The notes under the pieces were generated by a model, which had not been told where the DNA came from, did not search any database, and saw only the letters and a program-made list of their open reading frames with translations. A stretch of DNA of 64,000 nucleotides from contig NZ_FNCY01000021.1 of the NCBI RefSeq assembly GCF_900099695.1, positions 1-64,000 on the forward strand, given 5' to 3'. Origin of the DNA: Propionivibrio dicarboxylicus. Lineage in GTDB: Bacteria; Pseudomonadota; Gammaproteobacteria; Burkholderiales; Rhodocyclaceae. Positions 1-64,000 of this stretch are shown here, in pieces. Made by a program: the position numbers and the translations under genes. Numbering within the stretch: position 1 is the stretch's first letter; each line of letters starts with the position of its first letter.

Positions 1-617
1 CAGCGGGAGTGCGGATCGCTGAGCGAAATCTTGCGTGTAGCAGTTGCATTCGTTTCTTTATCAAGCGCCGTCAGGTACTCCCGCATTGGCCGGGTATCAA
101 TCTCGGCACGATCAAAGTCGCAGGGTTCTCCCGGCTGGACGCTGTGCTGATGACTTGCATTGGCAGCAATCAAGCTGGCATCGACCGCAAAGCCTTCCCC
201 CTTGACCAGACCAGATACCATGCAACGGCGTACCACCTCGTCAAATACCCAGCGGAATAAACCACTCTCACGAAACCGGCCATGCCGATTCTTCGAGAAT
301 GTCGAGTGGTCAGGTACGGAATCCTCCAAACCAAGGCGGCAGAACCAGCGGTAGGCAAGGTTCAGGTGCACTTCTTCGCACAGGCGGCGTTCGGAGCGGA
401 TGCCATAGCTGTAGCCAACGATGAGCATGCGGATCATCAGTTCGGGATCAACCGACGGGCGACCAGTGTGGCTGTAGTGCTCGGCCAGGTGCTGGCGCAA
501 TCCGCTCAGGTCGATGCAGGCATCAATACCACGCAACAGATGGCCAGCCGGCACATGATCTTCGAGATTGAACGCGTAGAACAACCGGTCTTGCCCGTTC
601 TTCTGTTGCCCCATCAT
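1..617 (-). mobile_element. IS transposase, 3' part cut by window edge
   Basis: The reading frame is open from the ATG at 617 down to base 1 and beyond. It encodes a transposase of the IS4/IS5/IS1182 kind with the InsH-type N-terminal domain (DUF772). Visible family motifs are GRPSVDPELMIRMLIVGYSY, RSERRLCEEV, LNLAYRWFCRLGLED and VPDHSTFSKNRHGRFRES, in the usual order over the first 110 or so residues. A DDE catalytic domain is expected beyond base 1 and cannot be seen. The enzyme would cut and move its own element. The terminus of the element on this side probably lies between 620 and 710 (a TTTCAACAGAATC-like end occurs near 685), but the other terminus is outside the window, so the exact boundary is not provable. 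Confidence 0.85.
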
Positions 618-880
618 CGCAGCACCCCACTACATACATGCTTATAGCATATTGTACCGGTGTCGCGTCATTTCGTGGAGTATTTCAACAGAATCGCCGA
701 GCACTTGCCCTTGAGCGGTCGCACTAAACGTCTGCTGGACTTCGAAACCTGCCACCAGTACAGGTTTGTGGCGAAGATCGGCTTTGGGTCGATTTCGACA
801 GTTAACGTGATAAGGAAGCGGATCTTTACCGAATGCCAGATGCCGCTAAACGATGTTAGCGACGACGCTAACCAATTCTT
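618..880. other. Non-coding gap with probable IS terminus
   Basis: These 263 bases separate the transposase start from the small ORF that ends at 881. A + strand frame of 74 codons exists (660-884), but it has no ribosome-binding site and no recognisable family. The stretch 664-690 (GTCATTTCGTGGAGTATTTC and following) resembles the end of an IS element. Nothing else was identified. Confidence 0.4.
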
Positions 881-1054
881 TTAGTTTTCGCCCTGCGACT
901 CTCGCCGTAGTTTCTCGGTGGCTTCCCGCTTCGCTATACGAGCCTCCATTTGGCGCAACAGAATCTCTTCGGCAATCAATTCTTTCAAATCTGGCTCATC
1001 CGACTCAGTCGGACTTACGTTCTCACCCTTTAAATTCTTTGTCTTCTTGTCCAT
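881..1054 (-). CDS. Small charged hypothetical protein (57 aa)
   Basis: A 57-residue frame starts at the ATG at 1054, preceded by a good ribosome-binding site (AGGGGGT) at a normal distance, and overlaps the 3' end of the upstream gene by 32 bases. The product is very rich in Lys, Glu and Arg. From about residue 25 it reads as a single amphipathic helix (LIAEEILLRQMEARIAKREA), so a short coiled coil is likely. No family was recognised. The overlap suggests co-translation with the zinc-ribbon protein upstream and perhaps a joint function; that is inference. Confidence 0.55.
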   Translation of the reverse strand: MDKKTKNLKGENVSPTESDEPDLKELIAEEILLRQMEARIAKREATEKLRRESQGEN

Positions 1055-1775
1055 TATCACCCCCTAGCATGTTCGACCGCAGGTAATCGGACTCTTGAAT
1101 TACACACACCCGAGAATCCTTTACCGCAATCTTCTTGGCGATTATTTCCAAGCCCGTCGTGTTCTGGTCGACCCGTTCTAGCACAAGACGGGATTCATCA
1201 AACCGACCTAGTTCTCTCAGAATTTCAACGGTTTCGATGGTCGGCGCACCTTCATCTATCGACAGTTCAAGCAATCGAAGCAAATTGTTTTCTTCGTGAG
1301 TGTCGATGATGGCCCTAGAAACCGAATGAACCGCCCGCCTTTCGCTCCTATCGCGGTCGTTGAGTTTCCACCAAAGAAGGCGACGATGACGTTGCTCCAT
1401 TGCCTTTGTTACATCACGGCTCATGGTTTCGATACCGACAACGATGGCATCAATATCAGGTGGCTCTATGGGAAATGCCCGGCGCCAATTTTCGGAAATC
1501 TCCGGAGGTTCGTTGGCACCAAACAGGCGAGCGAACCACCCTGGACGTTTCTGCGTCTCGTAAGGCATATCCCCGACATAGGCGGCATCTTCGAGCCAGA
1601 ACACGCCGTGGCATGACCAGCAGCGCGTAAACAATGTCCCGCCTAACCAACTTGATGCGTACCCGTCTGACCAACGCGTCAGGCCGCCGGTACTGAACGA
1701 AGAAACCCCCTTCTTCACCGCCAATTGTTGGCAGTGAGGACAAGCAATTATTGAAGGAGTCGCCAACCGAGTCAT
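1023..1775 (-). CDS. Hypothetical zinc-ribbon protein (250 aa)
   Basis: Unknown protein of about 250 residues. Two Cys pairs in the first 60 residues, CPHC (near residue 12) and CWSC (near residue 53), look like a split zinc ribbon. The centre is basic and Trp-rich, and the last 100 residues are helical and Leu/Glu-rich, perhaps a tetratricopeptide-like or dimerisation region (LLRLLELSIDEGAPTIETVE). The ATG at 1775 is preferred over the TTG at 1781 because the GGGAT Shine-Dalgarno fits it better. It overlaps a 57-aa ORF at its 3' end. The family was not recognised; the accessory setting and lower GC suggest acquired DNA. Confidence 0.65.
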   Translation of the reverse strand: MTRLATPSIIACPHCQQLAVKKGVSSFSTGGLTRWSDGYASSWLGGTLFTRCWSCHGVFWLEDAAYVGDMPYETQKRPGWFARLFGANEPPEISENWRRAFPIEPPDIDAIVVGIETMSRDVTKAMEQRHRRLLWWKLNDRDRSERRAVHSVSRAIIDTHEENNLLRLLELSIDEGAPTIETVEILRELGRFDESRLVLERVDQNTTGLEIIAKKIAVKDSRVCVIQESDYLRSNMLGGDNGQEDKEFKG

Positions 1776-1988
1776 TGCCAAATCCCTTCGCGCATATTTC
1801 TGCCCGACACCGATAACATCGACTTAAATCAACGCTAATAAAAATTAACGCCAACAAAACAACGTCTTACGCTCCACAAAACGTCGAAACCCGCGCATTC
1901 AACATCATTCTCGCGACAGATACCCGTAAGAGTATCGTTACCCTATTCCGGCCCCATTAACCGCAATTACTTACGAAGGAGATGACCC

Positions 1989-2135
1989 ATGAACATGGCT
2001 GAACTGACGGCACAGGAGCGTTTTGTTGTTTTAGCACTGCGAGAGGCAAACGCCAAGACCAAGACTCAAATGTTGAAAAACGCAGCGAAGGTTATAAGCG
2101 AGAAAGCCCGTTTGAACGGCGCAGTGCAATCCTAA
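1989..2135 (+). CDS. Small hypothetical protein (48 aa)
   Basis: A 48-codon frame begins with an ATG 8 bases after a strong AAGGAG box (1974-1980). It encodes a helical, Ala/Lys-rich peptide (begins MNMAELTAQERFVVLALREA). A stem-like run follows but no clear terminator. No family was recognised. The strong ribosome-binding site and clean start are the main evidence that it is real. Confidence 0.5.
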   Translation: MNMAELTAQERFVVLALREANAKTKTQMLKNAAKVISEKARLNGAVQS

Positions 2136-2168
2136 GCACACTGCGCTATCAATAGGCGCCGAATCCGA

Positions 2169-2444
2169 TCAGATACATTGGAATTGGATTTCGGCACCAG
2201 CGGAAGACGTGTAGGCCGCTGCGTCTTGTGATGACTGCCCAAGGATTTCCATCTTCTTGCCCTTGGCTTTGCAAAACTCGGCTGCTTCCTTAAACATTTC
2301 TACCTTCACCGTAGCGCCCGACCAAGACATCCAGTCTTGCTTGGCATACATGTAATGGTTCGGGTTGATTTCGGTAATACCGGTGTTCGGCGCCGCACAT
2401 CCAAACAACACGAAGGCAGAGGTAATAACAACTAGATTGCGCAT
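2169..2444 (-). CDS. Small putative lipoprotein (91 aa)
   Basis: The N-terminus MRNLVVITSAFVLFGCAAPN is a textbook lipoprotein signal with lipobox LFGC; the Cys at about residue 16 would be lipidated. The mature part is about 75 residues and contains a motif with two further Cys residues (EFCKAKGKKM and the C-terminal FQCI), which may form a disulphide in the periplasm. Similar small YecR-like or unknown-function lipoproteins occur in many proteobacteria, but no specific family can be named. The upstream region carries GGGAGA as a ribosome-binding site. Confidence 0.65.
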   Translation of the reverse strand: MRNLVVITSAFVLFGCAAPNTGITEINPNHYMYAKQDWMSWSGATVKVEMFKEAAEFCKAKGKKMEILGQSSQDAAAYTSSAGAEIQFQCI

Positions 2445-2592
2445 GATTTCTCCCGATGAGTGACTAGTCAGTAGTAGATAAATCTCTGTTCATCCCATAA
2501 CAGAGCCAATAAACAGCACTAGGCCGACCACGATAGCTGCGTTCGCATTAATCCTGTCGCTGTCGCGTCCAGCCCTGATATATGGCAAATCA

Positions 2593-2724
2593 TCACGAGA
2601 TGAGATTGTTCTCTGCCATTGAGTTCACACACCTGCTATATCGCTTATTCGCTTCGTCACGCCGCATGATTCCGTAGAAAATGCACGCCCCACCAATGGC
2701 ACAAAATAAGAATTTACTGAACAT
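2593..2724 (-). CDS. Small membrane peptide (43 aa)
   Basis: A 43-codon frame starts with an ATG preceded by AGAGGTGG, a strong ribosome-binding site. Residues 3-19 (SKFLFCAIGGACIFYGI) form a hydrophobic segment long enough to cross or sit in the membrane, and the rest is polar and positively charged (MRRDEANKRYSR), fitting an N-out/C-in topology. No family was recognised. It could be a toxin-like or regulatory micropeptide, but nothing in the flanks supports a specific role. Confidence 0.45.
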   Translation of the reverse strand: MFSKFLFCAIGGACIFYGIMRRDEANKRYSRCVNSMAENNLIS

Positions 2725-2846
2725 GCAACCACCTCTTTATGCTATGAACATTTACCATGAGGTTACGACCTTATCATATTCATACCGCAGTATGAAGACT
2801 ATATTTAGGTGAACGCGCCAAATTCCTCCGCTTTCAGGAGGAACAT

Positions 2847-3080
2847 TTGGAACAAGCAAAAGCATTCGGGATCGTGTTAAGGCGCTTTCGCAGACAGGCC
2901 AACTTGACGCAAGAGCAACTTGGCTTTGAAGCCGATTTGCAGCGTGTTTACGTCAGTGCCTTGGAGCTAGGCCAGAAGATGCCCTCGCTTGCAACAATTT
3001 TCAAACTCGCGAAAGCCTTGCGTTGTTCCGCAAGTGATTTAGTAGCTGAGGTCGAAGCCGAACTTAGAAACCCAGACTAG
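2847..3080 (+). CDS. XRE-family HTH regulator (77 aa)
   Basis: A single Cro/C1-type helix-turn-helix domain fills the protein (LRRFRRQANLTQEQLGFEAD then RVYVSALELGQKMPSLATIF), with no extra sensor domain. The start is TTG at 2847, seven bases after a perfect AGGAGG (2837-2842), which makes the unusual start codon credible. Small stand-alone regulators of this kind control mobile or defence islands. It is divergent from the 43-aa membrane peptide and reads toward the pRha array, which lies on the opposite strand. Confidence 0.75.
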   Translation: MEQAKAFGIVLRRFRRQANLTQEQLGFEADLQRVYVSALELGQKMPSLATIFKLAKALRCSASDLVAEVEAELRNPD

Positions 3081-3138
3081 GGTTTTCGTCGGTTTCAGTG
3101 CAACCTCCGTAAGGTTTCGCCCCGCTTACCAGTTCCGT

Positions 3139-3366
3139 TCACCGCTTGTTAATGGCATGCCGACGAACAACGTCGTATTCGGTAACAAGCGTCAGCGTCA
3201 AGTCTTTGGGCAGATTGAAACAAGGTAGTTTTCGCCCGGTGCTGTCTTTGTACTGAGCCGAAAACTCGGCTGAGTCAATATCAAGCTGATCAAGCATTGT
3301 TCTAATGTCAAAAAGAACATGACGATGTTCTTTTCCCGTGAGTTCCGCGACTTCGCGACTACTCAT
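3139..3366 (-). pseudogene. pRha-type unit C (partial antirepressor domain)
   Basis: This frame encodes one copy of the Rha/pRha N-terminal domain: VAELTGKEHRHVLFDIRTML, then AEFSAQYKDSTGR and LPKDLTLTLVTEYDVVRRHA. Full-length Rha proteins are phage regulators with this domain followed by a DNA-binding or antirepressor C-terminus. Here the unit stops at AINKR, just before the usual RWxELE, and has no C-terminal domain. It is the last of at least three to four consecutive units between 3139 and 3945, so it is either a cassette or a decayed duplicate rather than a working gene. Confidence 0.6.
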
Positions 3367-3384
3367 AGTCAGCGGTTCTGCTTG

Positions 3385-3618
3385 CTAGTGCCTCACGTCG
3401 TATCTGGTTGCGAACGCCAGCGCCAAGTCTTCTGGCAAGCAAAACTCTTCTTGCATCCGGCCACTGCTGTCTTTGTAATCGGCTGAAAACTCAGCCGATT
3501 GAATATCAAGCCCAGAAAGCATGTTGCGAACGTCAAACATGACGTGCTTGCGCTGTTTGCCGCATTGATCCGTTTTTGGGCAATTAAACACACTACCAAT
3601 CTGGCAAAGATTACACAT
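3385..3618 (-). pseudogene. pRha-type unit B (partial antirepressor domain)
   Basis: Second unit of the array. The conserved core HVMFDVRNMLSGLDIQSAEF, ADYKDSSGR and LPEDLALAFATRYDV aligns with the neighbouring units. The N-terminal part (CNLCQIGSVFNCPKTDQCGK) replaces the normal SSREVAELTGK start and looks like out-of-place sequence, and the unit ends early at YDVRH. Unit B overlaps unit A by eight bases. A fusion or a silent donor cassette is possible; independent function is unlikely. Confidence 0.55.
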
Positions 3619-3945
3619 ATGTCAAAGATTCCAGTTCCATCCACCGCTTGTTGATGGCGTGCCGGCGTTTAACGTCGTATCCCGTTACCAGCGTTAGGGT
3701 CAGGTCTTTCGGGAGAAGGAATTCCCTCGTATAACCACGAGAATCGTAGAACTCTTGGACATGGCTCAAATCTGAGCCATCTTTTCTGAGTTCATCGAGC
3801 ATTACGCGGATAAGGTCTTTCGGGAGATTGAACACTTCCTCTTCCCTGAAACCTCCGCGCAGCATCGGAACTTTCATGTAGGCTGAAAACTAAGCCTACA
3901 TCAATCCAAGGCGATCCAGCATCTTGCGAGTATCTGCAACCGGGG
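3611..3945 (-). pseudogene. pRha-type unit A with a broken unit D upstream
   Basis: The 88-codon frame 3611-3877 contains one near-complete pRha core (IRVMLDELRKDGSDLSHVQE, FLLPKDLTLTLVTGYDVKRR, AINKRWMELESL) preceded directly by the end of another copy (EEEVFNLPKDL). Upstream, 3878-3945 still reads ADTRKMLDRLGLM, then two stops, then FSAYM in the same frame, i.e. the first half of that extra copy interrupted by nonsense codons. This is therefore a tandem array in decay. The strand and spacing match units B and C. Confidence 0.55.
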
Positions 3946-3955
3946 AATAGAAGAA

Positions 3956-3990
3956 CGCCCCGAACCATTCAAATACGAATGGCCGGGGCG
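3956..3990 (-). terminator. Rho-independent terminator
   Basis: CGCCCCG and CCATTC arms pair with GAATGG and CGGGGCG around a short AAATAC loop. On the - strand the stem is followed by a T-rich run (TTCTTCT). It lies 15 bases beyond the stop of the gene at 4005-4211 and would end that transcript before the pRha array. Confidence 0.7.
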
Positions 3991-4004
3991 CATATTTTGG
4001 CTAA

Positions 4005-4211
4005 TCAAGCGGTGACATTGATGGTCTTGCCAACAACCTGGCCGTTTAGATTAACGGTAGGCGCTTTGGCAACGGACGCCGCAGCACTACCATCATCCTT
4101 GTCCCCGTCATTTTCAGCCTCACGACGAACAGGCTGAGCAGAAGCAAAATTGGACTGCTGCTGAAGAGTTGCCAAAGAGACAGAACTTGAGCCAATTGAA
4201 CCAACAGACAT
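4005..4211 (-). CDS. Small Ser/Ala-rich hypothetical protein (68 aa)
   Basis: The ATG at 4211 has a GGAG box six bases upstream, so this start is preferred to the one at 4262. The product begins MSVGSIGSSSVSLATLQQQS, continues with a strongly acidic stretch (AENDGDKDDG) and ends with LNGQVVGKTINVTA. The shape recalls small secreted or motility-associated proteins of unknown function in betaproteobacteria, but no family can be assigned. It has its own terminator downstream, which supports it being an independently expressed gene. Confidence 0.6.
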   Translation of the reverse strand: MSVGSIGSSSVSLATLQQQSNFASAQPVRREAENDGDKDDGSAAASVAKAPTVNLNGQVVGKTINVTA

Positions 4212-4313
4212 GTGATGCTCCTTGAAGACACAGGTAGCAGTATGGGTACCCATCTGTATCAACGGCAGACAACCCAGAACCTTAATGTTTCTCTAATATA
4301 AGAATAATCCGAT

Positions 4314-4586
4314 TTGATGAACTGTTTCCCGGCGATGCATCCGAAGGCGCTTGATCGTCTGGACTCAGATGAAAAAGCCCTGATTTCAATTCAGGGCATA
4401 TCTCGCGGGAATGATCGGGTGAATGTCGTCAATGAGTCCGGTCTGTATTCGCTGATTATGGGGAGCCGCAAGCCGTCGGCGAAACGGTTCAAGAAGTGGT
4501 TTACTGCGGAAGTTCTGCCGTCAATCCGGAAGACCGGAGGATATGGTCGTCTCGATCCGATTCAAGCACTGAACGACCCGACTTAG
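4314..4586 (+). pseudogene. BRO-N domain remnant
   Basis: The reading frame matches the second half of a BRO-N domain: ALDRLDSDEKALISIQGISR, then VVNESGLYSLIMGSRKPSAK, FKKWFTAEVLPSIRKTGGYG. BRO-N proteins are phage or virus regulators. The first half of the domain (the usual WFVAKDV part) is missing and there is no ribosome-binding site at the TTG/ATG candidates near 4314, so this is most likely a 5'-truncated remnant. It sits just outside the left end of the Mu-like prophage and could be debris of an older prophage together with the pRha array. Confidence 0.6.
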
Positions 4587-4677
4587 ATGTATCCAGTTTT
4601 GGATTCATCTACCGCGACTCGATGACGTGGTAGAACTTCATCACGGAGGCGCAACAGAAAATTGGAATTCACCAACA

Positions 4678-5076
4678 TTAATCCAATGTCTGCTCCACGA
4701 CTGCATTGGTGTGGGGAGGTGATTGATTTGGCACTGCCTCAAGGGCAGGGAGAAAATCGCGCGGCCCCTTATATTTCAAGGCGGCCAGCCAAAACAAGGG
4801 CAAAAAAACGTGCCCCGGAATTTTGCACAAAACCGGTCCATTTTTGGTCAAAATTGCGCGAAATTTGGCACTAACTAGTATAAAAACGATCAGGAATAAA
4901 CAGAGGCCGGCGGCAAGCTCATTCGCGGCCTGCGTTTGTTGATGATGCAAAGACCCCGCGACACCAGTCACAGCCTTCATTCTTAAAGGCCCTGGATCGT
5001 CATCTATTTTGTCCTGTTGAGACCGCCATGCTATCTGCGATATTGCAGATAGCCATTTGTATTCTTGTTGTTCCAT
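4678..5076 (-). CDS. Possible small membrane protein at prophage left end
   Basis: An open frame begins at ATG 5106 or 5076 and includes one clear hydrophobic segment (LAAGLCLFLIVFILV) after a polar N-terminal half (MEQQEYKWLSAISQIAWRSQ). The frame then runs on through the transposase-binding end repeats at about 4.80-4.87 kb and out of the prophage to 4678, so the C-terminal third cannot be phage-specific. No good ribosome-binding site is seen. It may be a real small gene with an accidental tail, or chance; confidence is low. Confidence 0.3.
   Translation of the reverse strand: MEQQEYKWLSAISQIAWRSQQDKIDDDPGPLRMKAVTGVAGSLHHQQTQAANELAAGLCLFLIVFILVSAKFRAILTKNGPVLCKIPGHVFLPLFWLAALKYKGPRDFLPALEAVPNQSPPHTNAVVEQTLD
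4804..4871 (+). repeat. Left prophage end: transposase-binding repeats
   Basis: The box TTGCGCGAAATTTGGCAC at 4854-4871 is repeated in inverted orientation near the other end of the phage region (41957-41974) with 16 of 18 positions equal. A second, weaker box (TTTTGCACAAAACC) lies at 4820-4833. Transposable phages carry such inverted sites at both ends for binding of the MuA-type transposase. The exact terminal nucleotide and target duplication could not be fixed. Confidence 0.6.
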
Positions 5077-5138
5077 GCTCCCTCTGAGCCAGAGAGCATG
5101 CCACAACCATATATTCCAAACAACTACTTGAGGCGGAA

Positions 5139-5690
5139 TTAGGATGCTTTAGCCATCCGCCCAGGGCCAATACCCGTCGGGGTAATAAGATCTTCTTCTA
5201 TGCACCGTTGATACAGACTCGCTGTATGAGCGGCAAGCTTTTCAGGTGGTGCATCCGGAGCGATCTTTAACGCGCCCTCAAGGATGGCCGCCAGGGCTTT
5301 GATATTGATCTGTTGAGCTTTGGCGGGGTGGCACTCATCCATAACAATGAGACCGGGAATTGGTGCACCGGCGACCTCCAGGCTGTCTCCGCAGCTTGCC
5401 GTTTTCTCTCCAGCAAGATCGGCCAACAGCATCGGGCCTTCTCCAGTAAGAAGCCAGTTAGCGTTAATTCCGAGTTTTATCATCCCAGAAATAACATCCC
5501 CCCCTGGGACTCGGTTACGTACCTCGTTCTCTTGGATCCCTCGTTTTGAAACACCAATAGCTTTTGCTAGGCCGTCTTGCGTTAGACCAAGCGCACCTCT
5601 GGCCGCCTTCATACGCCGGCCGATATCTCCATTATTTTGGTTGTCGACGTTACTGACACCGTCGACAACTTTGTCGACAACCTTGGTCAT
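5139..5690 (-). CDS. Prophage repressor, XRE family
   Basis: This is the likely lysogeny repressor. An XRE helix-turn-helix (IGRRMKAARGALGLTQDGLA, then KAIGVSKRGIQENEVRNRVP) is followed by the usual INANWLLTGEGPMLL segment of phage C-type repressors. The C-terminal 80 residues are helical (INIKALAAILEGALKIAPDA) and probably mediate oligomerisation; no LexA-like protease motif is visible. The ATG at 5690 is used here; a longer frame reaches 5735. It is transcribed away from the divergent ner gene. Its first residues (TKVVDKVVDGVSNVDN) are encoded by the repeated GTCGAC sites described separately, so the true start may lie downstream at the Met near residue 27. Confidence 0.8.
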   Translation of the reverse strand: MTKVVDKVVDGVSNVDNQNNGDIGRRMKAARGALGLTQDGLAKAIGVSKRGIQENEVRNRVPGGDVISGMIKLGINANWLLTGEGPMLLADLAGEKTASCGDSLEVAGAPIPGLIVMDECHPAKAQQINIKALAAILEGALKIAPDAPPEKLAAHTASLYQRCIEEDLITPTGIGPGRMAKAS

Positions 5691-5773
5691 TGGTTGTCGA
5701 CGCCTGTAGATATTTGATAAATAAACAAAATACACATTTTATTGTGTCACCTGAGAAAAAATTCGTCGACAAC
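5640..5773. promoter_or_regulatory. Array of five GTTGTCGAC operator-like sites
   Basis: The nonamer GTTGTCGAC or its complement GTCGACAAC occurs at 5640-5648, 5661-5669, 5673-5681, 5693-5701 and 5765-5773, in both orientations, across the start of the repressor gene and into the repressor/ner intergenic region. Clusters like this are typical operators of transposable-phage repressors. Binding would block both the divergent early promoter and the repressor gene itself. Confidence 0.6.
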
Positions 5774-5861
5774 CAAATAAAGCACTGTCAATTGTGTTGA
5801 CGTAGCACAAAATAATGTGTTCAAATGCCATTCATCGCGCAACGACCAAGAGGCGTAAAAG

Positions 5862-6185
5862 ATGGCAATCAACACCGCTAAAAAAACCAGTCGAGAGGAC
5901 TGGCACCCAGCAAAAGTAAAAATGGAACTGCACATGCGCGGCATCACCCTTTCCGGGTTGGCCGAGGCGCATGGATTGAACAGCTCCTCGACGCTTTCTG
6001 CTGCCTTAACGCGCAGCTACCCGGCCAACGAAAAGCGGATCGCCGACGCTATTGGCGTTCATCCCAAGGAAATCTGGCCTTCACGCTATAACGAAGACGG
6101 CACCCGCAAACCGCAGGGATTCCGTGCCATTCAGTCTACCGCAGCTGATATAGCGCGCAATGGTTATTTGTGCAAGGCAGCATAG
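5862..6185 (+). CDS. ner: Ner-like winged-helix early regulator
   Basis: First gene of the phage early operon, 107 aa. The sequence DWHPAKVKMELHMRGITLSG, then LAEAHGLNSSSTLSAALTRS and IGVHPKEIWPSRYNEDG is characteristic of the Ner/SfsB (Nlp) family. In phage Mu, Ner dampens transcription from the early and repressor promoters during lytic growth. It is divergent from the repressor, separated by a 172-base region that carries one of the five operator sites and should hold both promoters. The start follows AGGCG. The C-terminal 35 residues beyond the Ner core are family-variable. Confidence 0.85.
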   Translation: MAINTAKKTSREDWHPAKVKMELHMRGITLSGLAEAHGLNSSSTLSAALTRSYPANEKRIADAIGVHPKEIWPSRYNEDGTRKPQGFRAIQSTAADIARNGYLCKAA

Positions 6186-6187
6186 AC

Positions 6188-6625
6188 ATGAGACGCCACC
6201 AAGACACAGCCACCCTGGACCTCTTTGAGGTTCCGGTACCAACCGCCCCCATCCCCGGTGCATTGAACTTCAGTCACCAGCTTCGCCGGCTTCTCTCTGA
6301 TCTGCTGAAGACCTGCCCGCACTCCCGGGAAATCGTCGCGGCCCGCATGAGCGAGCTAACGGGAGAGGCGGTCACCAAGCACCAACTCGACTCCTGGACA
6401 GCGGAGAGTCGCGAAGCCTGGCGCTTCCCCTTGGAATACCTCCCCGCCTTTGAAGTCGCCGTCGAAACGACCAGCCTGATTGCCTGGGTTTCCAGCGTGC
6501 GCGGAGGAAAGATCCTGATGGGCAAGGAAGCCCTGGACGCCGAGATCGGAAAGCTGGAGCGGCTCAAGGAAGACGCCGCTCGGAAGATCAAACAGCTCAA
6601 ACATGCCATGGGAGAGATGGGATGA
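6188..6625 (+). CDS. Conserved transposable-phage early protein (145 aa)
   Basis: The start ATG at 6188 lies two bases beyond the ner stop. The core (LSDLLKTCPHSREIVAARMS, ELTGEAVTKHQLDSWTAESR, FPLEYLPAFEVAVETTSLIA) is typical of an early protein kept between ner and the transposase in BcepMu/B3-type phages. It has a helix-turn-helix-like arrangement, and the last 45 residues are a basic-acidic helix (EIGKLERLKEDAARKIKQLK). The function is not established; a role in transposition control is inference. Confidence 0.75.
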   Translation: MRRHQDTATLDLFEVPVPTAPIPGALNFSHQLRRLLSDLLKTCPHSREIVAARMSELTGEAVTKHQLDSWTAESREAWRFPLEYLPAFEVAVETTSLIAWVSSVRGGKILMGKEALDAEIGKLERLKEDAARKIKQLKHAMGEMG

Positions 6626-6867
6626 GCGAGTTTCCTTCTGTTCCCAACCTCCATTATGAGACACCGAGTCTGCCGGATGAAGAGGCGAATCTGAGCGCTC
6701 TCATACTGTTGCGCCAATTCGATGGCATGCCAACCCCGATCGTCAGGCAGGTGCTCAGGAAAGCCCTGTTTTGGCTCGACGCTGTAACCACGCTGGATTG
6801 CAGCGCGGCTACCGAGTATTCGAAAGCCGTTGAAGGATGGAAGCGCGATCCCGCTGAATCTCCCTAA
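6622..6867 (+). CDS. Hypothetical early phage protein (81 aa)
   Basis: The ATG overlaps the previous stop (ATGA), a mark of translational coupling in this operon. The 81-residue product is acidic at the N-terminus, then helical (ILLRQFDGMPTPIVRQVLRK). No family was recognised. Its 3' end overlaps the opposite-strand gene at 6809-7003 by 59 bases. Confidence 0.6.
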   Translation: MSEFPSVPNLHYETPSLPDEEANLSALILLRQFDGMPTPIVRQVLRKALFWLDAVTTLDCSAATEYSKAVEGWKRDPAESP

Positions 6868-7003
6868 TGGCATCGCCAACAAAATGATCGGTACTGGAAT
6901 GCCTGCTATCTCCCATGTTCTTGCTGATTTCGATGGTCTTTGCCAGCGTCAATACCTGGGCGACGAGCAGGGTGCGCAGCAACTCATTTGTGTCGTTTTC
7001 CAT
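6809..7003 (-). CDS. Small opposite-strand protein in the early operon (64 aa)
   Basis: This frame runs against the early operon. The ATG at 7003 has a GGAG box eight bases upstream, and the product MENDTNELLRTLLVAQVLTL, then AKTIEISKN and FVGDAIREIQRDRASILQRL has the look of a genuine short helical protein with normal codon use. The + strand alternative (6830-7105) has no ribosome-binding site and a poor composition. Function is unknown; an antisense or regulatory peptide against transposase expression is one possibility. Confidence 0.55.
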   Translation of the reverse strand: MENDTNELLRTLLVAQVLTLAKTIEISKNMGDSRHSSTDHFVGDAIREIQRDRASILQRLSNTR

Positions 7004-7101
7004 GAGGCGTCTCCTATGAAGTTGATGGATATGCAAGTTGGTAGCCTGCATAACCATTCTAATGGAATGGTGGGGCGCCTCTCCCAACAAGGTGTGCAGT
7101 C

Positions 7102-9396
7102 ATGAATGCACCACTACCCCAGGCCGCGTCACGGTGTTCAATGGCTGAAGTCGCCGAGGCGCTTGGCATATCAAAACAGGCTGCACAGAAGCGCGCTAAT
7201 AAAGAAGCATGGGGATCAGAAAAATCTGGGCGTGGAATGGTTTACCCGATTCCATCGCTTCCGAAAGACGTTCGTGACGCGCTGGCACGGCAGGCTCTCA
7301 AAACCCTGCCGGCCGTTGTTAGCCCGGCGCCGCAGCTGCCGGCGATCAAATCGTCGTCGCTGGCTGTTCGGGCGCCTATCACGGCGAAAATGGCGGACGC
7401 CGAGCAGCTCGTCTGTCAGCAAGCACGGTTGTGTATCTTGGCGGCGATTCGCAAGTCGGTGGCGGTTGGGCACTGTAAAACCGAGTCAGCGGCGTTCAAT
7501 ACGTGGCTGGCGTTGCTGGCCAAGGGCGAACTCACGCGACAGCAGGCGCTGTGGTGCGCGCTGGCGAATGACAAGAACGGGTTCCGGTTCGAGGTCAGTT
7601 TCGCGACTGGAACGCCAGTGGCGATCGCCCTGGATGATGTCGAGGAATTCGCCGCGATGCTCACCAAGCGCTCGATGCAGCGCTGGATGCAGCAATGGAA
7701 ATACGGCGGCGACGACGCGCTGTTGCCTAAAAAGCGCACGAAGGACATGAGCGTTCCGCCGTGGGCTCCGTTTTTTCTCGCGCAGATGCAGCGGCCGCAA
7801 AAACCGGCGATCCAGACAGCCTACGACGCGATGGCAAGGCAGTTGCAGGCCGATGGTTGGAAGATGCATTCCGGCAACGGTGTGTGCAAGACGCGGGAAT
7901 ACCCGGACTATTCAACGGTTGCGCGGTGGTATCGCGAGAAATACAGCAAGCTCGATGCTAAAAAGGGGCGCAACACCGGCAGCGCAATCAACCCGTTCAA
8001 GTTCTGCCACGAACGATCGGCCGAGGGCATGGAACCCCTGCAGGAAGTGCATTCGGACGGATGGGCGACGAAGTTCTACGCCCCGCACCCGATCTCCGGC
8101 AAGTGGGTGACCGGCGAAGTGTGGCACAGCCACGACGTGGCGACGCGCAAGGCGTACGCGGACACCCGCTCCATCGGATTATCTGAGAACTCGTCGGTGA
8201 TTCTCGGAAGTTTGTACGCCGTGTGCATTGAAGATGGCGAGCCGCTGTTCTGGCAGACCGACAACACTGGGGCTGTGAAGAACGACCGCGTGGAATTCGA
8301 CCCAGTAGCCTCGATCGCGGCGCGGAGAAAAATCGAGATCGTGCACAACATCCCCGGCAACAGCCAGGCCAACGGAATCGCCGAGAGCTTCAACAAGTAT
8401 CTGCAAGAACGCAGCAAGGAACTGGCTACGTACAAGGGCAAGGATCAGGATTCCCGAACGCAAATCCGCATTCACAAGATCACCAATAAGCTGACGAAGG
8501 CTGCGAGCGCTAGCGACGCCGACGAATTCGCGCGGCTCCGCGCTGAAGCCGAGAAGGTCGGCTGCGGCATCGTATTTTCGTGCTGGTCTGAAGCCGTGGA
8601 ATGGATCAGGCGCGTCGTGGCCGAGTTCAACGACATGCCGCATCGCGCGTTGCCGAAGATCACGGATGCCTCCGGCAAGCGTCGGCACATGACGCCAAAC
8701 GAGCGGATGGCCGAGTTCGTCGCCGCCGGCTGGCAGCGCCGGCCACTCTCGGGCGAGGAACTGATAGACGCCTTCCGCGTGCATGAAGTGAAGCGCGTCA
8801 CGCGCGGCTGCGTTTCCGTTCTTGGCCAGCGTTACCACCATGCCGAACTCGACCACCACAACGGCGAGGACGTATTGGTCGCCTACGACATCGAGGATGG
8901 TAGCCAGGTTTATATCAAGAACATGGCCGGCGTCTTTATGTACACGGCGACGTTCTATGAGGCGCGCGGCTATCGCATGCAGAGCTTCGTTGAAATCGCG
9001 CTGAACAAGAAGGCCGACCAGCAGCTGGCCCGGCTGGATACCAAGAAGGCGGCGATCGAGGCGCAGCGGCCAGGCGTGGTCCTGGACATGCCGCTCAGCG
9101 GGCCGTTCATCGAATCGACGGCAGTGCGAGTTGAGGCGGAAGACGTGTCCGGCGCACGGGCGGATGTGCTGCCCGGCCCTGGAGAGACAGAAATCGCCCG
9201 CAACCGCCGCATCAATCAGATGGAAGACCCCGTTCTAGTGCGCCACTTGGCGGCGTATCCGGAAGACATAAACGAACACCGCGCCCGCTACCTGCTTGAG
9301 CAGGCCGAGAAGATCGAGCCGCTGGCGCGGCAGATCGACGAGTTGGGAATGTGGGGGGCGTTACAGCGTTTTGAGAAGCGGGCGGTCGCCAGTTAG
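7102..9396 (+). CDS. Phage transposase, DDE type (MuA role)
   Basis: This 764-residue protein is the transposase of the prophage. The N-terminus has a helix-turn-helix (MAEVAEALGISKQAAQKRAN, as in MuA domain I) that would bind the ends or the internal enhancer. The integrase-fold core carries the catalytic triad: Asp319 in VHSDGWATKF, Asp387 in FWQTDNTGAVKND and Glu428 in NGIAESFNK. A beta-barrel-like region follows (VLGQRYHHAELDHHNGEDVL), and the acidic C-terminal tail should contact the partner ATPase. The length and layout match BcepMu/B3-type transposases rather than Mu itself. It is needed both for integration and for replicative transposition. Confidence 0.95.
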   Translation: MNAPLPQAASRCSMAEVAEALGISKQAAQKRANKEAWGSEKSGRGMVYPIPSLPKDVRDALARQALKTLPAVVSPAPQLPAIKSSSLAVRAPITAKMADAEQLVCQQARLCILAAIRKSVAVGHCKTESAAFNTWLALLAKGELTRQQALWCALANDKNGFRFEVSFATGTPVAIALDDVEEFAAMLTKRSMQRWMQQWKYGGDDALLPKKRTKDMSVPPWAPFFLAQMQRPQKPAIQTAYDAMARQLQADGWKMHSGNGVCKTREYPDYSTVARWYREKYSKLDAKKGRNTGSAINPFKFCHERSAEGMEPLQEVHSDGWATKFYAPHPISGKWVTGEVWHSHDVATRKAYADTRSIGLSENSSVILGSLYAVCIEDGEPLFWQTDNTGAVKNDRVEFDPVASIAARRKIEIVHNIPGNSQANGIAESFNKYLQERSKELATYKGKDQDSRTQIRIHKITNKLTKAASASDADEFARLRAEAEKVGCGIVFSCWSEAVEWIRRVVAEFNDMPHRALPKITDASGKRRHMTPNERMAEFVAAGWQRRPLSGEELIDAFRVHEVKRVTRGCVSVLGQRYHHAELDHHNGEDVLVAYDIEDGSQVYIKNMAGVFMYTATFYEARGYRMQSFVEIALNKKADQQLARLDTKKAAIEAQRPGVVLDMPLSGPFIESTAVRVEAEDVSGARADVLPGPGETEIARNRRINQMEDPVLVRHLAAYPEDINEHRARYLLEQAEKIEPLARQIDELGMWGALQRFEKRAVAS

Positions 9397-9444
9397 CGGC
9401 TGACGACCACCCATTTGAAGCAGTAACCACGGAAGGGAGTTTAC

Positions 9445-10188
9445 ATGAAAGACGTGTTTGTCAAAACCAGCAACTACGTGGCCTTCGAGGCTGGAGTCAA
9501 CAAGGCCATGTCGCGCGGAGCGATGGAGGCCACCAATGTGCTGGTTTATGGCCCGCCTGGAACCGGAAAGACCGAGAACATTGATCACTGGGCGGTACAG
9601 AACGACGCGATCCATCTGCGCGCCAATGAAGGCTGGACGCCGCGCCAGTTCATGCGCGAACTGGCCACCAAGGCAGGCATCGACTCAACGGGCAGCTCCC
9701 AAGCACTGTTCGAGCGGCTGCTCGGCTATATGGTTGGCACCGGTACCCCGCTGGTAATCGATGAAGTGAACTTCTGCTTGGCCGACAACGCGGCAGTCAT
9801 GGAGAAGATCCGTGACTTTTCCGATCGCACTGAAACGCTCGTCATCTATGCCGGTGACGAACGCGTGATCCCCAAGATCGGGCGGCATACCCAAATTGCC
9901 AGCCGTTTTGCCGCTGTCGTCGAGTTCAAGATGGCCACACTGGCCGACGTGCGCCAACTGTGTGATGAGTTGGCAGAGGTCCGCATCGCTGATGATTTGG
10001 TGGCTGAAATGCACCACAAGAGCGGTGGCCGCGTGCGCAGCGTGATCGATGCGATCGCTGTTGCCGAACGCGTTGGGCGCAAGACGGGTGGCGCCGTTAG
10101 TCTCTCCGACTGCGTCGGCATGGAGCTGATGTTTGATTGGCAGACGCGGCGTAGCAGCGTGGTCAAGCCTTTGCGAAAGGGGGTTTGA
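9445..10188 (+). CDS. Transposition ATPase (MuB role)
   Basis: An AAA+ ATPase of 247 residues lies directly downstream of the transposase. Walker A is GPPGTGKTE (residues 36-44) and Walker B is TPLVIDEVNF, followed by a sensor-like IYAGDERV and an arginine-rich C-terminus. The family delivers target DNA to the transposase and gives target immunity. A good AAGGGAG ribosome-binding site precedes the ATG. It is shorter than Mu B (312 aa) and lacks Mu B's N-terminal helix-turn-helix, as is usual in BcepMu/B3 relatives. Confidence 0.9.
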   Translation: MKDVFVKTSNYVAFEAGVNKAMSRGAMEATNVLVYGPPGTGKTENIDHWAVQNDAIHLRANEGWTPRQFMRELATKAGIDSTGSSQALFERLLGYMVGTGTPLVIDEVNFCLADNAAVMEKIRDFSDRTETLVIYAGDERVIPKIGRHTQIASRFAAVVEFKMATLADVRQLCDELAEVRIADDLVAEMHHKSGGRVRSVIDAIAVAERVGRKTGGAVSLSDCVGMELMFDWQTRRSSVVKPLRKGV

Positions 10189-10189
10189 T

Positions 10190-10567
10190 ATGGATCACGC
10201 CGCATTCCTTTTTGTTGACTCGAATCCTCGTATCGCCGTGCTGTTCAAAAAGGACGAAGGGGTTAAGTCGAAAAGCGCGATCGCCGTATTTGTTGTTCTC
10301 GACGGAAGCACAAAGCTCCTTGGAAGCACTGGGTTCGACGCCCCTGCCTGTGGTTTGTTCAGCACGATTTTTGACCTCGGGTCAGGTTTTGCTGGAAATC
10401 TGTACAAGAACAGGAAAACGGTCGGTGACTTGGTTATTCAAAAAGGTATCAGTTCTCAGGCCACTTTGACTGTTCGCATTGGCGACGCCGTCAATTCTGT
10501 CGTTCTCAAAGATGATGATGTTTCCGCCCTAAAGGCTCTCTTCGGAGAAATCGGGAGGCTGGAGTGA
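10190..10567 (+). CDS. Hypothetical early phage protein (125 aa)
   Basis: The ATG at 10190 lies just after the ATPase stop. The product is mainly predicted beta strand (IAVLFKKDEGVKSKSAIAVF, VVLDGSTKLLGSTGFDAPAC), with a glycine-rich centre. No family was recognised. The next gene's GTG overlaps its stop, so it belongs to the same coupled operon. Confidence 0.6.
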   Translation: MDHAAFLFVDSNPRIAVLFKKDEGVKSKSAIAVFVVLDGSTKLLGSTGFDAPACGLFSTIFDLGSGFAGNLYKNRKTVGDLVIQKGISSQATLTVRIGDAVNSVVLKDDDVSALKALFGEIGRLE

Positions 10568-10959
10568 GCGCCAGGACCGGCCCGAAATCCCCGCACGGAA
10601 AGCCGCGCGTCATGCAAGGCACGCTTCGCCAAAAAGCATGGCGTGCCATGCAGATCAAGGGAAAGTTCACCCTGTCAGACTTGGTGCGCAACGCCGTGTC
10701 GGAAGAAGACAAGGCTAAAGACCCGCGTAACAACATCGGGCGCTACGTCGCCGGTCTAACGCACGCCGGCATTCTGGTTGAGATGAGGCGGCGTGCTGTT
10801 CCGACCTCGCCGACCAGCAACGGCGAGAAGCGCTGGACACTGGTCCGCGACCTCGGGCGCAAGGCGCCAGTCATGCGCAAAGGCGGCAACAGCGTGTTCG
10901 ATCCGAATAGCGGGCAGATGATCCCCGTTATTCGCGAGGAGGCAGGCGATGACCAGTAA
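10564..10959 (+). CDS. Conserved early phage protein, winged-helix-like (131 aa)
   Basis: The start is GTG (GTGA overlap with the previous stop). The sequence KAWRAMQIKGKFTLSDLVRN, then NIGRYVAGLTHAGILVEMRR and SNGEKRWTLVRDLGRKAPVM reads as a winged helix, seen in early proteins of Mu-like phages of pseudomonads and burkholderias. The C-terminal tail (NSVFDPNSGQMIPV) is conserved in shape in such proteins. A DNA-binding early regulator or accessory replication protein is inference. Confidence 0.7.
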   Translation: MSARTGPKSPHGKPRVMQGTLRQKAWRAMQIKGKFTLSDLVRNAVSEEDKAKDPRNNIGRYVAGLTHAGILVEMRRRAVPTSPTSNGEKRWTLVRDLGRKAPVMRKGGNSVFDPNSGQMIPVIREEAGDDQ

Positions 10960-11266
10960 CGCTCGAAAAATCGTCCTGGACCTAATTTCTGGCGGAATGA
11001 CCAAGGCCGCCATTGCTGACGAGATTGGTTATGGGCGCGCCTCGGTCAGTCGCTGGATCAACGAACCGGACTACAACGGAGCGCATATTGAAGCGGCAGT
11101 GCTCGAACGGTACAGCCGCTTCCCTTGCCCGCATCTGAAATCCGACATTACGCCAAAGGACTGCGCTGCTCATGCGCTACGCACGTGCCCGACCAGTAAT
11201 ACGCGCGACGCTCGGCATTGGCGCGCTTGCCAAGCCTGTCCTCACAGACCGGAGGCGAAATCATGA
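10949..11266 (+). CDS. HTH protein with Cys-rich tail (105 aa)
   Basis: The N-terminal 40 residues form a helix-turn-helix (LISGGMTKAAIADEIGYGRA, SVSRWINEP). The C-terminal 50 residues carry five Cys (FPCPHLKSD, DCAAHALRTCP, WRACQACPHRP), enough to hold a zinc ion or another metal. Similar HTH-plus-cysteine proteins occur in the early operons of transposable phages; no function is established. The start overlaps the previous gene, and its stop overlaps the next ATG. Confidence 0.65.
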   Translation: MTSNARKIVLDLISGGMTKAAIADEIGYGRASVSRWINEPDYNGAHIEAAVLERYSRFPCPHLKSDITPKDCAAHALRTCPTSNTRDARHWRACQACPHRPEAKS

Positions 11267-11601
11267 GCGCCGTCACCGCAGTCCTTTACGACTTCGTCTC
11301 AGCCAGGGAGCGCAGCCGCCACCTGGAAAAGGTGAAGTCGGCCGACGCCCTCAAGCGGATCGAGCGCTGTGACGCCTGGCTCAACAAAAACGGGGTCGAG
11401 GTGATCGGCTTCCGGCAACCGCTCTTCGGCATGCCCTACGTGATCGTCGGTGCTCGCCCGGCTGTTTTCTCGCTGTTCTCAGGCCGCAAGGAGTTCAAGG
11501 GTCACCGTCAGGACGGCGCCCTCCGCTACAAGGTCTGGGAGGGCATCGACCGGGTCAATAACGTGTCGGTTCGCTGGGTGGAGGTAGTGGCATGCGCGTG
11601 A
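11263..11601 (+). CDS. Hypothetical early phage protein (112 aa)
   Basis: The ATG overlaps the previous stop (ATGA) and follows a GGAGG box. The protein starts with a basic helix (SARERSRHLEKVKSADALKR) and has a compact beta part (GFRQPLFGMPYVIVGARPAV). No family was recognised. Position, coupling and codon use make it a real early gene. Confidence 0.65.
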   Translation: MSAVTAVLYDFVSARERSRHLEKVKSADALKRIERCDAWLNKNGVEVIGFRQPLFGMPYVIVGARPAVFSLFSGRKEFKGHRQDGALRYKVWEGIDRVNNVSVRWVEVVACA

Positions 11602-11714
11602 TCATCAACATCCTCGATTCTTTCTTCCGTCGCCTGTGGCTCACCTGGCGCTTCATCGTCGCGCTCGGCTACTCCCCGCGCGTTTCATGGAGCAATTCGC
11701 GGAGGATGCCATGA
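11592..11714 (+). CDS. Small coupled peptide (40 aa)
   Basis: A 40-codon frame starts inside the end of the previous gene and its stop overlaps the ATG of the next (ATGA). It encodes a basic, hydrophobic peptide (INILDSFFRRLWLTWRFIVA) that could lie on or in the membrane. It may be a true peptide or only a translational bridge between its neighbours. Confidence 0.4.
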   Translation: MRVIINILDSFFRRLWLTWRFIVALGYSPRVSWSNSRRMP

Positions 11715-12457
11715 GCAACCCGGAAATCACCGCCAACAGCCTGGTCGGCCGCGTTCTCATTGCTCTTCGCGCTGGGCAGATGACCAGCGGAGAGCTTGGC
11801 GATCGCTTTCCTTGCCTGCCAAGCCTGGGCGGACTGGCCAAGAAAGGATTGATCTCGGGCGATCCGCACGGATGGCGCCTGACGGACGCCGGCCGCGCCG
11901 CCTGCCCTCTGCGCAATCCGCTTGCCGCATCCGTTCCCCAGCCGCCGGCCGCGACTCCTCACAGGGTGGCGTCCGTCGGCGCGATCTCCGAACCCGTGCG
12001 CCGCCCGGCGCTTCCCATCAATGAGGTGAAACACATGCCCGTCAAAGGAAAGAAGTCATCCGCCGTCGATACCGTGCGCACGCTGCTGACCGTCACGCCC
12101 GAGGGAGTATCACGCAAGGATCTGATCCGCACTACCAGCCTGTCAGAAAGCCAGGTTGATGCCGCGATATTCAACCTGATCCATCTGGGCGAAGCGACGC
12201 GCAAGAGCTACGGCGTGATCTGCGCCACGGAGCATTTCAAGCCTGTAGAGGCCATTTCTCCGACGGTCGGAACTACCCAAGCGACCGTGCAAAGGGTAAC
12301 GCCCCGGACGCCGGAGGTTGCCGAGCACATCGAGTTCTCTATCCGCGATGACGGCCATCTGTCGATCATCCGACAGGCAGAAACCCTCGTTCTGTCGCCC
12401 AATGACACGCAGCGACTCGCCCGTTTTCTCGGCTGTTTCGAGGCCACCCCTTCCTAA
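11711..12457 (+). CDS. Early phage protein with two winged-helix-like segments
   Basis: The ATG at 11711 is preferred to an upstream one at 11636 because it overlaps the stop of the 40-aa peptide. The 248-residue protein has one winged-helix-like segment at residues 10-65 (VLIALRAGQMTSGELGDRFP, KGLISGDPHGWRLTDAGRAA) and a second at about 120-165 (TVRTLLTVTPEGVSRKDLIR, VDAAIFNLIHLGEATRKSYG), joined by a Pro-rich linker, then a short C-terminal strand region. DNA binding is likely; the target is unknown. Confidence 0.65.
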   Translation: MSNPEITANSLVGRVLIALRAGQMTSGELGDRFPCLPSLGGLAKKGLISGDPHGWRLTDAGRAACPLRNPLAASVPQPPAATPHRVASVGAISEPVRRPALPINEVKHMPVKGKKSSAVDTVRTLLTVTPEGVSRKDLIRTTSLSESQVDAAIFNLIHLGEATRKSYGVICATEHFKPVEAISPTVGTTQATVQRVTPRTPEVAEHIEFSIRDDGHLSIIRQAETLVLSPNDTQRLARFLGCFEATPS

Positions 12458-12483
12458 TTCAACCAGCACACGAAAGGAATCAA

Positions 12484-13077
12484 ATGAGCACCATTACGCT
12501 TGAAAACATCCGCGCAGCCGCAGAACGCCTGGCCGCTGCCCACGTTGCAACGACTGCACGCGCCAGCCTGCTGCAGGACGAGATCAAGACAGCAGTCAAG
12601 CCGATATACGAACGGCATCGCTCCGGCCTCGATGCAGCGGCGGAGGAAGAAGCCCGGGCGCGTGATGATCTCCAGCAAATGCTCGATGCCGCTCCGCAGC
12701 TCTTCAAAAAGCCGCGTTCGATCGTGGTGAACGGCGTCCGGTCTGGCTATCGCAAGGAAGAAGACAGCCTGTATTACGCCGACGAGAAGGCCGTCATTGC
12801 CCGTATTCGTGCGCTGTTTCCGGAACAGGCCGATTTGCTCGTTCGGACGGAAGAAACGCTGGTGTCTGACGCATTGACGCAGCTGGATGCGAAGAGTCGC
12901 AGCCAGGTCGGAATATCGCTGATCACCGGGGCAGACAAGTCGTTCATCACCATCGGCGACTCAGACGTCGAAAAGCTGGCAAAGACGCTGATTTCCGATG
13001 CCATTCGGCGTGTCGGGGAAGAGGAAACGGCACCGAAAGCCAAGAAGGGCAAAGCGAAGATCAAGGAGGTTGCGTGA
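12484..13077 (+). CDS. Gam-like host-nuclease inhibitor candidate
   Basis: This 197-residue protein has a long N-terminal helix pair (ENIRAAAERLAAAHVATTAR), a conserved middle (LFKKPRSIVVNGVRSGYRKE) and a Lys-rich tail. The order (coiled coil, then KxGYxK-like strand, then ARIRALFPEQADLLV) matches proteins placed at the gam position of Mu-like phages; Mu Gam binds DNA ends and protects them from host exonuclease. Sequence likeness to Mu Gam itself is weak, so the name rests on position and layout. A GAAAGGA ribosome-binding site precedes the ATG. Confidence 0.55.
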   Translation: MSTITLENIRAAAERLAAAHVATTARASLLQDEIKTAVKPIYERHRSGLDAAAEEEARARDDLQQMLDAAPQLFKKPRSIVVNGVRSGYRKEEDSLYYADEKAVIARIRALFPEQADLLVRTEETLVSDALTQLDAKSRSQVGISLITGADKSFITIGDSDVEKLAKTLISDAIRRVGEEETAPKAKKGKAKIKEVA

Positions 13078-13274
13078 TGAGCAACCCATTCAGATACCGC
13101 ATGTACGACGGGCGTGAAGTCGAGACGACAAGCGCCGACGACCGCGTCAAAAAGGTCAAGGGATTCAGCCTGGATCAATGCAATTCCGCGCTATCGCTCC
13201 CTGGTCTGCAAAAGAGCGTCGAGCGCGCGGTGCATACGAGGCTGCGCTCTCTTGGCGTCATGCACCTGAAGTAA
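13077..13274 (+). CDS. Hypothetical early phage protein (65 aa)
   Basis: The ATG shares a base with the preceding stop (TGATG) and follows AAGGAGGT. The product is short and basic (NPFRYRMYDGREVETTSADD, KSVERAVHTRLRSLGVMHLK). No family was recognised. A 45-base gap then separates it from the HU gene. Confidence 0.55.
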   Translation: MSNPFRYRMYDGREVETTSADDRVKKVKGFSLDQCNSALSLPGLQKSVERAVHTRLRSLGVMHLK

Positions 13275-13319
13275 CCGCCAAACCGATTTTCCAACCACTC
13301 CCACGAAAGGGGAAAAAGC

Positions 13320-13595
13320 ATGAACCAATCCGAACTCGTCTCCAAGGTTGCCAGCATTAGCGGCGCCACCCGCAAGTCCGTCGAGGCCATCCTCAAGACG
13401 ACGGCTGATGTGATCGCTGCCGAGCTGTACGAGGGCGGCGAGGTGACGCTTCCCGGCCTCGGCAAGCTTCAATCCAAGGACAAGCCGGCGCGCACCGGCC
13501 GCAACCCGTCCACCGGTGAAACCATCCAGATCCCGGCCAAGCGCGTGCCGCACTTCACCGCCGCCAAGATGCTCAAGGACGCCCTGGCAAAGTAG
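13320..13595 (+). CDS. HU-family DNA-bending protein of the phage
   Basis: Full-length HU/IHF fold, 91 aa: MNQSELVSKVASISGATRKS at the N-terminus, the beta-arm region GGEVTLPGLGKLQSKDKPAR, TGRNPSTGETIQIPAKRVPH, and a C-terminal helix. HU bends DNA and is required for assembly of the Mu transpososome; a phage-encoded copy would free this phage from host supply. It lies within the early operon. Two perfect hairpins follow the stop (13594-13633). Confidence 0.92.
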   Translation: MNQSELVSKVASISGATRKSVEAILKTTADVIAAELYEGGEVTLPGLGKLQSKDKPARTGRNPSTGETIQIPAKRVPHFTAAKMLKDALAK

Positions 13596-13633
13596 GCGAA
13601 ACCTTCGCCTCATGCCCCGTTAAACCGGGGCAT
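13594..13633 (+). terminator. Tandem hairpins after the HU gene
   Basis: AGGCGAA/TTCGCCT (7 bp, loop ACC) at 13594-13610 overlaps the stop region, and ATGCCCCG/CGGGGCAT (8 bp, loop TTAAAC) lies at 13612-13633. There is no T-run, so these may slow transcription or protect the 3' end of the message rather than terminate it outright. Confidence 0.45.
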
Positions 13634-13660
13634 CGGGAGACGGTTTTAACGGAGACAGTC

Positions 13661-14074
13661 ATGAAACTGACCAAAGAACAAAAAGCGGAGCTTGAAGACA
13701 AGCTGACCTACCTAGGCGGTACGGTTGAATTGCTTTGCGACGGGTATCGCGTAGCTCTCCAGGTGCAGCGCTGGAAGGGATTGTCGATGCGCGTCATGAC
13801 TTTCGTTGACGGCACTTTCAAGGGCGTATGGTTTCGCGCCGATAAGCCGTGCCCGGAGCAGAAATTTCTCCGTAAAAGCGAAAAAAATTTCTGGAGCCCC
13901 AGTGAAAAAGCACGCGCAGAGAAGATATTCGGGAAGCGTGCTGTCGCAAAGGATCCGTTATACAGCCTGAAAGTGACCATGTTTCACCCGGACTGGGCCA
14001 GCGGGAAGGCGGCGATATCGCACCTGGTGCGCGTCTGCGAATCCGTTGAAATTGCCCCGGAGGTCCAGCCATGA
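13661..14074 (+). CDS. Hypothetical early phage protein (137 aa)
   Basis: Starts after GGAGACAG. The product has a beta-rich first half (YLGGTVELLCDGYRVALQVQ, RWKGLSMRVMTFVDGTFKGV) and a basic helix (KFLRKSEKNFWSPSEKARAE). Its last codons overlap the gemA start (ATGA). It resembles proteins of unknown function placed before gemA in Pseudomonas and Burkholderia Mu-like phages; no named family can be given. Confidence 0.65.
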   Translation: MKLTKEQKAELEDKLTYLGGTVELLCDGYRVALQVQRWKGLSMRVMTFVDGTFKGVWFRADKPCPEQKFLRKSEKNFWSPSEKARAEKIFGKRAVAKDPLYSLKVTMFHPDWASGKAAISHLVRVCESVEIAPEVQP

Positions 14075-14604
14075 ACCCATCCGCCGCCCTCCGTGGTATT
14101 GACCGCCTGAAGCAACGCTGCCGGACTATCCAGACCGGAAAGACCTGGCTGGCCAAGAACGTCGGCTTCGATGATTCGGAATACCGGGCGCTGCTGATGC
14201 GCGTCGCCGGTGTGCGCTCGAGCAAGGATCTCTGCGACGTCCGCGCGGCCGAGGACGTCATCCTGGCCATGCGCAAACTCGGCTTTCCGGCTGCGTCAAA
14301 GGCCGGCAAGGGTGACGCCAGCGTCCAGGGCGGCGAGTGGCGCTTCGTTTTCCGGCTTCCGGGCGAGCGCATGAGCCTGGGAAAGAAGATCTTCCGCTGC
14401 GCACAGAAGATCGGCGCCAAACAGACGCCACCGGTCCCGGTGATGAGCAAGGCATGGGTCGAGGGTATCGCCCGCCAGGCGACGGGACTTAACGCGCCAG
14501 GCGTCGCAGGGAAGGTCTCGCGCAAGCTGGAAACGTGCGATTACGACGAGCTGCGCATGATCGTGCAGATCCTCGAATCTTGGGCCAAGAAAATCGGTGC
14601 GTGA
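14071..14604 (+). CDS. gemA: GemA-like regulator (DUF1018)
   Basis: This 177-residue protein carries the GemA/DUF1018 signature: RCRTIQTGKTWLAKNVGFDD at the start, the LMRVAGVRSSKDL segment, and a C-terminal DYDELRMIVQILESWAKK helix. In Mu, GemA affects host gene expression and DNA topology and is encoded with Mor in one operon, as here. The C-terminal domain includes MSKAWVEGIARQATG, normal for the family. The start overlaps the previous stop. Confidence 0.85.
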   Translation: MNPSAALRGIDRLKQRCRTIQTGKTWLAKNVGFDDSEYRALLMRVAGVRSSKDLCDVRAAEDVILAMRKLGFPAASKAGKGDASVQGGEWRFVFRLPGERMSLGKKIFRCAQKIGAKQTPPVPVMSKAWVEGIARQATGLNAPGVAGKVSRKLETCDYDELRMIVQILESWAKKIGA

Positions 14605-14611
14605 GGTAGCC

Positions 14612-15028
14612 ATGAGACTTCCGTCTGTCATCGAAGACATCGTTCGCCTAATTGGCCACGGCAAGGCAATGCAGCTTGTCGCCGAGTTCGGCGGGCAGGA
14701 TCTTCGCATCCCGAAAACAGACCAGAGTGATACCTGGGCGGCTATCGAGGAAGTCATTGGGGCAGAAGCAATGAAGATTCTTGCAGCAGAGTACGGCGGC
14801 ACGGAGCCTGTGTATATCGCCATGTGTTTTAAGGCGATGAAGGCAGATCGCAATCGTCGAATGATCACGCGTTATGATAGTCTGATAAAAGAAGGTCATA
14901 CTGGTCGTGGCGCCGTTTCAGTCATCGTTCGCGAGTTTCGCCCGATCAGTTATCGCCAGGTCGAGACGATCATCAACGCCCCCACGCCGGGTCCGTCCGC
15001 AATGATCGAGCAAGCCCAGTTGTTTTAA
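14612..15028 (+). CDS. mor: Mor-type transcription activator
   Basis: A 138-residue member of the Mor/C family. The N-terminal dimerisation part (LPSVIEDIVRLIGHGKAMQL, VAEFGGQDLRIPK) is followed by an HTH (NRRMITRYDSLIKEGHTGRG, YRQVETIINAP). Mor turns on the middle promoter in Mu; in phages with a single Mor/C protein it activates the late genes. ATG 14612 follows GAGGT; the upstream GTG at 14597 lies within the gemA end. The lysis gene begins 60 bases downstream, with a dyad in between that may be its binding site. Confidence 0.85.
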   Translation: MRLPSVIEDIVRLIGHGKAMQLVAEFGGQDLRIPKTDQSDTWAAIEEVIGAEAMKILAAEYGGTEPVYIAMCFKAMKADRNRRMITRYDSLIKEGHTGRGAVSVIVREFRPISYRQVETIINAPTPGPSAMIEQAQLF

Positions 15029-15064
15029 TGCCCTGAAACGAAGCGCATCGGCACTGACCCTTCC

Positions 15065-15089
15065 TGCGCGCGCACGTAACGTGTGCGCA
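15065..15089. promoter_or_regulatory. Dyad upstream of the lysis cassette
   Basis: GCGCGCACGT and ACGTGTGCGC form an inverted repeat around one A (9 of 11 positions pair). It directly abuts the endolysin ATG and lies 36 bases after the mor stop. It may be a Mor operator, or an RNA hairpin that limits endolysin translation, since no ribosome-binding site is seen there. Confidence 0.4.
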
Positions 15090-15532
15090 TGGCACCCAGA
15101 AAACATACATCTCCTCGTGGCCTTGAACTGATCAGGTCTCACGAGTCATTTTCCCCGACGGTTTATCGCTGTCCTGCGGGAAAGCCCAGCATCGGCTATG
15201 GCCATGTCGTCCGTGAGTCGGATCGCATCTACCCGCCGATATCCAAAACGCAAGGCGAGATGCTGCTCGCCCGAGATCTGGAACCGCTTGAGATCTATCT
15301 CTCTGCGGTATTTCCGGATCTCACCCAAAACGAATTCGATGCGCTGGCGAGCTTCTGCTTCAACGTTGGCCTGCGCGCGTTTGAGACGTCGACGATGTTC
15401 CGGATGCTCAAGGCAGGGGACAAGACTGGCGCGGCAAATGAGTTCGGCCGCTGGATTCACGGCGGCGGCAAAGAGCTTCCCGGCTTGGTCAGGCGGCGCG
15501 CGGATGAGCGCGATCTATTTCTTGGGAGATAA
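15089..15532 (+). CDS. Endolysin, GH24 muramidase
   Basis: The protein (147 aa from ATG 15089) is a T4/P22-type lysozyme that cleaves the glycan of peptidoglycan. The catalytic Glu lies in LIRSHESFSPTVY and is followed by CPAGKPSIGYGHV, the usual active-site loop. Downstream, FDALASFCFNVGLRAFETST and GRWIHGGGKELPGLVRRRAD are standard. There is no signal or SAR helix, so it needs a holin to reach the periplasm. Start options are ATG 15089 or GTG 15083; neither has a clear ribosome-binding site. It opens the lysis cassette. Confidence 0.9.
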   Translation: MAPRKHTSPRGLELIRSHESFSPTVYRCPAGKPSIGYGHVVRESDRIYPPISKTQGEMLLARDLEPLEIYLSAVFPDLTQNEFDALASFCFNVGLRAFETSTMFRMLKAGDKTGAANEFGRWIHGGGKELPGLVRRRADERDLFLGR

Positions 15533-15535
15533 ATC

Positions 15536-15757
15536 ATGAGTCTTGGTCCTTCCTTCGCCCTGCTGTGTTTCTTGGCGCCCATCGCTCTTGGGGCATGGAT
15601 GATCTCCTGGGCATTTGGCGACTATGTACGAAACGGACTTGTCCGGGTTGAGTGGCAGATCAGGGCTTGTCTGATCGGTTGCCTGCTCGTTGTTTCCGGG
15701 GCTGCTTACGGCCTTTTCTCGCTCGTTATTTTCATGAAAGCACACTGGCATGGTTAG
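15536..15757 (+). CDS. Small membrane protein, holin candidate 1
   Basis: A 73-residue protein with two hydrophobic segments (ALLCFLAPIALGAWMISWAF and LIGCLLVVSGAAYGLFSLVI). Its C-terminus GLFSLVIFMKAHWHG is nearly the same as that of the next gene product, so the two are paralogues. It is in the correct place for a holin or holin partner. The start lies four bases beyond the endolysin stop. Confidence 0.6.
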   Translation: MSLGPSFALLCFLAPIALGAWMISWAFGDYVRNGLVRVEWQIRACLIGCLLVVSGAAYGLFSLVIFMKAHWHG

Positions 15758-15786
15758 GCCAGGGTGCCCACTCAAGGAGGCGACGT

Positions 15787-16005
15787 ATGCATCTTGAACA
15801 CTGGCAGGCGCTCTTGATTTACCTGGCGACCTTTGGCGTCGGAATTGGCCTCATCGTCTGGGCGCACGTCAATCCGAAGTGGCAGTCGGCGGAATCGTAT
15901 GACGCTCTCACGCCGTTCATCATCGGCGTTTTTCTCACGATCGCCGGAGCCGTCTACAGCGTCTTTTCAATCGTCATTTTCGTGAAGGCACACTGGCATG
16001 GATAA
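15787..16005 (+). CDS. Small membrane protein, holin candidate 2 (paralogue)
   Basis: A 72-residue protein with two hydrophobic segments (ALLIYLATFGVGIGLIVWAH and FIIGVFLTIAGAVYSVFSIV) and the same C-terminus (VFSIVIFVKAHWHG) as the previous gene. A GGAGG box lies upstream of the ATG. The stop overlaps the next start. A tandem duplication of a holin-like gene, or a holin/antiholin pair, are both possible. Confidence 0.6.
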   Translation: MHLEHWQALLIYLATFGVGIGLIVWAHVNPKWQSAESYDALTPFIIGVFLTIAGAVYSVFSIVIFVKAHWHG

Positions 16006-16195
16006 CAAGCCCTGGTATCAATCGAAAACGGTCCTCTTCAACATCGCTGTCGCCGCCCTGGTGGCGTTGGAGTCTGTCACTGGCCTGCTGCAGCCGTTCC
16101 TGCCGGTCAATTTCTACGCGGCCGTCTCGGTGCTTTTGCCGGTCGTCAACGCGGTCCTGCGCGTCATCTCATCGCAGGCGCTGACGCTCAAATGA
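15998..16195 (+). CDS. Phage holin-like protein (65 aa)
   Basis: The N-terminus DNKPWYQSKTVLFNIAVAAL is typical of phage holins of the 'KTIWF/KTVLFN' type: a polar start then hydrophobic segments (NIAVAALVALESVTGLLQPF and FYAAVSVLLPVVNAVLRVIS). It overlaps the previous gene by eight bases and the Rz gene by four. Of the three small membrane proteins this is the most holin-like. Confidence 0.65.
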   Translation: MDNKPWYQSKTVLFNIAVAALVALESVTGLLQPFLPVNFYAAVSVLLPVVNAVLRVISSQALTLK

Positions 16196-16677
16196 ATCGT
16201 GCTGCGATCGGCCTGGCAGTCGTCGCCGTTTTGGCGATCGCCATGTATTTCTTCGGGCGCTCGAACGAGCACAACGCCAACGAGGCCAACAAGGTCGCGG
16301 CCGTTGAAGGTGGCGTCAAAAAACACAATCAGGCCGCGATCGCCGGAGGTAAGGCCGAGAGCAATTCGGCGGCGCGCAAAGTCCAAACGGAGGCGTTTTT
16401 TAACGCCATCCAGACCAAGGAGATTTCCTATGCTCAAACGCATTCTGCTCCTCAGTGCCGCCTTGATCCTGACGGGCTGTGCCTCTGGATCGCAGCCAAT
16501 GCCAATGCCGATCCTGACACCACCTGCAGCGGATATGGAGCCCTGCGGACCGCTGCCACCACCGGCGAGCGGGATGATCGGCGATCTGCTGACGAATCAC
16601 ATCGCGGTGGCGAAGGCGTATCACCAGTGCAAGGATCGGCACCGGGGGCTGATCGACTGGCTGGAGGCGACCGGTAA
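16192..16677 (+). CDS. Rz-like inner-membrane spanin
   Basis: The protein (161 aa) has an N-terminal membrane anchor (AAIGLAVVAVLAIAMYFFGR) and a periplasmic helical stretch, ending in a Gly/Arg-rich tail. Position after the holins and the nested lipoprotein gene identify it as the i-spanin, which fuses inner and outer membrane with Rz1 in the last step of lysis. The region downstream of 16430 codes for both proteins in two frames, so its tail sequence is constrained by Rz1. Confidence 0.75.
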   Translation: MNRAAIGLAVVAVLAIAMYFFGRSNEHNANEANKVAAVEGGVKKHNQAAIAGGKAESNSAARKVQTEAFFNAIQTKEISYAQTHSAPQCRLDPDGLCLWIAANANADPDTTCSGYGALRTAATTGERDDRRSADESHRGGEGVSPVQGSAPGADRLAGGDR

Positions 16678-16696
16678 TGCGGTACGAGTGCGCTAG
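16430..16696 (+). CDS. Rz1-like outer-membrane spanin lipoprotein, nested
   Basis: An 88-codon frame inside the Rz gene in another frame, with ATG after AAGGAGA. The start MLKRILLLSAALILTGCASG is a lipoprotein signal with lipobox LTGC. A Pro-rich part follows (PMPMPILTPPAADMEPCGPL), as is usual for Rz1. It should form the outer-membrane half of the spanin complex. The stop lies 19 bases beyond the Rz stop. Confidence 0.8.
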   Translation: MLKRILLLSAALILTGCASGSQPMPMPILTPPAADMEPCGPLPPPASGMIGDLLTNHIAVAKAYHQCKDRHRGLIDWLEATGNAVRVR

Positions 16697-17201
16697 ACGG
16701 TCGATCAGAACCGGCGACCTGATCGCTTTTCGCGAACGACACGGCATCATCCCGGCGCTGACCCGCCTGGTGACGCGATCGCCCTATACCGACGTCGGTA
16801 TCGCCATCTGGGTGGCCTGCGGCAGTGTTGATCGCCTGCTGGTCGTGGTTCCCACGGCCCAGGGCGCCGCCCCTGTGCCGCTGTCGAATTATCGGGGCGT
16901 GGATTTCGATATTTACCGCAGTCCGGTCGATCGTGTCCGGGCGTATGTGTATGCCTGGAAGATGCTTTGCTGGAAGGTTCGACCGGCCTTGTCGACGTTG
17001 CTGCGCATCGCCGCTATTCGCTGGCTTCGGTGGCCGGCGCCGAAATCGGACGGCGGCCTGCCTTTTCGCTATGAGCTTCCTGCGCTGATCTATCGCTTGG
17101 CCGGGTGGTCCCCGCGCGGCCTTGGGATGGCCCATGCGCCCGCCGACGTTGTGCGGGCTGTAGGCGATGCGCCGCTGTACAAGGTGCGTCACTGTGAATG
17201 A
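16677..17201 (+). CDS. Putative YiiX/NlpC-like peptidase fold protein
   Basis: A protein of 174 residues starting RYECARRSIRTGDLIAFRER, with SPYTDVGIAIWV after it. The GDLI...VGI pattern belongs to the permuted NlpC/P60 (YiiX-like) fold found in many phages near the lysis genes. The His that normally precedes VGI is Asp here, so catalysis is doubtful; it may be a degenerate or non-enzymatic member. The ATG overlaps the Rz stop. The C-terminal end (AHAPADVVRAVGDAPLY) is conserved in shape with relatives. Confidence 0.5.
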   Translation: MRYECARRSIRTGDLIAFRERHGIIPALTRLVTRSPYTDVGIAIWVACGSVDRLLVVVPTAQGAAPVPLSNYRGVDFDIYRSPVDRVRAYVYAWKMLCWKVRPALSTLLRIAAIRWLRWPAPKSDGGLPFRYELPALIYRLAGWSPRGLGMAHAPADVVRAVGDAPLYKVRHCE

Positions 17202-17424
17202 CATCACCGACTGGGCGACGCACGCGGAAGAAGAAGACCGCGAAGGCGCCCTTGAGGCTCAAGCAATCCGCGCCGGTCTCCAGGGAAAGACCGTCGAAGA
17301 CTCAGCCTACGAGTGCCACATGTGCGGCGCCGCCATCTATCAGGATCGCCGCGAAGCCTATCCCGGCGTTCAAACATGCGTCGACTGCCAGGCAGAGCTG
17401 GAAGACGCGATTAACGCCTTTTAG
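17194..17424 (+). CDS. TraR/DksA-type zinc-finger protein
   Basis: A protein of 76 residues with a C4 zinc finger (ECHMCGAAI and TCVDCQAELE) and an acidic helical start (HAEEEDREGALEAQAIRAGL). This is the phage TraR/DksA family, which can enter the RNA polymerase secondary channel and shift transcription without ppGpp. The start GTG at 17194 overlaps the previous gene. Position at the lysis-to-packaging border suggests a role in late expression. Confidence 0.85.
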   Translation: MNDITDWATHAEEEDREGALEAQAIRAGLQGKTVEDSAYECHMCGAAIYQDRREAYPGVQTCVDCQAELEDAINAF

Positions 17425-17433
17425 GGAGAGGAA

Positions 17434-17841
17434 ATGGATATCCAAGCAGTGAAAGATTGGGGGCAGGTGATTTGTTGGATTGTGAATTTCTTCGGGCTGG
17501 TGTGGGTGATCCTGGAGAGGCGCAACGACAAGACCAACGAGCGCGTCACTCAGCTTGGTCAGGACATTGACGAGATCAATCAGAAGGTCATCAAGATGAA
17601 AGCGGGTTGCGACGGCTGCCAGATTGACTCTGTTGCCTCCCGCATCGAGCAAATTGATCGTGACGTCTCTGGGCTGAAGGCTGCTGCTGGTTCGGCGCCG
17701 AGTCACGACGATCTGTCCCGGGTCTATGAGGCAATCAACGAACTCGCCGAAAAGGTCAATCACTTGGTTGGAGAGTCCGAAGGGCAGGGCCAGACGCTCC
17801 GCCAGATCCTCGCCAGAATCATCGAGAAAGGCATGCCATGA
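17434..17841 (+). CDS. Mu gp25-like protein (DUF2730)
   Basis: An N-terminal membrane anchor (VICWIVNFFGLVWVILERR) is followed by a long coiled coil (TQLGQDIDEINQKVIKMKAG, NELAEKVNHLVGESEGQGQT). This matches the DUF2730 family at the gp25 position in Mu-like phages, located just before the small terminase. The function is unknown. A GGGAGAGG box precedes the ATG, and the stop overlaps the next gene. Confidence 0.75.
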   Translation: MDIQAVKDWGQVICWIVNFFGLVWVILERRNDKTNERVTQLGQDIDEINQKVIKMKAGCDGCQIDSVASRIEQIDRDVSGLKAAAGSAPSHDDLSRVYEAINELAEKVNHLVGESEGQGQTLRQILARIIEKGMP

Positions 17842-18089
17842 CCGCTCAGGAACTCAAGCGCCGCAGCTCGCTGTTGATGTCGATCTCGTTCGGCGTCTCG
17901 ACCGTGCTGGCGCTACGCAAGGATATCGAGATGACCCATTTCATCGTCGCCAGCGCCGACCTGGTCCGCGCCGACATCGACTGGCTGGTTGAGATGGGCC
18001 TGATCCAGTGGTCTGGCGAGGTGGCGCGCTGCACGGAGCGCGGCCACGACGTCGTCGCCAAGCGTGCGAAATTCCCCGGGGAAGCGTGA
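17838..18089 (+). CDS. Small winged-helix-like phage protein (Mu gp26 position)
   Basis: An 83-residue protein (STVLALRKDIEMTHFIVASA, DLVRADIDWLVEMGLIQWSG) resembling small winged-helix proteins kept next to the terminase in Mu-like phages (VpaChn25_0724-like). It overlaps both neighbours by four and one bases. Probable DNA-binding accessory packaging factor; that is inference. Confidence 0.6.
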   Translation: MTAQELKRRSSLLMSISFGVSTVLALRKDIEMTHFIVASADLVRADIDWLVEMGLIQWSGEVARCTERGHDVVAKRAKFPGEA

Positions 18090-18322
18090 TGGCCAGGCTG
18101 ACAAAGGCTCAGAAACGCGTCATTTCCATCATCGCTCACGGCCTTGTCGCCGAATCCATTTCGCGTAACGTTGAAGGGCTGCAAGGGTTCAGGGACTTTA
18201 TAGAGAACAGTATGGACGCCACCGAGCGCGCCATCGTCAAGTTCTTTGTTGACGAACTGAAGCGCATCCCCAAGGAGTTGGCGACCGAAATTGAGGAGTG
18301 GAAAAATGGCACATCCTCCTGA
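18089..18322 (+). CDS. Hypothetical phage protein (77 aa)
   Basis: The ATG overlaps the previous stop. The product is a short helical protein (KAQKRVISIIAHGLVAESIS, ATERAIVKFFVDELKRIPKE). No family was recognised. It lies between the winged-helix protein and the small terminase, which overlaps it by 17 bases. Confidence 0.55.
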   Translation: MARLTKAQKRVISIIAHGLVAESISRNVEGLQGFRDFIENSMDATERAIVKFFVDELKRIPKELATEIEEWKNGTSS

Positions 18323-18788
18323 AAAGCGCCTCGAGCTGCGCTCCGCCTATATCGGCGGGCTTCCGCTGGAAGCGGCCGCCGACAAGGTGGCCGTTCCTTA
18401 TCACACGGCGCGCAACTGGTTTAACGCCGCGAAGAAGGCGGGCGACGACTGGGATAAATTCCGGGCCGCTTCCCTCATCGTCGCCGGCGGCGGCATCGAG
18501 CAGGCAATGGGGCGCATCATCGCTGCCGGTCTCATGCGCTGTGAATCGCTCCTGGAGAGACTGCAGGAGACCGATGATCCATTTACAGCCGTCAGCGCCG
18601 TCGCAACCCTGGGCGACACGGTCTCGAAACTCAAGGCGGCCGGCAAGGGGATGATGCCCGAGGCCGACCAACTGGCGATCGAGACCGGGGCGATCAAGGG
18701 CGTCGCCGATCTCTTCTGCCGCCTGCACCCGGCGCTGGCCGACAAGATGCTGGCGACGGTCGAAGCCTGGGCGAGTGGCAAGCGATGA
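18306..18788 (+). CDS. Small terminase (Mu gp27-like, DUF1804)
   Basis: This protein of 160 residues has an N-terminal HTH (KRLELRSAYIGGLPLEAAAD, KVAVPYHTARNWFNAAKKAG) and a helical C-terminal oligomerisation part, as in DUF1804 proteins, the Mu gp27-like small terminases. It would recognise the phage end next to the packaging site and recruit the large subunit. The neighbouring genes (large terminase, portal) confirm the setting. Confidence 0.85.
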   Translation: MAHPPEKRLELRSAYIGGLPLEAAADKVAVPYHTARNWFNAAKKAGDDWDKFRAASLIVAGGGIEQAMGRIIAAGLMRCESLLERLQETDDPFTAVSAVATLGDTVSKLKAAGKGMMPEADQLAIETGAIKGVADLFCRLHPALADKMLATVEAWASGKR

Positions 18789-19000
18789 ATGCCGGGTGGG
18801 CATTGTTTCTGTGCGCGCTGTGCATATGGGCTGGCTACATAGCCGGCTATCGGCGCGCCAACGTCGACAATGCCGATGAGTGCCGACGGCTCGGCGGGTT
18901 TTATGTGGGCAAATCGATTTTCAGGTGCGTCGAGGTGGCGCAATTACCCGATCCGCGAAATCCCGGCGCATCAGCGCCGCTGGATAAGCCAGGGCGTTAA
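18785..19000 (+). CDS. Small membrane protein between terminase genes (71 aa)
   Basis: Starts on a four-base overlap with the small terminase. One N-terminal transmembrane segment (WALFLCALCIWAGYIAGYRR) is followed by a short Cys-containing part (DECRRLGGFYVGKSIFRCVE), so a disulphide outside the cytoplasm is possible. Unknown function; an odd place for a membrane peptide, perhaps a moron or superinfection-exclusion peptide. Confidence 0.5.
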   Translation: MNAGWALFLCALCIWAGYIAGYRRANVDNADECRRLGGFYVGKSIFRCVEVAQLPDPRNPGASAPLDKPGR

Positions 19001-19002
19001 AA

Positions 19003-20640
19003 ATGGCCAAAAAACTCTCCCAGAAGGAAGCATTTAACGACCTGGTCGCCTTTGCCGCTCAGTTGCGCCAGCGCATTGAAGCCGAGGTTTCCGGGTTCTC
19101 TCCGGATCCGATCGAGCGCGCCAGGCGCATTGCTCGGGCGAATGACGACTTCGATTTCTTCGTCAACACCTACTTCCCGCACTACATCCGCAGCCCCCAT
19201 AAATCCGAGCTGCACAAGTATCTGTTCTCGCGCCTGGTTGAGATCGTAAAGAGCGAAAAGAGTGAGACCGACGCGATCGCGGCGTCCCGGGGCGAGGCGA
19301 AATCCACGCTCGTCTCGCAGCTGTTCGTGCTGTGGTGCATCGTCACCGGTCGCAAGCGTTATCCGGTCATCGTCATGGACTCGATCGACCAGGCGTATCC
19401 GATGCTGGAAGCGATCAAGGCCGAGCTGGAGTTCAATCCGCGGTTGATCATGGACTTTCCGGAAGCCGTCGGCCAGGGCCGTGTCTGGCAGGCTGGCACG
19501 ATCGTCACCCGGGGCGACGTCAAGGTCCAGGTCGCTGGCTCTGGCAAGAAACTGCGCGGCCTGCGCCACGGCCCATACCGCCCTGACCTGTGCGTGCTCG
19601 ACGATATCGAGAACGATGAGCAGGTGCGCAATCCGGACCAGCGCGACAAGCTGCAGAGCTGGCTGACGAAGACGGTTCTCCCGCTCGGCGGCGCCGGCGC
19701 CAAGTTCGACGTCGTCTATATCGGCACCATCCTGCACTACGACTCGGTCCTTAACCGGACGCTCTCGAACAAGCTCTGGCGTTCGGCCAAGTTCAAGGCG
19801 CTGCTCACCTGGCCGAACCACATGGACATGTGGGAGAAGTGGGAAGAGTTGCTGCGCAATGAGGGGGAAGAGGCGGCCGACCATTTTTACACCAGGTGTA
19901 AAGATGTCATGGACGAAGGCAGCGTCGTCTCATGGGCGGCGCGTCCGCTGCTCGCCCTGATGAAGATCCGCGCCCGTGACGGCCACGACACCTTCGATAG
20001 CGAATACCAAAACGACCCGGTCGCCGGCGACAATGCGCCGTTCGCCAAGGTCATCAACTTCTGGGTCAGCCACCTGTCGAACTGGTTGTTCTATGGCGCC
20101 ATCGATCCTTCCCTCGGGAAACAAGGGGCGAGCCGCGACCCGTCCGCGCTCCTGGTTGGTGGCTTCAACCGCGAAACCGGCATTCTCGACGTCGTCGAGG
20201 CCGCGATCAAAAAACGCCTGCCCGATCGCATCATCGAAGACGCGATCGCCTTCCAGCGCCAGTACCGCTGCCTGCTCTGGTCGGTCGAAGCCGTCCAGTT
20301 CCAGGCGTTTCTGTACAGCGAACTGGTGAAGCGCGCGGCGGCGGCCGGGATCCCGTTCCCGGCCCGCGCGGTGACGCCGATCTCCGACAAGGTGCTGCGC
20401 ATTGAGAGCCTGCAGCCGCACATGGCCAACGGGCTGATCCGCCTGCATCCGAGCCAGACAACGCTGATCGACCAGCTGCGCCACTTCCCGAAAGCCGACC
20501 ACGACGACGGTCCTGATGCGCTGCACATGCTCTGGGAGTTGTCCGTCAGCCGTGCCGGCGGTGGCCGAGGGTTTCAGTCAATTTCCCGTCGTTCCGGTCG
20601 CGATGACGATTTCGGCGGAAACTCCAGGAGAATGATGTGA
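19003..20640 (+). CDS. Terminase large subunit (Mu gp28-like)
   Basis: The motor and nuclease of DNA packaging, 545 aa. Walker A-like AASRGEAKST is at residues 93-102, Walker B is CVLDDIEND near residue 200, and the C-terminal RNase H-like nuclease shows FYGAIDPSLGK and a second acidic site near DHDDGPDALHML. The length is typical for gp28. It cleaves phage-host junctions and packs headfuls starting at the left end. The GTG start of the portal gene overlaps its stop. Confidence 0.92.
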   Translation: MAKKLSQKEAFNDLVAFAAQLRQRIEAEVSGFSPDPIERARRIARANDDFDFFVNTYFPHYIRSPHKSELHKYLFSRLVEIVKSEKSETDAIAASRGEAKSTLVSQLFVLWCIVTGRKRYPVIVMDSIDQAYPMLEAIKAELEFNPRLIMDFPEAVGQGRVWQAGTIVTRGDVKVQVAGSGKKLRGLRHGPYRPDLCVLDDIENDEQVRNPDQRDKLQSWLTKTVLPLGGAGAKFDVVYIGTILHYDSVLNRTLSNKLWRSAKFKALLTWPNHMDMWEKWEELLRNEGEEAADHFYTRCKDVMDEGSVVSWAARPLLALMKIRARDGHDTFDSEYQNDPVAGDNAPFAKVINFWVSHLSNWLFYGAIDPSLGKQGASRDPSALLVGGFNRETGILDVVEAAIKKRLPDRIIEDAIAFQRQYRCLLWSVEAVQFQAFLYSELVKRAAAAGIPFPARAVTPISDKVLRIESLQPHMANGLIRLHPSQTTLIDQLRHFPKADHDDGPDALHMLWELSVSRAGGGRGFQSISRRSGRDDDFGGNSRRMM

Positions 20641-22199
20641 ACAAGATCGTCGATCAATACGGAATCCCGTTCGACAAGGGATTGCTCAAGGAGGTGCAGA
20701 CGAGCCGCGTGGCCAGTCTGCAGAACGAGTATCTGACTGGCATGCTCGACGGCCTCACGCCGGCGCGCCTGGCCAATACGCTGCGCGCCGCCGACAACGG
20801 CGACCTGTTCGCACAGCACCGCCTGTTCTCGGACATGGAAGAACGGGACGCGCATATCGCCGCCGAGATGGGCAAGCGCAAGCTGGCGCCGCTCTCGCTC
20901 GACTGGACCATTGTTCCGCCGCGCAACGCCTCCGCCGCCGAGAAGGCGCACACGGAATGGCTGCTCGAAGTACTCACCGACGCTGTGGATCCGATCGAGG
21001 ATCTCATGATCGCGTTAATGGACGGCGTCGGCCACGGTTTCGCGCCGGTTGAACTCGAGTGGCGCTCGGAGGGAAGCGAATGGCTGCCCGCCTATTTCCC
21101 GCGTCCGCAGGAATGGTTCCAGCTCGACCAGGCACGCCGGAATATTCGCCTGCGCGACATGAGCGTCGACGGCGCGCCGCTGGCGCCCTTTGGATGGGTG
21201 TTCCATACGCATGGCAAGGCAAAGACCGGCTATCAAGGGCGCCTTGGGCTGCACCGCACCCTGTCCTGGTCGTTCCTGTACAAGAGCTATGCCATCGGGG
21301 ATTTTGCCGAGTTGCTTGAGACGTTCGGCTTGCCGATCATCACGGGCAAGTACTACGCCGGCGCCAACGATGAGGAAAAAGCCAGTCTCTTGCGGGCGGT
21401 AGTCGCTCTCGGCCACGATGCCCGCGCCATCATGCCGGCTGACATGCAGATCGAAATCGAGAAGGTTACGGCGGGCGGCGACTCATCGGGCCACCTCTCG
21501 CTGGTCGATTGGTGCGAACGCTCGCAGTCCAAGGTCATCCTCGGCCAGACGATGAGCGCCGAGTCGAAATCGAGCGGGATCGGATCCGGAAACGCAGATC
21601 TGCACCGCGAGGTGCGCCGCGACATCCTGGTCGCCGACGTGCGCGAGATCGCCGGCACCATCACCCGCGATCTGCTTTATCCGCTGATCGCCCTCAATCG
21701 CGGCAACATCGACGGCCTGCGTCGGTGCCCGCGCCTGGTATTCGACACGGGCGAGCCCGAAGACATCAAGCTGCTGGCCGAATCGCTGCCGCCGCTCGTC
21801 AACATCGGCATGCAGATCCCGACCGATTGGGCGCATGACAAGCTGAAGATTCCGGTACCAACCGATGGCCAGGCCGTCCTGACGCCCCAGAAAACCCAGC
21901 CCACGCCACCAACGCCGCCGGCATCCCTGGCCGCGATGGCTGCGGCCGGCGGCGCAGCGTCGCCCGCCGCCGAACTTTCCGACCAGCTTTCGGCCTCGGC
22001 GACACCAACCGTCGAGGATCTGCTGACAGCGCTCTCGCGCATCGTCCAGGAAGCGCCCGACCTGGCCACGCTGCAACGCACGCTGCTCGAGGCGTATGGT
22101 CACCTGGACACGGCGGATTTAACGCGGCACATGGCCGCTGCGTTCGCCCTGGCGGAATTGCGCGGCATGGCCGACGTGCGCGATGAGGCGGGGCAGTGA
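20637..22199 (+). CDS. Portal protein (Mu gp29-like, DUF935)
   Basis: A 520-residue protein with the DUF935 pattern: the Asp/Met-rich start, LFSDMEERDAHIAAEMGKRK, APLSLDWTIVPPR, PRPQEWFQLDQARRNIRLRD and VILGQTMSAESKSSGIGSGN. It forms the dodecameric vertex ring that DNA passes through. The C-terminal 90 residues are Pro/Ala-rich and helical. Start is GTG, overlapped with the terminase stop. Confidence 0.92.
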   Translation: MNKIVDQYGIPFDKGLLKEVQTSRVASLQNEYLTGMLDGLTPARLANTLRAADNGDLFAQHRLFSDMEERDAHIAAEMGKRKLAPLSLDWTIVPPRNASAAEKAHTEWLLEVLTDAVDPIEDLMIALMDGVGHGFAPVELEWRSEGSEWLPAYFPRPQEWFQLDQARRNIRLRDMSVDGAPLAPFGWVFHTHGKAKTGYQGRLGLHRTLSWSFLYKSYAIGDFAELLETFGLPIITGKYYAGANDEEKASLLRAVVALGHDARAIMPADMQIEIEKVTAGGDSSGHLSLVDWCERSQSKVILGQTMSAESKSSGIGSGNADLHREVRRDILVADVREIAGTITRDLLYPLIALNRGNIDGLRRCPRLVFDTGEPEDIKLLAESLPPLVNIGMQIPTDWAHDKLKIPVPTDGQAVLTPQKTQPTPPTPPASLAAMAAAGGAASPAAELSDQLSASATPTVEDLLTALSRIVQEAPDLATLQRTLLEAYGHLDTADLTRHMAAAFALAELRGMADVRDEAGQ

Positions 22200-23419
22200 A
22201 GTTCGGGTTCAATACCCCGTTCGAGGCACAGCTGGAGTTCTTCCGGCAGAAGCTCAATCTGCCGTCGGAGCGCTGGGATGATATCGTCAAGGCGGCGAAT
22301 GATCGCGCCTTCATCGTCGCCGGCGCCATGCAGGCCGATCTCATTCAGGATCTGCGCTTTGCCATTGATCGGTCGATGCGCGACGGCCTGGGTATTGAAG
22401 CGTTCCGCACCGACTTTCGCCAGATCGTGCAACAGCACGGCTGGACCGGCTGGACGGGCGAAGGCAGCAAGGCCGGCGAAGCCTGGCGGACGAAGGTCAT
22501 TTACCAGACCAACATGGCGACGAGCTATGCCGCCGGTCGCTATCGGCAACTGACCGATCCCGACTTTCTTGCGGAATTTCCGTACTGGCGCTACGTCCAC
22601 AACGATAGCGTCATGCACCCGCGCCCGATGCACGCGCACTGGGGACAGATCCGCCTGACGCTGCGCTACGACCACCCGTTCTGGGCGACGCACTATCCAC
22701 CGAACGGCTGGGGCTGTCACTGCCGCGTCGTTCCCGTTCGCGAGCCGGGCGAAGGCGACGCCACCGAGCCGCCGGCCGGCTGGGATGAGCGGGACGGCAA
22801 AGGATTGATCCCCGGCATCGATCGCGGCTTCGACTATGCACCTGGTGCGAATGTCAGCCAGACGCTGCAGGCGTTAATCGACGCCAAGCTGATTCGCCTG
22901 GATGCGCCGATCGGTGCGGCGATGTACGAGGCCATGAAGGACGTCATCACGCTCGAGCAGCGCGCCGCCGAATTCGCCGCCTGGATCGACAGCGTGGTCG
23001 CGGCCGGCGTCACCCGAAACGAATGGGAGATCGTCGGCGCTGTTCGTGCTTCCGAGATCGACGCCCTGGAGAATGCGGGCCTGCCCCGGCCGACGACGGC
23101 AGAGATCGCCGTCGAGGATAGCCTGGTCGTCGGAAAGAAAGCGGCCCGCCACGAACAGGCCGGGGATGCGTTAAGCATTGCTGAATGGAAGCGCCTGCCC
23201 GAGCTGCTCGACGGATCGCGCCGGACCTATCTCGACAAGACGAACGGCAAGCTGCTCTACGTGCTGCCGTCGGCCGACGACGATCGCTCGATCCGCCTGG
23301 TCGTCGAGATCGATTTTGTGATGAGCAAGGAGAAGGTGACGCTCAACATGGTGCGCTCGGCCTTCAAGATCAACACGCAGGCGCTGGAGGACAGAACGCG
23401 GTATGAGGTGGTGCGATGA
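22196..23419 (+). CDS. Minor head protein (gp30-like) with PBECR-like tail
   Basis: This 407-residue protein has an N-terminal phage Mu protein F/gp30-like head morphogenesis domain (TKVIYQTNMATSYAAGRYRQ, DSVMHPRPMHAHWGQIRL, GWGCHCRVVPV with its two Cys). A linker of about 100 residues follows. The last 100 residues (HEQAGDALSIAEWKRLPELL, TYLDKTNGKLLYVL, MVRSAFKINTQAL) look like a PBECR domain, the barnase/EndoU/colicin-like nuclease family found on the tails of phage head proteins. If so, the particle would carry a ribonuclease into the next host. The head domain is secure; the nuclease call is moderate. Confidence 0.8.
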   Translation: MKFGFNTPFEAQLEFFRQKLNLPSERWDDIVKAANDRAFIVAGAMQADLIQDLRFAIDRSMRDGLGIEAFRTDFRQIVQQHGWTGWTGEGSKAGEAWRTKVIYQTNMATSYAAGRYRQLTDPDFLAEFPYWRYVHNDSVMHPRPMHAHWGQIRLTLRYDHPFWATHYPPNGWGCHCRVVPVREPGEGDATEPPAGWDERDGKGLIPGIDRGFDYAPGANVSQTLQALIDAKLIRLDAPIGAAMYEAMKDVITLEQRAAEFAAWIDSVVAAGVTRNEWEIVGAVRASEIDALENAGLPRPTTAEIAVEDSLVVGKKAARHEQAGDALSIAEWKRLPELLDGSRRTYLDKTNGKLLYVLPSADDDRSIRLVVEIDFVMSKEKVTLNMVRSAFKINTQALEDRTRYEVVR

Positions 23420-23541
23420 GGGGGTGGTCGGCAGTTCCACCATCCCCGTGTGGCATGGCCCTACGGTTGAACGGACGCCTTCCCGTTCGTCCCTCATCGG
23501 GTCTCAAGTATAGCCCCCGATTGAAGGAATCGCTATGGTAG
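23416..23541 (+). CDS. Possible coupled peptide (41 aa) between gp30 and G
   Basis: The frame begins on the gp30 stop (ATGA) and its own stop overlaps the ATG of the next gene. The product is basic and Pro-rich (RGWSAVPPSPCGMALRLNGR, LPVRPSSGLKYSPRLKESLW). There is also RNA secondary structure here (GGGG-TGGT pairs with ACCA-CCCC), so the stretch may be a regulatory spacer rather than a gene. Confidence 0.35.
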   Translation: MRGWSAVPPSPCGMALRLNGRLPVRPSSGLKYSPRLKESLW

Positions 23542-24056
23542 CCATCGTTAGCAAGATCCTGGACGAAGGGTTTTCGGCCGCACACCAGGCGGTCGCCGCC
23601 CGTGTCGCCAACATGCAGCCGGTCATGCAGGGGCTGGGCGAAGGCGTGATGGAGCGCATCAAACAGCGCTTCCCGGCCAGCACCGGCCCCGATGGCAGCC
23701 GCTGGGCGCCCAATGCGCGCGCCACGATCGAGGCATACCTCGAGGCGCGGGGAGGATTCGGCAAGCGAGGGATCAATAAGAAGGGCGTTGAGCTTGCCAT
23801 GTCGAAGAAGCCGCTGATCGGCCAGTCGCACGATCTTGAGCGCCAGTTCCACGTCACGGCCGACGCGCATTCCTTCATCGTCGAAAACAGCATGGTCTAT
23901 GCCGCCGTCCAGCATTTCGGCGGACAGGCCGGGCGCGGTCACAAAGTGACGATCCCGGCGCGGGAGTTTTTCCCGTTCAATGGCAACGAGGAAATCTACC
24001 CGTCGGAACTCGACTATATTTTGGGGGCTTTGAATTCCTATCTCGAAATGAGGTAG
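23535..24056 (+). CDS. Virion morphogenesis protein (Mu gpG-like)
   Basis: A 173-residue phage virion morphogenesis family protein: MQGLGEGVMERIKQRFPAST, GPDGSRWAPNARATIEAY, KKPLIGQSHDLERQFHV, and YAAVQHFGGQAGRGHKVTIP with AREFFPF. It is required for head-tail joining in Mu-type phages. A GAAGGA ribosome-binding site precedes the ATG. Confidence 0.85.
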   Translation: MVAIVSKILDEGFSAAHQAVAARVANMQPVMQGLGEGVMERIKQRFPASTGPDGSRWAPNARATIEAYLEARGGFGKRGINKKGVELAMSKKPLIGQSHDLERQFHVTADAHSFIVENSMVYAAVQHFGGQAGRGHKVTIPAREFFPFNGNEEIYPSELDYILGALNSYLEMR

Positions 24057-24327
24057 TCTTATCGCTGCGACGTCGGTTTTTAGCGAAATCGACAGCAGCG
24101 CGTTTTAAGCGATTTTGATGGTGCAGTGGCTACGTGTGGATCACCCGACACGCGAAAACACAAATTAACGCGCCATTAACGCGGTTCTAGGGGCGGTTGC
24201 TCGCGCAGGCGACCTTCGGTTTTCGGTAAAAGACGAAACCACCCCCGCCGATCTCCGAAAAAAACCCTCATCCCCGCCGAAGCGTTTCCCCTCTCGTCGC
24301 CCCTGTCCGATCCGGAATCATGGGCAC
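24057..24327. other. Largest gap in the late region
   Basis: The 271 bases contain a possible stem AAATCG/CGATTT around 24086-24117 and two TTAACGC heptamers 11 bases apart (24165 and 24176). No open frame with a ribosome-binding site was found. The position before the I gene suits a secondary late promoter, but no convincing -35/-10 pair was recognised. Confidence 0.4.
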
Positions 24328-25464
24328 ATGAGTCGCAAACGCCCCCCATCCAAAAAGCCGACGGCAATCGCGATCTCCGCCTTGAGCGTCGAGATCGATG
24401 CCGGCGCGCCGCGCGATTTCCGCATTATCCCGGCGGGGACGTTCCGTTCCGGCGATGGCAGCGGCCGCCCGAAGGAGTGCGGCAGCTGGCAGTTGGATGA
24501 TGCGGACGGCGCGCGCCTGGTCGCCGAGATGGCCGCCCGGGAATCGGCCTGCGTCATCGACTACGAGCACGCGACCCTGTTGGCCAAAAAGAACGGCACT
24601 AAGGCGATCGCCGCCGGCTGGTACGAGAAGCTCGAATGGCGCCCCGGCGATGGTCTGTGGGTTATCGGCGCCGACTGGACGGCGATGGCCGCCCAGGAAA
24701 TCGAGGGCAAGCAGTACCGCTACGTTTCCCCGGTGTTTTCTTACGACCCGGTCACCGGCCGCGTCCTCAAGCTTTTCCACGCCGCGCTGACCAACGATCC
24801 CGGCATCGACGGCCTCACCGATCTCGCCGCCCTGGCGGCCGAAGTTTTTCTCACCAACACATCATTGGAGGTTCCCGCAATGGATGAACTGCTCGAACAG
24901 TTGCGCTGGCTGCTCAATCTGCCCGTCGGCGCGACGGCGGAAGACATCATCGCCCAGCTCGACAAACTCAAGTCACAACTGACTGGCGGCGACGCCACGG
25001 CGGCGGCGAGTTTCGATCTCTCGGCACACCTGGCGCAGCAGGGCAGCAAGCTCGCCGAGCTGACCGCCCAGGTCGATTCGCCGGATCCGGCCAAGTTCGT
25101 CCCGGTCGCGGTGTTGACCGCTGTCCAGGGCGAGAAGGCCGAGCTGCAGACGACGGTCGTTGACCTTCAAGCCGAGATCAACGGCGGCAAGCTGGAAAAG
25201 ATCATCGCCGACGGCAAGGCCGCCGGAAAGATCACGCCGGCCACGGAAGCCTGGGCGCGCAATCTCGGCCAGACGAATCTCGCCGCGCTGACCTCGATGC
25301 TCGAAGTGACGGCGCCGACGATCGTCCCCAACAAGACGCAGACCGGCATCAACGCCCCGTCGCCCGGCCCGGTCGCTGCGCTCTCGGCCGAACAGCAGCA
25401 GGTGTGCGAGCTGCTCGGGGTGCCCGAGGCCGATTTCAAACAGACCCTGTCGGCCTCGGCCTGA
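24328..25464 (+). CDS. Head maturation protease and scaffold (Mu gpI-like)
   Basis: The 378-residue protein matches the Mu-like protein I family: PRDFRIIPAGTFRSGDGSGR, CVIDYEHATLLAKKNG, and YRYVSPVFSYDPVTGRVLKL, followed by the helical scaffold half. It would cleave itself and other head proteins during maturation. Its second half can also be made alone from an internal start (next entry). The gene precedes a decoration-type protein and the capsid gene, as in Mu. Confidence 0.88.
   Translation: MSRKRPPSKKPTAIAISALSVEIDAGAPRDFRIIPAGTFRSGDGSGRPKECGSWQLDDADGARLVAEMAARESACVIDYEHATLLAKKNGTKAIAAGWYEKLEWRPGDGLWVIGADWTAMAAQEIEGKQYRYVSPVFSYDPVTGRVLKLFHAALTNDPGIDGLTDLAALAAEVFLTNTSLEVPAMDELLEQLRWLLNLPVGATAEDIIAQLDKLKSQLTGGDATAAASFDLSAHLAQQGSKLAELTAQVDSPDPAKFVPVAVLTAVQGEKAELQTTVVDLQAEINGGKLEKIIADGKAAGKITPATEAWARNLGQTNLAALTSMLEVTAPTIVPNKTQTGINAPSPGPVAALSAEQQQVCELLGVPEADFKQTLSASA
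24880..25464 (+). CDS. Scaffold protein from an internal start (Mu gpZ-like)
   Basis: In-frame ATG at 24880 inside the I gene, preceded by TGGAGG eight bases upstream. The product (194 aa) is the helical scaffold half alone: MDELLEQLRWLLNLPVGATA through a coiled region to TQTGINAPSPGPVAALSAEQ. Mu makes protein Z in the same way. The good ribosome-binding site in the middle of a gene supports it. Confidence 0.7.
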   Translation: MDELLEQLRWLLNLPVGATAEDIIAQLDKLKSQLTGGDATAAASFDLSAHLAQQGSKLAELTAQVDSPDPAKFVPVAVLTAVQGEKAELQTTVVDLQAEINGGKLEKIIADGKAAGKITPATEAWARNLGQTNLAALTSMLEVTAPTIVPNKTQTGINAPSPGPVAALSAEQQQVCELLGVPEADFKQTLSASA

Positions 25465-25496
25465 CGGGATTCCTTTTCATCTGAACGGAGACTTCA

Positions 25497-25901
25497 ATGA
25501 CTGCTCTCGCCGCAGACCGCAACACCCACATGCGGGACAACGGATTGATTCCGGTGCCCGTTGCCGCCAACGCGAAGATCTTTGCCGGTTCGATGGTGGT
25601 CGCCAATGCCGCCGGTTATGCCGCCCCGGGCAGCACCGCCGCGACGCTGACCTACCTCGGCCGCGCCGAATCGTTTATCGACAATACCGGCGGCGCCGAT
25701 GGCGCCAAGATCGTCCTGGTTCGCCGTCATAAGGCGTTCAAGTGGGCGAACCTTGGGACGGACGCCGTCACGCAGGCCGAATTCGGCAAGACCTGCTACA
25801 TCGTCGATGACCAGACCGTGGCCAAGACGAGCGACACCGCTGCTCGTTCCGCTGCCGGCAAGGTGGTCGGCGTCGACTCCGACGGCGTCTGGGTCGAATA
25901 A
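25497..25901 (+). CDS. Capsid decoration-type protein (DUF2190-like)
   Basis: A 134-residue beta-rich protein: RDNGLIPVPVAANAKIFAGS, MVVANAAGYAAPGSTAATLT, then TDAVTQAEFGKTCYIVDDQT and AAGKVVGVDSDGVWVE. This is the DUF2190-like fold, usually a head decoration or capsid-stabilising protein. It stands between scaffold and major capsid genes, the expected place. A GGAGA box precedes the start. Confidence 0.7.
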   Translation: MTALAADRNTHMRDNGLIPVPVAANAKIFAGSMVVANAAGYAAPGSTAATLTYLGRAESFIDNTGGADGAKIVLVRRHKAFKWANLGTDAVTQAEFGKTCYIVDDQTVAKTSDTAARSAAGKVVGVDSDGVWVE

Positions 25902-25957
25902 GGGAAACGGCCTCGCGAAGGCGGTTTAACACCACATCCGTTCATCAAGGAGAAATC

Positions 25958-27007
25958 ATGATCAAGAAATTCGCATCGATCGGCATCGCGATCGCCTTCG
26001 CGGCCCTTGCCGTTTTGTCGTGGCCGGCAACCGCCGGGCAGGACGCTTTCACCGCCCTGGCCAACTCGGACGCCGTTCCGGCCTTCGCGGCGGTCGGGAT
26101 GCTGGTTAACGCCAGTACCCTGCAGTCGATCTTCACCGGTCTCAAGACCCTCTTCAACAATGCACTGAAAGCCGTGCCCGGCGACTGGCAGAAGACGGCG
26201 ATGGAGGTTCCGTCGACGGGTGCCGGCGAGGATTACGCCTGGTTGTCGCGCTTCCCGCGCATGCGCAAGTGGGTCGGCGACAAGGTCGTGAAAGCACTCA
26301 AGGCCGGCAAGTACTACAAGGCCAATGAGGACTGGGAGGCCACGATCGAAGTCGATCGCAATGACATCGAGGACGATCGGCTGGGGCTGTACAACAATCA
26401 GGCGATGCAGGCTGGCGAATCGGCGGGGGAACTCAACGACATCATCGTCGATGACCTCAAGAACAACGCCTTCACGCAGACCGGCATCGATGGCCAGTAT
26501 TTCTACGACACCGATCACCCGGTTGGCGATTCCAGCGTCAGCAACAAGATCACCGCTGCGCTGTCTTCGGCGACGTTGGCCGGCGCGCAGGCAAGCTACG
26601 GCGCGCTGCGCACCAAGATCATGGAGTTCAAGGACGAAGAAGGCATGCCGCTTCGCCTGATTCCGGACACGTTCGAGGTTCCGCCGGCCCTCGAAGCAGC
26701 TGCCCGCGTCATCTGCGAAGCGGACAAGCTCGGCGACAACTCCCCGAACCCGTACAAGGGCACGGCGACGGTCCTGGTCAATCCGGGCCTGACCAGCTCG
26801 ACCGCCTACATGCTGCATGTCACCAGCAAGCAGTCGGTCAAGCCGTTCATCGTCCAGATGCGCAAGAAGCCGGTCTTCGTCTCGCAGACCGGCATGGACA
26901 ACGACGACGTCTTCAATCGCAAGAAGTTCAAGTACGGCGCCGAAGCGCGTGCGACCGGCCTGTACGGCTACTGGCAGCTGTCGGCCGCCTCGACCGGCGC
27001 GGGCTAA
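25958..27007 (+). CDS. Major capsid protein (Mu gpT-like) with N-terminal extension
   Basis: The body (from Met48 on) is a standard Mu gpT: MLVNASTLQSIFTGLKTLFN, NALKAVPGDWQKTAMEVPST, RKWVGDKVVKALKAGKYYKA, ANEDWEATIEVDRNDIEDDR and FYDTDHPVGD. It forms the icosahedral head shell. The first 47 residues are an unusual extension that reads as a signal peptide (MIKKFASIGIAIAFAALAVL, then SWPATAGQD). The upstream ATG has a strong AAGGAGAAATC ribosome-binding site, while the internal ATG (26099) has none of note, so the long form should be made. The extension is probably removed by the phage protease. Confidence 0.9.
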   Translation: MIKKFASIGIAIAFAALAVLSWPATAGQDAFTALANSDAVPAFAAVGMLVNASTLQSIFTGLKTLFNNALKAVPGDWQKTAMEVPSTGAGEDYAWLSRFPRMRKWVGDKVVKALKAGKYYKANEDWEATIEVDRNDIEDDRLGLYNNQAMQAGESAGELNDIIVDDLKNNAFTQTGIDGQYFYDTDHPVGDSSVSNKITAALSSATLAGAQASYGALRTKIMEFKDEEGMPLRLIPDTFEVPPALEAAARVICEADKLGDNSPNPYKGTATVLVNPGLTSSTAYMLHVTSKQSVKPFIVQMRKKPVFVSQTGMDNDDVFNRKKFKYGAEARATGLYGYWQLSAASTGAG

Positions 27008-27012
27008 TCGCG

Positions 27013-27063
27013 AGCGTTAAGCCATAGCCCCTTCCCTTGCGGGTGGGGGTTTTACTGAACGCT
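27013..27063 (+). ncRNA. Folded RNA element downstream of the gpT gene
   Basis: AGCGTT (27013-27018) pairs with AACGCT (27058-27063), and inside lies CCCC-TT-CCC, loop TTGC, GGG-T-GGGG (27027-27049) followed by TTTT. It begins six bases beyond the gpT stop. A conserved RNA motif downstream of gpT genes (Mu-gpT-DE) is known from comparative work; this may be a member. It could also work as a partial terminator that sets the high capsid-to-tail ratio. Confidence 0.5.
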
Positions 27064-27086
27064 TGGATCAACCACAAGGAGCCGTC

Positions 27087-27563
27087 ATGGCGTCGAAGAA
27101 ACCGCAGACCAGAAAAGCAGCCACTCCCGCAACGTCGCCGGCCGCCGCGCCGAAGACGGACTCCGCATCGCCGGAGAACAAGAATAATCCACCGCCCGCA
27201 TCGCCGGGGAATAACGGTGCATTGAACGGGTCGGGGGTGGATTCGTCCACCTCCGAAACCGCCAATCAATCGTTAGGAAACGGCGAACCTCCGAAGACTG
27301 ACAAGACGGAGATTTCCCCCGCTGGGGGAACATCGGGCGCCAATGAAAAGGATGAGCCTGTCGTCATCGTCGCCGGCTTCAAGGCTGACTCTTTCACCGG
27401 CTTCAAGGTCGTCTCGGCCGTCGAAGGGTTCCGCCGCGCCGGCCGCGCCTGGACCAAGGCGGAAACGGTAGTCAAGGCCAACGAGTTGAGCACGGACCAG
27501 ATCACCGCGCTGCTGGCGGAGCCGATGCTGCAGGTCGTCGGCATCACTGAGGATCCTGCTTAA
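27087..27563 (+). CDS. HI1506-like phage protein
   Basis: A 158-residue protein whose N-terminal 90 residues are low-complexity (Pro, Ala, Ser, Asn) and whose C-terminal 60 residues are folded: VVIVAGFKADSFTGFKVVSA, VEGFRRAGRAWTKAETVVKA, LSTDQITALLAEPMLQVVGI. The C-terminus is the HI1506-related (Mu gp35-like) family, placed after the capsid gene in Mu-like phages; function not established. An AAGGAG box precedes ATG 27087. Confidence 0.75.
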   Translation: MASKKPQTRKAATPATSPAAAPKTDSASPENKNNPPPASPGNNGALNGSGVDSSTSETANQSLGNGEPPKTDKTEISPAGGTSGANEKDEPVVIVAGFKADSFTGFKVVSAVEGFRRAGRAWTKAETVVKANELSTDQITALLAEPMLQVVGITEDPA

Positions 27564-27980
27564 ATGGCCTACGCAACCCAGGCGGACATGGAAACCCGGT
27601 TCGGGGAGGAGGAACTCGCCCAGCTCACCGACCGGGAATCTGCCACGACGATCGACGCCGGTGTCGTTGCCCGGGCGTTAAACGACGCCAAGGCCGAGAT
27701 CGACGGCTATCTGTCCGCCCGGTATGCGTTGCCGCTCACCACGGTGCCCGACATCCTGGTGCGCATCAACTGCGATATCGCCCGGTATTTCCTGTTCGAC
27801 GATCGCGTTACCGAAGCGGTCCGCAACCGCTACCTGGACGCGGTCAAGCTGATGCGCTCGATCGCCAGCGGTGACGTCACGATGGCCGGCGCCAGCGCCT
27901 TGGCGCAGACCACCGGTCAGAAAGAGGCGATTTTCGTTCCGTCTTCTCGGCCCAAGGTATTTGGCGGGGAGCGGTCGTGA
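27564..27980 (+). CDS. Head-tail joining protein (Mu gp36-like, DUF1320)
   Basis: A 138-residue member of DUF1320: MAYATQADMETRFGEEELAQ, TDRESATTIDAGVVARALND, AKAEIDGYLSARYALPLTTV and YFLFDDRVTEAVRNRYLDAV. It starts directly at the stop of the previous gene and is overlapped by the next. It probably sits at the portal-to-tail connector. Confidence 0.88.
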   Translation: MAYATQADMETRFGEEELAQLTDRESATTIDAGVVARALNDAKAEIDGYLSARYALPLTTVPDILVRINCDIARYFLFDDRVTEAVRNRYLDAVKLMRSIASGDVTMAGASALAQTTGQKEAIFVPSSRPKVFGGERS

Positions 27981-28390
27981 TCGAGACAGTCGTCGCCCGG
28001 CTGAAAGCGGCCACCACCGGTTTCAACAAGATCGGCGGTGCAGCCGACCTGGACGCCATCGGCAAGAAGGTGGTCACGCCTGGCGCCTATGTCATCCCGA
28101 TGACCGAGTCCGGTACCGAGGGCGAACTGTTGGGCGTCACCGAGCAGGAAATCGATATCGGCTTTGGCGTGTTCACGGTCGTTTCGAATCTGAGCGACGT
28201 CGCCGGCGCCGCAGCGATCGGCGGTCTTCAGGCCCGTCGGGATGCTATCAAAAGCGCGCTGATCGGCTGGGTTCCCAATCCTGCCGAAGGGCATCCGGTG
28301 TATTTCACGTCCGGTCGTCTGATGCGCTGGGATGACGGGATTCTCTGGTGGCTCGATGAGTTCCAGGTGGCAAGTTATTGGAGGAAATGA
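27977..28390 (+). CDS. Tail completion protein (Mu gp37-like, DUF1834)
   Basis: A 137-residue protein of the gp37/DUF1834 type: VARLKAATTGFNKIGGAADL, VVTPGAYVIPMTESGTEGEL, ALIGWVPNPAEGHPVYFTSG, and the C-terminal LWWLDEFQVASYWRK. GTG start with GTGA overlap. It probably terminates or caps the tail tube. Confidence 0.8.
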   Translation: MIETVVARLKAATTGFNKIGGAADLDAIGKKVVTPGAYVIPMTESGTEGELLGVTEQEIDIGFGVFTVVSNLSDVAGAAAIGGLQARRDAIKSALIGWVPNPAEGHPVYFTSGRLMRWDDGILWWLDEFQVASYWRK

Positions 28391-28545
28391 TGGCAGATCA
28401 AAACACTGAGCAGGTCAAAGAGCCCCGCAAGCCGGGCGAGCTTTCCACCAACCGTCCCGCGCCGCCCGTCGAAACCGATTCGGCCGCAGCGCCGGTGCCG
28501 GATCCGGCGGCTGGAAAACCCGCCAAGAAATCTGCAAAGGAGTAA
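28387..28545 (+). CDS. Small Pro-rich protein (Mu gp38 position, 52 aa)
   Basis: Two adjacent ATG codons (28387 and 28390) overlap the previous stop. The product is polar and Pro/Lys/Ala-rich (RKPGELSTNRPAPPVETDSA, AGKPAKKSAKE) and probably unstructured. Mu has a small gene at the same place. It is too short to classify; coupling on both sides makes it credible. Confidence 0.55.
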   Translation: MMADQNTEQVKEPRKPGELSTNRPAPPVETDSAAAPVPDPAAGKPAKKSAKE

Positions 28546-28548
28546 GTC

Positions 28549-29514
28549 ATGGGAAGATATGCCCGCAATACCGCGATCCTGGCCAAGATCGAAGCGACGT
28601 ATGGCGTCGACGCCACGCCGACCGAGGGCGCCAACGCGATCCTGATCTCGAATCCGGATATCGTCCCGCTTAACGCCGAAAACGTGTCGCGCGACCTCGT
28701 GCGTGCGTTCCTGGGTGGATCGGAGCAACTCGTCGGCGCCAGTTATGTGTCGATGACATTCGATGTCGAAATCGCCGGGTCCGGCACTGCCGGTGTCGCC
28801 CCGGCCTACGGTCCGCTGCTGCGCGCCTGTGGGTTTGCGGAATCCGTCACCGAAAACGTCCGGACGGAATACAACCTGGTGACGCCGGTCTCCGATTCGC
28901 TCTCGATCTACTATTTCAGCGACGGCGTCAAGCACGTCGCCCGTGGTTGCCGGGGCGATGTCAGTATCAAGATGACGTTCAAGAACAAGCCAGTGTTCTC
29001 GTTCAAATTCCTCGGGCTTGACGGCGGCATGGCCGCCGCCGTTCCGGCCGCGCAGACGACAGGCACCTTCCAGAAGCCTTTGGCAATGTCCGAGGCCAAT
29101 ACCGGCGACCTGACCTTCGGCGCGGTCTACACGGCGGCGACGCCAGCGCTGACCGGCGGTCAGGGATATCCGAGCCAGGGCATCGAGATCAGCCTTGGCA
29201 ATAGCGTCTCCCATGAGCCGCTGCTCGGCGGCGAATCGATCGATGTCACCCAGCGGGAGAGTAGCGGCAATGTCACGCTCGACCTGACGGCCGCCCAGGA
29301 AGTGTCGTTTATGACGACGGTCAAGGCGAACACGCTTCAGTCGATTGGACTGGTGCACGGCACCCAGGCAGGCAACAAATTCATGGTGTTCTTGCCCGGG
29401 GCGCAACTCATCAAACCGACCAAGAAAAATTCCAACGGTCGGTTGTATTGCGGCTATGAAGTGCGGGCGATCCCGGTCGTCGGCAATGACGAACTCAAAC
29501 TGGTGGTGTTCTGA
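28549..29514 (+). CDS. Tail tube protein, siphovirus type
   Basis: The 321-residue beta-rich protein (RYARNTAILAKIEATYGVDA, VGASYVSMTFDVEIAGSGTA, GVAPAYGPLLRACGFAESVT) belongs to the tail tube family of long-tailed phages without a sheath. No sheath gene follows or precedes it, so the tail is non-contractile. The AAGGAG before the ATG lies in the end of the small gene upstream. It marks the shift from Mu-type head genes to lambda-type tail genes. Confidence 0.8.
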   Translation: MGRYARNTAILAKIEATYGVDATPTEGANAILISNPDIVPLNAENVSRDLVRAFLGGSEQLVGASYVSMTFDVEIAGSGTAGVAPAYGPLLRACGFAESVTENVRTEYNLVTPVSDSLSIYYFSDGVKHVARGCRGDVSIKMTFKNKPVFSFKFLGLDGGMAAAVPAAQTTGTFQKPLAMSEANTGDLTFGAVYTAATPALTGGQGYPSQGIEISLGNSVSHEPLLGGESIDVTQRESSGNVTLDLTAAQEVSFMTTVKANTLQSIGLVHGTQAGNKFMVFLPGAQLIKPTKKNSNGRLYCGYEVRAIPVVGNDELKLVVF

Positions 29515-29515
29515 C

Positions 29516-29827
29516 ATGTTTACAATCGATCCCGATCCGACCTTTACGGCCGATGTGCCGATGACAATTCCCGGGAAGCCGGTCGCCGAAGACGCCAAGT
29601 TCGAATTCAAATACATGGATACGGACGAGTGGGAAGCCTTCATCAAGGAGACGGCCGGGCAGACGACGGCGGAGGTCGTCAAGAAAATGGTGGTCGGCTG
29701 GCGGGACTTCGACAAGCCGTTCTCTGCTGAGAACTTCGATCGCCTGCTCAAGAAGCGGCCGCGCGCCGCCCTGGACATCTTCGAGGCCTATCACCGCGAA
29801 CTGTTCGAGTCCCGCGTAAAAAACTGA
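29516..29827 (+). CDS. Tail assembly chaperone G
   Basis: A 103-residue acidic protein (TIDPDPTFTADVPMTIPGKP, KFEFKYMDTDEWEAFIKETA, DFDKPFSAENFDRLLKKRPR) starting just beyond the tube gene. It binds the tape measure before tail assembly. Its last codons GTA AAA AAC TGA contain the slippery heptamer A AAA AAC for the longer GT product (next entries). Confidence 0.75.
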   Translation: MFTIDPDPTFTADVPMTIPGKPVAEDAKFEFKYMDTDEWEAFIKETAGQTTAEVVKKMVVGWRDFDKPFSAENFDRLLKKRPRAALDIFEAYHRELFESRVKN

Positions 29828-30174
29828 TTGAGGCCGCCCAATATTGGGCCTCGGGCGGCCGTCCGAACAACGCGGAACTCAAGGAGGCGATGGCGGCTCT
29901 CGGCATCGTTGGCGAAATCGAGGAAAGTGATGTTCCGGAGTTTTTCGGTGTGTTTCCGGAAAACTTTCATGCGGCCGAAATCTTTGAGCGGTCGAGGACG
30001 AAGTGGGATTGCCAGGTGTTGCCCAGCGGGGCGTGTGTGGTGCGTGGCCTGAATTACCAGGCGCTCGAGATTTTGATGGTGCGCTGTAGGGTTCCGGAGG
30101 ACCGGCGGGACGCAGTGTTTTCTGATCTGCAACTCATGGAATTGGCCGCGCTGCCGATTCTTAACGGAGACTGA
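29516..30174 (+). CDS. Frameshifted tail assembly chaperone GT
   Basis: After a -1 slip at 29824 the frame continues CTG ATT GAG... without interruption to 30174: LIEAAQYWASGGRPNNAELK, then EESDVPEFFGVFPENFHAAE and LMVRCRVPEDRRDAVFSDLQ. The fused product has about 219 residues. The extension has an in-frame ATG at 29890 but no ribosome-binding site, which fits synthesis only by frameshift. GT links G to the tape measure and tube during tail assembly, as in lambda. Confidence 0.8.
29816..29863 (+). promoter_or_regulatory. -1 ribosomal frameshift signal (A AAA AAC plus hairpin)
   Basis: The heptamer A AAA AAC spans 29818-29824 in the frame of G, directly before the G stop. It is followed by GGCCGCCC (29832-29839) that can pair perfectly with GGGCGGCC (29853-29860), enclosing the palindrome CCCAATATTGGG. 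This is a classical -1 slippery site with a stimulating stem at the usual distance. Confidence 0.85.
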
Positions 30175-30179
30175 CCGTC

Positions 30180-32669
30180 GTGGCAAAGCTCAAGCTCCTC
30201 GTCGAAGTCGATACCCAGGATGGCGAAGAGGCGCTGAAAAAGATCAGCGACGCCTACCATAATCTCGGATCGAGTTCGGATCAGCTCAACGGCAAGACGG
30301 AAGAGCTTTCCAAGGCCTACAAGGCAGCGCTGCGCGGTGTGCCGGCGCAGTTCACGGACATCGTCACTTCGCTTCAGGGTGGCCAGGCGCCGCTGACCGT
30401 GCTCCTGCAGCAGGGCGGTCAGCTCAAGGATATGTTCGGCGGCGTCGGCCCGGCCGCCAAGGCGCTGGGAACCTATATTGCCAATCTGATCAGTCCGCTG
30501 ACAGTCGGTGCTGCGGCGCTGGCGGCATTCGGATATGCCGCCTATTCCGGGGCGCAGGAATCGGAAAAGATGAACCAGGCGATCATCCTTTCCGCCAACA
30601 ATGCCGGGACGTATGCCTCAGAAATCACCAGGATCACCACCGCACTGTCCTCAGCGACCGGTGCGACCAAGGGCTTCGCCGCTGACGCTTTAACGCAGCT
30701 GGTGGCCACCGGGCGCGTTTCCGCCGCCAATCTTCAGCTGACGGCGGCGGCTGCGATCAACCTGGAGCGTGCGGGTGGCCAGGCGATGTCGGAGACGGTC
30801 AAGCAATTTGCCGAGTTAGGCAAGTCGCCGGTCGAAGCGTCGATCAAGCTCAATGACCAGTACGGGTATCTGACGGCGTCGATTTACCGACAGATCAAGG
30901 CGCATGTGGAAAACGGGCGCGAAGCCGAAGCGTCGGCGCTGGCGCAGAAATCGTTTGCCGATGCCGCCAACCGGATGGCCTCGCAGCTCGACCAGAACCT
31001 CGGCACGATCGAGCGCGGCTGGAAGCGCGTCAAGGATGCGATCATAGGCGCCTGGGATGCGTTGCTCGTCCCCGGACGTGAATCGACCTGGCAGGCAAAG
31101 CTTGATTCCGTCAACGCCCAGCTCGATCTGGCGCGCAAGGGGCTCGGAACGTCAAACCGTGACTCGCTTGCCGCCAAGGTGCAACTCGCTGATCTGGAAA
31201 AGCAGCAGCGCGTCTATGCCGCGATCGTCGCCGCCCAGGGCGAGGTCGCCGCCCAGGAAGCGAACCAGAACAAGCAGCGCAGCGCCGGCGTCGAATTCGA
31301 GCGCATGAAAGAGCAGCTCCTGACCAAGGAGCAGAAGCTCCGGGCGGAGATCGCCAAGATCCGGAGCGTCGCCACCGAGGCCGGCGTCGACGTCAACAGC
31401 AAGGAAGTGAAGGATCTCGAAGCCGCTGCCCGCGACAAATACACCGAGAAGAAAATCACCGACTACCAGCGTCTGCGGCAGACCATCAGCGAGAAGATTT
31501 CGATCGCAGAACTGGATGCGCGTCAGGAAGAGAAACTGACGGACTCGCAGCGCGAACAGGCCAAGATGAATGCCGATCTGGCCACTGGCGCGATCAAGCT
31601 GACCGGCGCCGAGAAAGCACGCATCGATACGCTGTTTCAGGAAGCGATCGCGATCGAGAAGCGCAACCAGGCGGAAGATGCCGCCAAGCGCGCCGGCAAT
31701 ATCACCCGGGATTACCAGCGCACCGCCGATCTTACGGTATTGCGGATCCAGCGCGAGGCGGAACTCGGTCTGATGCTCGGTGGCCAGAAGGCAGCAGCCG
31801 AGGCGCTGTACAAGGCCGAGGACGAAGGCCGCGCGATCCGCGAGCGGATCCTGCGTGATCTGCCCGAGTCGGCGGCCCGGACGCTGGCGTTGGCCGATGC
31901 CGAATCGATTCTGGCCACGCAGAAGCAGCGCGTGGCCAAGGCCGCTCAGGAAAGCTACGAAGCGCAGCGTACCTTCGAATACGGATGGGAGAAGTCGTTC
32001 AAGACCTACGAGGAAAGCGCCTCGAATGCGGCCAAGACAGCCGAGATCGCCTTCTCCGGATCGACGTCGGCAATGGAGGGGTTCATCAAGAAATTTGCCA
32101 CGACAGGGAAGATCGACATCACCAGTTTAGGCAACGCGGCGATTAACGTCCTCGCCGATATTCAGATGCAGACGCTGCGCACCAGTATTCTTTCTCCCTT
32201 GGTGAAGGGCGCTGGTGCCTGGTTCTCCGACCTGTTCTCCGGCGGCGCGATGTCGGCGGCGGACAAGACGCAGGCCAAGGGGTCGATGGTTGAGTACAAC
32301 GCCAAGGGCAACGTGTTCTCCAGCAACAGCCTGCATCAGTACGTGAACACCGTGCGCGATACGCCGACGCCGTTCCTGTTCTCCGGCATGCATGCCTTTG
32401 CCAGTGGTGGCATCTTTGCGGAGGCAGGCCCGGAAGCTGTGATGCCTCTTAAAAAGGACTCCGCCGGACGCCTCGGTGTGCTGGCGCAGATATATGGATC
32501 GCAGACAGCGCCGAATGTGTCATTCAATCTCATCAACCAGACCGGCATGCAGGTGTCCGCGTCTGCGCAGGGATCGCCGAAGTTCGACGGAGAAAAGTGG
32601 GTCATCGGCGTCGTCCTCGAGGCAGCGCAAAACAATCCTGGATTCCGCCACGCGATGGGAGTGCGTTAA
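30180..32669 (+). CDS. Tail tape measure protein
   Basis: This 829-residue helical protein sets tail length. The N-terminal part (GGQAPLTVLLQQGGQLKDMF, GVGPAAKALGTYIANLISPL) is the lambda H/phage-tail-length N domain; a hydrophobic stretch (LTVGAAALAAFGYAAYSGAQ) follows, then about 450 residues of coiled coil, and the lambda-type C domain (SLGNAAINVLADIQMQTLRT, ASGGIFAEAGPEAVMPLKKD). Start is GTG after GGAGACTGACC. If about 1.5 A per residue holds, the tail is roughly 125 nm long. Confidence 0.9.
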   Translation: MAKLKLLVEVDTQDGEEALKKISDAYHNLGSSSDQLNGKTEELSKAYKAALRGVPAQFTDIVTSLQGGQAPLTVLLQQGGQLKDMFGGVGPAAKALGTYIANLISPLTVGAAALAAFGYAAYSGAQESEKMNQAIILSANNAGTYASEITRITTALSSATGATKGFAADALTQLVATGRVSAANLQLTAAAAINLERAGGQAMSETVKQFAELGKSPVEASIKLNDQYGYLTASIYRQIKAHVENGREAEASALAQKSFADAANRMASQLDQNLGTIERGWKRVKDAIIGAWDALLVPGRESTWQAKLDSVNAQLDLARKGLGTSNRDSLAAKVQLADLEKQQRVYAAIVAAQGEVAAQEANQNKQRSAGVEFERMKEQLLTKEQKLRAEIAKIRSVATEAGVDVNSKEVKDLEAAARDKYTEKKITDYQRLRQTISEKISIAELDARQEEKLTDSQREQAKMNADLATGAIKLTGAEKARIDTLFQEAIAIEKRNQAEDAAKRAGNITRDYQRTADLTVLRIQREAELGLMLGGQKAAAEALYKAEDEGRAIRERILRDLPESAARTLALADAESILATQKQRVAKAAQESYEAQRTFEYGWEKSFKTYEESASNAAKTAEIAFSGSTSAMEGFIKKFATTGKIDITSLGNAAINVLADIQMQTLRTSILSPLVKGAGAWFSDLFSGGAMSAADKTQAKGSMVEYNAKGNVFSSNSLHQYVNTVRDTPTPFLFSGMHAFASGGIFAEAGPEAVMPLKKDSAGRLGVLAQIYGSQTAPNVSFNLINQTGMQVSASAQGSPKFDGEKWVIGVVLEAAQNNPGFRHAMGVR

Positions 32670-33026
32670 ATGCCGACGTTTCCGACTCTGAGCCGACTGC
32701 CGGACTTCCCGCTATCGCCCGATGGCGAACCCTCAAAGGACGGCATCATTTCGTCGCCGATGACAGCGGGCTATCAGGTCACCCGTCCGCGATTCACCCG
32801 CGACCAGCGCAGCTGGGGCGTTAATTACAAGCGCATGAGCCGCGCCGATCTCGATCTGCTGCGCGCTTTCCGCACGACAACGCTGAAGAATGGCGCGCTG
32901 TCTTTCGAGTGGCTACACCCGCTCGACGGAGTTGTTTATACTGTCCGCCTGGAATCGGGACATATCACTTTCAACGCGGTCGCCCCGAACGCCTGGCAGG
33001 TCGCCTTCACGCTCGTCGAAGTCTGA
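32670..33026 (+). CDS. Minor tail protein (M-like)
   Basis: A 118-residue protein in the place of lambda M: FPTLSRLPDFPLSPDGEPSK, YQVTRPRFTRDQRSWGVNYK and GALSFEWLHPLDGVVYTVRL. It directly follows the tape measure stop. A role at the distal tail, between tape measure and L, is inferred from order. Confidence 0.75.
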   Translation: MPTFPTLSRLPDFPLSPDGEPSKDGIISSPMTAGYQVTRPRFTRDQRSWGVNYKRMSRADLDLLRAFRTTTLKNGALSFEWLHPLDGVVYTVRLESGHITFNAVAPNAWQVAFTLVEV

Positions 33027-33118
33027 CCGCAAATAGTCCCTTAGGGCGAAGCCCTTCCCCCGCAGCGCACCAGGCACGAACCCGGAGAATTACGTCATCA
33101 TGACTCCGGAATCGCGCT

Positions 33119-33733
33119 GTGCCGCTATCCCTTCCCCCTTCTCTGATCGCCAAGAAAAACGCCGTCGCCGGGGACGGTGCGTGGCTGACGCTGTTCGAGA
33201 TTTTTGCGCCAACGGAAACGCTCTACCTCGTTCCGAATAACGAGGACATCACCTGGAACGGAAACGTCTACGAGGCGTTCGCGCTTGAAGTTGGCGAGCT
33301 GAAGCAGCAGTCGGACGGATCGTTTATTTCGTTCCAGGTCGGCGTCGCGAACCAGACCCAGGCGGTACAGCCGTATCTGGAGGAAACCCACGGCCTGGTC
33401 GGCTGCAAGTGCCGGCTGATCGTCGTCAATTCGTCGCTGCTCAATGAGGTTGTCGCCGATCTGATTTGCGTCTACGACATCATCGGCGCTGAAGCAGACG
33501 AGGATTGGGTCCGATTTACGTTGGGTCGCCCCTCGCTCTTCAAGCGCCGGTTTCCGCCTTTCCGCGCGCAGCCGAGATCCTGCCCGCTCCGCTTCGGAAA
33601 AGCGCGTTGCGGCTATTCAGGGTCGGAGTTCACAAGCTGCGGCGGAACGCTCGATGACTGCCGCGAGCGCGGCAATTCCGTTCGGTTCGGTGGTCGCCCA
33701 GGGCTGCAGGCGAAGGGCGCGCGCTACATATGA
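33119..33733 (+). CDS. Minor tail protein L-like, Cys-rich C-terminus
   Basis: A 204-residue protein like lambda gpL: SLIAKKNAVAGDGAWLTLFE, VGVANQTQAVQPYLEETHGL, with the C-terminal RSCPLRFGKARCGYSGSEFT and SCGGTLDDCRERGNSVRFGG. The four Cys match the iron-sulphur site known in lambda gpL. Start is GTG 33119. The 92-base gap before it includes a short AGGGC/GCCCT hairpin (33038-33051). A second ATG at 33100 is in another frame. Confidence 0.82.
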   Translation: MPLSLPPSLIAKKNAVAGDGAWLTLFEIFAPTETLYLVPNNEDITWNGNVYEAFALEVGELKQQSDGSFISFQVGVANQTQAVQPYLEETHGLVGCKCRLIVVNSSLLNEVVADLICVYDIIGAEADEDWVRFTLGRPSLFKRRFPPFRAQPRSCPLRFGKARCGYSGSEFTSCGGTLDDCRERGNSVRFGGRPGLQAKGARYI

Positions 33734-34119
33734 CGGTCGATCTTCTCCGCTACGCGACAGCCCCATTTGCCGAGGGCGCGCGCGGCCCGCACGCCTTCGA
33801 CTGCGCCGGCCTTCTCGCCGACATCTATCGCCAGCGCGGCATCATTCTGCCGCCCTGGCCGACGCCGGAAAGCGACGACGAAAAACGCCATGCGATTCTC
33901 GCCGGCATGCGCGACTGGGAGCGGATTTCAAAGCCGGAACCGTGGTGCGGCATCGCCTTGCGCGTTGACAGCCCGATTCTCGTCTCACACGTCGGCTGCG
34001 TGCTCCAGGACGCCCGGCGCTTCATTCACACGACGGCGGAAACCGGCGTCGTCATCGAGCGGATCGACTCGCCGCGCTGGGCGGCGCGCATCAGCGGATT
34101 CTACCGGTGGCCACGATGA
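33730..34119 (+). CDS. Tail NlpC/P60 peptidase (K-like)
   Basis: The 129-residue protein has the NlpC/P60 catalytic Cys in AFDCAGLLADIYRQRGIILP and the His in SPILVSHVGCVLQDARRFIH, followed by the end of the fold (ARISGFYRWPR). Lambda gpK-type proteins locally cut peptidoglycan at tail entry. Start ATG overlaps the L-like gene (ATATGA), and its stop overlaps the next gene (ATGA). Confidence 0.85.
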   Translation: MTVDLLRYATAPFAEGARGPHAFDCAGLLADIYRQRGIILPPWPTPESDDEKRHAILAGMRDWERISKPEPWCGIALRVDSPILVSHVGCVLQDARRFIHTTAETGVVIERIDSPRWAARISGFYRWPR

Positions 34120-37100
34120 CGCCTGAGAAGCGAAGCGCCAACGTTGTCCTGGTTCGCAACCCCTTCGAGCGATCGGAGCGCGATCACCTGGTTGTCGAGA
34201 TCGAGTCTGGAACCACGATCGCGGATCTCGTCCGCATGGTTGCGCCCGGGAACACGCCGATGTCGGCGGCGATCGACGGCGAAGTCATTACCCGGGAGGA
34301 GTGGGAGAGAAGGACGCTTGCCGTCGGGGAGCATCTGTCCCTGATCCCGATTCTGCACGGTGGTGGCGGCAACGACCTGCTGCGCACCGTGGCCATGATC
34401 GGGCTGATGATTGCGGCGCCTGGCATCGGCGCGGCGATCGCCGGGTCGATGGGGCTGGTCGGTTCGGCCGCGACAGCGTTTTCCATCTTCGGCACAGCGG
34501 TATCCTGGGGAACGGTGATTGGCGTCGGCGTCGGCATGATCGGCGGCATGCTCGTCAACGCGCTGCTGCCACCGGCGCAGGCAAAGCTGCCAAGTTATGA
34601 CGTCGGCAGCTACGACAATTCCGCCACCTATTCCTGGTCCCCGAAAACCACCCAGGATCCCGGCCTGCCGATCAGCAAGACGTACGGGACGATGCGGCTG
34701 CACGGCAACATCATCGCTTCGTACATCGAGATCAGCGGCGATCTCGGCCAGACGCAGAAGCAACATCTCCTGATCGATCTCGGCATGGGCCCCATCGCTG
34801 AGATCAGCGATATCCGGATTAACGGCCAGCCGATCGAGAACTACTCGGACTGCTATGCCGAAACGCGGCTTGGGTATCTCGACCAGGAAGTGATCTCGGA
34901 TTTCAACGACACCCAGATCACGACGCAGGTTGGCCAGAAGGTCGTTCTCGGCACGCCGGTAACCCGCATCGTCGGTACCGGCGCGGACGCAATCGAAGTC
35001 GAGCTGGTGTTTCCCAATGGGCTGTATTACTACAGCGATTCCGGCAGCCCGGTAACCCACTCGGTCGGCGTTAAAGTTGAGTACGCAGCGGGCGCGGGGG
35101 CATGGGTTGAGGCAGCCTCGGAAACCATATCGGCGGCGTCGACCAAGGCTGTGAGGCGTCGGTTCAAGATCGATAATCTCGATCGCGGCCTTGAGTACAA
35201 GATCCGCGTCAGCAACTCGACGGCTGACCAGACCAGCAGCCGCTACGGCGACGACTGCTACCTCGGCTCGGTGACGCAAATCATGAAGGATGATTTTGCG
35301 TACCCGGGCACGGCACTGCTGGCGATCCGCGCGTTGGCGACGGACCAGCTGTCCGGCGATCTCGATGTGTCGTGCCTCGTCAAGGGGGCACTCGTCCAGG
35401 TCTATCGCGACGGCGCCTGGCATGTTGAGTACAACAACAATCCGGCCTGGGTCTCTTGGGACATCCTCACCCAGCCGGTCATCCGCAACGACCTGACGAT
35501 CGCCGAATACGAGGCGTGCGATCCGGAAGAGTTGATCCTGGCAGATTTCGAAGGGCTGGCGGAATTCGCGGATTATCTGGTCCCCGGCGATGGTGGCGTG
35601 CTCGAGCGCCGCTGCGAATTTGACGGGACATTTGACACCGAGACCACCCTGTGGGACGCCGTCCTGACCGTTCTCGGTACCGCGTATTCTGTCCCCGTTC
35701 CGACGGGTACGCGGATCGGCTTGATCTGGGACCACGTCCGCACCGAGCCGACGCAGGTGTTCACGGTCGGAAATACCAACGTCAGCGGGTTCAAGGAAAC
35801 CTGGCTGCCGATGGACAATCGGCTTTCGCGCCTCGAGGCGGACTTCATCAATCGGGATCTCGACTGGCAGCGCGACCCGATGACCGTCGTCAACAAGGCG
35901 ATGGAGGTCGATGGGAGCCAGTCCTCGACGATCTCGGCGATCGGCATCACGCGCCCGAGCCAGGTGTTTCGCTTCTGCATGCACCGCCTGCTGAAGAATC
36001 AGCACCTGCGCGTGACCGGTGAAATCAGCGTCGATGTCGATGCCTTGAGAAGCAAGACAGGCGATCTCGTTTGGGTGCAATGCGATTTCCCCGCCTGGGG
36101 AAAAGGCGGGCGAATTGTTTCCGGGACGGCGTATAGCGTCGAACTCGACCAGGTCGTGACGCTCGAGGCCGGCGCCGCCTATCAGATCGTCTTGCGCCTG
36201 GCCGACGACAGCATCGTGATCCGGAACGTCACGAACGCCGCCGGAGACGCGCAGATCGTCAATGTCTCGACGCCTTTCCCAGCCGTCCCCGGAAAATACG
36301 ACGTCTACGCGATCGGCAAGGTCGGGCGCAGCCACAAGGAATTCATCGTCACCGACGTCAGCCGCGCGTCTGACATGAAAATGCGCCTCGGCCTGATCGA
36401 GTACAACGCATCGGTGTTCGAGGCCGAGAGCGGCGCGCCAGTGGTTCCAACGACCGTCATTTCCGATCTGACCGTGACTTTCCTATCGGCTTCCGTTACG
36501 GAGCGGATCCGGGCGGTGATCGGCGGGGTGCAGACGATCGACCTGCAGGTGGATTTCACTGTCAACAAGCCGGCGCTCGTCAGGCGCTACGTCGTCGATA
36601 TTCTCGGACCGACGGGCGGCTGGTCAGTGGGTGCCGAGGGCGGATCCTCGCCGTTGATCGTTCCCGGCGTCTCGGCCGGCGATGATGCCCAGCTGCGGAT
36701 CCGCGCGATCGGCACCGGCGGCGCAACGCTCGCCTCCTATCTCATCGGCCACGACGTCGAAGGCGTTAAGGTCGGTCCGGCCGCGCCGACGGCGACGGCG
36801 GTCGGCGCATTGTTCTCGGTCGATATCTCCTGGACGTTCAACGACGCCAGGCAGGACATCCTGGCGACTGAGGTATGGTTTTCCGCAACAAATAATCGGT
36901 CATTCGCGACCCGTTTAACGCCGGAGCCATATCCAACCCGGGCGTATAAGCATCCCGGCCTGCAGCCGGGCGCCGGCGGGTATTACTGGGTTCGGCTTGA
37001 GGACAAATGGGGGAACTACTCCGCCTTCTTCCCTGCTTCTGAAACCGGCGGGTTGCACGCGGTTGCAAGCACCGATCCGTCTTCGCTGCTCTCGCAGTTG

Positions 37101-38723
37101 CAAGGGTCGTTGGGCATGCAGCAGCTGGCCAACGAACTTGTCGAGCCGATCGCCAAGATCGAGACGATTGCGCTCGATGCCATCCGGCGGGAACTGGCGA
37201 TCGACGACCTCGCTGCCCGCGTGCTGTTTGAGCGGGCGGTAACGTCCGCGACGGTCTATGTCGATCCAGTAACCGGCAAGGTCCAGATCCTCGCGACTGC
37301 GGCCATCACGACGGACGTCGAGGCGCGCCTGACCACCGTCGAAACTGTATCTAATGCGGATCACGGGACGCTGCAAAACATCGTCGCCACGGTGTTGCAA
37401 CAGGGGCAGTCTCTGACATCTACGCAGTCGCTCATCGAGCAGCTCGCGAACCAGATCGCGTTAAAGGCATCCCAGATTTACGTCGACGAGGCAATCCAGA
37501 CCGCGACAGGCGCGTGGACAGTCGATGGCGCAAACGCGACGCAAAAACTTGCTGAGACCGCCATTCGTCAGGCGCTGAGTCTCGATTCCGCCGCCAAGAA
37601 AGCACTCGCCTCCCGGGCGCGCATTGCACTCGCGGAGCAGACCATTTCATCCCAGGCTACGGCCTTGGCCGCAGAGTCGGCGCAGCGTTTGGCGCTTGCC
37701 GCGATCGTCGATGACCAGGCGGCAGCGCTGACGGCCGAGCGGAAAGCCCGGGCGGACGCCGTGTCCGCCGAAGTCCAGGCGAGAGAGGCGCTTGCGGCGA
37801 CGGTGTCCGAAGGCGACCAGCAGAACGCTGCTGCGATCGAGACGCTTGAGTCTGTGGTAGCCGATTCGGACAGCGCGCTTGCCCAGTCCATAGAAAACCT
37901 GCTTGCTCGGCTCAATACCGGTGATTATGCATCGGTCAAAGAACTTGCGCAGGCGACCGCCGAAGCTCTCGGCATGGTGCTGGCGAGCTGGGCCGTCCAG
38001 GTCGACGTCAATGGCAAAGTGGCCGGCATCAAGCTGATAAGCGATGGCCGTGTCTCGGCCTTTGCAGTGGTATCCGACCGCTTCCTCGTTTACCTCAACG
38101 ACGAATCGGAAAACCCCGTCCAGGTATTTACCCTCGGTCAAATCAACGGCCGATCCGCGCTGATTCTGGCGGCGGACATCATCGGTGATGGATCGATCAT
38201 CGCAAGACATTTATCGGTCGATGAATTGTCGGCGATCTCGGCATACCTCGGCGCGATCAAGGGCGGCAGCATCGATATCGGCGATGGCGCCGCGATCATC
38301 CGCGAAGACGGGAGCGCGTATTTCAGCAATATCGAGGTTTCACGCCAACTCGCCGTCGCCACGGGGTCTGCCGCAGGCCTGGCGGGAACCTACGCGATTA
38401 CCCCCGGAGAGGGGTGGCGGCTCCTGGCTACGGTAACGATCGATACCGGCTACAGCGTCGGCGCTTGGTGGTCGGCAACCGATCGGTCCTATGACGCCGC
38501 CGCTGGGATCGCGAATGGATCGCTGATAGCGGATGCCTTCAATGGAAATTTTGGGACGTTCATCGCGCACTGGGCGATTAAGGTCAAGGGCATATATCCG
38601 CGATCCCGTTGGAATCAAACAACGACGCTGATGCTTGAGCTGGAGCTATGGGCGCAGGTCGACGGCGAAGTTTATCAATTACACGTGCCGGCCGGAGCGT
38701 GGGTAATTTTCAAGGTGACCTGA
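34116..38723 (+). CDS. Tail tip protein, I-J fusion (host specificity)
   Basis: The largest phage gene, 1535 aa from ATG 34116. The first 100 residues (VVLVRNPFERSERDHLVVEI, MSAAIDGEVITREEWERR) form a gpI-like ubiquitin fold followed by a glycine-rich hydrophobic stretch (IGLMIAAPGIGAAIAGSMGL). The J-like core starts near LPISKTYGTMRLHGNIIASY. Fibronectin-type segments lie about residues 790-970, a coiled coil at about 1100-1280 and a J C-terminal domain (DUF1983; SALILAADIIGDGSIIARHL, AYLGAIKGGSIDIGDG) at the end. In lambda, I and J are separate; here they are one chain. It should bind the host receptor. Confidence 0.88.
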   Translation: MTPEKRSANVVLVRNPFERSERDHLVVEIESGTTIADLVRMVAPGNTPMSAAIDGEVITREEWERRTLAVGEHLSLIPILHGGGGNDLLRTVAMIGLMIAAPGIGAAIAGSMGLVGSAATAFSIFGTAVSWGTVIGVGVGMIGGMLVNALLPPAQAKLPSYDVGSYDNSATYSWSPKTTQDPGLPISKTYGTMRLHGNIIASYIEISGDLGQTQKQHLLIDLGMGPIAEISDIRINGQPIENYSDCYAETRLGYLDQEVISDFNDTQITTQVGQKVVLGTPVTRIVGTGADAIEVELVFPNGLYYYSDSGSPVTHSVGVKVEYAAGAGAWVEAASETISAASTKAVRRRFKIDNLDRGLEYKIRVSNSTADQTSSRYGDDCYLGSVTQIMKDDFAYPGTALLAIRALATDQLSGDLDVSCLVKGALVQVYRDGAWHVEYNNNPAWVSWDILTQPVIRNDLTIAEYEACDPEELILADFEGLAEFADYLVPGDGGVLERRCEFDGTFDTETTLWDAVLTVLGTAYSVPVPTGTRIGLIWDHVRTEPTQVFTVGNTNVSGFKETWLPMDNRLSRLEADFINRDLDWQRDPMTVVNKAMEVDGSQSSTISAIGITRPSQVFRFCMHRLLKNQHLRVTGEISVDVDALRSKTGDLVWVQCDFPAWGKGGRIVSGTAYSVELDQVVTLEAGAAYQIVLRLADDSIVIRNVTNAAGDAQIVNVSTPFPAVPGKYDVYAIGKVGRSHKEFIVTDVSRASDMKMRLGLIEYNASVFEAESGAPVVPTTVISDLTVTFLSASVTERIRAVIGGVQTIDLQVDFTVNKPALVRRYVVDILGPTGGWSVGAEGGSSPLIVPGVSAGDDAQLRIRAIGTGGATLASYLIGHDVEGVKVGPAAPTATAVGALFSVDISWTFNDARQDILATEVWFSATNNRSFATRLTPEPYPTRAYKHPGLQPGAGGYYWVRLEDKWGNYSAFFPASETGGLHAVASTDPSSLLSQLQGSLGMQQLANELVEPIAKIETIALDAIRRELAIDDLAARVLFERAVTSATVYVDPVTGKVQILATAAITTDVEARLTTVETVSNADHGTLQNIVATVLQQGQSLTSTQSLIEQLANQIALKASQIYVDEAIQTATGAWTVDGANATQKLAETAIRQALSLDSAAKKALASRARIALAEQTISSQATALAAESAQRLALAAIVDDQAAALTAERKARADAVSAEVQAREALAATVSEGDQQNAAAIETLESVVADSDSALAQSIENLLARLNTGDYASVKELAQATAEALGMVLASWAVQVDVNGKVAGIKLISDGRVSAFAVVSDRFLVYLNDESENPVQVFTLGQINGRSALILAADIIGDGSIIARHLSVDELSAISAYLGAIKGGSIDIGDGAAIIREDGSAYFSNIEVSRQLAVATGSAAGLAGTYAITPGEGWRLLATVTIDTGYSVGAWWSATDRSYDAAAGIANGSLIADAFNGNFGTFIAHWAIKVKGIYPRSRWNQTTTLMLELELWAQVDGEVYQLHVPAGAWVIFKVT

Positions 38724-38926
38724 TGACGACGATTGTTAAAGGGCGCGATCTCGATGCCTGCTGCGAATCCGTGCGGTATGAAACGGGGCAGCTCTATTTT
38801 TCATGCACTGCACCCGACGATCCGAACCGAAAGGTACTCGTAACGGTATCACCGCAGGATCAGGACTATCTGCCCGCGATCACATGGGCCATCAACAGCG
38901 GAAAACTCGGAGGAGATAAATCATGA
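38723..38926 (+). CDS. Hypothetical tail-tip-associated protein (67 aa)
   Basis: The ATG overlaps the previous stop (TGATG). The protein reads TTIVKGRDLDACCESVRYET, GQLYFSCTAPDDPNRKVLVT. Two adjacent Cys and a third are present. Unknown family; likely a tail-tip accessory, given its place between J and the fibre. Confidence 0.55.
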   Translation: MTTIVKGRDLDACCESVRYETGQLYFSCTAPDDPNRKVLVTVSPQDQDYLPAITWAINSGKLGGDKS

Positions 38927-40995
38927 GCTGGCAAACATCGGGATTAATCTCGGTCGCTAACGGGTCGAAGAAGGTCTACGGCGTCGGAACCGTTTGGGTA
39001 TCAAGCGGAAAAGGGCGTTCCGGGGACGGGATCATCATGCCCAATGGGTTATTGATGGAAGTGGCGAGTTATGAGTCCAACACGGAATGCACCCTGGTCG
39101 AAAACTACCTCGGCGCCACAGCCAACAGCCAAGCATATAAGATTTTGCCACTCGGGCTGCTTCCATCCGAACTCGCCGATATGTTGACGAGCACACACGA
39201 AGACTATCGCGTGATGATCTTGCAGCTTCTCGACTGGGAGACTTCGACAGCGGACACGGTGCCAATCACCAACCCCGCGACAGGCGTGATCACCAACGTC
39301 AAGACGTTGACGAAGATACTGGCATCACTAACTGATGGCAGTGTTGATGCCGTGCTCAAGACGCTGACGACGAGCGGGGCCGTTTCTAGCGACACATTAA
39401 GCGTTGGGACGACTTCAACTGCTGCAAAAGTAGTGGTCAATTCTGGTGGGGCAACGAAAAACAATGTTGCGGCGATCTTTTCGCACGGTGGTTACTCAAG
39501 CTCTGACGGTGCGAGCACGGAAATTGTTCTCGGATCGTTGTCCGATGCATCGGGACAGGTCGTAAACACCGGCGCGCGGATCAAGTCGGTTGAAAATTAT
39601 TCGAGCGGATATGGTGTAGGCATTACGTTGCAATATCGCACAGCGGGGAACGTTTTAACTGACGGCATTGTGCTTAGCCAAGCAGGAAGCACCGGCTTTG
39701 GGGTTTCTCCGGGTGTTTGGAGCGGTGTAGTTAGTAAAGCTTTGGAATTACAGAATGGCTCTGCTATTGCAGCTCAGAGCAACGCCTTGAATTTGCATCT
39801 GCTCAGAAATGCATATTTCGACAATGGTTGGAAATATAAATCCGCAGCGCCTGCGGCAAGATTCGCATTGAACGACGACGCTGGTGCTGGGGGGTTTGCT
39901 TGGTTCTACGCCGAACCTGGAGCGCCCGGAGACACTATCAATTGGACGCAGTTAAAGGAACTCGACGCTAGCGGGAATGAGATTCTTGGAGCGAACAGCG
40001 GCCCTGGATCTCGTTTGCATGTGGTTGGCGCTAATACATCCACGCAGGTATTTGACGTTGTTACCTACAACGGCAGTTATGCGTTCTATTCTGCCGCCGG
40101 GAATGCGACATCTTCGTCAGGGGAATCATTTTCGTCGTCGATGCTTGGCGTTCGAAAGGATTCAACGACTTCAAGATCCATCAACGCAGCCGGCACAATC
40201 AACGCCAGCGGCGCTGACTACGCCGAATATGAGCGCAAGGCTGCGGCATATCTCGCCGTTCAATTTCTCAAGGGCGACATCGTCGGTTTCAATGCCGATG
40301 GAGAGCTGACGCCGAAGTTCTCGGAGTCCATCCGGTTCGGCGTGAAATCCACGAATCCGAACATCGTCGGCGGCGATACCTGGGGAAGTGAAGACAAGGT
40401 TGGCAAGCGTCCGGAGCCTCCGAGCTATACCGCTCCGGTCTATGAAGGCGCTCCGAATCCCGGCGACAAGCCGAGCGAGCCGGCGCTTGTTCTGCCGCCC
40501 GAGCCGCAGAGGCAAGAGGGTGAGGCAGACGACACGCTCGCGGTCCGCGTGGCGCAATGGCGGGAGTATTACGGGGCGCTGTCGGCAGCGTTCGATGAGG
40601 CGATGGCTGCCTATGCCGAAGTTTTGGCCAAGTGGGAGGAAGCCTTCGCTGCGTGGCAATCCGACGACGCCAAGTATCAGGGCAAGGTCATCGCCGCCCA
40701 GGCCGCGTATGACGCCGCTGTTGCGCAATACGAGGCCGACTTGCCGGTGTTCGAAGCGAAACTGGAAGCCGCACGCCAGCTCGTCGATCGCATTGCCTAC
40801 GCCGGGAAGGTGCCTTGCAATGTGATCGGCGCAAATCCGGGCGACTACATCATCGCGGCAGCCGGCGATGACGGCATGATCGTCGGCGTCGCGGTTTCGG
40901 AGATCGAGTCGTTCTCGCAGATGAAGCGCTGCGTCGGCGTTGTTAATCGAATCCTCGAAGATGGGCGCGCAGAGATTGCTGTGAGGGTTGCTTAA
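38923..40995 (+). CDS. Tail fibre with G2-type autoprotease domain
   Basis: The N-terminal 90 residues (SWQTSGLISVANGSKKVYGV) attach to the tail. The middle (residues 140-420) is a repetitive beta-rich shaft. The C-terminus starts with SINAAGTINASGADYAEYER, LKGDIVGFNADGELTPKFSE and FGVKSTNPNIVGGDTWG, the peptidase G2 intramolecular chaperone seen on tailspikes, which folds the trimer and cuts itself off. Between GDTWG and the final PCNVIGANPGDYIIAAAGDD, IVGVAV region lies a Pro-rich linker and a coiled coil (residues about 500-620). The shaft has lower GC than its neighbours. Confidence 0.8.
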   Translation: MSWQTSGLISVANGSKKVYGVGTVWVSSGKGRSGDGIIMPNGLLMEVASYESNTECTLVENYLGATANSQAYKILPLGLLPSELADMLTSTHEDYRVMILQLLDWETSTADTVPITNPATGVITNVKTLTKILASLTDGSVDAVLKTLTTSGAVSSDTLSVGTTSTAAKVVVNSGGATKNNVAAIFSHGGYSSSDGASTEIVLGSLSDASGQVVNTGARIKSVENYSSGYGVGITLQYRTAGNVLTDGIVLSQAGSTGFGVSPGVWSGVVSKALELQNGSAIAAQSNALNLHLLRNAYFDNGWKYKSAAPAARFALNDDAGAGGFAWFYAEPGAPGDTINWTQLKELDASGNEILGANSGPGSRLHVVGANTSTQVFDVVTYNGSYAFYSAAGNATSSSGESFSSSMLGVRKDSTTSRSINAAGTINASGADYAEYERKAAAYLAVQFLKGDIVGFNADGELTPKFSESIRFGVKSTNPNIVGGDTWGSEDKVGKRPEPPSYTAPVYEGAPNPGDKPSEPALVLPPEPQRQEGEADDTLAVRVAQWREYYGALSAAFDEAMAAYAEVLAKWEEAFAAWQSDDAKYQGKVIAAQAAYDAAVAQYEADLPVFEAKLEAARQLVDRIAYAGKVPCNVIGANPGDYIIAAAGDDGMIVGVAVSEIESFSQMKRCVGVVNRILEDGRAEIAVRVA

Positions 40996-41002
40996 GTAGA
41001 GG

Positions 41003-41120
41003 AGACGGTGCGACCACCAGGTGTGCGGGAACACGCCTGGTAGCCACCGCCCGCAGGTATGAGCTGCGTTTGGCCGAGGCACCGTGCTGTGCACACAGCG
41101 GGCTGAAGCCTAGCACAGAG
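41003..41120 (+). ncRNA. Folded leader RNA of the methylase gene
   Basis: About 118 bases with several compatible stems: GGTGC 41007-41011 with GCACC 41079-41083; CCAGGTGTG 41017-41025 with CACGCCTGG 41032-41040; CGCAG 41052-41056 with CTGCG 41064-41068; GCTGT 41086-41090 with ACAGC 41095-41099. The first hairpin loop GCGGG 41025-41029 can form a pseudoknot with CCCGC 41050-41054. No coding frame fits. Unassigned family; a cis-regulator of the methylase is the simplest reading. Confidence 0.55.
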
Positions 41121-41128
41121 ACGAAACC

Positions 41129-41932
41129 ATGCATATTACCAATCCGATCATTCCGTGGATCGGCGGCAAGCGCCGCTTGGCTGACCGGCTTTTTCCACTA
41201 TTTCCGCAGCATGAATGCTATGTGGAGGTGTTTTGTGGCGGCGCTGCGCTGTATTTTCTTCGGCAGGTGCCGGCGCCTGTTGAAGTGATCAACGACGTAA
41301 ACGGTGAACTGATCAACCTTTACCGTGTAGTGCAGAATCGCCTTGAGGAGTTCGTCCGGCAATTCAAATGGGCGCTTTCAAGCCGCCAGGTGTTCAAATG
41401 GCTCCAAGAGACGAAACCCGAGACGCTTACGGATATTCAACGAGCTGCAAGATTCTTCTATTTGCAGCATCACGCCTTTGCCGGAAAGGTTGCTGGTCAG
41501 ACTTTCGGTACCGCGACGACGTCACCATCAGTCAACTTGCTTCGGATCGAGGAGAACTTGTCTGCCGCGCATCTTCGCCTCGCCGGGGGAACGACGGTCG
41601 AGAACCTGCCCTGGGATGAATGCGTCAAGCGCTACGACCGAGAGCACACCTTTTTCTACATGGACCCTCCCTACTGGCAGACCGAGGGCTACGGCGTGCC
41701 CTTCGACTGGGGGCAGTATGAGGCACTGGCCAGCGCCATGAAGTCGATCAAGGGAAAGGCCATGCTTTCGATCAACGACCACCCGGAAATTAGGTCTTGT
41801 TTTGATGGGTTGGTCTTCCATGAGACGGGGATTAAATACAGTGTTTCAAACACTCATGGGGCGCCCAAAGAATCCGGCGAATTGGTGGTCACAAATTACG
41901 ATCCCAGCTCTACGGGGGGCGGGCTGTTTTAA
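41129..41932 (+). CDS. DNA adenine methylase (Dam/D12 class)
   Basis: A 267-residue N6-adenine methyltransferase of the D12 class: SAM site PIIPWIGGKRRLADRLFPLF, motif I YVEVFCGGAALYFLRQV, and catalytic DPPY in TFFYMDPPYWQTEGYG. It lies at the right end of the phage, the place of the mom DNA-modification gene in Mu, so it probably protects phage DNA from restriction. The ATG follows a 130-base folded leader. Confidence 0.92.
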   Translation: MHITNPIIPWIGGKRRLADRLFPLFPQHECYVEVFCGGAALYFLRQVPAPVEVINDVNGELINLYRVVQNRLEEFVRQFKWALSSRQVFKWLQETKPETLTDIQRAARFFYLQHHAFAGKVAGQTFGTATTSPSVNLLRIEENLSAAHLRLAGGTTVENLPWDECVKRYDREHTFFYMDPPYWQTEGYGVPFDWGQYEALASAMKSIKGKAMLSINDHPEIRSCFDGLVFHETGIKYSVSNTHGAPKESGELVVTNYDPSSTGGGLF

Positions 41933-41956
41933 CGCGGCTATTTCATCAAAACGCAT

Positions 41957-41974
41957 GTGCCAAAAGTCGCGCAA
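41957..41974 (-). repeat. Right prophage end repeat (inverted copy)
   Basis: GTGCCAAAAGTCGCGCAA is the inverted copy of the left-end box at 4854-4871 (16 of 18 equal). It lies 25 bases beyond the methylase stop. The actual phage terminus is probably further right, between 41990 and 42045, where GGCTACA appears twice (42028-42045). Confidence 0.6.
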
Positions 41975-42045
41975 AACTGTGCCATTACTCGCGCCGCGCT
42001 ACAATTGGAAGTACGTTGCGAAAAACGGCTACATAGTGGCTACAT

Positions 42046-42085
42046 GAAAGCCAAAAAGCAAAAGGCCAGTTCCGATGAACTGGCC
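42046..42085 (-). terminator. Terminator of the tRNA-Lys operon
   Basis: AGGCCAGTTC pairs with GAACTGGCCT over a CGAT loop (10 bp, perfect), and on the - strand the stem is followed by TTTGCTTTTT. It ends the tRNA transcript coming from the right. The prophage lies directly beyond it. Confidence 0.9.
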
Positions 42086-42102
42086 TAAGTGCTTGATAAT
42101 CC

Positions 42103-42179
42103 GTGGTAGGGCGTGAGGGGATCGAACCTTCGACAAACGGATTAAGAGTCCGCTGCTCTACCAACTGAGCTAACGCCCC
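42103..42179 (-). tRNA. tRNA-Lys (anticodon CTT)
   Basis: Complete cloverleaf: acceptor GGGGCGT with ACGCCCT, D-arm AGCTCAGTTGGTAGAGC, anticodon loop CTCTTAA, T-arm with GGTTCGATCCC, and encoded CCA. Anticodon CTT reads AAG codons. Confidence 0.95.
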
Positions 42180-42217
42180 ATACCGAAACAGCATTTTACT
42201 ACAAAACATCTGCTTTC

Positions 42218-42293
42218 TGGTAGGTCGGGGGAGATTCGAACTCCCGACCAACGGATTAAAAGTCCGCTGCTCTACCGACTGAGCTACCGACCC
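42218..42293 (-). tRNA. tRNA-Lys (anticodon TTT)
   Basis: Complete cloverleaf: acceptor GGGTCGG with CCGACCT, D-arm AGCTCAGTCGGTAGAGC, anticodon loop CTTTTAA, T-arm with GAGTTCGAATCTC, encoded CCA. Anticodon TTT. It lies upstream of tRNA-Lys(CTT) in the same transcript, 38 bases apart. Confidence 0.95.
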
Positions 42294-42353
42294 GCAAAAA
42301 CAGAACGGCGAATTATAGAGAAGGTACCGTACGCTGTCAACGCCGCTCAGCAA

Positions 42354-43055
42354 TCAATCCTGATAGACAGTGGGATCAGTCACTCCCGCGGCGGCAAAAC
42401 CCTCCTGCCGCAACCGACATGCGTCGCAAAGACCGCAAGCCCTTCCGCCCTCGTCCGCCTGATAACACGAAATCGTCATACCATAGTCGACGCCAAGCGA
42501 AACGCCCCGACGAATGATGTCGGCCTTGGAAAGGCTGATCAGCGGCGCATGAATCGTCAGTCTGGCACCCTCCACCGCAGCCTTGGTCGCGAGATTGGCC
42601 ATCGCCTGGAATGACGCAATGAATTCAGGCCGACAATCCGGATACCCGGAATAATCGACTGCATTGACACCGACATAAATATCGCGGCTGCCCAACACCT
42701 CAGCCCAGGCAAGCGCCAGCGAGAGCATGATGGTATTGCGCGCCGGCACGTAGGTGACCGGAATACCGGAACCAACGCCTTCCGTCGGCACGGCGATATG
42801 CTCGTCCGTCAACGCCGAACCGCCAAAGGCCGCGAGATCCAGCTTCATGACGCGGTGCTCACGCGCACCCAAACTGCTTGCCAACTTCTTTGCCGCGTTC
42901 AATTCGGCACCGTGTCGCTGACCATAATCCAGCGACAGGCAATAGCACGCATGCCCTCTGTCACGCGCGATCGCCAAAGTGGTGGCCGAATCGAGACCGC
43001 CGGAGAGCAGCACTACAGCCGGCGCTCCCGGTGGAGAAGATAATTCCATTGCCAT
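42354..43055 (-). CDS. queC: 7-cyano-7-deazaguanine synthase QueC
   Basis: Converts CDG to preQ0 in queuosine synthesis, using ATP and ammonia, in the cytoplasm. The 233-residue protein has the ATP-pyrophosphatase loop [20 protein letters not shown], the [18 protein letters not shown] segment and the C-terminal zinc site [20 protein letters not shown]. The ATG shares bases with the stop of the PilZ gene. queE lies two genes upstream, so the queuosine pathway is partly clustered here. Confidence 0.95.
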
Positions 43056-43477
43056 TAGTTCTTTTCGCTTTCGATGCTTTCCGGATCTTCCGGGTTTTCG
43101 CTCTCCGGATCCGTCTCCACAATCAACGAAGACAGTTCCCGGTCGAGCAACTCTGGGTCGCCCAGATTGAGTTCGACGAGGCGACGCAGATGCGTCACAC
43201 TATCCAGATCGATTGCCGCACACCGCAGACCGGCATAGCGCCCTTCGACATGCGCCGACTCGACATCCATGCTGATGCGCATATCAGAGTCATCGCCAAG
43301 ACGAACGTGCAACTTTCCGGTTTCACCTTCCGCCATCGTCGTTCCCGCCGGAAGCCTGACCAGCGCACCCTTCAGGGACAAATCGATCACCACCGTATCA
43401 AGCGCACGGAGCGGAAGCACCAGCCTTGCTATCGAATGAAACGCCACGCGGGAATACTGACGCCGATCATCGTTCAT
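43055..43477 (-). CDS. PilZ-domain protein
   Basis: A 140-residue protein with a PilZ domain: [17 protein letters not shown] (RxxxR c-di-GMP motif in a DDRRQYSRV form) and then [14 protein letters not shown] (the D/N-x-S-x-x-G motif). It should bind cyclic di-GMP. The last 35 residues are acidic and disordered ([20 protein letters not shown]). It sits between queE and queC and probably shares their transcript without a functional link. Confidence 0.85.
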
Positions 43478-43491
43478 AGTCGTCTCCTTGG

Positions 43492-44151
43492 CTATTTACC
43501 CTGCATGTTACCCCAAAGCAACTTGTGTAGTTGCAACTGGAAGCGAACAGGCAGACGATCCGCCAGCACCCATTCCGCCAGCATCTGAGGGCCGATGGCC
43601 CCCTGAACTGGAGAGATGAGCAAGGGACAAACCCCTTCGAGCCGATTATCCCGAATGACTTGCCGGGTCCATTCATAGTCCTGACGATCGGCAACGACAA
43701 ATTTGATTTCATCGGCCGCCGTCAGGCAGGCCAGATTCGCCCAGAGATTCTTCTCCGTCTCCCCCGAGGAGGGCGCCTTCAGGTCGACGATGCGGGACAC
43801 CCGCGAATCGACGGCGCTGACATCAAGCGCCCCGGAAGTTTCCAGCGATACGTCATAGCCGGCATCGCACAGTGCCGTCAGCAGTACAAGACACGCTGTC
43901 TGCGCCAGCGGCTCTCCGCCGGTTACGCACACATGGCGCGTGCCAAACTCGGCGACACGATGAAGAATCGCGTCAAGCGACATCCGCGCACCGCCGGTAA
44001 AGGCATGCGTGGTATCGCACCAACTGCAGCGCAACGGACATCCGGTCAGACGGACGAATACCGTCGGCAAGCCGATGCGGCTTGCCTCGCCCTGCAGCGA
44101 ATAAAAAATCTCGCTGACCCGCAGGGTCAGCGATTCATCACGAGCAACCAC
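43492..44151 (-). CDS. queE: 7-carboxy-7-deazaguanine synthase QueE
   Basis: Radical SAM enzyme that makes CDG from CPH4. The cluster motif CPLRCSWCDTTHAFTGG (Cx3Cx2C) and the CVTGGEPLAQ loop are clear. Length is about 219 aa from the GTG at 44151, which is just beyond the cpoB stop; the frame is open further upstream, but that part overlaps cpoB and is a shadow. The SEIFYSLQGEASRIGLPTVF start region is as in other QueE proteins. It acts with queC. Confidence 0.92.
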   Translation of the reverse strand: MVARDESLTLRVSEIFYSLQGEASRIGLPTVFVRLTGCPLRCSWCDTTHAFTGGARMSLDAILHRVAEFGTRHVCVTGGEPLAQTACLVLLTALCDAGYDVSLETSGALDVSAVDSRVSRIVDLKAPSSGETEKNLWANLACLTAADEIKFVVADRQDYEWTRQVIRDNRLEGVCPLLISPVQGAIGPQMLAEWVLADRLPVRFQLQLHKLLWGNMQGK

Positions 44152-44155
44152 CGGA

Positions 44156-44938
44156 CTACTTCTTGATCCGCTGCTTGGCCGTCGCGGCTGCCGAACTGCC
44201 GGGGTACTTGGCCAGAATGCTCTCGTACGTCGCCTTGGCTCCCTTGGCGTCGCCGATGTCATGCTGACAGGTGGCAACGCCGATCAGCGAATCGGACGCC
44301 TTGGCGTGCTGCGGCCATTTCGCGACCACCACCCGGTACGCATCGATCGACTTCTTGCAATCACGCAAGGTGTAATAGGCGTTGCCGAGCCAGTACTGCG
44401 CATTCGGCGCCAAAGTGCTGTCGGGATAATTACGGCCGAAGGATTCGAATGCCGCCGCCGCTTCCTTGATACGGTTGGCCTTGAAGAAATTCAGCGCCGC
44501 CTCGTAGTCGCGGGACTCCGCCGCAGGGTCCACAACCTTCTTGACCGGTTCCGCTGGCTTGGCCTCATCCGCCGGCTTTCCTTCGCCCCCGTCGGCAGCA
44601 GCGGGCTGCGTTTCCAGCTTGCGCAGCCGCCCGTCGAGATCGATGTAAAAGTCCTGCTGCCGCTTCTTGGCCGATTCGAGTTCGAAGGTCAGCGTTTCGA
44701 CCTGACCGCGCAGACGCGCGTTTTCTTCCCGCAAGGACTGGATCTGGTTAACCAGATCGAATTGCCCTTTGGTCAGCGTATCCAGGCGCTCATTGGTCTG
44801 AGCCGACAGATCGCGGACCTGCCGACGCGCCTCGTCGTCATCGAACACTCCCGCGCGCGCCGGCTGGAGGCCGGAGAGCACGAGCAGCACAGCCAACGCG
44901 GGGAGCGCAGGCAGGTAACGCGAACGGCGCGTCGTCAT
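44156..44938 (-). CDS. cpoB: Cell division coordinator CpoB (YbgF)
   Basis: A periplasmic protein that links peptidoglycan synthesis to outer-membrane constriction by the Tol-Pal system. Signal peptide RYLPALPALAVLLVLSGLQP ARA; an N-terminal coiled coil (LDTLTKGQFDLVNQIQSLRE, RGQVETLTFELESAKKR) for TolA binding and trimerisation; a Pro/Ala/Lys linker; and C-terminal tetratricopeptide repeats (YEAALNFFKANRIKEAAAAF, PNAQYWLGNAYYTLRDCKKS). ATG 44938 lies directly after the pal stop. Last gene of the tol-pal cluster. Confidence 0.93.
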   Translation of the reverse strand: MTTRRSRYLPALPALAVLLVLSGLQPARAGVFDDDEARRQVRDLSAQTNERLDTLTKGQFDLVNQIQSLREENARLRGQVETLTFELESAKKRQQDFYIDLDGRLRKLETQPAAADGGEGKPADEAKPAEPVKKVVDPAAESRDYEAALNFFKANRIKEAAAAFESFGRNYPDSTLAPNAQYWLGNAYYTLRDCKKSIDAYRVVVAKWPQHAKASDSLIGVATCQHDIGDAKGAKATYESILAKYPGSSAAATAKQRIKK

Positions 44939-44939
44939 G

Positions 44940-45464
44940 TCAGAACTCGCCGCTGTAGAGCATGTCGCCGCGACGGTTTTCCGACCACGCCGCTTCGTCA
45001 TGACCTTCGTTCTTCGGCTTTTCTTCGCCCAGGCTGACGGACTCGACCTGGTCTTCACGCGCGCCAAGCACGGTCAGCATCTTCTTGACCGCATCGGAAC
45101 GCTTCTGGCCGAGCGCCAGGTTGTATTCGCGGCTGCCGCGCTCGTCGGTATTGCCCTGAATCAGCATCTTGAACTGACGGTTGTTCGAGAGGAACTTGGC
45201 ATGAGCGGCGACGAGATCCTTGTACTCGCCCTTGACTTCGTAGCTGTCATAGTCGAAGTAGATGCTGCGCTTGGACAGGATGCTCTTCGGGTCGGTCAGT
45301 TCGCGCGGCAGCTTCGCGCTGTCGATGTTGCCCGCATTCACGGTTGCCACGCTGCTGCCGCCACGGGTTTCCACCGGCGCTGCACCTTGCTCGGGACCGC
45401 TCGGGGTCGAGCTGCAACCGGCAATGAGAAGGGCAACCAGGGCGGGTATGGCGAGTTGTTTCAT
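44940..45464 (-). CDS. pal: Peptidoglycan-associated lipoprotein Pal
   Basis: Outer-membrane lipoprotein that binds peptidoglycan. Signal and lipobox: LAIPALVALLIAGCSSTPSG. The OmpA-type domain is complete: SIYFDYDSYEVKGEYKDLVA, IQGNTDERGSREYNLALGQK, RSDAVKKMLTVLGAREDQVE. 174 aa is the normal length. An AGGAGAC box precedes the ATG. Confidence 0.96.
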   Translation of the reverse strand: MKQLAIPALVALLIAGCSSTPSGPEQGAAPVETRGGSSVATVNAGNIDSAKLPRELTDPKSILSKRSIYFDYDSYEVKGEYKDLVAAHAKFLSNNRQFKMLIQGNTDERGSREYNLALGQKRSDAVKKMLTVLGAREDQVESVSLGEEKPKNEGHDEAAWSENRRGDMLYSGEF

Positions 45465-45500
45465 TTAAAGTCTCCTGCGTCAGAAAATCAGTTGGTCAAA

Positions 45501-46793
45501 CTACTTGATATATGGCCCCCAGGCCGGCTCGCGAACATCGCCTGCAGAAATCGTCAGGCGCTGCTTGATGCGTCCATCGATCGACACGGCCGACAACACA
45601 CCGCGTCCGCCGAGTTCGGTGGCAATCAGGATCATGCGGCCGTTCGGCGCGAAGGACGGCGATTCGTCCTTGTGCGAATCGGTCAGCACTTGTACCTGAC
45701 GGCTGGCAAGATCCATGACTGCCAACCTGAAAGCGCCGTCGCGGCGCGTGATGAAGGCCAACGATTTGCCATCCGGTGAAATCCGCGGCGTCACGTTGTA
45801 AGAGCCTTCGAAGGTCACCCGCTGCGCATCGCCGCCGCCCAGGCTCGAACGATAGATCTGCGGGCTGCCGCCGCGATCGGAAGTGAAATACAGCGACTCA
45901 CCATCCGGCGAGAAGGCCGGCTCGGTGTTGATGCCACTGCCATAGCTGACGCGCTGCACCCCTGAGCCGTCGGCATTGACCATGAAGATCTGCGAGCCCC
46001 CGTCCTTGGACAGGACCACCGCCAGGCGCCGCCCGTCCGGCGACCACGCCGGTGCGGAATTGGAGCCCTTGAAATTGGCCACGACATTGCGCTGACCGCT
46101 GGCCAGCGAATGCACATAGACAACCGGCTTTTTGTTTTCAAAGGAGACATACGCGATGCGGGCGCCATCGGGCGACCACACCGGCGAAATGATCGGTTCG
46201 CGCGAACGCAAGGCGACCTGCTCGTTCTGACCGTCGGCGTCGGCGACAAACAATTCGTAACGCGCCGCCCCACTCCTGACGACATAGGCAATCCGCGTGG
46301 CAAAGACGCCGGGCTCGCCGATCAGCTTTTCGTAGATCACGTCGGCGATCCGGTGCCCGGCCGCCCGCAACATCGGCGCCGAGGTCACGAACGCGGCACC
46401 GGCCAGCGGAATCTGCTTGTTGATATCGTAAAGGCGGAATCTCGCCTCCTGACGGCCATCGGCGCTACGCCCCAGACTACCGGCCGAAATCGCATCGGCG
46501 CCGCGGTTTTTCCAGTCGGAGAACACCGGCGGCGTCGATTCGTTCATCGCGACACTGCCCGTGTCGATCAGGCGGAAGAGGCCACTCCGTTCGAGGTCAC
46601 CGCGCACGACGCTGGTCAGCGCCCGCGACAGGCCGGCATCGCCGCCAAAATCGGCAATCGCCACGGGGATCCGGTTGGCGCCGGCACCGGTTATTTCGAT
46701 CGATAGCTCAGCCACCGCCGAAAGCTGGAAAATAGCCAGGGCAGCACCGAGCAGCAGGCTCGAGGCGCGCAAACGGGACAGGATTCTGGGCAT
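45501..46793 (-). CDS. tolB: Tol-Pal system protein TolB
   Basis: Periplasmic beta-propeller protein, 430 aa. A signal peptide ([20 protein letters not shown]) is followed by the TolB N-domain ([20 protein letters not shown]) and repeated WSPDGxxIAYVS / [16 protein letters not shown] blades. It shuttles between TolA and Pal. An 81-base gap separates it from tolA. Confidence 0.95.
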
Positions 46794-46874
46794 GATGCTC
46801 GGACGAAAAAAAAGATGGAGGATTATATCGCTTTGGCGCGCGAAGCGCTTGTAACGAAAGATGTTTTTAGGAGA

Positions 46875-47678
46875 TCACTCATCGAAGGGCTTGTATTTGA
46901 GCTCCAGTTCGCGCTGGAACAAACTGGCCTGGTCGGGCTTGGGCAAGGGCGATGATTTCAGAATCGCCCGCTCGATGGCCTCGTCCAGTGCGCGGTTGCC
47001 GCTCGATTTGCTCAGCTTGACGCTGAGCACTTCACCGCTGGGGAGTTGAGTGACCTTGAAGACGGCTTCCGGATTGCCCTGGATCGACAAACCAGTGATA
47101 TTCATGTTGCCCTTGATCTTGCCGCGGATCTTCGACGCGTAGTCGGCCAGCCCGCGGTTCCGCGCGGCCGCCGCCTGCTCGGCTTTCAAACTCGACATCA
47201 TGTTGGCTTCAGCCTCGGCCCGGGCGCGCTGTTCTTGCACCGCCTTCTGCTGCTGCAACTGTTTCTGCTCCTGCTCCAGCGCCTTCTTCCAGTCGGGCGG
47301 CTCAGGCTTCTTGGGCTCTTCCTTCTTCGGTTCAGGCTTGGGCTCGGGCTTCTTGGGTTCTTCCTTCTTGGGCTTTTCCTTGTCCTTGACAGCAATGTCA
47401 GGCTTGACCGGCGCCGGCGGCTCGACTTTCGGGACAGGCTTGGGCTCCGGTTTAGGTTCGGGCTTCGGCTCAGGCTTGGGCGGCTCGGGCGGTGTCTCGA
47501 CCACCGGCGCCGGCGCAGCAACCGAGCGCCAGACCTCGACCTCGACGGCGGTCGGCTGACTCTTCCATTGCACACCGAAGAACAGCGCGCCGATCAGGAT
47601 CAGGTGAACAGCCGCCGCCAACACCAACGCGGTAACGTTGGTTTCTTCTTCCGGCGGCAAGGGAGTTGGCGTATCCAC
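46875..47678 (-). CDS. tolA: Tol-Pal system protein TolA
   Basis: Inner-membrane protein with an N-terminal anchor (ALVLAAAVHLILIGALFFGV), a long Pro/Lys/Glu linker made of short repeats (EPKPEPKPEPKPVPKVEPPA, KKEEPKKPEPKPEPKKEEPK) that spans the periplasm, and a C-terminal domain (MNITGLSIQGNPEAVFKVTQ, LPSGEVLSVKLSKSSGNRAL). The repeats are exact enough to be prone to length change. It transduces proton-motive energy from TolQR to Pal. Confidence 0.93.
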   Translation of the reverse strand: MDTPTPLPPEEETNVTALVLAAAVHLILIGALFFGVQWKSQPTAVEVEVWRSVAAPAPVVETPPEPPKPEPKPEPKPEPKPVPKVEPPAPVKPDIAVKDKEKPKKEEPKKPEPKPEPKKEEPKKPEPPDWKKALEQEQKQLQQQKAVQEQRARAEAEANMMSSLKAEQAAAARNRGLADYASKIRGKIKGNMNITGLSIQGNPEAVFKVTQLPSGEVLSVKLSKSSGNRALDEAIERAILKSSPLPKPDQASLFQRELELKYKPFDE

Positions 47679-47692
47679 GGAAATGTCGGGAT

Positions 47693-48097
47693 TTACTTGC
47701 CGGTCGGCTGCACCAGCAGCCCGATGCGCTTGACCTGCTGGCGCTGCAACTCGTCCATGATGCTGAGCACGGCTTCGTATTTGACGTTCTTGTCGCCGAC
47801 GATGAGTACCGGTTGCTCCGGATTCTTGCGCTGCGCATCGAGGATGGCCGCCGACAGTTCGCTGCGCGTCATGCTGCGCTCAGCCTTGCCGGGATACGAG
47901 AGCGCCAGCGACTGGTCGGCGCGGATATTCACCTGCAACGCCTCTGCCGGCGCCTGCGCGGCCTTGCCGACCGACGGCACGTCGATGCTGGCGGTCGTCA
48001 TCATCGGCGCCGTCACCATGAAGATGACGAGCAGCACGAGCATGACGTCGATATAGGGGACGACGTTGATTTCGTTTTTGAGACGACGTTCGCGCAT
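47693..48097 (-). CDS. tolR: Tol-Pal system protein TolR
   Basis: 134-residue ExbD/TolR family protein: short cytoplasmic start (KNEINVVPYIDVMLVLLVIF), with the conserved Asp in the single transmembrane helix, and the periplasmic domain (AILDAQRKNPEQPVLIVGDK). Forms the energising motor with TolQ. Overall length and order are standard. Confidence 0.95.
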   Translation of the reverse strand: MRERRLKNEINVVPYIDVMLVLLVIFMVTAPMMTTASIDVPSVGKAAQAPAEALQVNIRADQSLALSYPGKAERSMTRSELSAAILDAQRKNPEQPVLIVGDKNVKYEAVLSIMDELQRQQVKRIGLLVQPTGK

Positions 48098-48109
48098 ATC
48101 GCCTCCGGA

Positions 48110-48787
48110 TCAGCGCATCTGCCGCTGCAGGATGTTCGAGAACTCTTCCATGAAGGACTCGAAGCGGGTCGCGAGTCGATCGATCTCGTGCGAGAAGCGG
48201 TTGTAGGCAACCACCGCCGGAATGGCAGCGAACAGGCCGATGGCCGTCGCCACGAGCGCCTCTGCGATACCCGGCGCCACCGCCGACAGCGTCGCCTGAC
48301 CGACGTTGGACAGGCCGCGGAAGGAGTGCATGATCCCCCAGACGGTACCGAACAGGCCAACATACGGGCTGACCGAACCCACCGAGGCAAGGAAGGCCAA
48401 ATGCGCGTCGATATTGTCGACCTCGCGCTGGTAGGTGGCGCGCATGGCCCGGCGCGAGCCGTCGATCACATCCTTGGGATCGAGGTTCTTCTGGCTGCGC
48501 AGCTTGGTGAATTCGCGGAATCCAGCCTCGAAAATGCGCTCCATGCTGCCGGTACCGTGGCGATTATTGACCGCGCTCTGGTACAGGCTGTTGAGGTCCC
48601 CACCGCTCCAGAAATCGCGCTCGAACTGTTCGGTCTGCGTCCGGGCTTCGCGCACCGTGAACCACTTGCGGAAGATGTAGTACCAGGACATGAAAGAGAC
48701 ACTCGCCAGGATCGCCATCACGAACTGCACGACGGCACTGGCATTGAGGATCAGGTGAAGAATCGAGAGATCTTGCGAAACGTTCAT
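48110..48787 (-). CDS. tolQ: Tol-Pal system protein TolQ
   Basis: 225-residue MotA/TolQ/ExbB family protein with three transmembrane segments: AVVQFVMAILASVSFMSWYY, SVGSVSPYVGLFGTVWGIMH, and IAEALVATAIGLFAAIPAVV. It forms the proton channel with TolR. Start overlaps the ybgC stop. Confidence 0.95.
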   Translation of the reverse strand: MNVSQDLSILHLILNASAVVQFVMAILASVSFMSWYYIFRKWFTVREARTQTEQFERDFWSGGDLNSLYQSAVNNRHGTGSMERIFEAGFREFTKLRSQKNLDPKDVIDGSRRAMRATYQREVDNIDAHLAFLASVGSVSPYVGLFGTVWGIMHSFRGLSNVGQATLSAVAPGIAEALVATAIGLFAAIPAVVAYNRFSHEIDRLATRFESFMEEFSNILQRQMR

Positions 48788-49227
48788 TGGATGACTTCCA
48801 GTTGAGTACGCAAAAAAGCGGGAATGGAGGTAATTTTCATCTGCGCCGCATTGACGCAGACGAGTTGGACGCGCGCCTCGATCAGATCATCCCAGCCGCT
48901 CTTGGCGTCCGGGTTGGCGCGCAGGATGTTCTGGCGAAAAAAAAGCTGCGAGCGCGTCACACGCTCCAGCGCGAGACCGACGACCACCTGATCGTCAAGC
49001 CGAGCCGGTTTCAGGTAATCGACAGCGATGTTGCGCACGACGAAGGCAATGCCGGGATCGCGCAACAGCGCGCTCTGGTCATGACCGATCGTCCTCAGCC
49101 ACTCGGTGCGGCAACGCTCCATAAACTTGAGATAGTTGGCGTAATAGACGACACCACCGGCATCGGTGTCCTCGTAGTAAATGCGCACAGGTAGCGTGAA
49201 GGCGTGTAATTGTTGTTGGTGCTCCAT
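48784..49227 (-). CDS. ybgC: Tol-Pal-linked acyl-CoA thioesterase YbgC
   Basis: A hot-dog fold thioesterase, 147 aa. The 4-hydroxybenzoyl-CoA-type motif YYEDTDAGGVVYYANYLKFM includes the catalytic Asp. It hydrolyses acyl-CoAs and is the usual first gene of the tol-pal operon. Four-base overlap with tolQ. Confidence 0.93.
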   Translation of the reverse strand: MEHQQQLHAFTLPVRIYYEDTDAGGVVYYANYLKFMERCRTEWLRTIGHDQSALLRDPGIAFVVRNIAVDYLKPARLDDQVVVGLALERVTRSQLFFRQNILRANPDAKSGWDDLIEARVQLVCVNAAQMKITSIPAFLRTQLEVIQ

Positions 49228-49295
49228 GGGCGGATTTTACTGCGCCAACACGGGCGCGGATGTAAGTATTTGTGACAAAACCGGTTAAGAACGCC

Positions 49296-50366
49296 TTATT
49301 GGCTGCGCCAGAACTCGCCTTGCCCCGAGGATGCGGGGGCTTCAAGGCCAAGGTGTCGATAGATCGCCGACGTGGCGACGCGGCCGCGGGGCGTCCGTTG
49401 CAAAAAGCCTTGCTGGATCAGGTAGGGTTCGAGAACATCTTCAATGGTGTCGCGCGCCTCGCCGATCGCAGCGGCCAGGTTATCGACGCCGACCGGCCCG
49501 CCGCCGAACTTGTCGATCACGGCTGCGATCAGTTTGCGGTCCATCAGGTCGAGTCCGCCATGATCGACATCGAGCATCGAGAGCGCCTGGTCGGCGATCT
49601 CCCGGGTGATGCGCCCGCTCGCCTTGACCTCGGCGTAATCGCGCACCCGGCGCAGCAGACGATTGGCGATCCGCGGCGTGCCGCGGGAACGTCGGGCAAT
49701 TTCCAGCGCGCCTTCGCTCTCTGCCGGCACGCTGAGCAATTGCGCCGAGCGCGTGACGATGTGCGTCAGTTCCTCGGGCGTGTAGAACTCGAGTCGGGAG
49801 ACGATACCGAAGCGATCACGCAGCGGATTGGTCAACATGCCGGCGCGCGTCGTCGCGCCAACCAGCGTGAAGGGCGGCAGATCGAGCTTGACCGAACGCG
49901 CCGCCGGTCCTTCGCCGATCATGATGTCGATCTGGAAATCCTCCATCGCCGGGTAGAGGATTTCCTCGACGACCGGCGACAGGCGGTGAATTTCGTCGAT
50001 GAACAGAACGTCGTACGGTTCGAGATTGGTCAGGATGGCAGCGAGATCGCCGGCCCGTTCGAGCACCGGCCCGGACGTCTGGCGCAGGCCGACGCCCATC
50101 TCGGCGGCAACGATATGCGCCAGCGTAGTCTTGCCCAGTCCCGGCGGGCCAAAGAGCAGGACATGGTCGAGCACGTCCTTGCGGCGCTTGGCAGCTTCGA
50201 TGAAGATCGCCAGCTGCTCGCGGATCTTGGCCTGTCCCACATATTCGGCCAGGCGCTTGGGCCGCAGCGCACGCTCGATCGCTTCTTCCTGCGACGACTT
50301 TGACTCGGCGGCGATCAGGCGGTCACTGGCCGCGCCGCCGGAGGAGAGAGGATCGACTTCAATCAT
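49296..50366 (-). CDS. ruvB: Holliday junction helicase RuvB
   Basis: Hexameric AAA+ motor of branch migration. Walker [21 protein letters not shown], Walker [14 protein letters not shown], sensor region and the C-terminal winged helix ([20 protein letters not shown]) are all present in 356 residues. ATG 50366 was chosen since MIEVDPLSS is a normal start. It acts with RuvA and RuvC encoded upstream, although a permease gene intervenes. Confidence 0.96.
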
Positions 50367-50371
50367 GGGCG

Positions 50372-51439
50372 CTAGATGACCGGAGAGACGTCGTCGTCGA
50401 CATGATCCAGCCATTCGCGGATCAGCACCTGCCCGAGCGCCAGCAGCGTCGGCCCGAGGAAAAGGCCGATGAAACCGAAGACGAGCACGCCGCCGAAAAC
50501 GCCGACGACAATCAATAGCAAGGGCAGACTCGAGGTCCGCGAAATCAGGATCGGCTTGAGGAAGTTGTCGACGCTGCTGATGCCGAACATGCCCCAGAGC
50601 ACCATGAAGATCGCCCAGCCGGTCTCGCCGCCCTCGTACAGCCAGACGGCGGCCCCGCCCCAGATCAGCGTGGCGCCGATCACCGGCACCATCGAGAAAA
50701 AGAAGGTCGCGACGGTCAGGATGACGATGCCGGGCACGCCGGCAATGATGAAACCGACCATCGCCACCAAGGCCTGCGCCAGCGCCGTGCCGACAATCCC
50801 GACCATCACCCCGGTGACGGTGCCGTCGGCCAGACGGAACATGCGTTCGCCCAGTTGCGCGCCGGCCAGTTTGTGGCTGGCGGTGCGTACTGCATCGGCA
50901 TAGACATCGGCATCGCGGAAGATGAAGAAAGCGAAGAAAATCACCAGCGCCAACTGGAAAAGCCCCTGGCCGAACAAGGAAACGGCAGCCAGCGCCAGCT
51001 TGCGCGTCGGCGCGATGAACTGGCGCAGCACCTCGTTCATCTCCTCGCGGCTGGCGATCAGCTTATGCCAATAGTCGGAGACCCCACCGCCGATCACCGG
51101 CATGTCAGACACCCAGGCAGGCACATCGACCGGCAGGCCGGACTCGAGGAACGGGCGTAGATAGGCGATGGCGAGTTCGACACCGTCCGCCAAAGACCCC
51201 GACAACACTGCCGCCGGCAGAACCAGCAACAACATCAGCAACAGGCACAGGAGCGCCGCCATCAGGTTGCGCCGCCCCCGGCAGATCTGCAGCAGCGCGT
51301 CGCGCATCGGCGAGGCGGCGACACAGATCACGATAGCCAGCAGGAGCGTGCCGATGAACGGCGTCAGCACGGCGATGCAGCCGATCAGCAGCAGCGCCAC
51401 GATGGCAATCTGCAGGATCTGTTTCTGGGTCGAATACAA
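50372..51439 (-). CDS. AI-2E family permease (inserted in ruv cluster)
   Basis: A 355-residue membrane protein of the AI-2E exporter family (PerM/TqsA-like), with 7-8 hydrophobic segments ([80 protein letters not shown]). Substrate unknown; names in this family rest on a few members exporting AI-2 or ions. The start is TTG 51439, three bases from the ruvA stop. It separates ruvA from ruvB. Confidence 0.85.
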
Positions 51440-51441
51440 AA

Positions 51442-52017
51442 TTACACCTTGGAGAGCAGTTTGAGCGCCTGCCGGATACCGTCGGAAGTTCCGCAGCCCG
51501 CCGGCAGCGGCTTCATCGCCGCCAACGCCTCGCGCTCATTGTAACCTAGCGCCAGCAATGCATTAAGGATATCGCTGTGACTGTCATCGACGACACGCGC
51601 CGTCGTCGGCACGACGTTGGCGAGCTTGCCCTTGAGTTCGAGCAACAAGCGCTCCGCCGTTTTCTTGCCGATGCCCGGCACCTTGACGATGCGGCCGCTT
51701 TCCTGGCGCGCCACGGCATCGGCCAGATCCGCGACCGACAAGCCGGAAAGCACCGACAGCGCCGTCCTGGCACCAATCCCCGAAATGCGGATCAACTGAC
51801 GGAAGGCAAAACGCTCCGACTCGCTGCCGAAGCCGTAGAGAAAATGCCCGTCTTCGCGAATCGCCAGATGGGTCAGCAGCACCACCGGCTCACCCAGTGC
51901 CGGCAGGTTGTAGAAGGTGCTCATCGGCACATCGACTTCATAGCCGACCCCCATCACATCCACCATCACTTGGGGGGGATTCTTTTCGAGCAGCGTTCCG
52001 GCAAGACGTCCGATCAT
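51442..52017 (-). CDS. ruvA: Holliday junction binding protein RuvA
   Basis: 191 aa. N-terminal OB domain ([38 protein letters not shown]), helix-hairpin-helix pair ([40 protein letters not shown]) and a C-terminal RuvB-binding domain ([20 protein letters not shown]). It holds the four-way junction for RuvB. Start overlaps the ruvC stop. Confidence 0.96.
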
Positions 52018-52577
52018 TTTTTCTCCTTAATCTGCGTCAGCCGCCCGTGCCGACGCCGCGTTCCGACCACGTTCAACGCACCGATGCCTTGCCCGCCATG
52101 CGCATGCGCAATGGCGCACGCCAGGGCGTCAGCCGCATCCGGTGCCGGATCGCCGGCCAGGGACAAGAGCCGCCGGATCATGTGTTGCACCTGCACCTTG
52201 GCGGCCTTGCCGTTGCCGACGACCGCCTGCTTGATCTGCAAGGCCGTGTACTCAGCCACCCCGACACCGCCGGCCACCAGGCCAGTGATGGCGGCACCGC
52301 GCGCCTGACCCAGCAATAACGTCGATTGCGGGTTAACGTTGACGAAGACGATTTCGATGGCCGACTGATCGGGCTGGTAGCGCGCCACCAATTCGCGCAC
52401 CCCGGCATGAATGGTGCCCAGACGCTCGGGCAATGATGCCTCGCCATCGCTCTTGATGCAGCCGCTGGCGACATATTCCAGCGTGCTACCGACCTTCTCG
52501 ATAACGCCAAAACCGGTCACGCGCAGACCGGGGTCAATCCCGAGAATGCGGATGCGGGGGCGTGTCGAAGGAGTCAA
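52014..52577 (-). CDS. ruvC: Holliday junction resolvase RuvC
   Basis: About 187 aa from the TTG at 52577. The RNase H-like core starts [20 protein letters not shown] with the first catalytic Asp; further acidic sites lie in [20 protein letters not shown] and [17 protein letters not shown]. It cuts the junction on both strands. The upstream part of the open frame (52578-52718) has no homologous look, so the short start is used. First gene of the ruv cluster, divergent from the transporter. Confidence 0.92.
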
Positions 52578-52776
52578 GATGGGGCGCTCGGCGGTGAGGT
52601 CGTCGCCGCGCAGTATACCGGCTCCGCCGACCGCCCGGGCGCTGAGCGGAATTCCGCACAAAAATATTCTGTTTTTCTGGCCATCCGCACAGCAAAGGGG
52701 ATAATAGTCTCGCCTCAACTGATAAAAACCCCGGAAAAACAGACAGATCCGGAATCACTGCCGACTGCAGGAATCG

Positions 52777-52792
52777 GGAACGGGAATTGCTC
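52777..52792 (+). promoter_or_regulatory. Sigma-54-type promoter of the anion transporter
   Basis: GGGAACG-GGAA-TTGCT matches the -24/-12 consensus TGGCACG-N4-TTGCT in 10 of 12 defined positions, with GG and GC at the exact ten-base spacing. It lies 41 bases before the transporter ATG. A DctD-type sigma-54 activator gene stands two genes downstream. Confidence 0.7.
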
Positions 52793-52833
52793 AAGCGTTT
52801 GCGCATTGCTTCAATACCTACAGGAGAGTCAAT

Positions 52834-54348
52834 ATGAGCACCGCTCAAGTAGAAAAAGGGAAACCCAGCGCCTCGGCCGATGAGCCGCAGGGCCTCATGG
52901 CCCGTTACGGCCTGCTCTTGGCCAGCATCGCCCTGGTCATCATCATCGCTCTGCCGCACCAGACCGGACTGCCCGTCGCCGGACAGAACATGCTCGGCAT
53001 TCTGGTGTTCTCGGTCATCATCTGGATGACCGAAGCCGTGTCCTATCCGGTCAGCGCTGTGCTGATCACGACGCTGACCGCGTTCCTGCTCGGTTTTTCG
53101 CCGGAAATCGCCGACCCGACCAAGGTCATGGGAACCTCGAAAGGTCTGACGATCGCGCTCAACGGCTTCAGCAACACCGCCTGGGCGCTGGTCGGCGGCG
53201 CTTTGTTCCTGGCTGCGGCAATGACCCACACCGGCCTCGACAAGCGCATCGCGCTCGTCGTGCTGTCGAAAGTCGGCGCCAAGACCAGCCGCGTGCTGAT
53301 CGGCGTCATCGTCGTCGGCTTTCTGCTCAGCTTCGTCGTCCCCAGTACGACCGCCCGCGTGTCGTGCATGGTGCCGATCGTCATGGGCATCATCGTCGCC
53401 TTCGGCGTGCCGCTCAAGAGCCGCTTCGCCGCCGTGCTGATGATCGCCGTCGCACAGGCCGACAGTCTCTGGAACATCGGCATCAAGACCGCCGCCGCCC
53501 AGAACATGATCGCCGTCAGCTTCATCGAGAAGCAACTCGGTGTGAATATCTCCTGGCTCGACTGGTTCATCGCCGCCGCACCGTTCTCGGCCATCATGTC
53601 GGTGATTCTTTACTTTGTCCTGCTCAAGATGATCCCGCCGGAAACGCAGGAAATCGCTGGCGGACAGGCGATCGTCGCGAAAGCGCTGGCCGATCTCGGT
53701 CCGATGCGACCGGCCGAGAAGAAGCTGACCATCATCTCGCTGACGCTGCTCTTCTTCTGGGCGACCGAAAAGATCGTCCACCCGTTCGACACCTCGACGA
53801 CGACCATCGCCGCCATCGCGCTGATGTTCCTGCCGCGCATCGGCGTCATGAACTGGAAGCAGGCGCAAGGGGCCATTCCCTGGGGAACGCTGGTGTTGTT
53901 CGGCATCGGCATCAGCCTCGGCTCGGCGCTGTTGTCGACCAAGGCTGCTTCCTGGCTCGCGACCTGGATCACTGCCGCCTTCGGCCTGCAAACCGCCTCG
54001 GCGCTCGCCATCCTCGCCATCCTGGCGGCATTCCTGATCATCATCCACCTCGGCTTTGCCAGCGCCACCGGCCTCGCCGCCGCGATGATCCCGATCATCA
54101 TCTCGGTGCTGCAGAGCGTTAAAACACCGGGCATCGATGTCGTCGGCATGACAATGATCCTGCAGTACGTCGTCAGCTTCGGCATGATCCTGCCGGTCAA
54201 TGCGCCGCAAAACATGGTCGCCTATGGCACCGACACCTTCGAGGTACGTGACTTCGTGCGCACCGGCATTCCGCTGACGATCATCGCCTACCTGCTGATC
54301 CTCGTCATGGGGGCAACCTACTGGAAGTGGCTCGGCTACATGAGCTGA
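52834..54348 (+). CDS. DASS-family anion:sodium symporter
   Basis: A 504-residue transporter of the SLC13/DASS family with 11-12 transmembrane segments: LLASIALVIIIALPHQTGLP, TEAVSYPVSAVLITTLTAFL, FSNTAWALVGGALFLAAAMT, and the second sodium-substrate hairpin LPVNAPQNMVAYGTD (usually SNTAT or similar). Substrates of the family are di- or tricarboxylates (succinate, malate, citrate) or sulphate. It is followed by DctB/DctD and preceded by a sigma-54 promoter, so a C4-dicarboxylate is the best guess. AGGAGAG precedes the ATG. Confidence 0.88.
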   Translation: MSTAQVEKGKPSASADEPQGLMARYGLLLASIALVIIIALPHQTGLPVAGQNMLGILVFSVIIWMTEAVSYPVSAVLITTLTAFLLGFSPEIADPTKVMGTSKGLTIALNGFSNTAWALVGGALFLAAAMTHTGLDKRIALVVLSKVGAKTSRVLIGVIVVGFLLSFVVPSTTARVSCMVPIVMGIIVAFGVPLKSRFAAVLMIAVAQADSLWNIGIKTAAAQNMIAVSFIEKQLGVNISWLDWFIAAAPFSAIMSVILYFVLLKMIPPETQEIAGGQAIVAKALADLGPMRPAEKKLTIISLTLLFFWATEKIVHPFDTSTTTIAAIALMFLPRIGVMNWKQAQGAIPWGTLVLFGIGISLGSALLSTKAASWLATWITAAFGLQTASALAILAILAAFLIIIHLGFASATGLAAAMIPIIISVLQSVKTPGIDVVGMTMILQYVVSFGMILPVNAPQNMVAYGTDTFEVRDFVRTGIPLTIIAYLLILVMGATYWKWLGYMS

Positions 54349-54397
54349 TCCGCGCCTCGCCGGCTGCGACAACTGTCGTGGCCGGCACCACTGCCCC

Positions 54398-56244
54398 ATG
54401 GGATTTCTTGCCTATCTTTCACTGCACGCACGCCAGGATTGGCGCTGGCTTGGCTTGCGCATCCTGGCCACGGCGGCGCTGTGCGGACTCGGCGGCTGGC
54501 TCGTCGCGAGCCAGGTGCTGCGAGGCCAGATCGACCAGTTGGGCCAACAATCGCACCATCGCGCAGAATTCTATCGCCAGAGCCTCGAATCACTGCTCTC
54601 GCGCAACACCTCGCTGCCACGCATCATCGCCCGCGAAGATCGCCTGAAAGCGGTACTCCGGCATCCAGAGTCGGCCAACGCCCGCGCCACCGCCAATCGC
54701 TATCTCGCCGACATCCGCCGCGACGCCGACATCAACGCCGCCTTCCTGATGGATCACAGCGGCCTGACACTGGCAGCGAGCAATTTCGACCAACCCGGCT
54801 CCTACGTCGGCAACAGCTACGCCTTCCGCCCGTACTTTCTCGACGCGATGCAAAACGGGCTCGGCATCTTCTACGGGATCGGCGCAACCACCGGCGATCC
54901 CGGCTATTTCCTGACCGCACCGATCGAGATCGAGGGACAACGTCTCGGCGCCGCCACCGTCAAGATCAGTCTCGACGATTTCGAATCGGCACTGACGCGC
55001 AGCGGCGACAAGGTGCTGATCGCCGATGCCAATGGCGTCATCTTCCTGTCATCGATCCCCGAGTGGAAATATCTTTCGCTGGCGCCGCTCGACGCCGAGG
55101 CGCAACGCCGCATCGAAGCGTCACGACAATATCGCGAACGCCACATCAACCACCTCGATGCCGGACTCAAGCTCCAGGCCGCGCCCTATTCGGTGCGGCT
55201 CAAGCTCCCGGACAGCCCGGCCCAGAACACCCTCGTCGTTTCGGTGCCGACCGGCTCGCTCGGCTGGTCGATCCTGTTACTCACACGCACCGGCCCGGAA
55301 CGCCAGAATGCACTCTTCGCCGGCATCGCCACCGCCTTCGCGCTGGCCTTCGTCTTCTCGATGATCATCTACTTCCGCCTCAGCGTCCGTCGGCATGAAG
55401 AACGCGTACAGGCGGACGCCCGTCTGCGCCAGGCGCATCAGGAACTCGAACAGCGTATCGCCGAACGCACCGCCGATTTGCGCGCGACCAATGCCTCGCT
55501 CGAAGAGCGCATCGACCGACTCAAGACGACCGAGCGCATCCTGCGCGAAACCGGCGACAACGCTGTTCAGGCCGGCAAACTGGCGGTACTTGGGCAAATG
55601 GCGGCCGGCATCAGCCACGAGGTCAACCAGCCGCTTACCGCCATGCACACCCTCACCGACAACGCGCGCGACCTGCTCGATCGCGGCGATTTCGGCGAGG
55701 TCCGCAGCAATCTCGACGGCATCAAGCAGATGGCCGAACGCATGGGCCGCATTGCCGGTGAAATCAAGAATTTCACACGCAAGTCGCTGGTCGAGAAGCA
55801 GCCGGTCCCGGTCCTCAACGTGGTGTGCCAGGCGGCGATGCTCGTCGAGTCGCGGCGGCGGCTGGCCGACGCCACCCTCACGCTGCCCGAAATACCCGAA
55901 ACGCTTGCCGTTCTCGCCGACCCGCAACGCCTCGAACAGGTGTTGGTCAACCTGCTCCTCAACGCACTGGACGCCGTTGCGCCCTGCCCGACCCGACACG
56001 TCGCCGTGCTCGCCGCCGTCGATGCCGAACGCATCTGCATCATCGTGCGGGACAGCGGCACCGGCATTCCCGAGAACGCGCTCGCCCACCTGTTCGAACC
56101 TTTCTTCACGACCAAGTCCTCGGGGCAAGGTCTCGGACTGGGCCTCTCGATATCACGCATGATCGTCCAGGAACTCGGCGGGACGATCGAAGCACACAAT
56201 CGCGAAAACGGCGGCGCCGATTTTTGCATCACGCTGGATAGAGC

Positions 56245-56248
<4 letters not shown>
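54398..56248 (+). CDS. dctB: Sensor histidine kinase DctB-like
   Basis: 616 aa. Two membrane segments (LGLRILATAALCGLGGWLVA and ALFAGIATAFALAFVFSMII) flank a periplasmic double-PAS-type sensor with the FRPYFLDAMQNGLGIFYGIG and GYFLTAPIEIEGQRLGAATV signature of dicarboxylate sensors. A coiled coil leads to the His box (ISHEVNQPLTAMHT, His about residue 407) and a standard ATPase domain (LLLNALDAV, GTGIPENALAHLFEPFFTTK, GQGLGLGLSIS). A hairpin (CCGGC, CGACA arms) precedes the gene. It partners the next gene, which overlaps its stop. Confidence 0.88.
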
Positions 56249-57603
<1,355 letters not shown>

Positions 57604-57616
57604 CGGAAAGGCGACG

Positions 57617-59026
57617 TTAGCGGCGCTCCGCCACCCAGCGCAGCAAGGCATCCATCGCCGGTTTGCCCAAACGCGAGCGCGGATCGTTAATCAGGAACAC
57701 CACGACCCAGCGTCGGTTGCTGTTGTCGAGTACATAGCCGGCAATCGCGCGCACGCCTTCGAGATAGCCGGTCTTCAAATGCGCCCGTCCCGTCGCCGTG
57801 CTGCCGTTCAGGCGCTTTTTCAGCGTGCCGTCGACGCCAGCCACCGGCAGCGAGGACACGAGTTCGGCCATTACCGGACTTTCCCAGGCCGCTCGCAACA
57901 ACTGGCCGAGGCCGTCAGCGGAAATCCGCTCGCTGCGCGACAGACCCGAACCGTTGTCGAGCACCAGTTCGGGCAGCGTCAGCCCCTTGCCCGACAACCA
58001 TGCACGGACTCGGCGACGCGCGCCATCCGGCGTCGCCGGTCGCTCGGCATCGAGGCTGAGAAAGATCTGCCGCGCCATGACGTTGTTGCTGTATTTATTG
58101 ACCTCGCGCACGATCTCGGCCAGCGTCGGCGACTCCTGAGCGACCACCGGCCGGGCGTTCGGCGGCACGACACCGACACGCACGCGCCCGGAAAAATGCC
58201 CGCCGAGTTCGCGCCACAAAGTCCGGAAAAGCCGTTCGACCTGTTCGTCGGCCGCCCACGGTGACAGATGCAGCGCCTTCTCGCCGCAGGCGAGCGGGAA
58301 GATGCCGGAGAGATCAATCGCCCCATCGACGACCGCGACCTTGAGTTTCTCGCGCCAGTCGCCGCACGCCTCGTCGGCAGCCTGCAGGCGGTTGTTGATG
58401 CGAACATCATCGCCCGGCGTATCGGTGATCACCGTCACCGCCTTGCGCCCTGTCTCGGGCACCAGACTCAGGCGGATGCTCTTGAGATTGACGAGCAGCG
58501 CGTCGGGCCCGGCGTTATAGGGCCGCAGCGGTTCGTGATCGAATTCGGCCGGATCGTGCGGCGGCACGTTGAAGGCGCTGCGGTCGAGCACCAGATCGCC
58601 GGCGATGTCGCCGACCCCGCGCAGGCGCAACTGGCGCAGGAGCAACCAGAATTGCTCGAGCCCGAGACGCGGATCGCCGCTACCGCGCAGATACAGATTG
58701 CCAGCCGCGTCGACGAAAGCCTCGGTCTTCCAGGTGTACGCCGGACCGAGCAGTTCGAGCGCCGTGTAAGTCGTCACCAATTTCATCACCGAGGCTGGAT
58801 TCATCGCCTGGCGCGCGTTATGACGAATCAGCGGCTGCGGGCTGTCGACGCCCTGAACGAGAACGCTGACGTTGCGCGTCGCAATGCCAGCGTCCTTGAG
58901 CGCCGCCAGCACCTCCGGCGGCAACTCAAGCGCCGAGGCCATGCTACTGAAAAGCAGGAACGCGCCAAAACAAACCGCTCGCCCGAACAAAGACCAGCCA
59001 CTCAGCCAACGAAGAACACAAACCAT
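57617..59026 (-). CDS. dacB: D-Ala-D-Ala carboxypeptidase DacB (PBP4)
   Basis: 469 aa from ATG 59026. A signal peptide ([20 protein letters not shown]) leads to a class C penicillin-binding fold with [15 protein letters not shown] (SxxK Ser and Lys), [15 protein letters not shown] (SxN) and [16 protein letters not shown] (KTG). It trims cross-links and pentapeptides in the periplasm. Convergent with dctD (13 bases between the stops). The long upstream frame is a shadow of the glpK region. Confidence 0.92.
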
Positions 59027-59128
59027 GATTGCCGCACCGGAATATTGAAGCCAGCCGTGATCATACGCCGCTGCTACACTACACGCCGAAAGAACGACAC
59101 CGCCGCCAAGGCACGGAGGGCACCTGCC

Positions 59129-60628
59129 ATGACAAAGGAATTCATCCTGGCGCTCGACCAGGGCACCACGAGTTCGCGCGCCATCCTTTTCGACCGCGAC
59201 GGCCGGGCGGTCGCAAGCGCCCAGCGCGAATTCGCCCAGCATTATCCCCTGCCCGGCTGGGTCGAACACGACGCCAACGACATCTGGACGAGCCAGTACG
59301 ACGTCGCACGCGCGGCAATCGCCAACGCCGGGATCGATGTCCGCAGCATCGCCGCCATCGGTATCGCCAATCAACGCGAAACGACGGTTGTTTGGGATCG
59401 CGAAACCGGCGAACCGATCTGCAGGGCCATCGTCTGGCAATGCCGCCGCACTGCCGCCGACTGCGAGGCGCTCAAAACCCGCGGGCTCGACGCACTGATC
59501 CGCGAACGGACCGGTCTGTTGCTCGACGCCTATTTTTCCGGCACCAAGCTCGCCTGGATTCTCGACCACGTTCCGCAGGCGCGTGCCCGTGCCGAACGCG
59601 GCGAACTGGCCTTCGGCACCATCGACAGCTGGCTGATCTGGAAGCTGAGCGGCGGTCGTGTCCATGTCACCGACGTCTCCAATGCATCCCGCACCCTGCT
59701 CTTCAATATCCACACGCTCGACTGGGACGAGCGCATCCTCGCCGAATTCGACATCCCGCGCGCCTTGCTGCCCGAGGTAAAGCCATCGAGCCATTGCTAC
59801 GGACACAGCCTCGCCGCGCTCTTCGACGGCGTCGCCATTCCAATTGCCGGCGATGCCGGCGACCAGCAGGCGGCGCTGTTCGGACAAGGGTGTTTCACCG
59901 CCGGCTCGGCCAAGAACACCTACGGCACAGGCGCCTTCATGCTGATGAACACCGGGAAAACGCCGATCCGCTCAAGGCACGGGCTGCTGACAACGGTCGC
60001 CTGGGGCATCGACGGCACAGTGGACTACGCGCTCGAAGGCAGCGTCTTCATCGCCGGCGCGGCCATCCAGTGGCTGCGCGATGAACTCGGCCTGATCGGC
60101 AGCGCCGCCGAGAGCGAAACCCTGGCAAATGCCGTCAGCGACACGCAGGGCGTCTATGTCGTGCCCGCCTTCGTCGGTCTCGGCGCGCCTTACTGGGACA
60201 TGAACGCCCGCGGCACGATCGTCGGCCTGACGCGCGGGAGCGGGAGAAACCACATCGTCCGCGCCACGCTCGAAGCCATCGCCTTCCAGACCCGCGACGT
60301 CCTGCAGTCGATGCAGGCCGATGCCGGCATCGCCCTGTGCGAACTCCGCGTCGATGGCGGTGCCGCCGCCAACAATTTCCTCATGCAATTCCAGGCCGAT
60401 ATTCTCGGCGTCCCGGTCCTGCGCCCGGCGCAAACCGAAAGTACGGCATTGGGGGCGGCCACGCTCGCCGGCCTGGCTGTCGGCTTCTGGAAAAATCGCG
60501 AGGACATTGCCGGACGCAGCCAGACGGTTCGCCGCTTCACGCCGACACTGGCGGCGGAGCAATCCGAACGGCATTACGCCGGCTGGCGTCGCGCCGTCGA
60601 GCGCGCCCGCGCATGGGCGACCGACTGA
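59129..60628 (+). CDS. glpK: Glycerol kinase GlpK
   Basis: Phosphorylates glycerol to glycerol-3-phosphate. 499 aa, full FGGY-kinase: [88 protein letters not shown], and [20 protein letters not shown]. The start ATG 59129 follows a GGAGGG box. Divergent from dacB and followed by glpR. Confidence 0.96.
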
Positions 60629-60710
60629 ATCCTTTCACAATTGCCACAAGCCAGTAGAATGAGATGACAAAGCAATCCCTTTCGCGGCCCACCCACCCCA
60701 GGACAAAATC

Positions 60711-61508
60711 ATGACGCGACAGAGTACCGAATCGAAACTGGGCACACGCCACCGGCAGATTCTCGATCTCGCCAAACAGCAAGGCTTCCTGTCTACCGAA
60801 GCGCTGGCCCGTCATTTCGACGTCACCACCCAGACGATCCGGCGCGACATCAACTACCTCTGCGACGAAGGCCTGCTGCGCCGCTTCCATGGTGGCGCCG
60901 GACCGGTATCGAGCGTCGAAAACGTCGACTATTCGGCGCGGCAGATTCTCAATCACGAGGCCAAGATCCGGATCGCACGCGCCGTCGTCGAGGAGATTCC
61001 CGACAATGCCTCGCTCTTCATCAACATCGGCACGACCACCGAGGAAGTCGCCAAGGCGCTCGCCGGTCACCGCAACCTGCGCATCATCACCAACAATCTT
61101 AATGTCGCCAGCCAACTCTGCAGCAACGAGAATTTCGAGGTGATCGTCGCCGGCGGCGTCGTCCGTAACGACCGCGGCGTCATCGGCGAATCGACGATCG
61201 ATTTCATCCGCCAGTTCAAGGTCGATTTCGGCATCATCGGCATTTCCGGCATTGATGCCGACGGCACGCTGCTCGATTTCGACTACCGGGAAGTCCGCGT
61301 CGCGCAGGCGATCATCGAAAACTCCCGTCAGATATTCCTGGTTACCGACCGTACCAAGTTCAGCATCACGCCAATGGTCAAGCTGGGTACGCTGGCCGAT
61401 GTCGATGTGCTATTCACCGACGCGCCGCCACCGGCGGACATCCAGGCCGTTCTGGCCGAAACGCAGACCCGCCTCGTCATCGCCAAGGACATGCCGCGCG
61501 TCGACTGA
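60711..61508 (+). CDS. glpR: DeoR-family repressor GlpR
   Basis: 265 aa. N-terminal DeoR HTH (RHRQILDLAKQQGFLSTEAL, ARHFDVTTQTIRRDINYLCD) and C-terminal sugar-phosphate sensor (NIGTTTEEVAKALAGHRNL, VIVAGGVVRNDRGVIGEST, GISGIDADGTLLDFDYREVR). It would repress glycerol genes until glycerol-3-phosphate binds. The 82-base gap after glpK contains no terminator. Confidence 0.9.
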   Translation: MTRQSTESKLGTRHRQILDLAKQQGFLSTEALARHFDVTTQTIRRDINYLCDEGLLRRFHGGAGPVSSVENVDYSARQILNHEAKIRIARAVVEEIPDNASLFINIGTTTEEVAKALAGHRNLRIITNNLNVASQLCSNENFEVIVAGGVVRNDRGVIGESTIDFIRQFKVDFGIIGISGIDADGTLLDFDYREVRVAQAIIENSRQIFLVTDRTKFSITPMVKLGTLADVDVLFTDAPPPADIQAVLAETQTRLVIAKDMPRVD

Positions 61509-61555
61509 AGCGCCGGTCTCCGCCCGAAAACGGAGACCCGGCGGACTTGCCAGGC

Positions 61556-62068
61556 TCAGGCCTTCTTGCGGGTGAAGGCGACTTCGCAAACCTTGTTGCC
61601 CTGGGCAATCGTCTTGCCCAGATGGAATTCGAAGTTCTCGAAACGGCTGCCGATACCGCGGTCGCCCGACATGGCGATGTCGCAGAGCTTGCTCAGCATT
61701 TCGCCCTCGATGCCGGCCTGCGTCCACGCCGTAACCAGCGGGCAGTAACCGAATTCGACCGTGAGTTCGTTCTCGTCGAGTTTTTTGATGTCCATCTCGA
61801 AAATCTTGATGACGTCTTCATTGAGGAAGGTCTTGCCGAATTCGACCATGCTATCGACGGACGCCAGCACTTCCTTGATGCCGTCGCCATGCATGCAGCC
61901 AGTCTTGAAAATGGCGGCGTGGCCGATTTCTTCCCAGTCCATGCCGCGGTCCTTGACCTCCTTGAGAATCAGCCCCATCCAGAGCGCGCGGTGCGTGAAC
62001 GCCTTTCTCAGTTTGTTGGTGACCGGATCGTCGGTATTCTTCGGCTGGTTGTTATGGCAAATACACAT
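61556..62068 (-). CDS. ATC hydrolase-like protein (170 aa)
   Basis: The sequence CMHGDGIKEVLASVDSMVEF, EDVIKIFEMDIKKLDENELT, VEFGYCPLVTAWTQAGIEGE matches the L-2-amino-thiazoline-4-carboxylate hydrolase-type fold (PF14196-like), in which FGYCPLVxAW is a hallmark. Members whose role has been tested make cysteine from a cyclic precursor, but most are of unknown role. The N-terminus MCICHNNQPKNTDD has two Cys. AGGAGA precedes the ATG; it converges with glpR. Confidence 0.7.
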   Translation of the reverse strand: MCICHNNQPKNTDDPVTNKLRKAFTHRALWMGLILKEVKDRGMDWEEIGHAAIFKTGCMHGDGIKEVLASVDSMVEFGKTFLNEDVIKIFEMDIKKLDENELTVEFGYCPLVTAWTQAGIEGEMLSKLCDIAMSGDRGIGSRFENFEFHLGKTIAQGNKVCEVAFTRKKA

Positions 62069-62931
62069 GTAAATCTCCTTGCTCGCTCATTCGTAAAGGT
62101 TGCGGATTGGGTTGGATGCCAGAGGCCGCGCAACGGGCCGGACGCCGCAACGCGTCCGCCTTTCCGACGACAAGCCACGCCGGAATGACGTAGCGGCATT
62201 AGCACATAGTGTGCCACGAACCGGAAAGAAGCGCTCGCCGGGGGCGGCGGCGACAACGCCCAACGAGCGCCAAATGCGCGCGTCGGGCGCCCGGCCTGCA
62301 CCGGCGCCGGACGCCCCCTTTTGACGACTCGCCGCGCATGACAACTGCGCACCCGAATGGGGCATGCCACCGGTGTCGCAACGCAAGTGCCGACGACCAT
62401 TTCGCACGATGATATTTCCCGAATTGAGAATATTTCCGAAAAAGCTGAGAAACGGTCGACATCGATTCTTCGATGTCGCCTGCTGCGGCAGCCAATAACC
62501 CGCGACTGTCTTCCGCGCCCAAGCGACGAGGATATCGACGTATTTTCCGGATCGCATTGCAACAGCATGATCGGACGCCCCCTATGACAGCCGATCACCG
62601 GTAGAATCGTCACCAAGACGGATGAGTATGAAATCGGTCGCGTCAGCCACGCCGACAATCCGGGAAGGAAGATTGGCCCGGAACTTGCTCAATCCACGGT
62701 GTCTGTCTGTCAGCCAGCGCCAAGCAGGCCCGATGCGAAGGACCTGTGAAGCGTACGCAGTTGGTGCATACGCCGAAAAACCGCGGTGCATGCCTGGTTG
62801 CCGGCCGGCAGGTCGCCGGACGAAAGCCTCCCCGAAGGGATACTCTCCCGGCGCTTCGAGTTGGATCTTCTCGCCCGAAGTGAGTCATCCGCAACCTGTT
62901 GTCACCGATCTTTCATCTGGAGAACTTGATC
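62069..62931. other. Long non-coding gap with inverted repeats
   Basis: No convincing gene in 863 bases. It holds a perfect 9-bp inverted repeat CGACATCGA/TCGATGTCG (62457-62478), GCTGC/GCAGC next to it, TGCCGGCCGGCA (near 62800), and direct repeats of ATATTTCC-GAA (62412-62440). A stretch of predicted + strand frame from 62622 is the shadow of the gene that follows. Promoters for both flanking genes should lie here. Confidence 0.5.
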
Positions 62932-64000
62932 ATGATAAAACTCAAGCATTGCAAAACGCTGCTTGCCTCGGTCTGCCTGACCTTGCTCACGGCGGGCGCC
63001 AGCGCTCAGAACAAGACGATCGCCATCGGCTACCAGTTACCGCTCAGCGGCGAGAATGCCCAATACGGCATGCTGTTCCGCAACTCGGCGACACTGGCGC
63101 TCGACGACTTCAACAAGTCGGGCAAGCTCCCGGGCGTCACCGTCCAGATCAAGTTCGAAGACAGCAAGAGCGACGCCAAGGAAGGCGTCAACATCGCGCG
63201 CAAGTTCTCCGATGACTCCAGCATTCTGGCGGTGATCGGCGATTTCAACTCGACCGTGTCGATGGCCGCCGGCCAGGTCTATGCGCAAACGAAAGTGGCG
63301 CAACTCTCGCAGACCGCCTCGCATCCGGACTTCGTCAAGATCAGCGAATACCAGTTCCGCAACATCAACACACAGGCTTACGAAGGCCCGCTGATCGCCA
63401 ACTGGGCGCACGGCAACGGCGTCAAGAAGGTCGCCGTCGTCGCCATCCAGAACGACTGGGGCCAGTCGGCCGCCAATAACTTCATCAACGGCTTCAAGGC
63501 CGCCGGCGGTACGGTCACCGACGTCGAGTACTTCAACCCCGGCACACGCGACTTCCGCTCGATCCTCACCAAGATCGGCCGCAGCCAGCCTGAAGCCATC
63601 TTCCTCGGCGCCTTCTACGAAGACGGTTCAGCCTTCCTGCAGCAGAAGCTTCAGATGGGCCTGAAGCAGAATGTGTATGCCACGTCGTCGCTCTACGAGA
63701 AGAAGATGATCGAGCTCGCCGGCCCGGCCGCCAACGGCCTCTACCTGACCTCGACCTTCCTGGTGGAAAGCACCGAGCCGCACATCGCTTCCTACGTCAA
63801 GGCCTACGAGGCGCGCTATGGCGCCAAGCCGCAGCAGTTCGCGGCCCAGGCGTTCGATGCCACCAACATCATGCTGAACGCCATCGTCGCCGCCGGCGGC
63901 GCCAACGCGACGCGTGCCAAGGTGCGCGATGCCCTCGCCGCGACCAAGAACTTCCCGGGCGTCACCGGCACCACCAGCTTCGACCAGGCAACGCGCGAGC
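62932..64000 (+). CDS. Liv-type ABC substrate-binding protein (5' part)
   Basis: Periplasmic branched-chain amino-acid-type receptor, open to the right edge (356 residues visible). Signal peptide KHCKTLLASVCLTLLTAGAS AQN, then IAIGYQLPLSGENAQYGMLF, VIGDFNSTVSMAAGQVYAQT, VAVVAIQNDWGQSAANNFIN, and PQQFAAQAFDATNIMLNAIV, as in LivJ/LivK and amide- or aromatic-acid-binding relatives. GGAG precedes ATG 62932. The permease genes are expected beyond the window. Confidence 0.9.
   Translation, partial: MIKLKHCKTLLASVCLTLLTAGASAQNKTIAIGYQLPLSGENAQYGMLFRNSATLALDDFNKSGKLPGVTVQIKFEDSKSDAKEGVNIARKFSDDSSILAVIGDFNSTVSMAAGQVYAQTKVAQLSQTASHPDFVKISEYQFRNINTQAYEGPLIANWAHGNGVKKVAVVAIQNDWGQSAANNFINGFKAAGGTVTDVEYFNPGTRDFRSILTKIGRSQPEAIFLGAFYEDGSAFLQQKLQMGLKQNVYATSSLYEKKMIELAGPAANGLYLTSTFLVESTEPHIASYVKAYEARYGAKPQQFAAQAFDATNIMLNAIVAAGGANATRAKVRDALAATKNFPGVTGTTSFDQATRE

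Follow-up and report, generated by a model that had tools for sequence, protein, structure and literature searches.

A Structured Leader RNA That Precedes Phage DNA-Modification Operons and Probably Controls Translation of the Next Gene

A conserved RNA was found directly upstream of DNA-modification genes in phages and prophages, and comparison of its copies indicates that it is probably the leader of phage DNA-modification operons, acting in cis to control translation of the gene that comes next. The copy whose numbering is used here lies in the window, which is the whole stretch of DNA that was analysed (64,000 nucleotides of Propionivibrio dicarboxylicus, contig NZ_FNCY01000021.1), where a strongly folding stretch separates the stop codon of a tail fibre-like gene at 40995 from the ATG of a methylase gene at 41129. 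The helices of the RNA are preserved by compensatory base changes, the gene that follows is nearly always a modification gene or com, and in relatives one strand of the core is complementary to the ribosome-binding site (RBS) of that gene.

Results

Locus in the Window

The features of the locus are listed below. The counts of changed and paired positions refer to 100 non-redundant copies of the RNA.

38923–40995, + strand: tail fibre-like gene (phrog_1980 and others), with its stop codon 10 nt 5' of P1
41003–41112, + strand: core of the leader RNA family; DNA relatives match over 41003–41112, and covariance model R1 matches 41000–41120 with 104.8 bits, a score that is not independent because the window copy is one of the 65 sequences behind R1
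41006–41011, + strand: P1 5' strand, pairing with 41079–41084; 5 of 6 pairs changed on both sides, 92.8% of cells paired
41014–41043, + strand: P2 hairpin with a loop of six bases at 41026–41031; 11 of 12 pairs changed on both sides, 88.5% paired
41045–41048, + strand: strand able to pair with the P1 5' strand (41007–41010); overlaps P5
41047–41073, + strand: P5, a short helix closing the P3 arm (41047–41048 with 41072–41073); 2 of 2 pairs changed on both sides, 68.9% paired
41052–41068, + strand: P3 hairpin, CGCAG/CTGCG; 4 of 4 tested pairs (41053–41056 with 41064–41067) changed on both sides, 99.0% paired
41064–41075, + strand: P3 3' strand and joint to P1, the anti-RBS strand in relatives (z 10.7 and 9.8)
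41079–41084, + strand: P1 3' strand (same 100-copy count as the 5' strand)
41085–41101, + strand: P4 hairpin, two helices; 6 of 6 tested pairs changed on both sides, 82.5% and 82.7% paired
41106–41112, + strand: conserved tail AAGCCTA; 41107, 41111, and 41112 are invariant in 65 aligned copies
41116–41128, + strand: ribosome-binding region of the methylase gene, assigned by its position 5' of the ATG
41129–41932, + strand: D12 class N6-adenine DNA methyltransferase (PF02086, E = 2.2e-26; phrog_56, E = 1.4e-91)

The surrounding prophage carries genes with matches to transposase, DNA transposition protein, terminase, portal, head, and tape-measure families. Its earlier designation as Mu-like is right as to the transposase and DNA transposition protein matches, though the tail protein is of the J type. 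The genes are arranged as J-type tail protein and fibre-like gene, leader, and D12 adenine methylase, and only 16 nt separate the element from the methylase ATG. The fibre-like gene gave no match in a Pfam search. The com gene that adjoins or overlaps the modification gene in Mu has no counterpart in this 16-nt gap, and a search of the window's genome with PF10122 (Com) returned no match; 14 control genomes were equally without one. Two tRNA genes and, by eye, queC- and queE-like frames lie beyond the methylase end of the prophage (42107–42293 and 42354–44277, − strand).

A folded leader between the fibre stop and the methylase ATG had been proposed in a preliminary description of this DNA. 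The folding energy of the window copy, −51.3 kcal/mol, is unremarkable (z = −1.45; 19 of 200 shuffles were equally stable), and the leader at 41003–41112 is judged to be real because it is conserved.

Distribution of the RNA

When 395 genomes of the same family were searched at the DNA level, 31 had a match at E ≤ 0.01. Twenty of these, including that of the window, contained a long match, one match was cut by a contig end, and ten genomes had matches of 19–32 bases that perhaps arose by chance. The closest relative among the 395 genomes was 86% identical over 110 nt. Twenty of the 33 places found in this search were taken as loci.

The covariance model R1 was constructed from 65 aligned copies drawn from loci L009–L106, which comprise the relatives from the DNA search and 80 viral contigs found by methylase similarity. 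R1 matches 74 of the loci from these 80 contigs and 18 of the 20 from the DNA search, most of which had gone into the model. A model of this kind from methylase-linked leaders of other Mu-like prophages had been suggested as a check in the preliminary description, and absence of the stretch in front of other phage methylase genes would have spoken against the leader; R1 matched 244 of 264 methylase-first loci outside the model. The loci behind this number were fetched after the model had been built, by methylase similarity. R1 matched 72 of 80 in the genome_contigs set, 8 of 9 of the VP882 type, and 76 of 80 and 74 of 80 in two more sets of viral loci; annotated phages, hand-picked from 40 of 877 records, gave 14 of 15 (including B3, KS9, VP882, phiHAP-1, S1, AM106, and MuM16-1). 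With 74 of the 80 loci L009–L088 added, the count including model loci is 318 of 344. The methylase-first sets overlap in contigs, one contig having been retrieved with two queries, and some members are related to model copies, so these counts are not independent, and some of the unmatched loci have hardly any upstream DNA (e.g., L261 and L294). The annotated phage without a match to R1 is a Bacillus phage. Locus L218, with 97% identity between its methylase and the VP882 enzyme, gave no R1 match at E 0.001. Bacillus phage vB_BpuM-ZY1 (L135) has a related methylase without the RNA, and inspection by eye of the gap in front of it apparently reveals another hairpin and a LexA-like palindrome.

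At E ≤ 0.001, R1 matched 12 genomes in a draw of 369 from the class, 14 in a draw of 398 from the phylum, and 31 in a draw of 399 from the order, each draw including the window's genome and losing weak matches to strict filters. The phylum draw contained one carrier outside the class. Only part of the places found in the phylum and order draws were taken as loci. The full alignment contained 355 rows, and removal of six short ones (L111-, L129-, L120, L315-, L334-, and L341-) left 349; these include the window copy in duplicate (L089 and L109) and one row (L206) that is a chance match on the minus strand.

Secondary Structure

The fold consisting of P1, P2, P5, P3, and P4 was evaluated with the 100 non-redundant copies. 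In this set 88.4% of the cells are paired versus 66.2% after shuffling, the covariation score is 0.511 versus 0.152, and the number of cells changed on both sides is 640 versus 197; none of 500 shuffles reached the observed value for any of the three measures. When the partners were shifted by 1–3 columns, pairing fell to 31.5–40.4%. Both sides were altered in 28 of the 30 tested pairs, so that the compensatory base changes demanded of the stems at the outset were found in the homologous phages. The alignment leans towards P1–P4 because it was fitted to them, and P5 lies outside the model. Mutual information from the same alignment placed the same helices in the top ranks, and the P5 pair 41047–41073 gave a signal with 90% standard pairs.

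The long hairpin with a six-base loop and the CGCAG/CTGCG stem of the preliminary description are P2 and P3, respectively. The pseudoknot described with them, in which GCGGG (41025–41029) would pair with CCCGC (41050–41054), is at the level of chance in the 100 copies, with 58.7% of cells paired versus 60.1% after shuffling and a covariation of 0.116 versus 0.132. The broader idea of mutually exclusive pairings fared better, since other such pairings exist. One of them, 41007–41010 with 41045–41048, has a covariation of 0.223 versus 0.108 for shuffled columns (0 of 500 reach this value), with only 66.7% of its cells paired; the other is the pairing of the P3 3' strand with the RBS in relatives.

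Positions 41026 and 41031 of the P2 loop covary strongly and by eye are mostly C-A or U-G. These two pairs have similar wobble shapes, which suggests a conserved loop closed by a wobble pair. Positions 41008, 41047, 41073, and 41082 covary jointly; 41008 pairs with 41082 in P1 and 41047 with 41073 in P5, and the cross pairings also fit most copies. This pattern could reflect strand exchange or a tertiary contact.

Two further candidate elements were considered. A possible pairing of AGGC on the P1 3' side (41077–41080) with GCCT in the tail (41108–41111) was present in 86.9% of cells versus 86.1% after shuffling (36 of 500 shuffles reach this value), with a covariation of 0.166 versus 0.148 (13 of 500 reach it). 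An intrinsic terminator was discarded because a run of five T residues near the end of the RNA occurs in only 9 of the 349 rows.

Genes Following the RNA

Searches that start from the RNA ignore the identity of the neighbouring gene and thus serve as a check on the methylase-first sets. The DNA search and the class draw gave 28 RNA-first loci, one of which is cut by a contig end; the window copies were left out, as were L107, L108, and L120, which lack a full-length match. All 27 testable loci precede a methylase gene and/or com, 26 by tblastn and the other (L117) by a PF01555 methylase.

Pattern scans of viral sequences gave at least 153 stretches, at least 140 of which have a modification gene or com within 1.3 kb; 3 are truncated and 10 are without. 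Some of the contigs in these scans are also in the methylase-first sets. Among the matches listed, 110 are followed by dam, 15 by com and dam, 8 by com and a PF01555 methylase, 5 by com and an ABC/GNAT protein, and 2 by com with nothing recognised after it, although one of these two (L502) has Mom (PF25680) and the other is incomplete. Among the matches listed, ten stretches lack a modification gene; five of them (L426, L427, L442, L469, and L471) look chance-like by eye, and the RNA is present in L425, L458, L459, L431, and L531. In L425 and L458 the RNA (53.4 bits) is followed by what by eye is a tail-spike-like frame, with no modification gene within 1.3 kb, and is apparently a remnant. L531 has a strong copy (112.9 bits) before an apparent com frame that, by eye, ends early.

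In the phylum and order draws, 37 of 42 loci have a modification gene or com within 1.5 kb, 3 have none, 1 is truncated, and 1 was not relocated. The 37 are made up of 18 com and dam, 13 dam, 3 com and ABC/GNAT, 2 com and PF01555 (weak, and about 1 kb away), and 1 com and C5 methylase (PF00145); the count includes L569 and L582, in which the recognised enzyme lies at least 1 kb downstream. Over the whole alignment, dam or com starts between 6 nt before and 60 nt after the end of the RNA in 339 of 349 copies (297 dam and 42 com).

Three loci have the RNA directly before com-mom. In Pseudomonas phages JD024 and PAN70 it is followed by a com frame, absent from the record annotation, and then by mom. 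The mom regions of Mu (34743–36717) and of Aeromonas phage pAEv1818 gave no match to the RNA. With the RNA directly before com in many relatives, the comparison with Com/mom drawn in the preliminary description is apt. The ABC/GNAT protein gave weak matches to ABC_tran, Acetyltransf_7, and Acetyltransf_1, below the Pfam cut-offs, and it is counted as a putative modification enzyme from its position.

The RNA is therefore not tied to one chemistry, being found with D12, PF01555, C5, Mom, and ABC/GNAT operons. The RNA-first results indicate an association with phage DNA modification as a whole, in which D12 methylases are the commonest by far. An independent small RNA or a trailer of the tail-fibre gene was set aside because the upstream gene varies between copies while the downstream gene is nearly constant in function, being almost always a modification gene or com. 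The idea that the RNA and com replace one another, taken from 170-nt upstream stretches, was wrong; com loci carry the RNA upstream of com.

The range of operons bears on whether the RNA is a SAM or SAH riboswitch, a proposal of the preliminary description in which the core would bind the cofactor or product of the methylase and gate the RBS. Most copies do precede D12 methylases (110 and 15 of the 153 viral stretches, among the matches listed), and several SAM riboswitches work through a gated RBS. However, the same RNA stands before com-Mom in three loci and before com-ABC/GNAT in 5 of the 153 stretches, among the matches listed, and in 3 of the 42 loci; to our knowledge neither Mom nor the ABC/GNAT protein is a known SAM methylase, and these operons weaken the case for such a sensor. 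In addition, Rfam 15 at gathering scores gave no family for the leader in the window or in six relatives, and a lax search of 40900–41200 up to E 10 returned only Ref66 (E = 0.32), so no SAM or SAH family was matched at either level. The Rfam results bear out the earlier impression that the motif lies outside the named families, and a SAM or SAH sensor is quite improbable. A leader that controls translation remains the preferred reading, of which a SAM or SAH sensor would be a special case.

Two further observations concern the neighbourhood of the start codon and of the methylase gene. Between the end of the RNA and the ATG, 122 of the 349 rows contain a LexA-like box (CTGTTTATCCATACAG and variants), as found with a loose pattern of which one hit is probably due to chance; the examples inspected, L050, L123, and L168 among the loci, are from Pseudomonas. 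A promoter at this place would give a leaderless methylase transcript, perhaps under SOS control. The annotation of Shewanella phage MuM16-1 (L130) has a small nucleic acid-binding protein of the Zn-ribbon type a short way 3' of the methylase, possibly a Com-like protein acting from afar.

Complementarity to the Ribosome-Binding Site

In relatives, the P3 3' strand together with its joint to P1 is complementary to the RBS of the next gene, whether this is dam or com. Of the 349 rows, 10 are without a start, and the remainder gave 202 unique pairs and 120 after thinning. The start finder took TTG in 125 of 339 loci, and some RBS windows are consequently shifted. For 91 non-redundant dam loci, the best uninterrupted complement has a mean score of 15.48, versus 12.66 when the RBS sequences are swapped between loci (sd 0.28; highest of 500 permutations, 13.56). 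For 29 com loci the mean is 14.74 versus 12.85 (sd 0.49; highest, 14.32). This permutation null ignores the kinship of the sequences. With stronger thinning, six or more consecutive Watson-Crick pairs are found in 34 of 54 dam clusters, where chance would give 11.0 (maximum over 200 permutations, 17); the other 20 clusters are without such a run. A second count gave 20 of 35 clusters versus 5.9 expected (highest permutation, 11). The thinned com clusters gave 7 of 13 versus a null mean of 2.7, and the highest of 200 permutations was also 7.

The complementarity is localised. A 12-nt window moved along the RNA in 81 of the 91 dam loci, those with a start at least 8 nt after the RNA (the limit also used for the stronger-thinning count), gave z values of 10.7 and 9.8 at the P3 3' strand and joint, 3.0 for an overlapping neighbour, and −1.7 to 2.4 elsewhere. 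In 28 com-dam operons the strand fits the RBS of com (z = 3.4) and not that of dam (z = −1.0). The paired sequences are of many types, e.g., TGTGAGCC/GGCTCACA, TGCAAGCC/GGCTTGCA, GTGAGAGC/GCTTTCAC, and CAAAAGC/GCTTTTG. A strand that tracks the adjacent gene is as expected for control of the translation of that gene.

In 32 of these 34 dam clusters the run of six or more pairs takes in one base or more of the P3 3' strand, which implies that P3 and the RBS helix compete. One strand is thus able to pair either in a core stem or with the RBS in relatives, the arrangement of an anti-Shine-Dalgarno switch. The structured methylase leader proposed at the outset is upheld, and it is probably a switch.

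The window copy itself has a best contiguous RBS complement of 10.5 versus a permuted mean of 12.66, which is not above chance. If the sequence folded extends over the start codon, P1 and P3 are absent from the best fold predicted. In the predicted alternative, 41064–41074 pairs with 41108–41118 through nine pairs with two mismatches (GCC 41108–41110 with 41072–41074, and CAG 41116–41118 with 41064–41066), and 41053–41058 pairs across the start codon. The predicted energies are −54.4 kcal/mol for the best fold overall and −51.3 kcal/mol for that keeping P1 and P3, a predicted gap of 3.1 kcal/mol, which agrees with a two-state leader.

We also considered that the RNA might act in processing, self-cleavage, or transcript stability where the operon begins, with no switch of translation. 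The RNA sits between the preceding phage gene and the modification gene, and its conserved joints are compatible with a catalytic core. No Rfam ribozyme family was matched at gathering scores, however, and a pure processing element has no need for a strand that tracks the RBS of the next gene. This is the least probable of the explanations considered here, and control of translation remains preferred.

Discussion

In the proposed mechanism, P3 would be closed and the RBS free in the ON state, and in the OFF state the P3 3' strand would be paired with the RBS. The signal on which the conserved core would select between the two states may be a small molecule, a protein of the phage or the host, or the arrival of ribosomes at the end of the upstream late gene. 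Such control would probably serve to silence a potentially harmful DNA-modifying enzyme until its proper time in the lytic cycle, and the delay of the methylase until late infection suggested in the preliminary description would be a plausible purpose.

Ribosomes as the trigger would dispense with a ligand. Translation of the upstream gene would end just before P1, and the ribosome would cover the P1 5' strand and thereby free or block the RBS. The upstream stop codon is 10 nt before P1 in the window, and among 150 thinned copies, of which 139 have a frame of at least 60 codons ending nearby and 11 do not, the longest upstream frame ends between 20 nt before and 10 nt after the start of P1 in 82 of the 139. 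The other 57 copies fall outside this range, however, and in our judgement the P2 loop, the joints, and the tail are more conserved than simple coupling needs. We consider this trigger unlikely.

Binding of the core by a protein of phage or host origin, which might resemble Com, is a somewhat better candidate for the trigger, though still a doubtful one. The next gene is com in many copies, and Com of Mu is described in PMC6483171 as an RNA-binding activator of mom translation. Many copies are without an adjoining com, however, and Com was not found in the window's genome, with the control genomes likewise giving nothing. Inspection of the core by eye did not reveal GAG(N)2CC, the SELEX motif of Com (PMC6483171). 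The product of the next gene is unlikely to bind the leader autogenously, since that gene varies in family.

Tentatively, the copies may represent a class of phage RNA sensors that times anti-restriction modification. One core, common to different phages, would respond to a common signal of the state of infection, such as a metabolite or host factor, and would gate translation of the modification operon behind it, and the anti-RBS strand would have evolved anew in front of enzymes of unrelated chemistry. We put this forward as a possibility with less than even chances of being correct.

DNA modification protects phages from restriction, and its timing matters because some modifications may harm the host. 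We know of little on the control of phage DNA modification beyond Com/mom in Mu. A single RNA common to hundreds of phage loci and to modification enzymes of unrelated kinds would open this control to direct test. The RNA is in addition a marker by which unknown phage DNA-modification genes might be found, and is a candidate new sensor of a ligand or protein.

Comparison with Known Systems

SAM-II, SAM-III/SMK, and preQ1 are translational riboswitches that sequester the Shine-Dalgarno sequence. The RNA described here resembles them in having a conserved multi-stem core and, in relatives, an anti-RBS strand that overlaps one stem; it differs from them in having no Rfam match and in being associated with genes by function, namely DNA modification, and not by one metabolite. 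Like the leaders of ribosomal protein operons and other protein-bound leaders, it is a cis-acting fold before a putatively regulated gene, but it is followed by genes of varying family.

A 2010 survey of 104 candidate RNAs includes the phage-borne c4 antisense, manA, and wcaG RNAs (PMC2864571). These were also found by comparative genomics and are phage-associated, but they are described there with other genes, and the words methylase, methyltransferase, and mom are absent from the main text of the survey. No description of the leader was found in the open PMC literature searched, including PMC2864571, PMC8632094, and PMC8040213.

Another close parallel is that of phage Mu, where an inhibiting structure is present at mom, Com has been proposed to open it, and Com activates the translation of mom (PMC6483171). 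Both cases involve a phage DNA-modification operon, and the mechanism proposed for the present RNA would share with Mu a translation start kept in RNA structure and its release by a regulator. They differ in that the RNA described here precedes com, or dam without com, whereas the inhibiting structure of Mu is at mom (PMC6483171). The RNA appears to be new as a family and, as a kind, to be a translational leader RNA.
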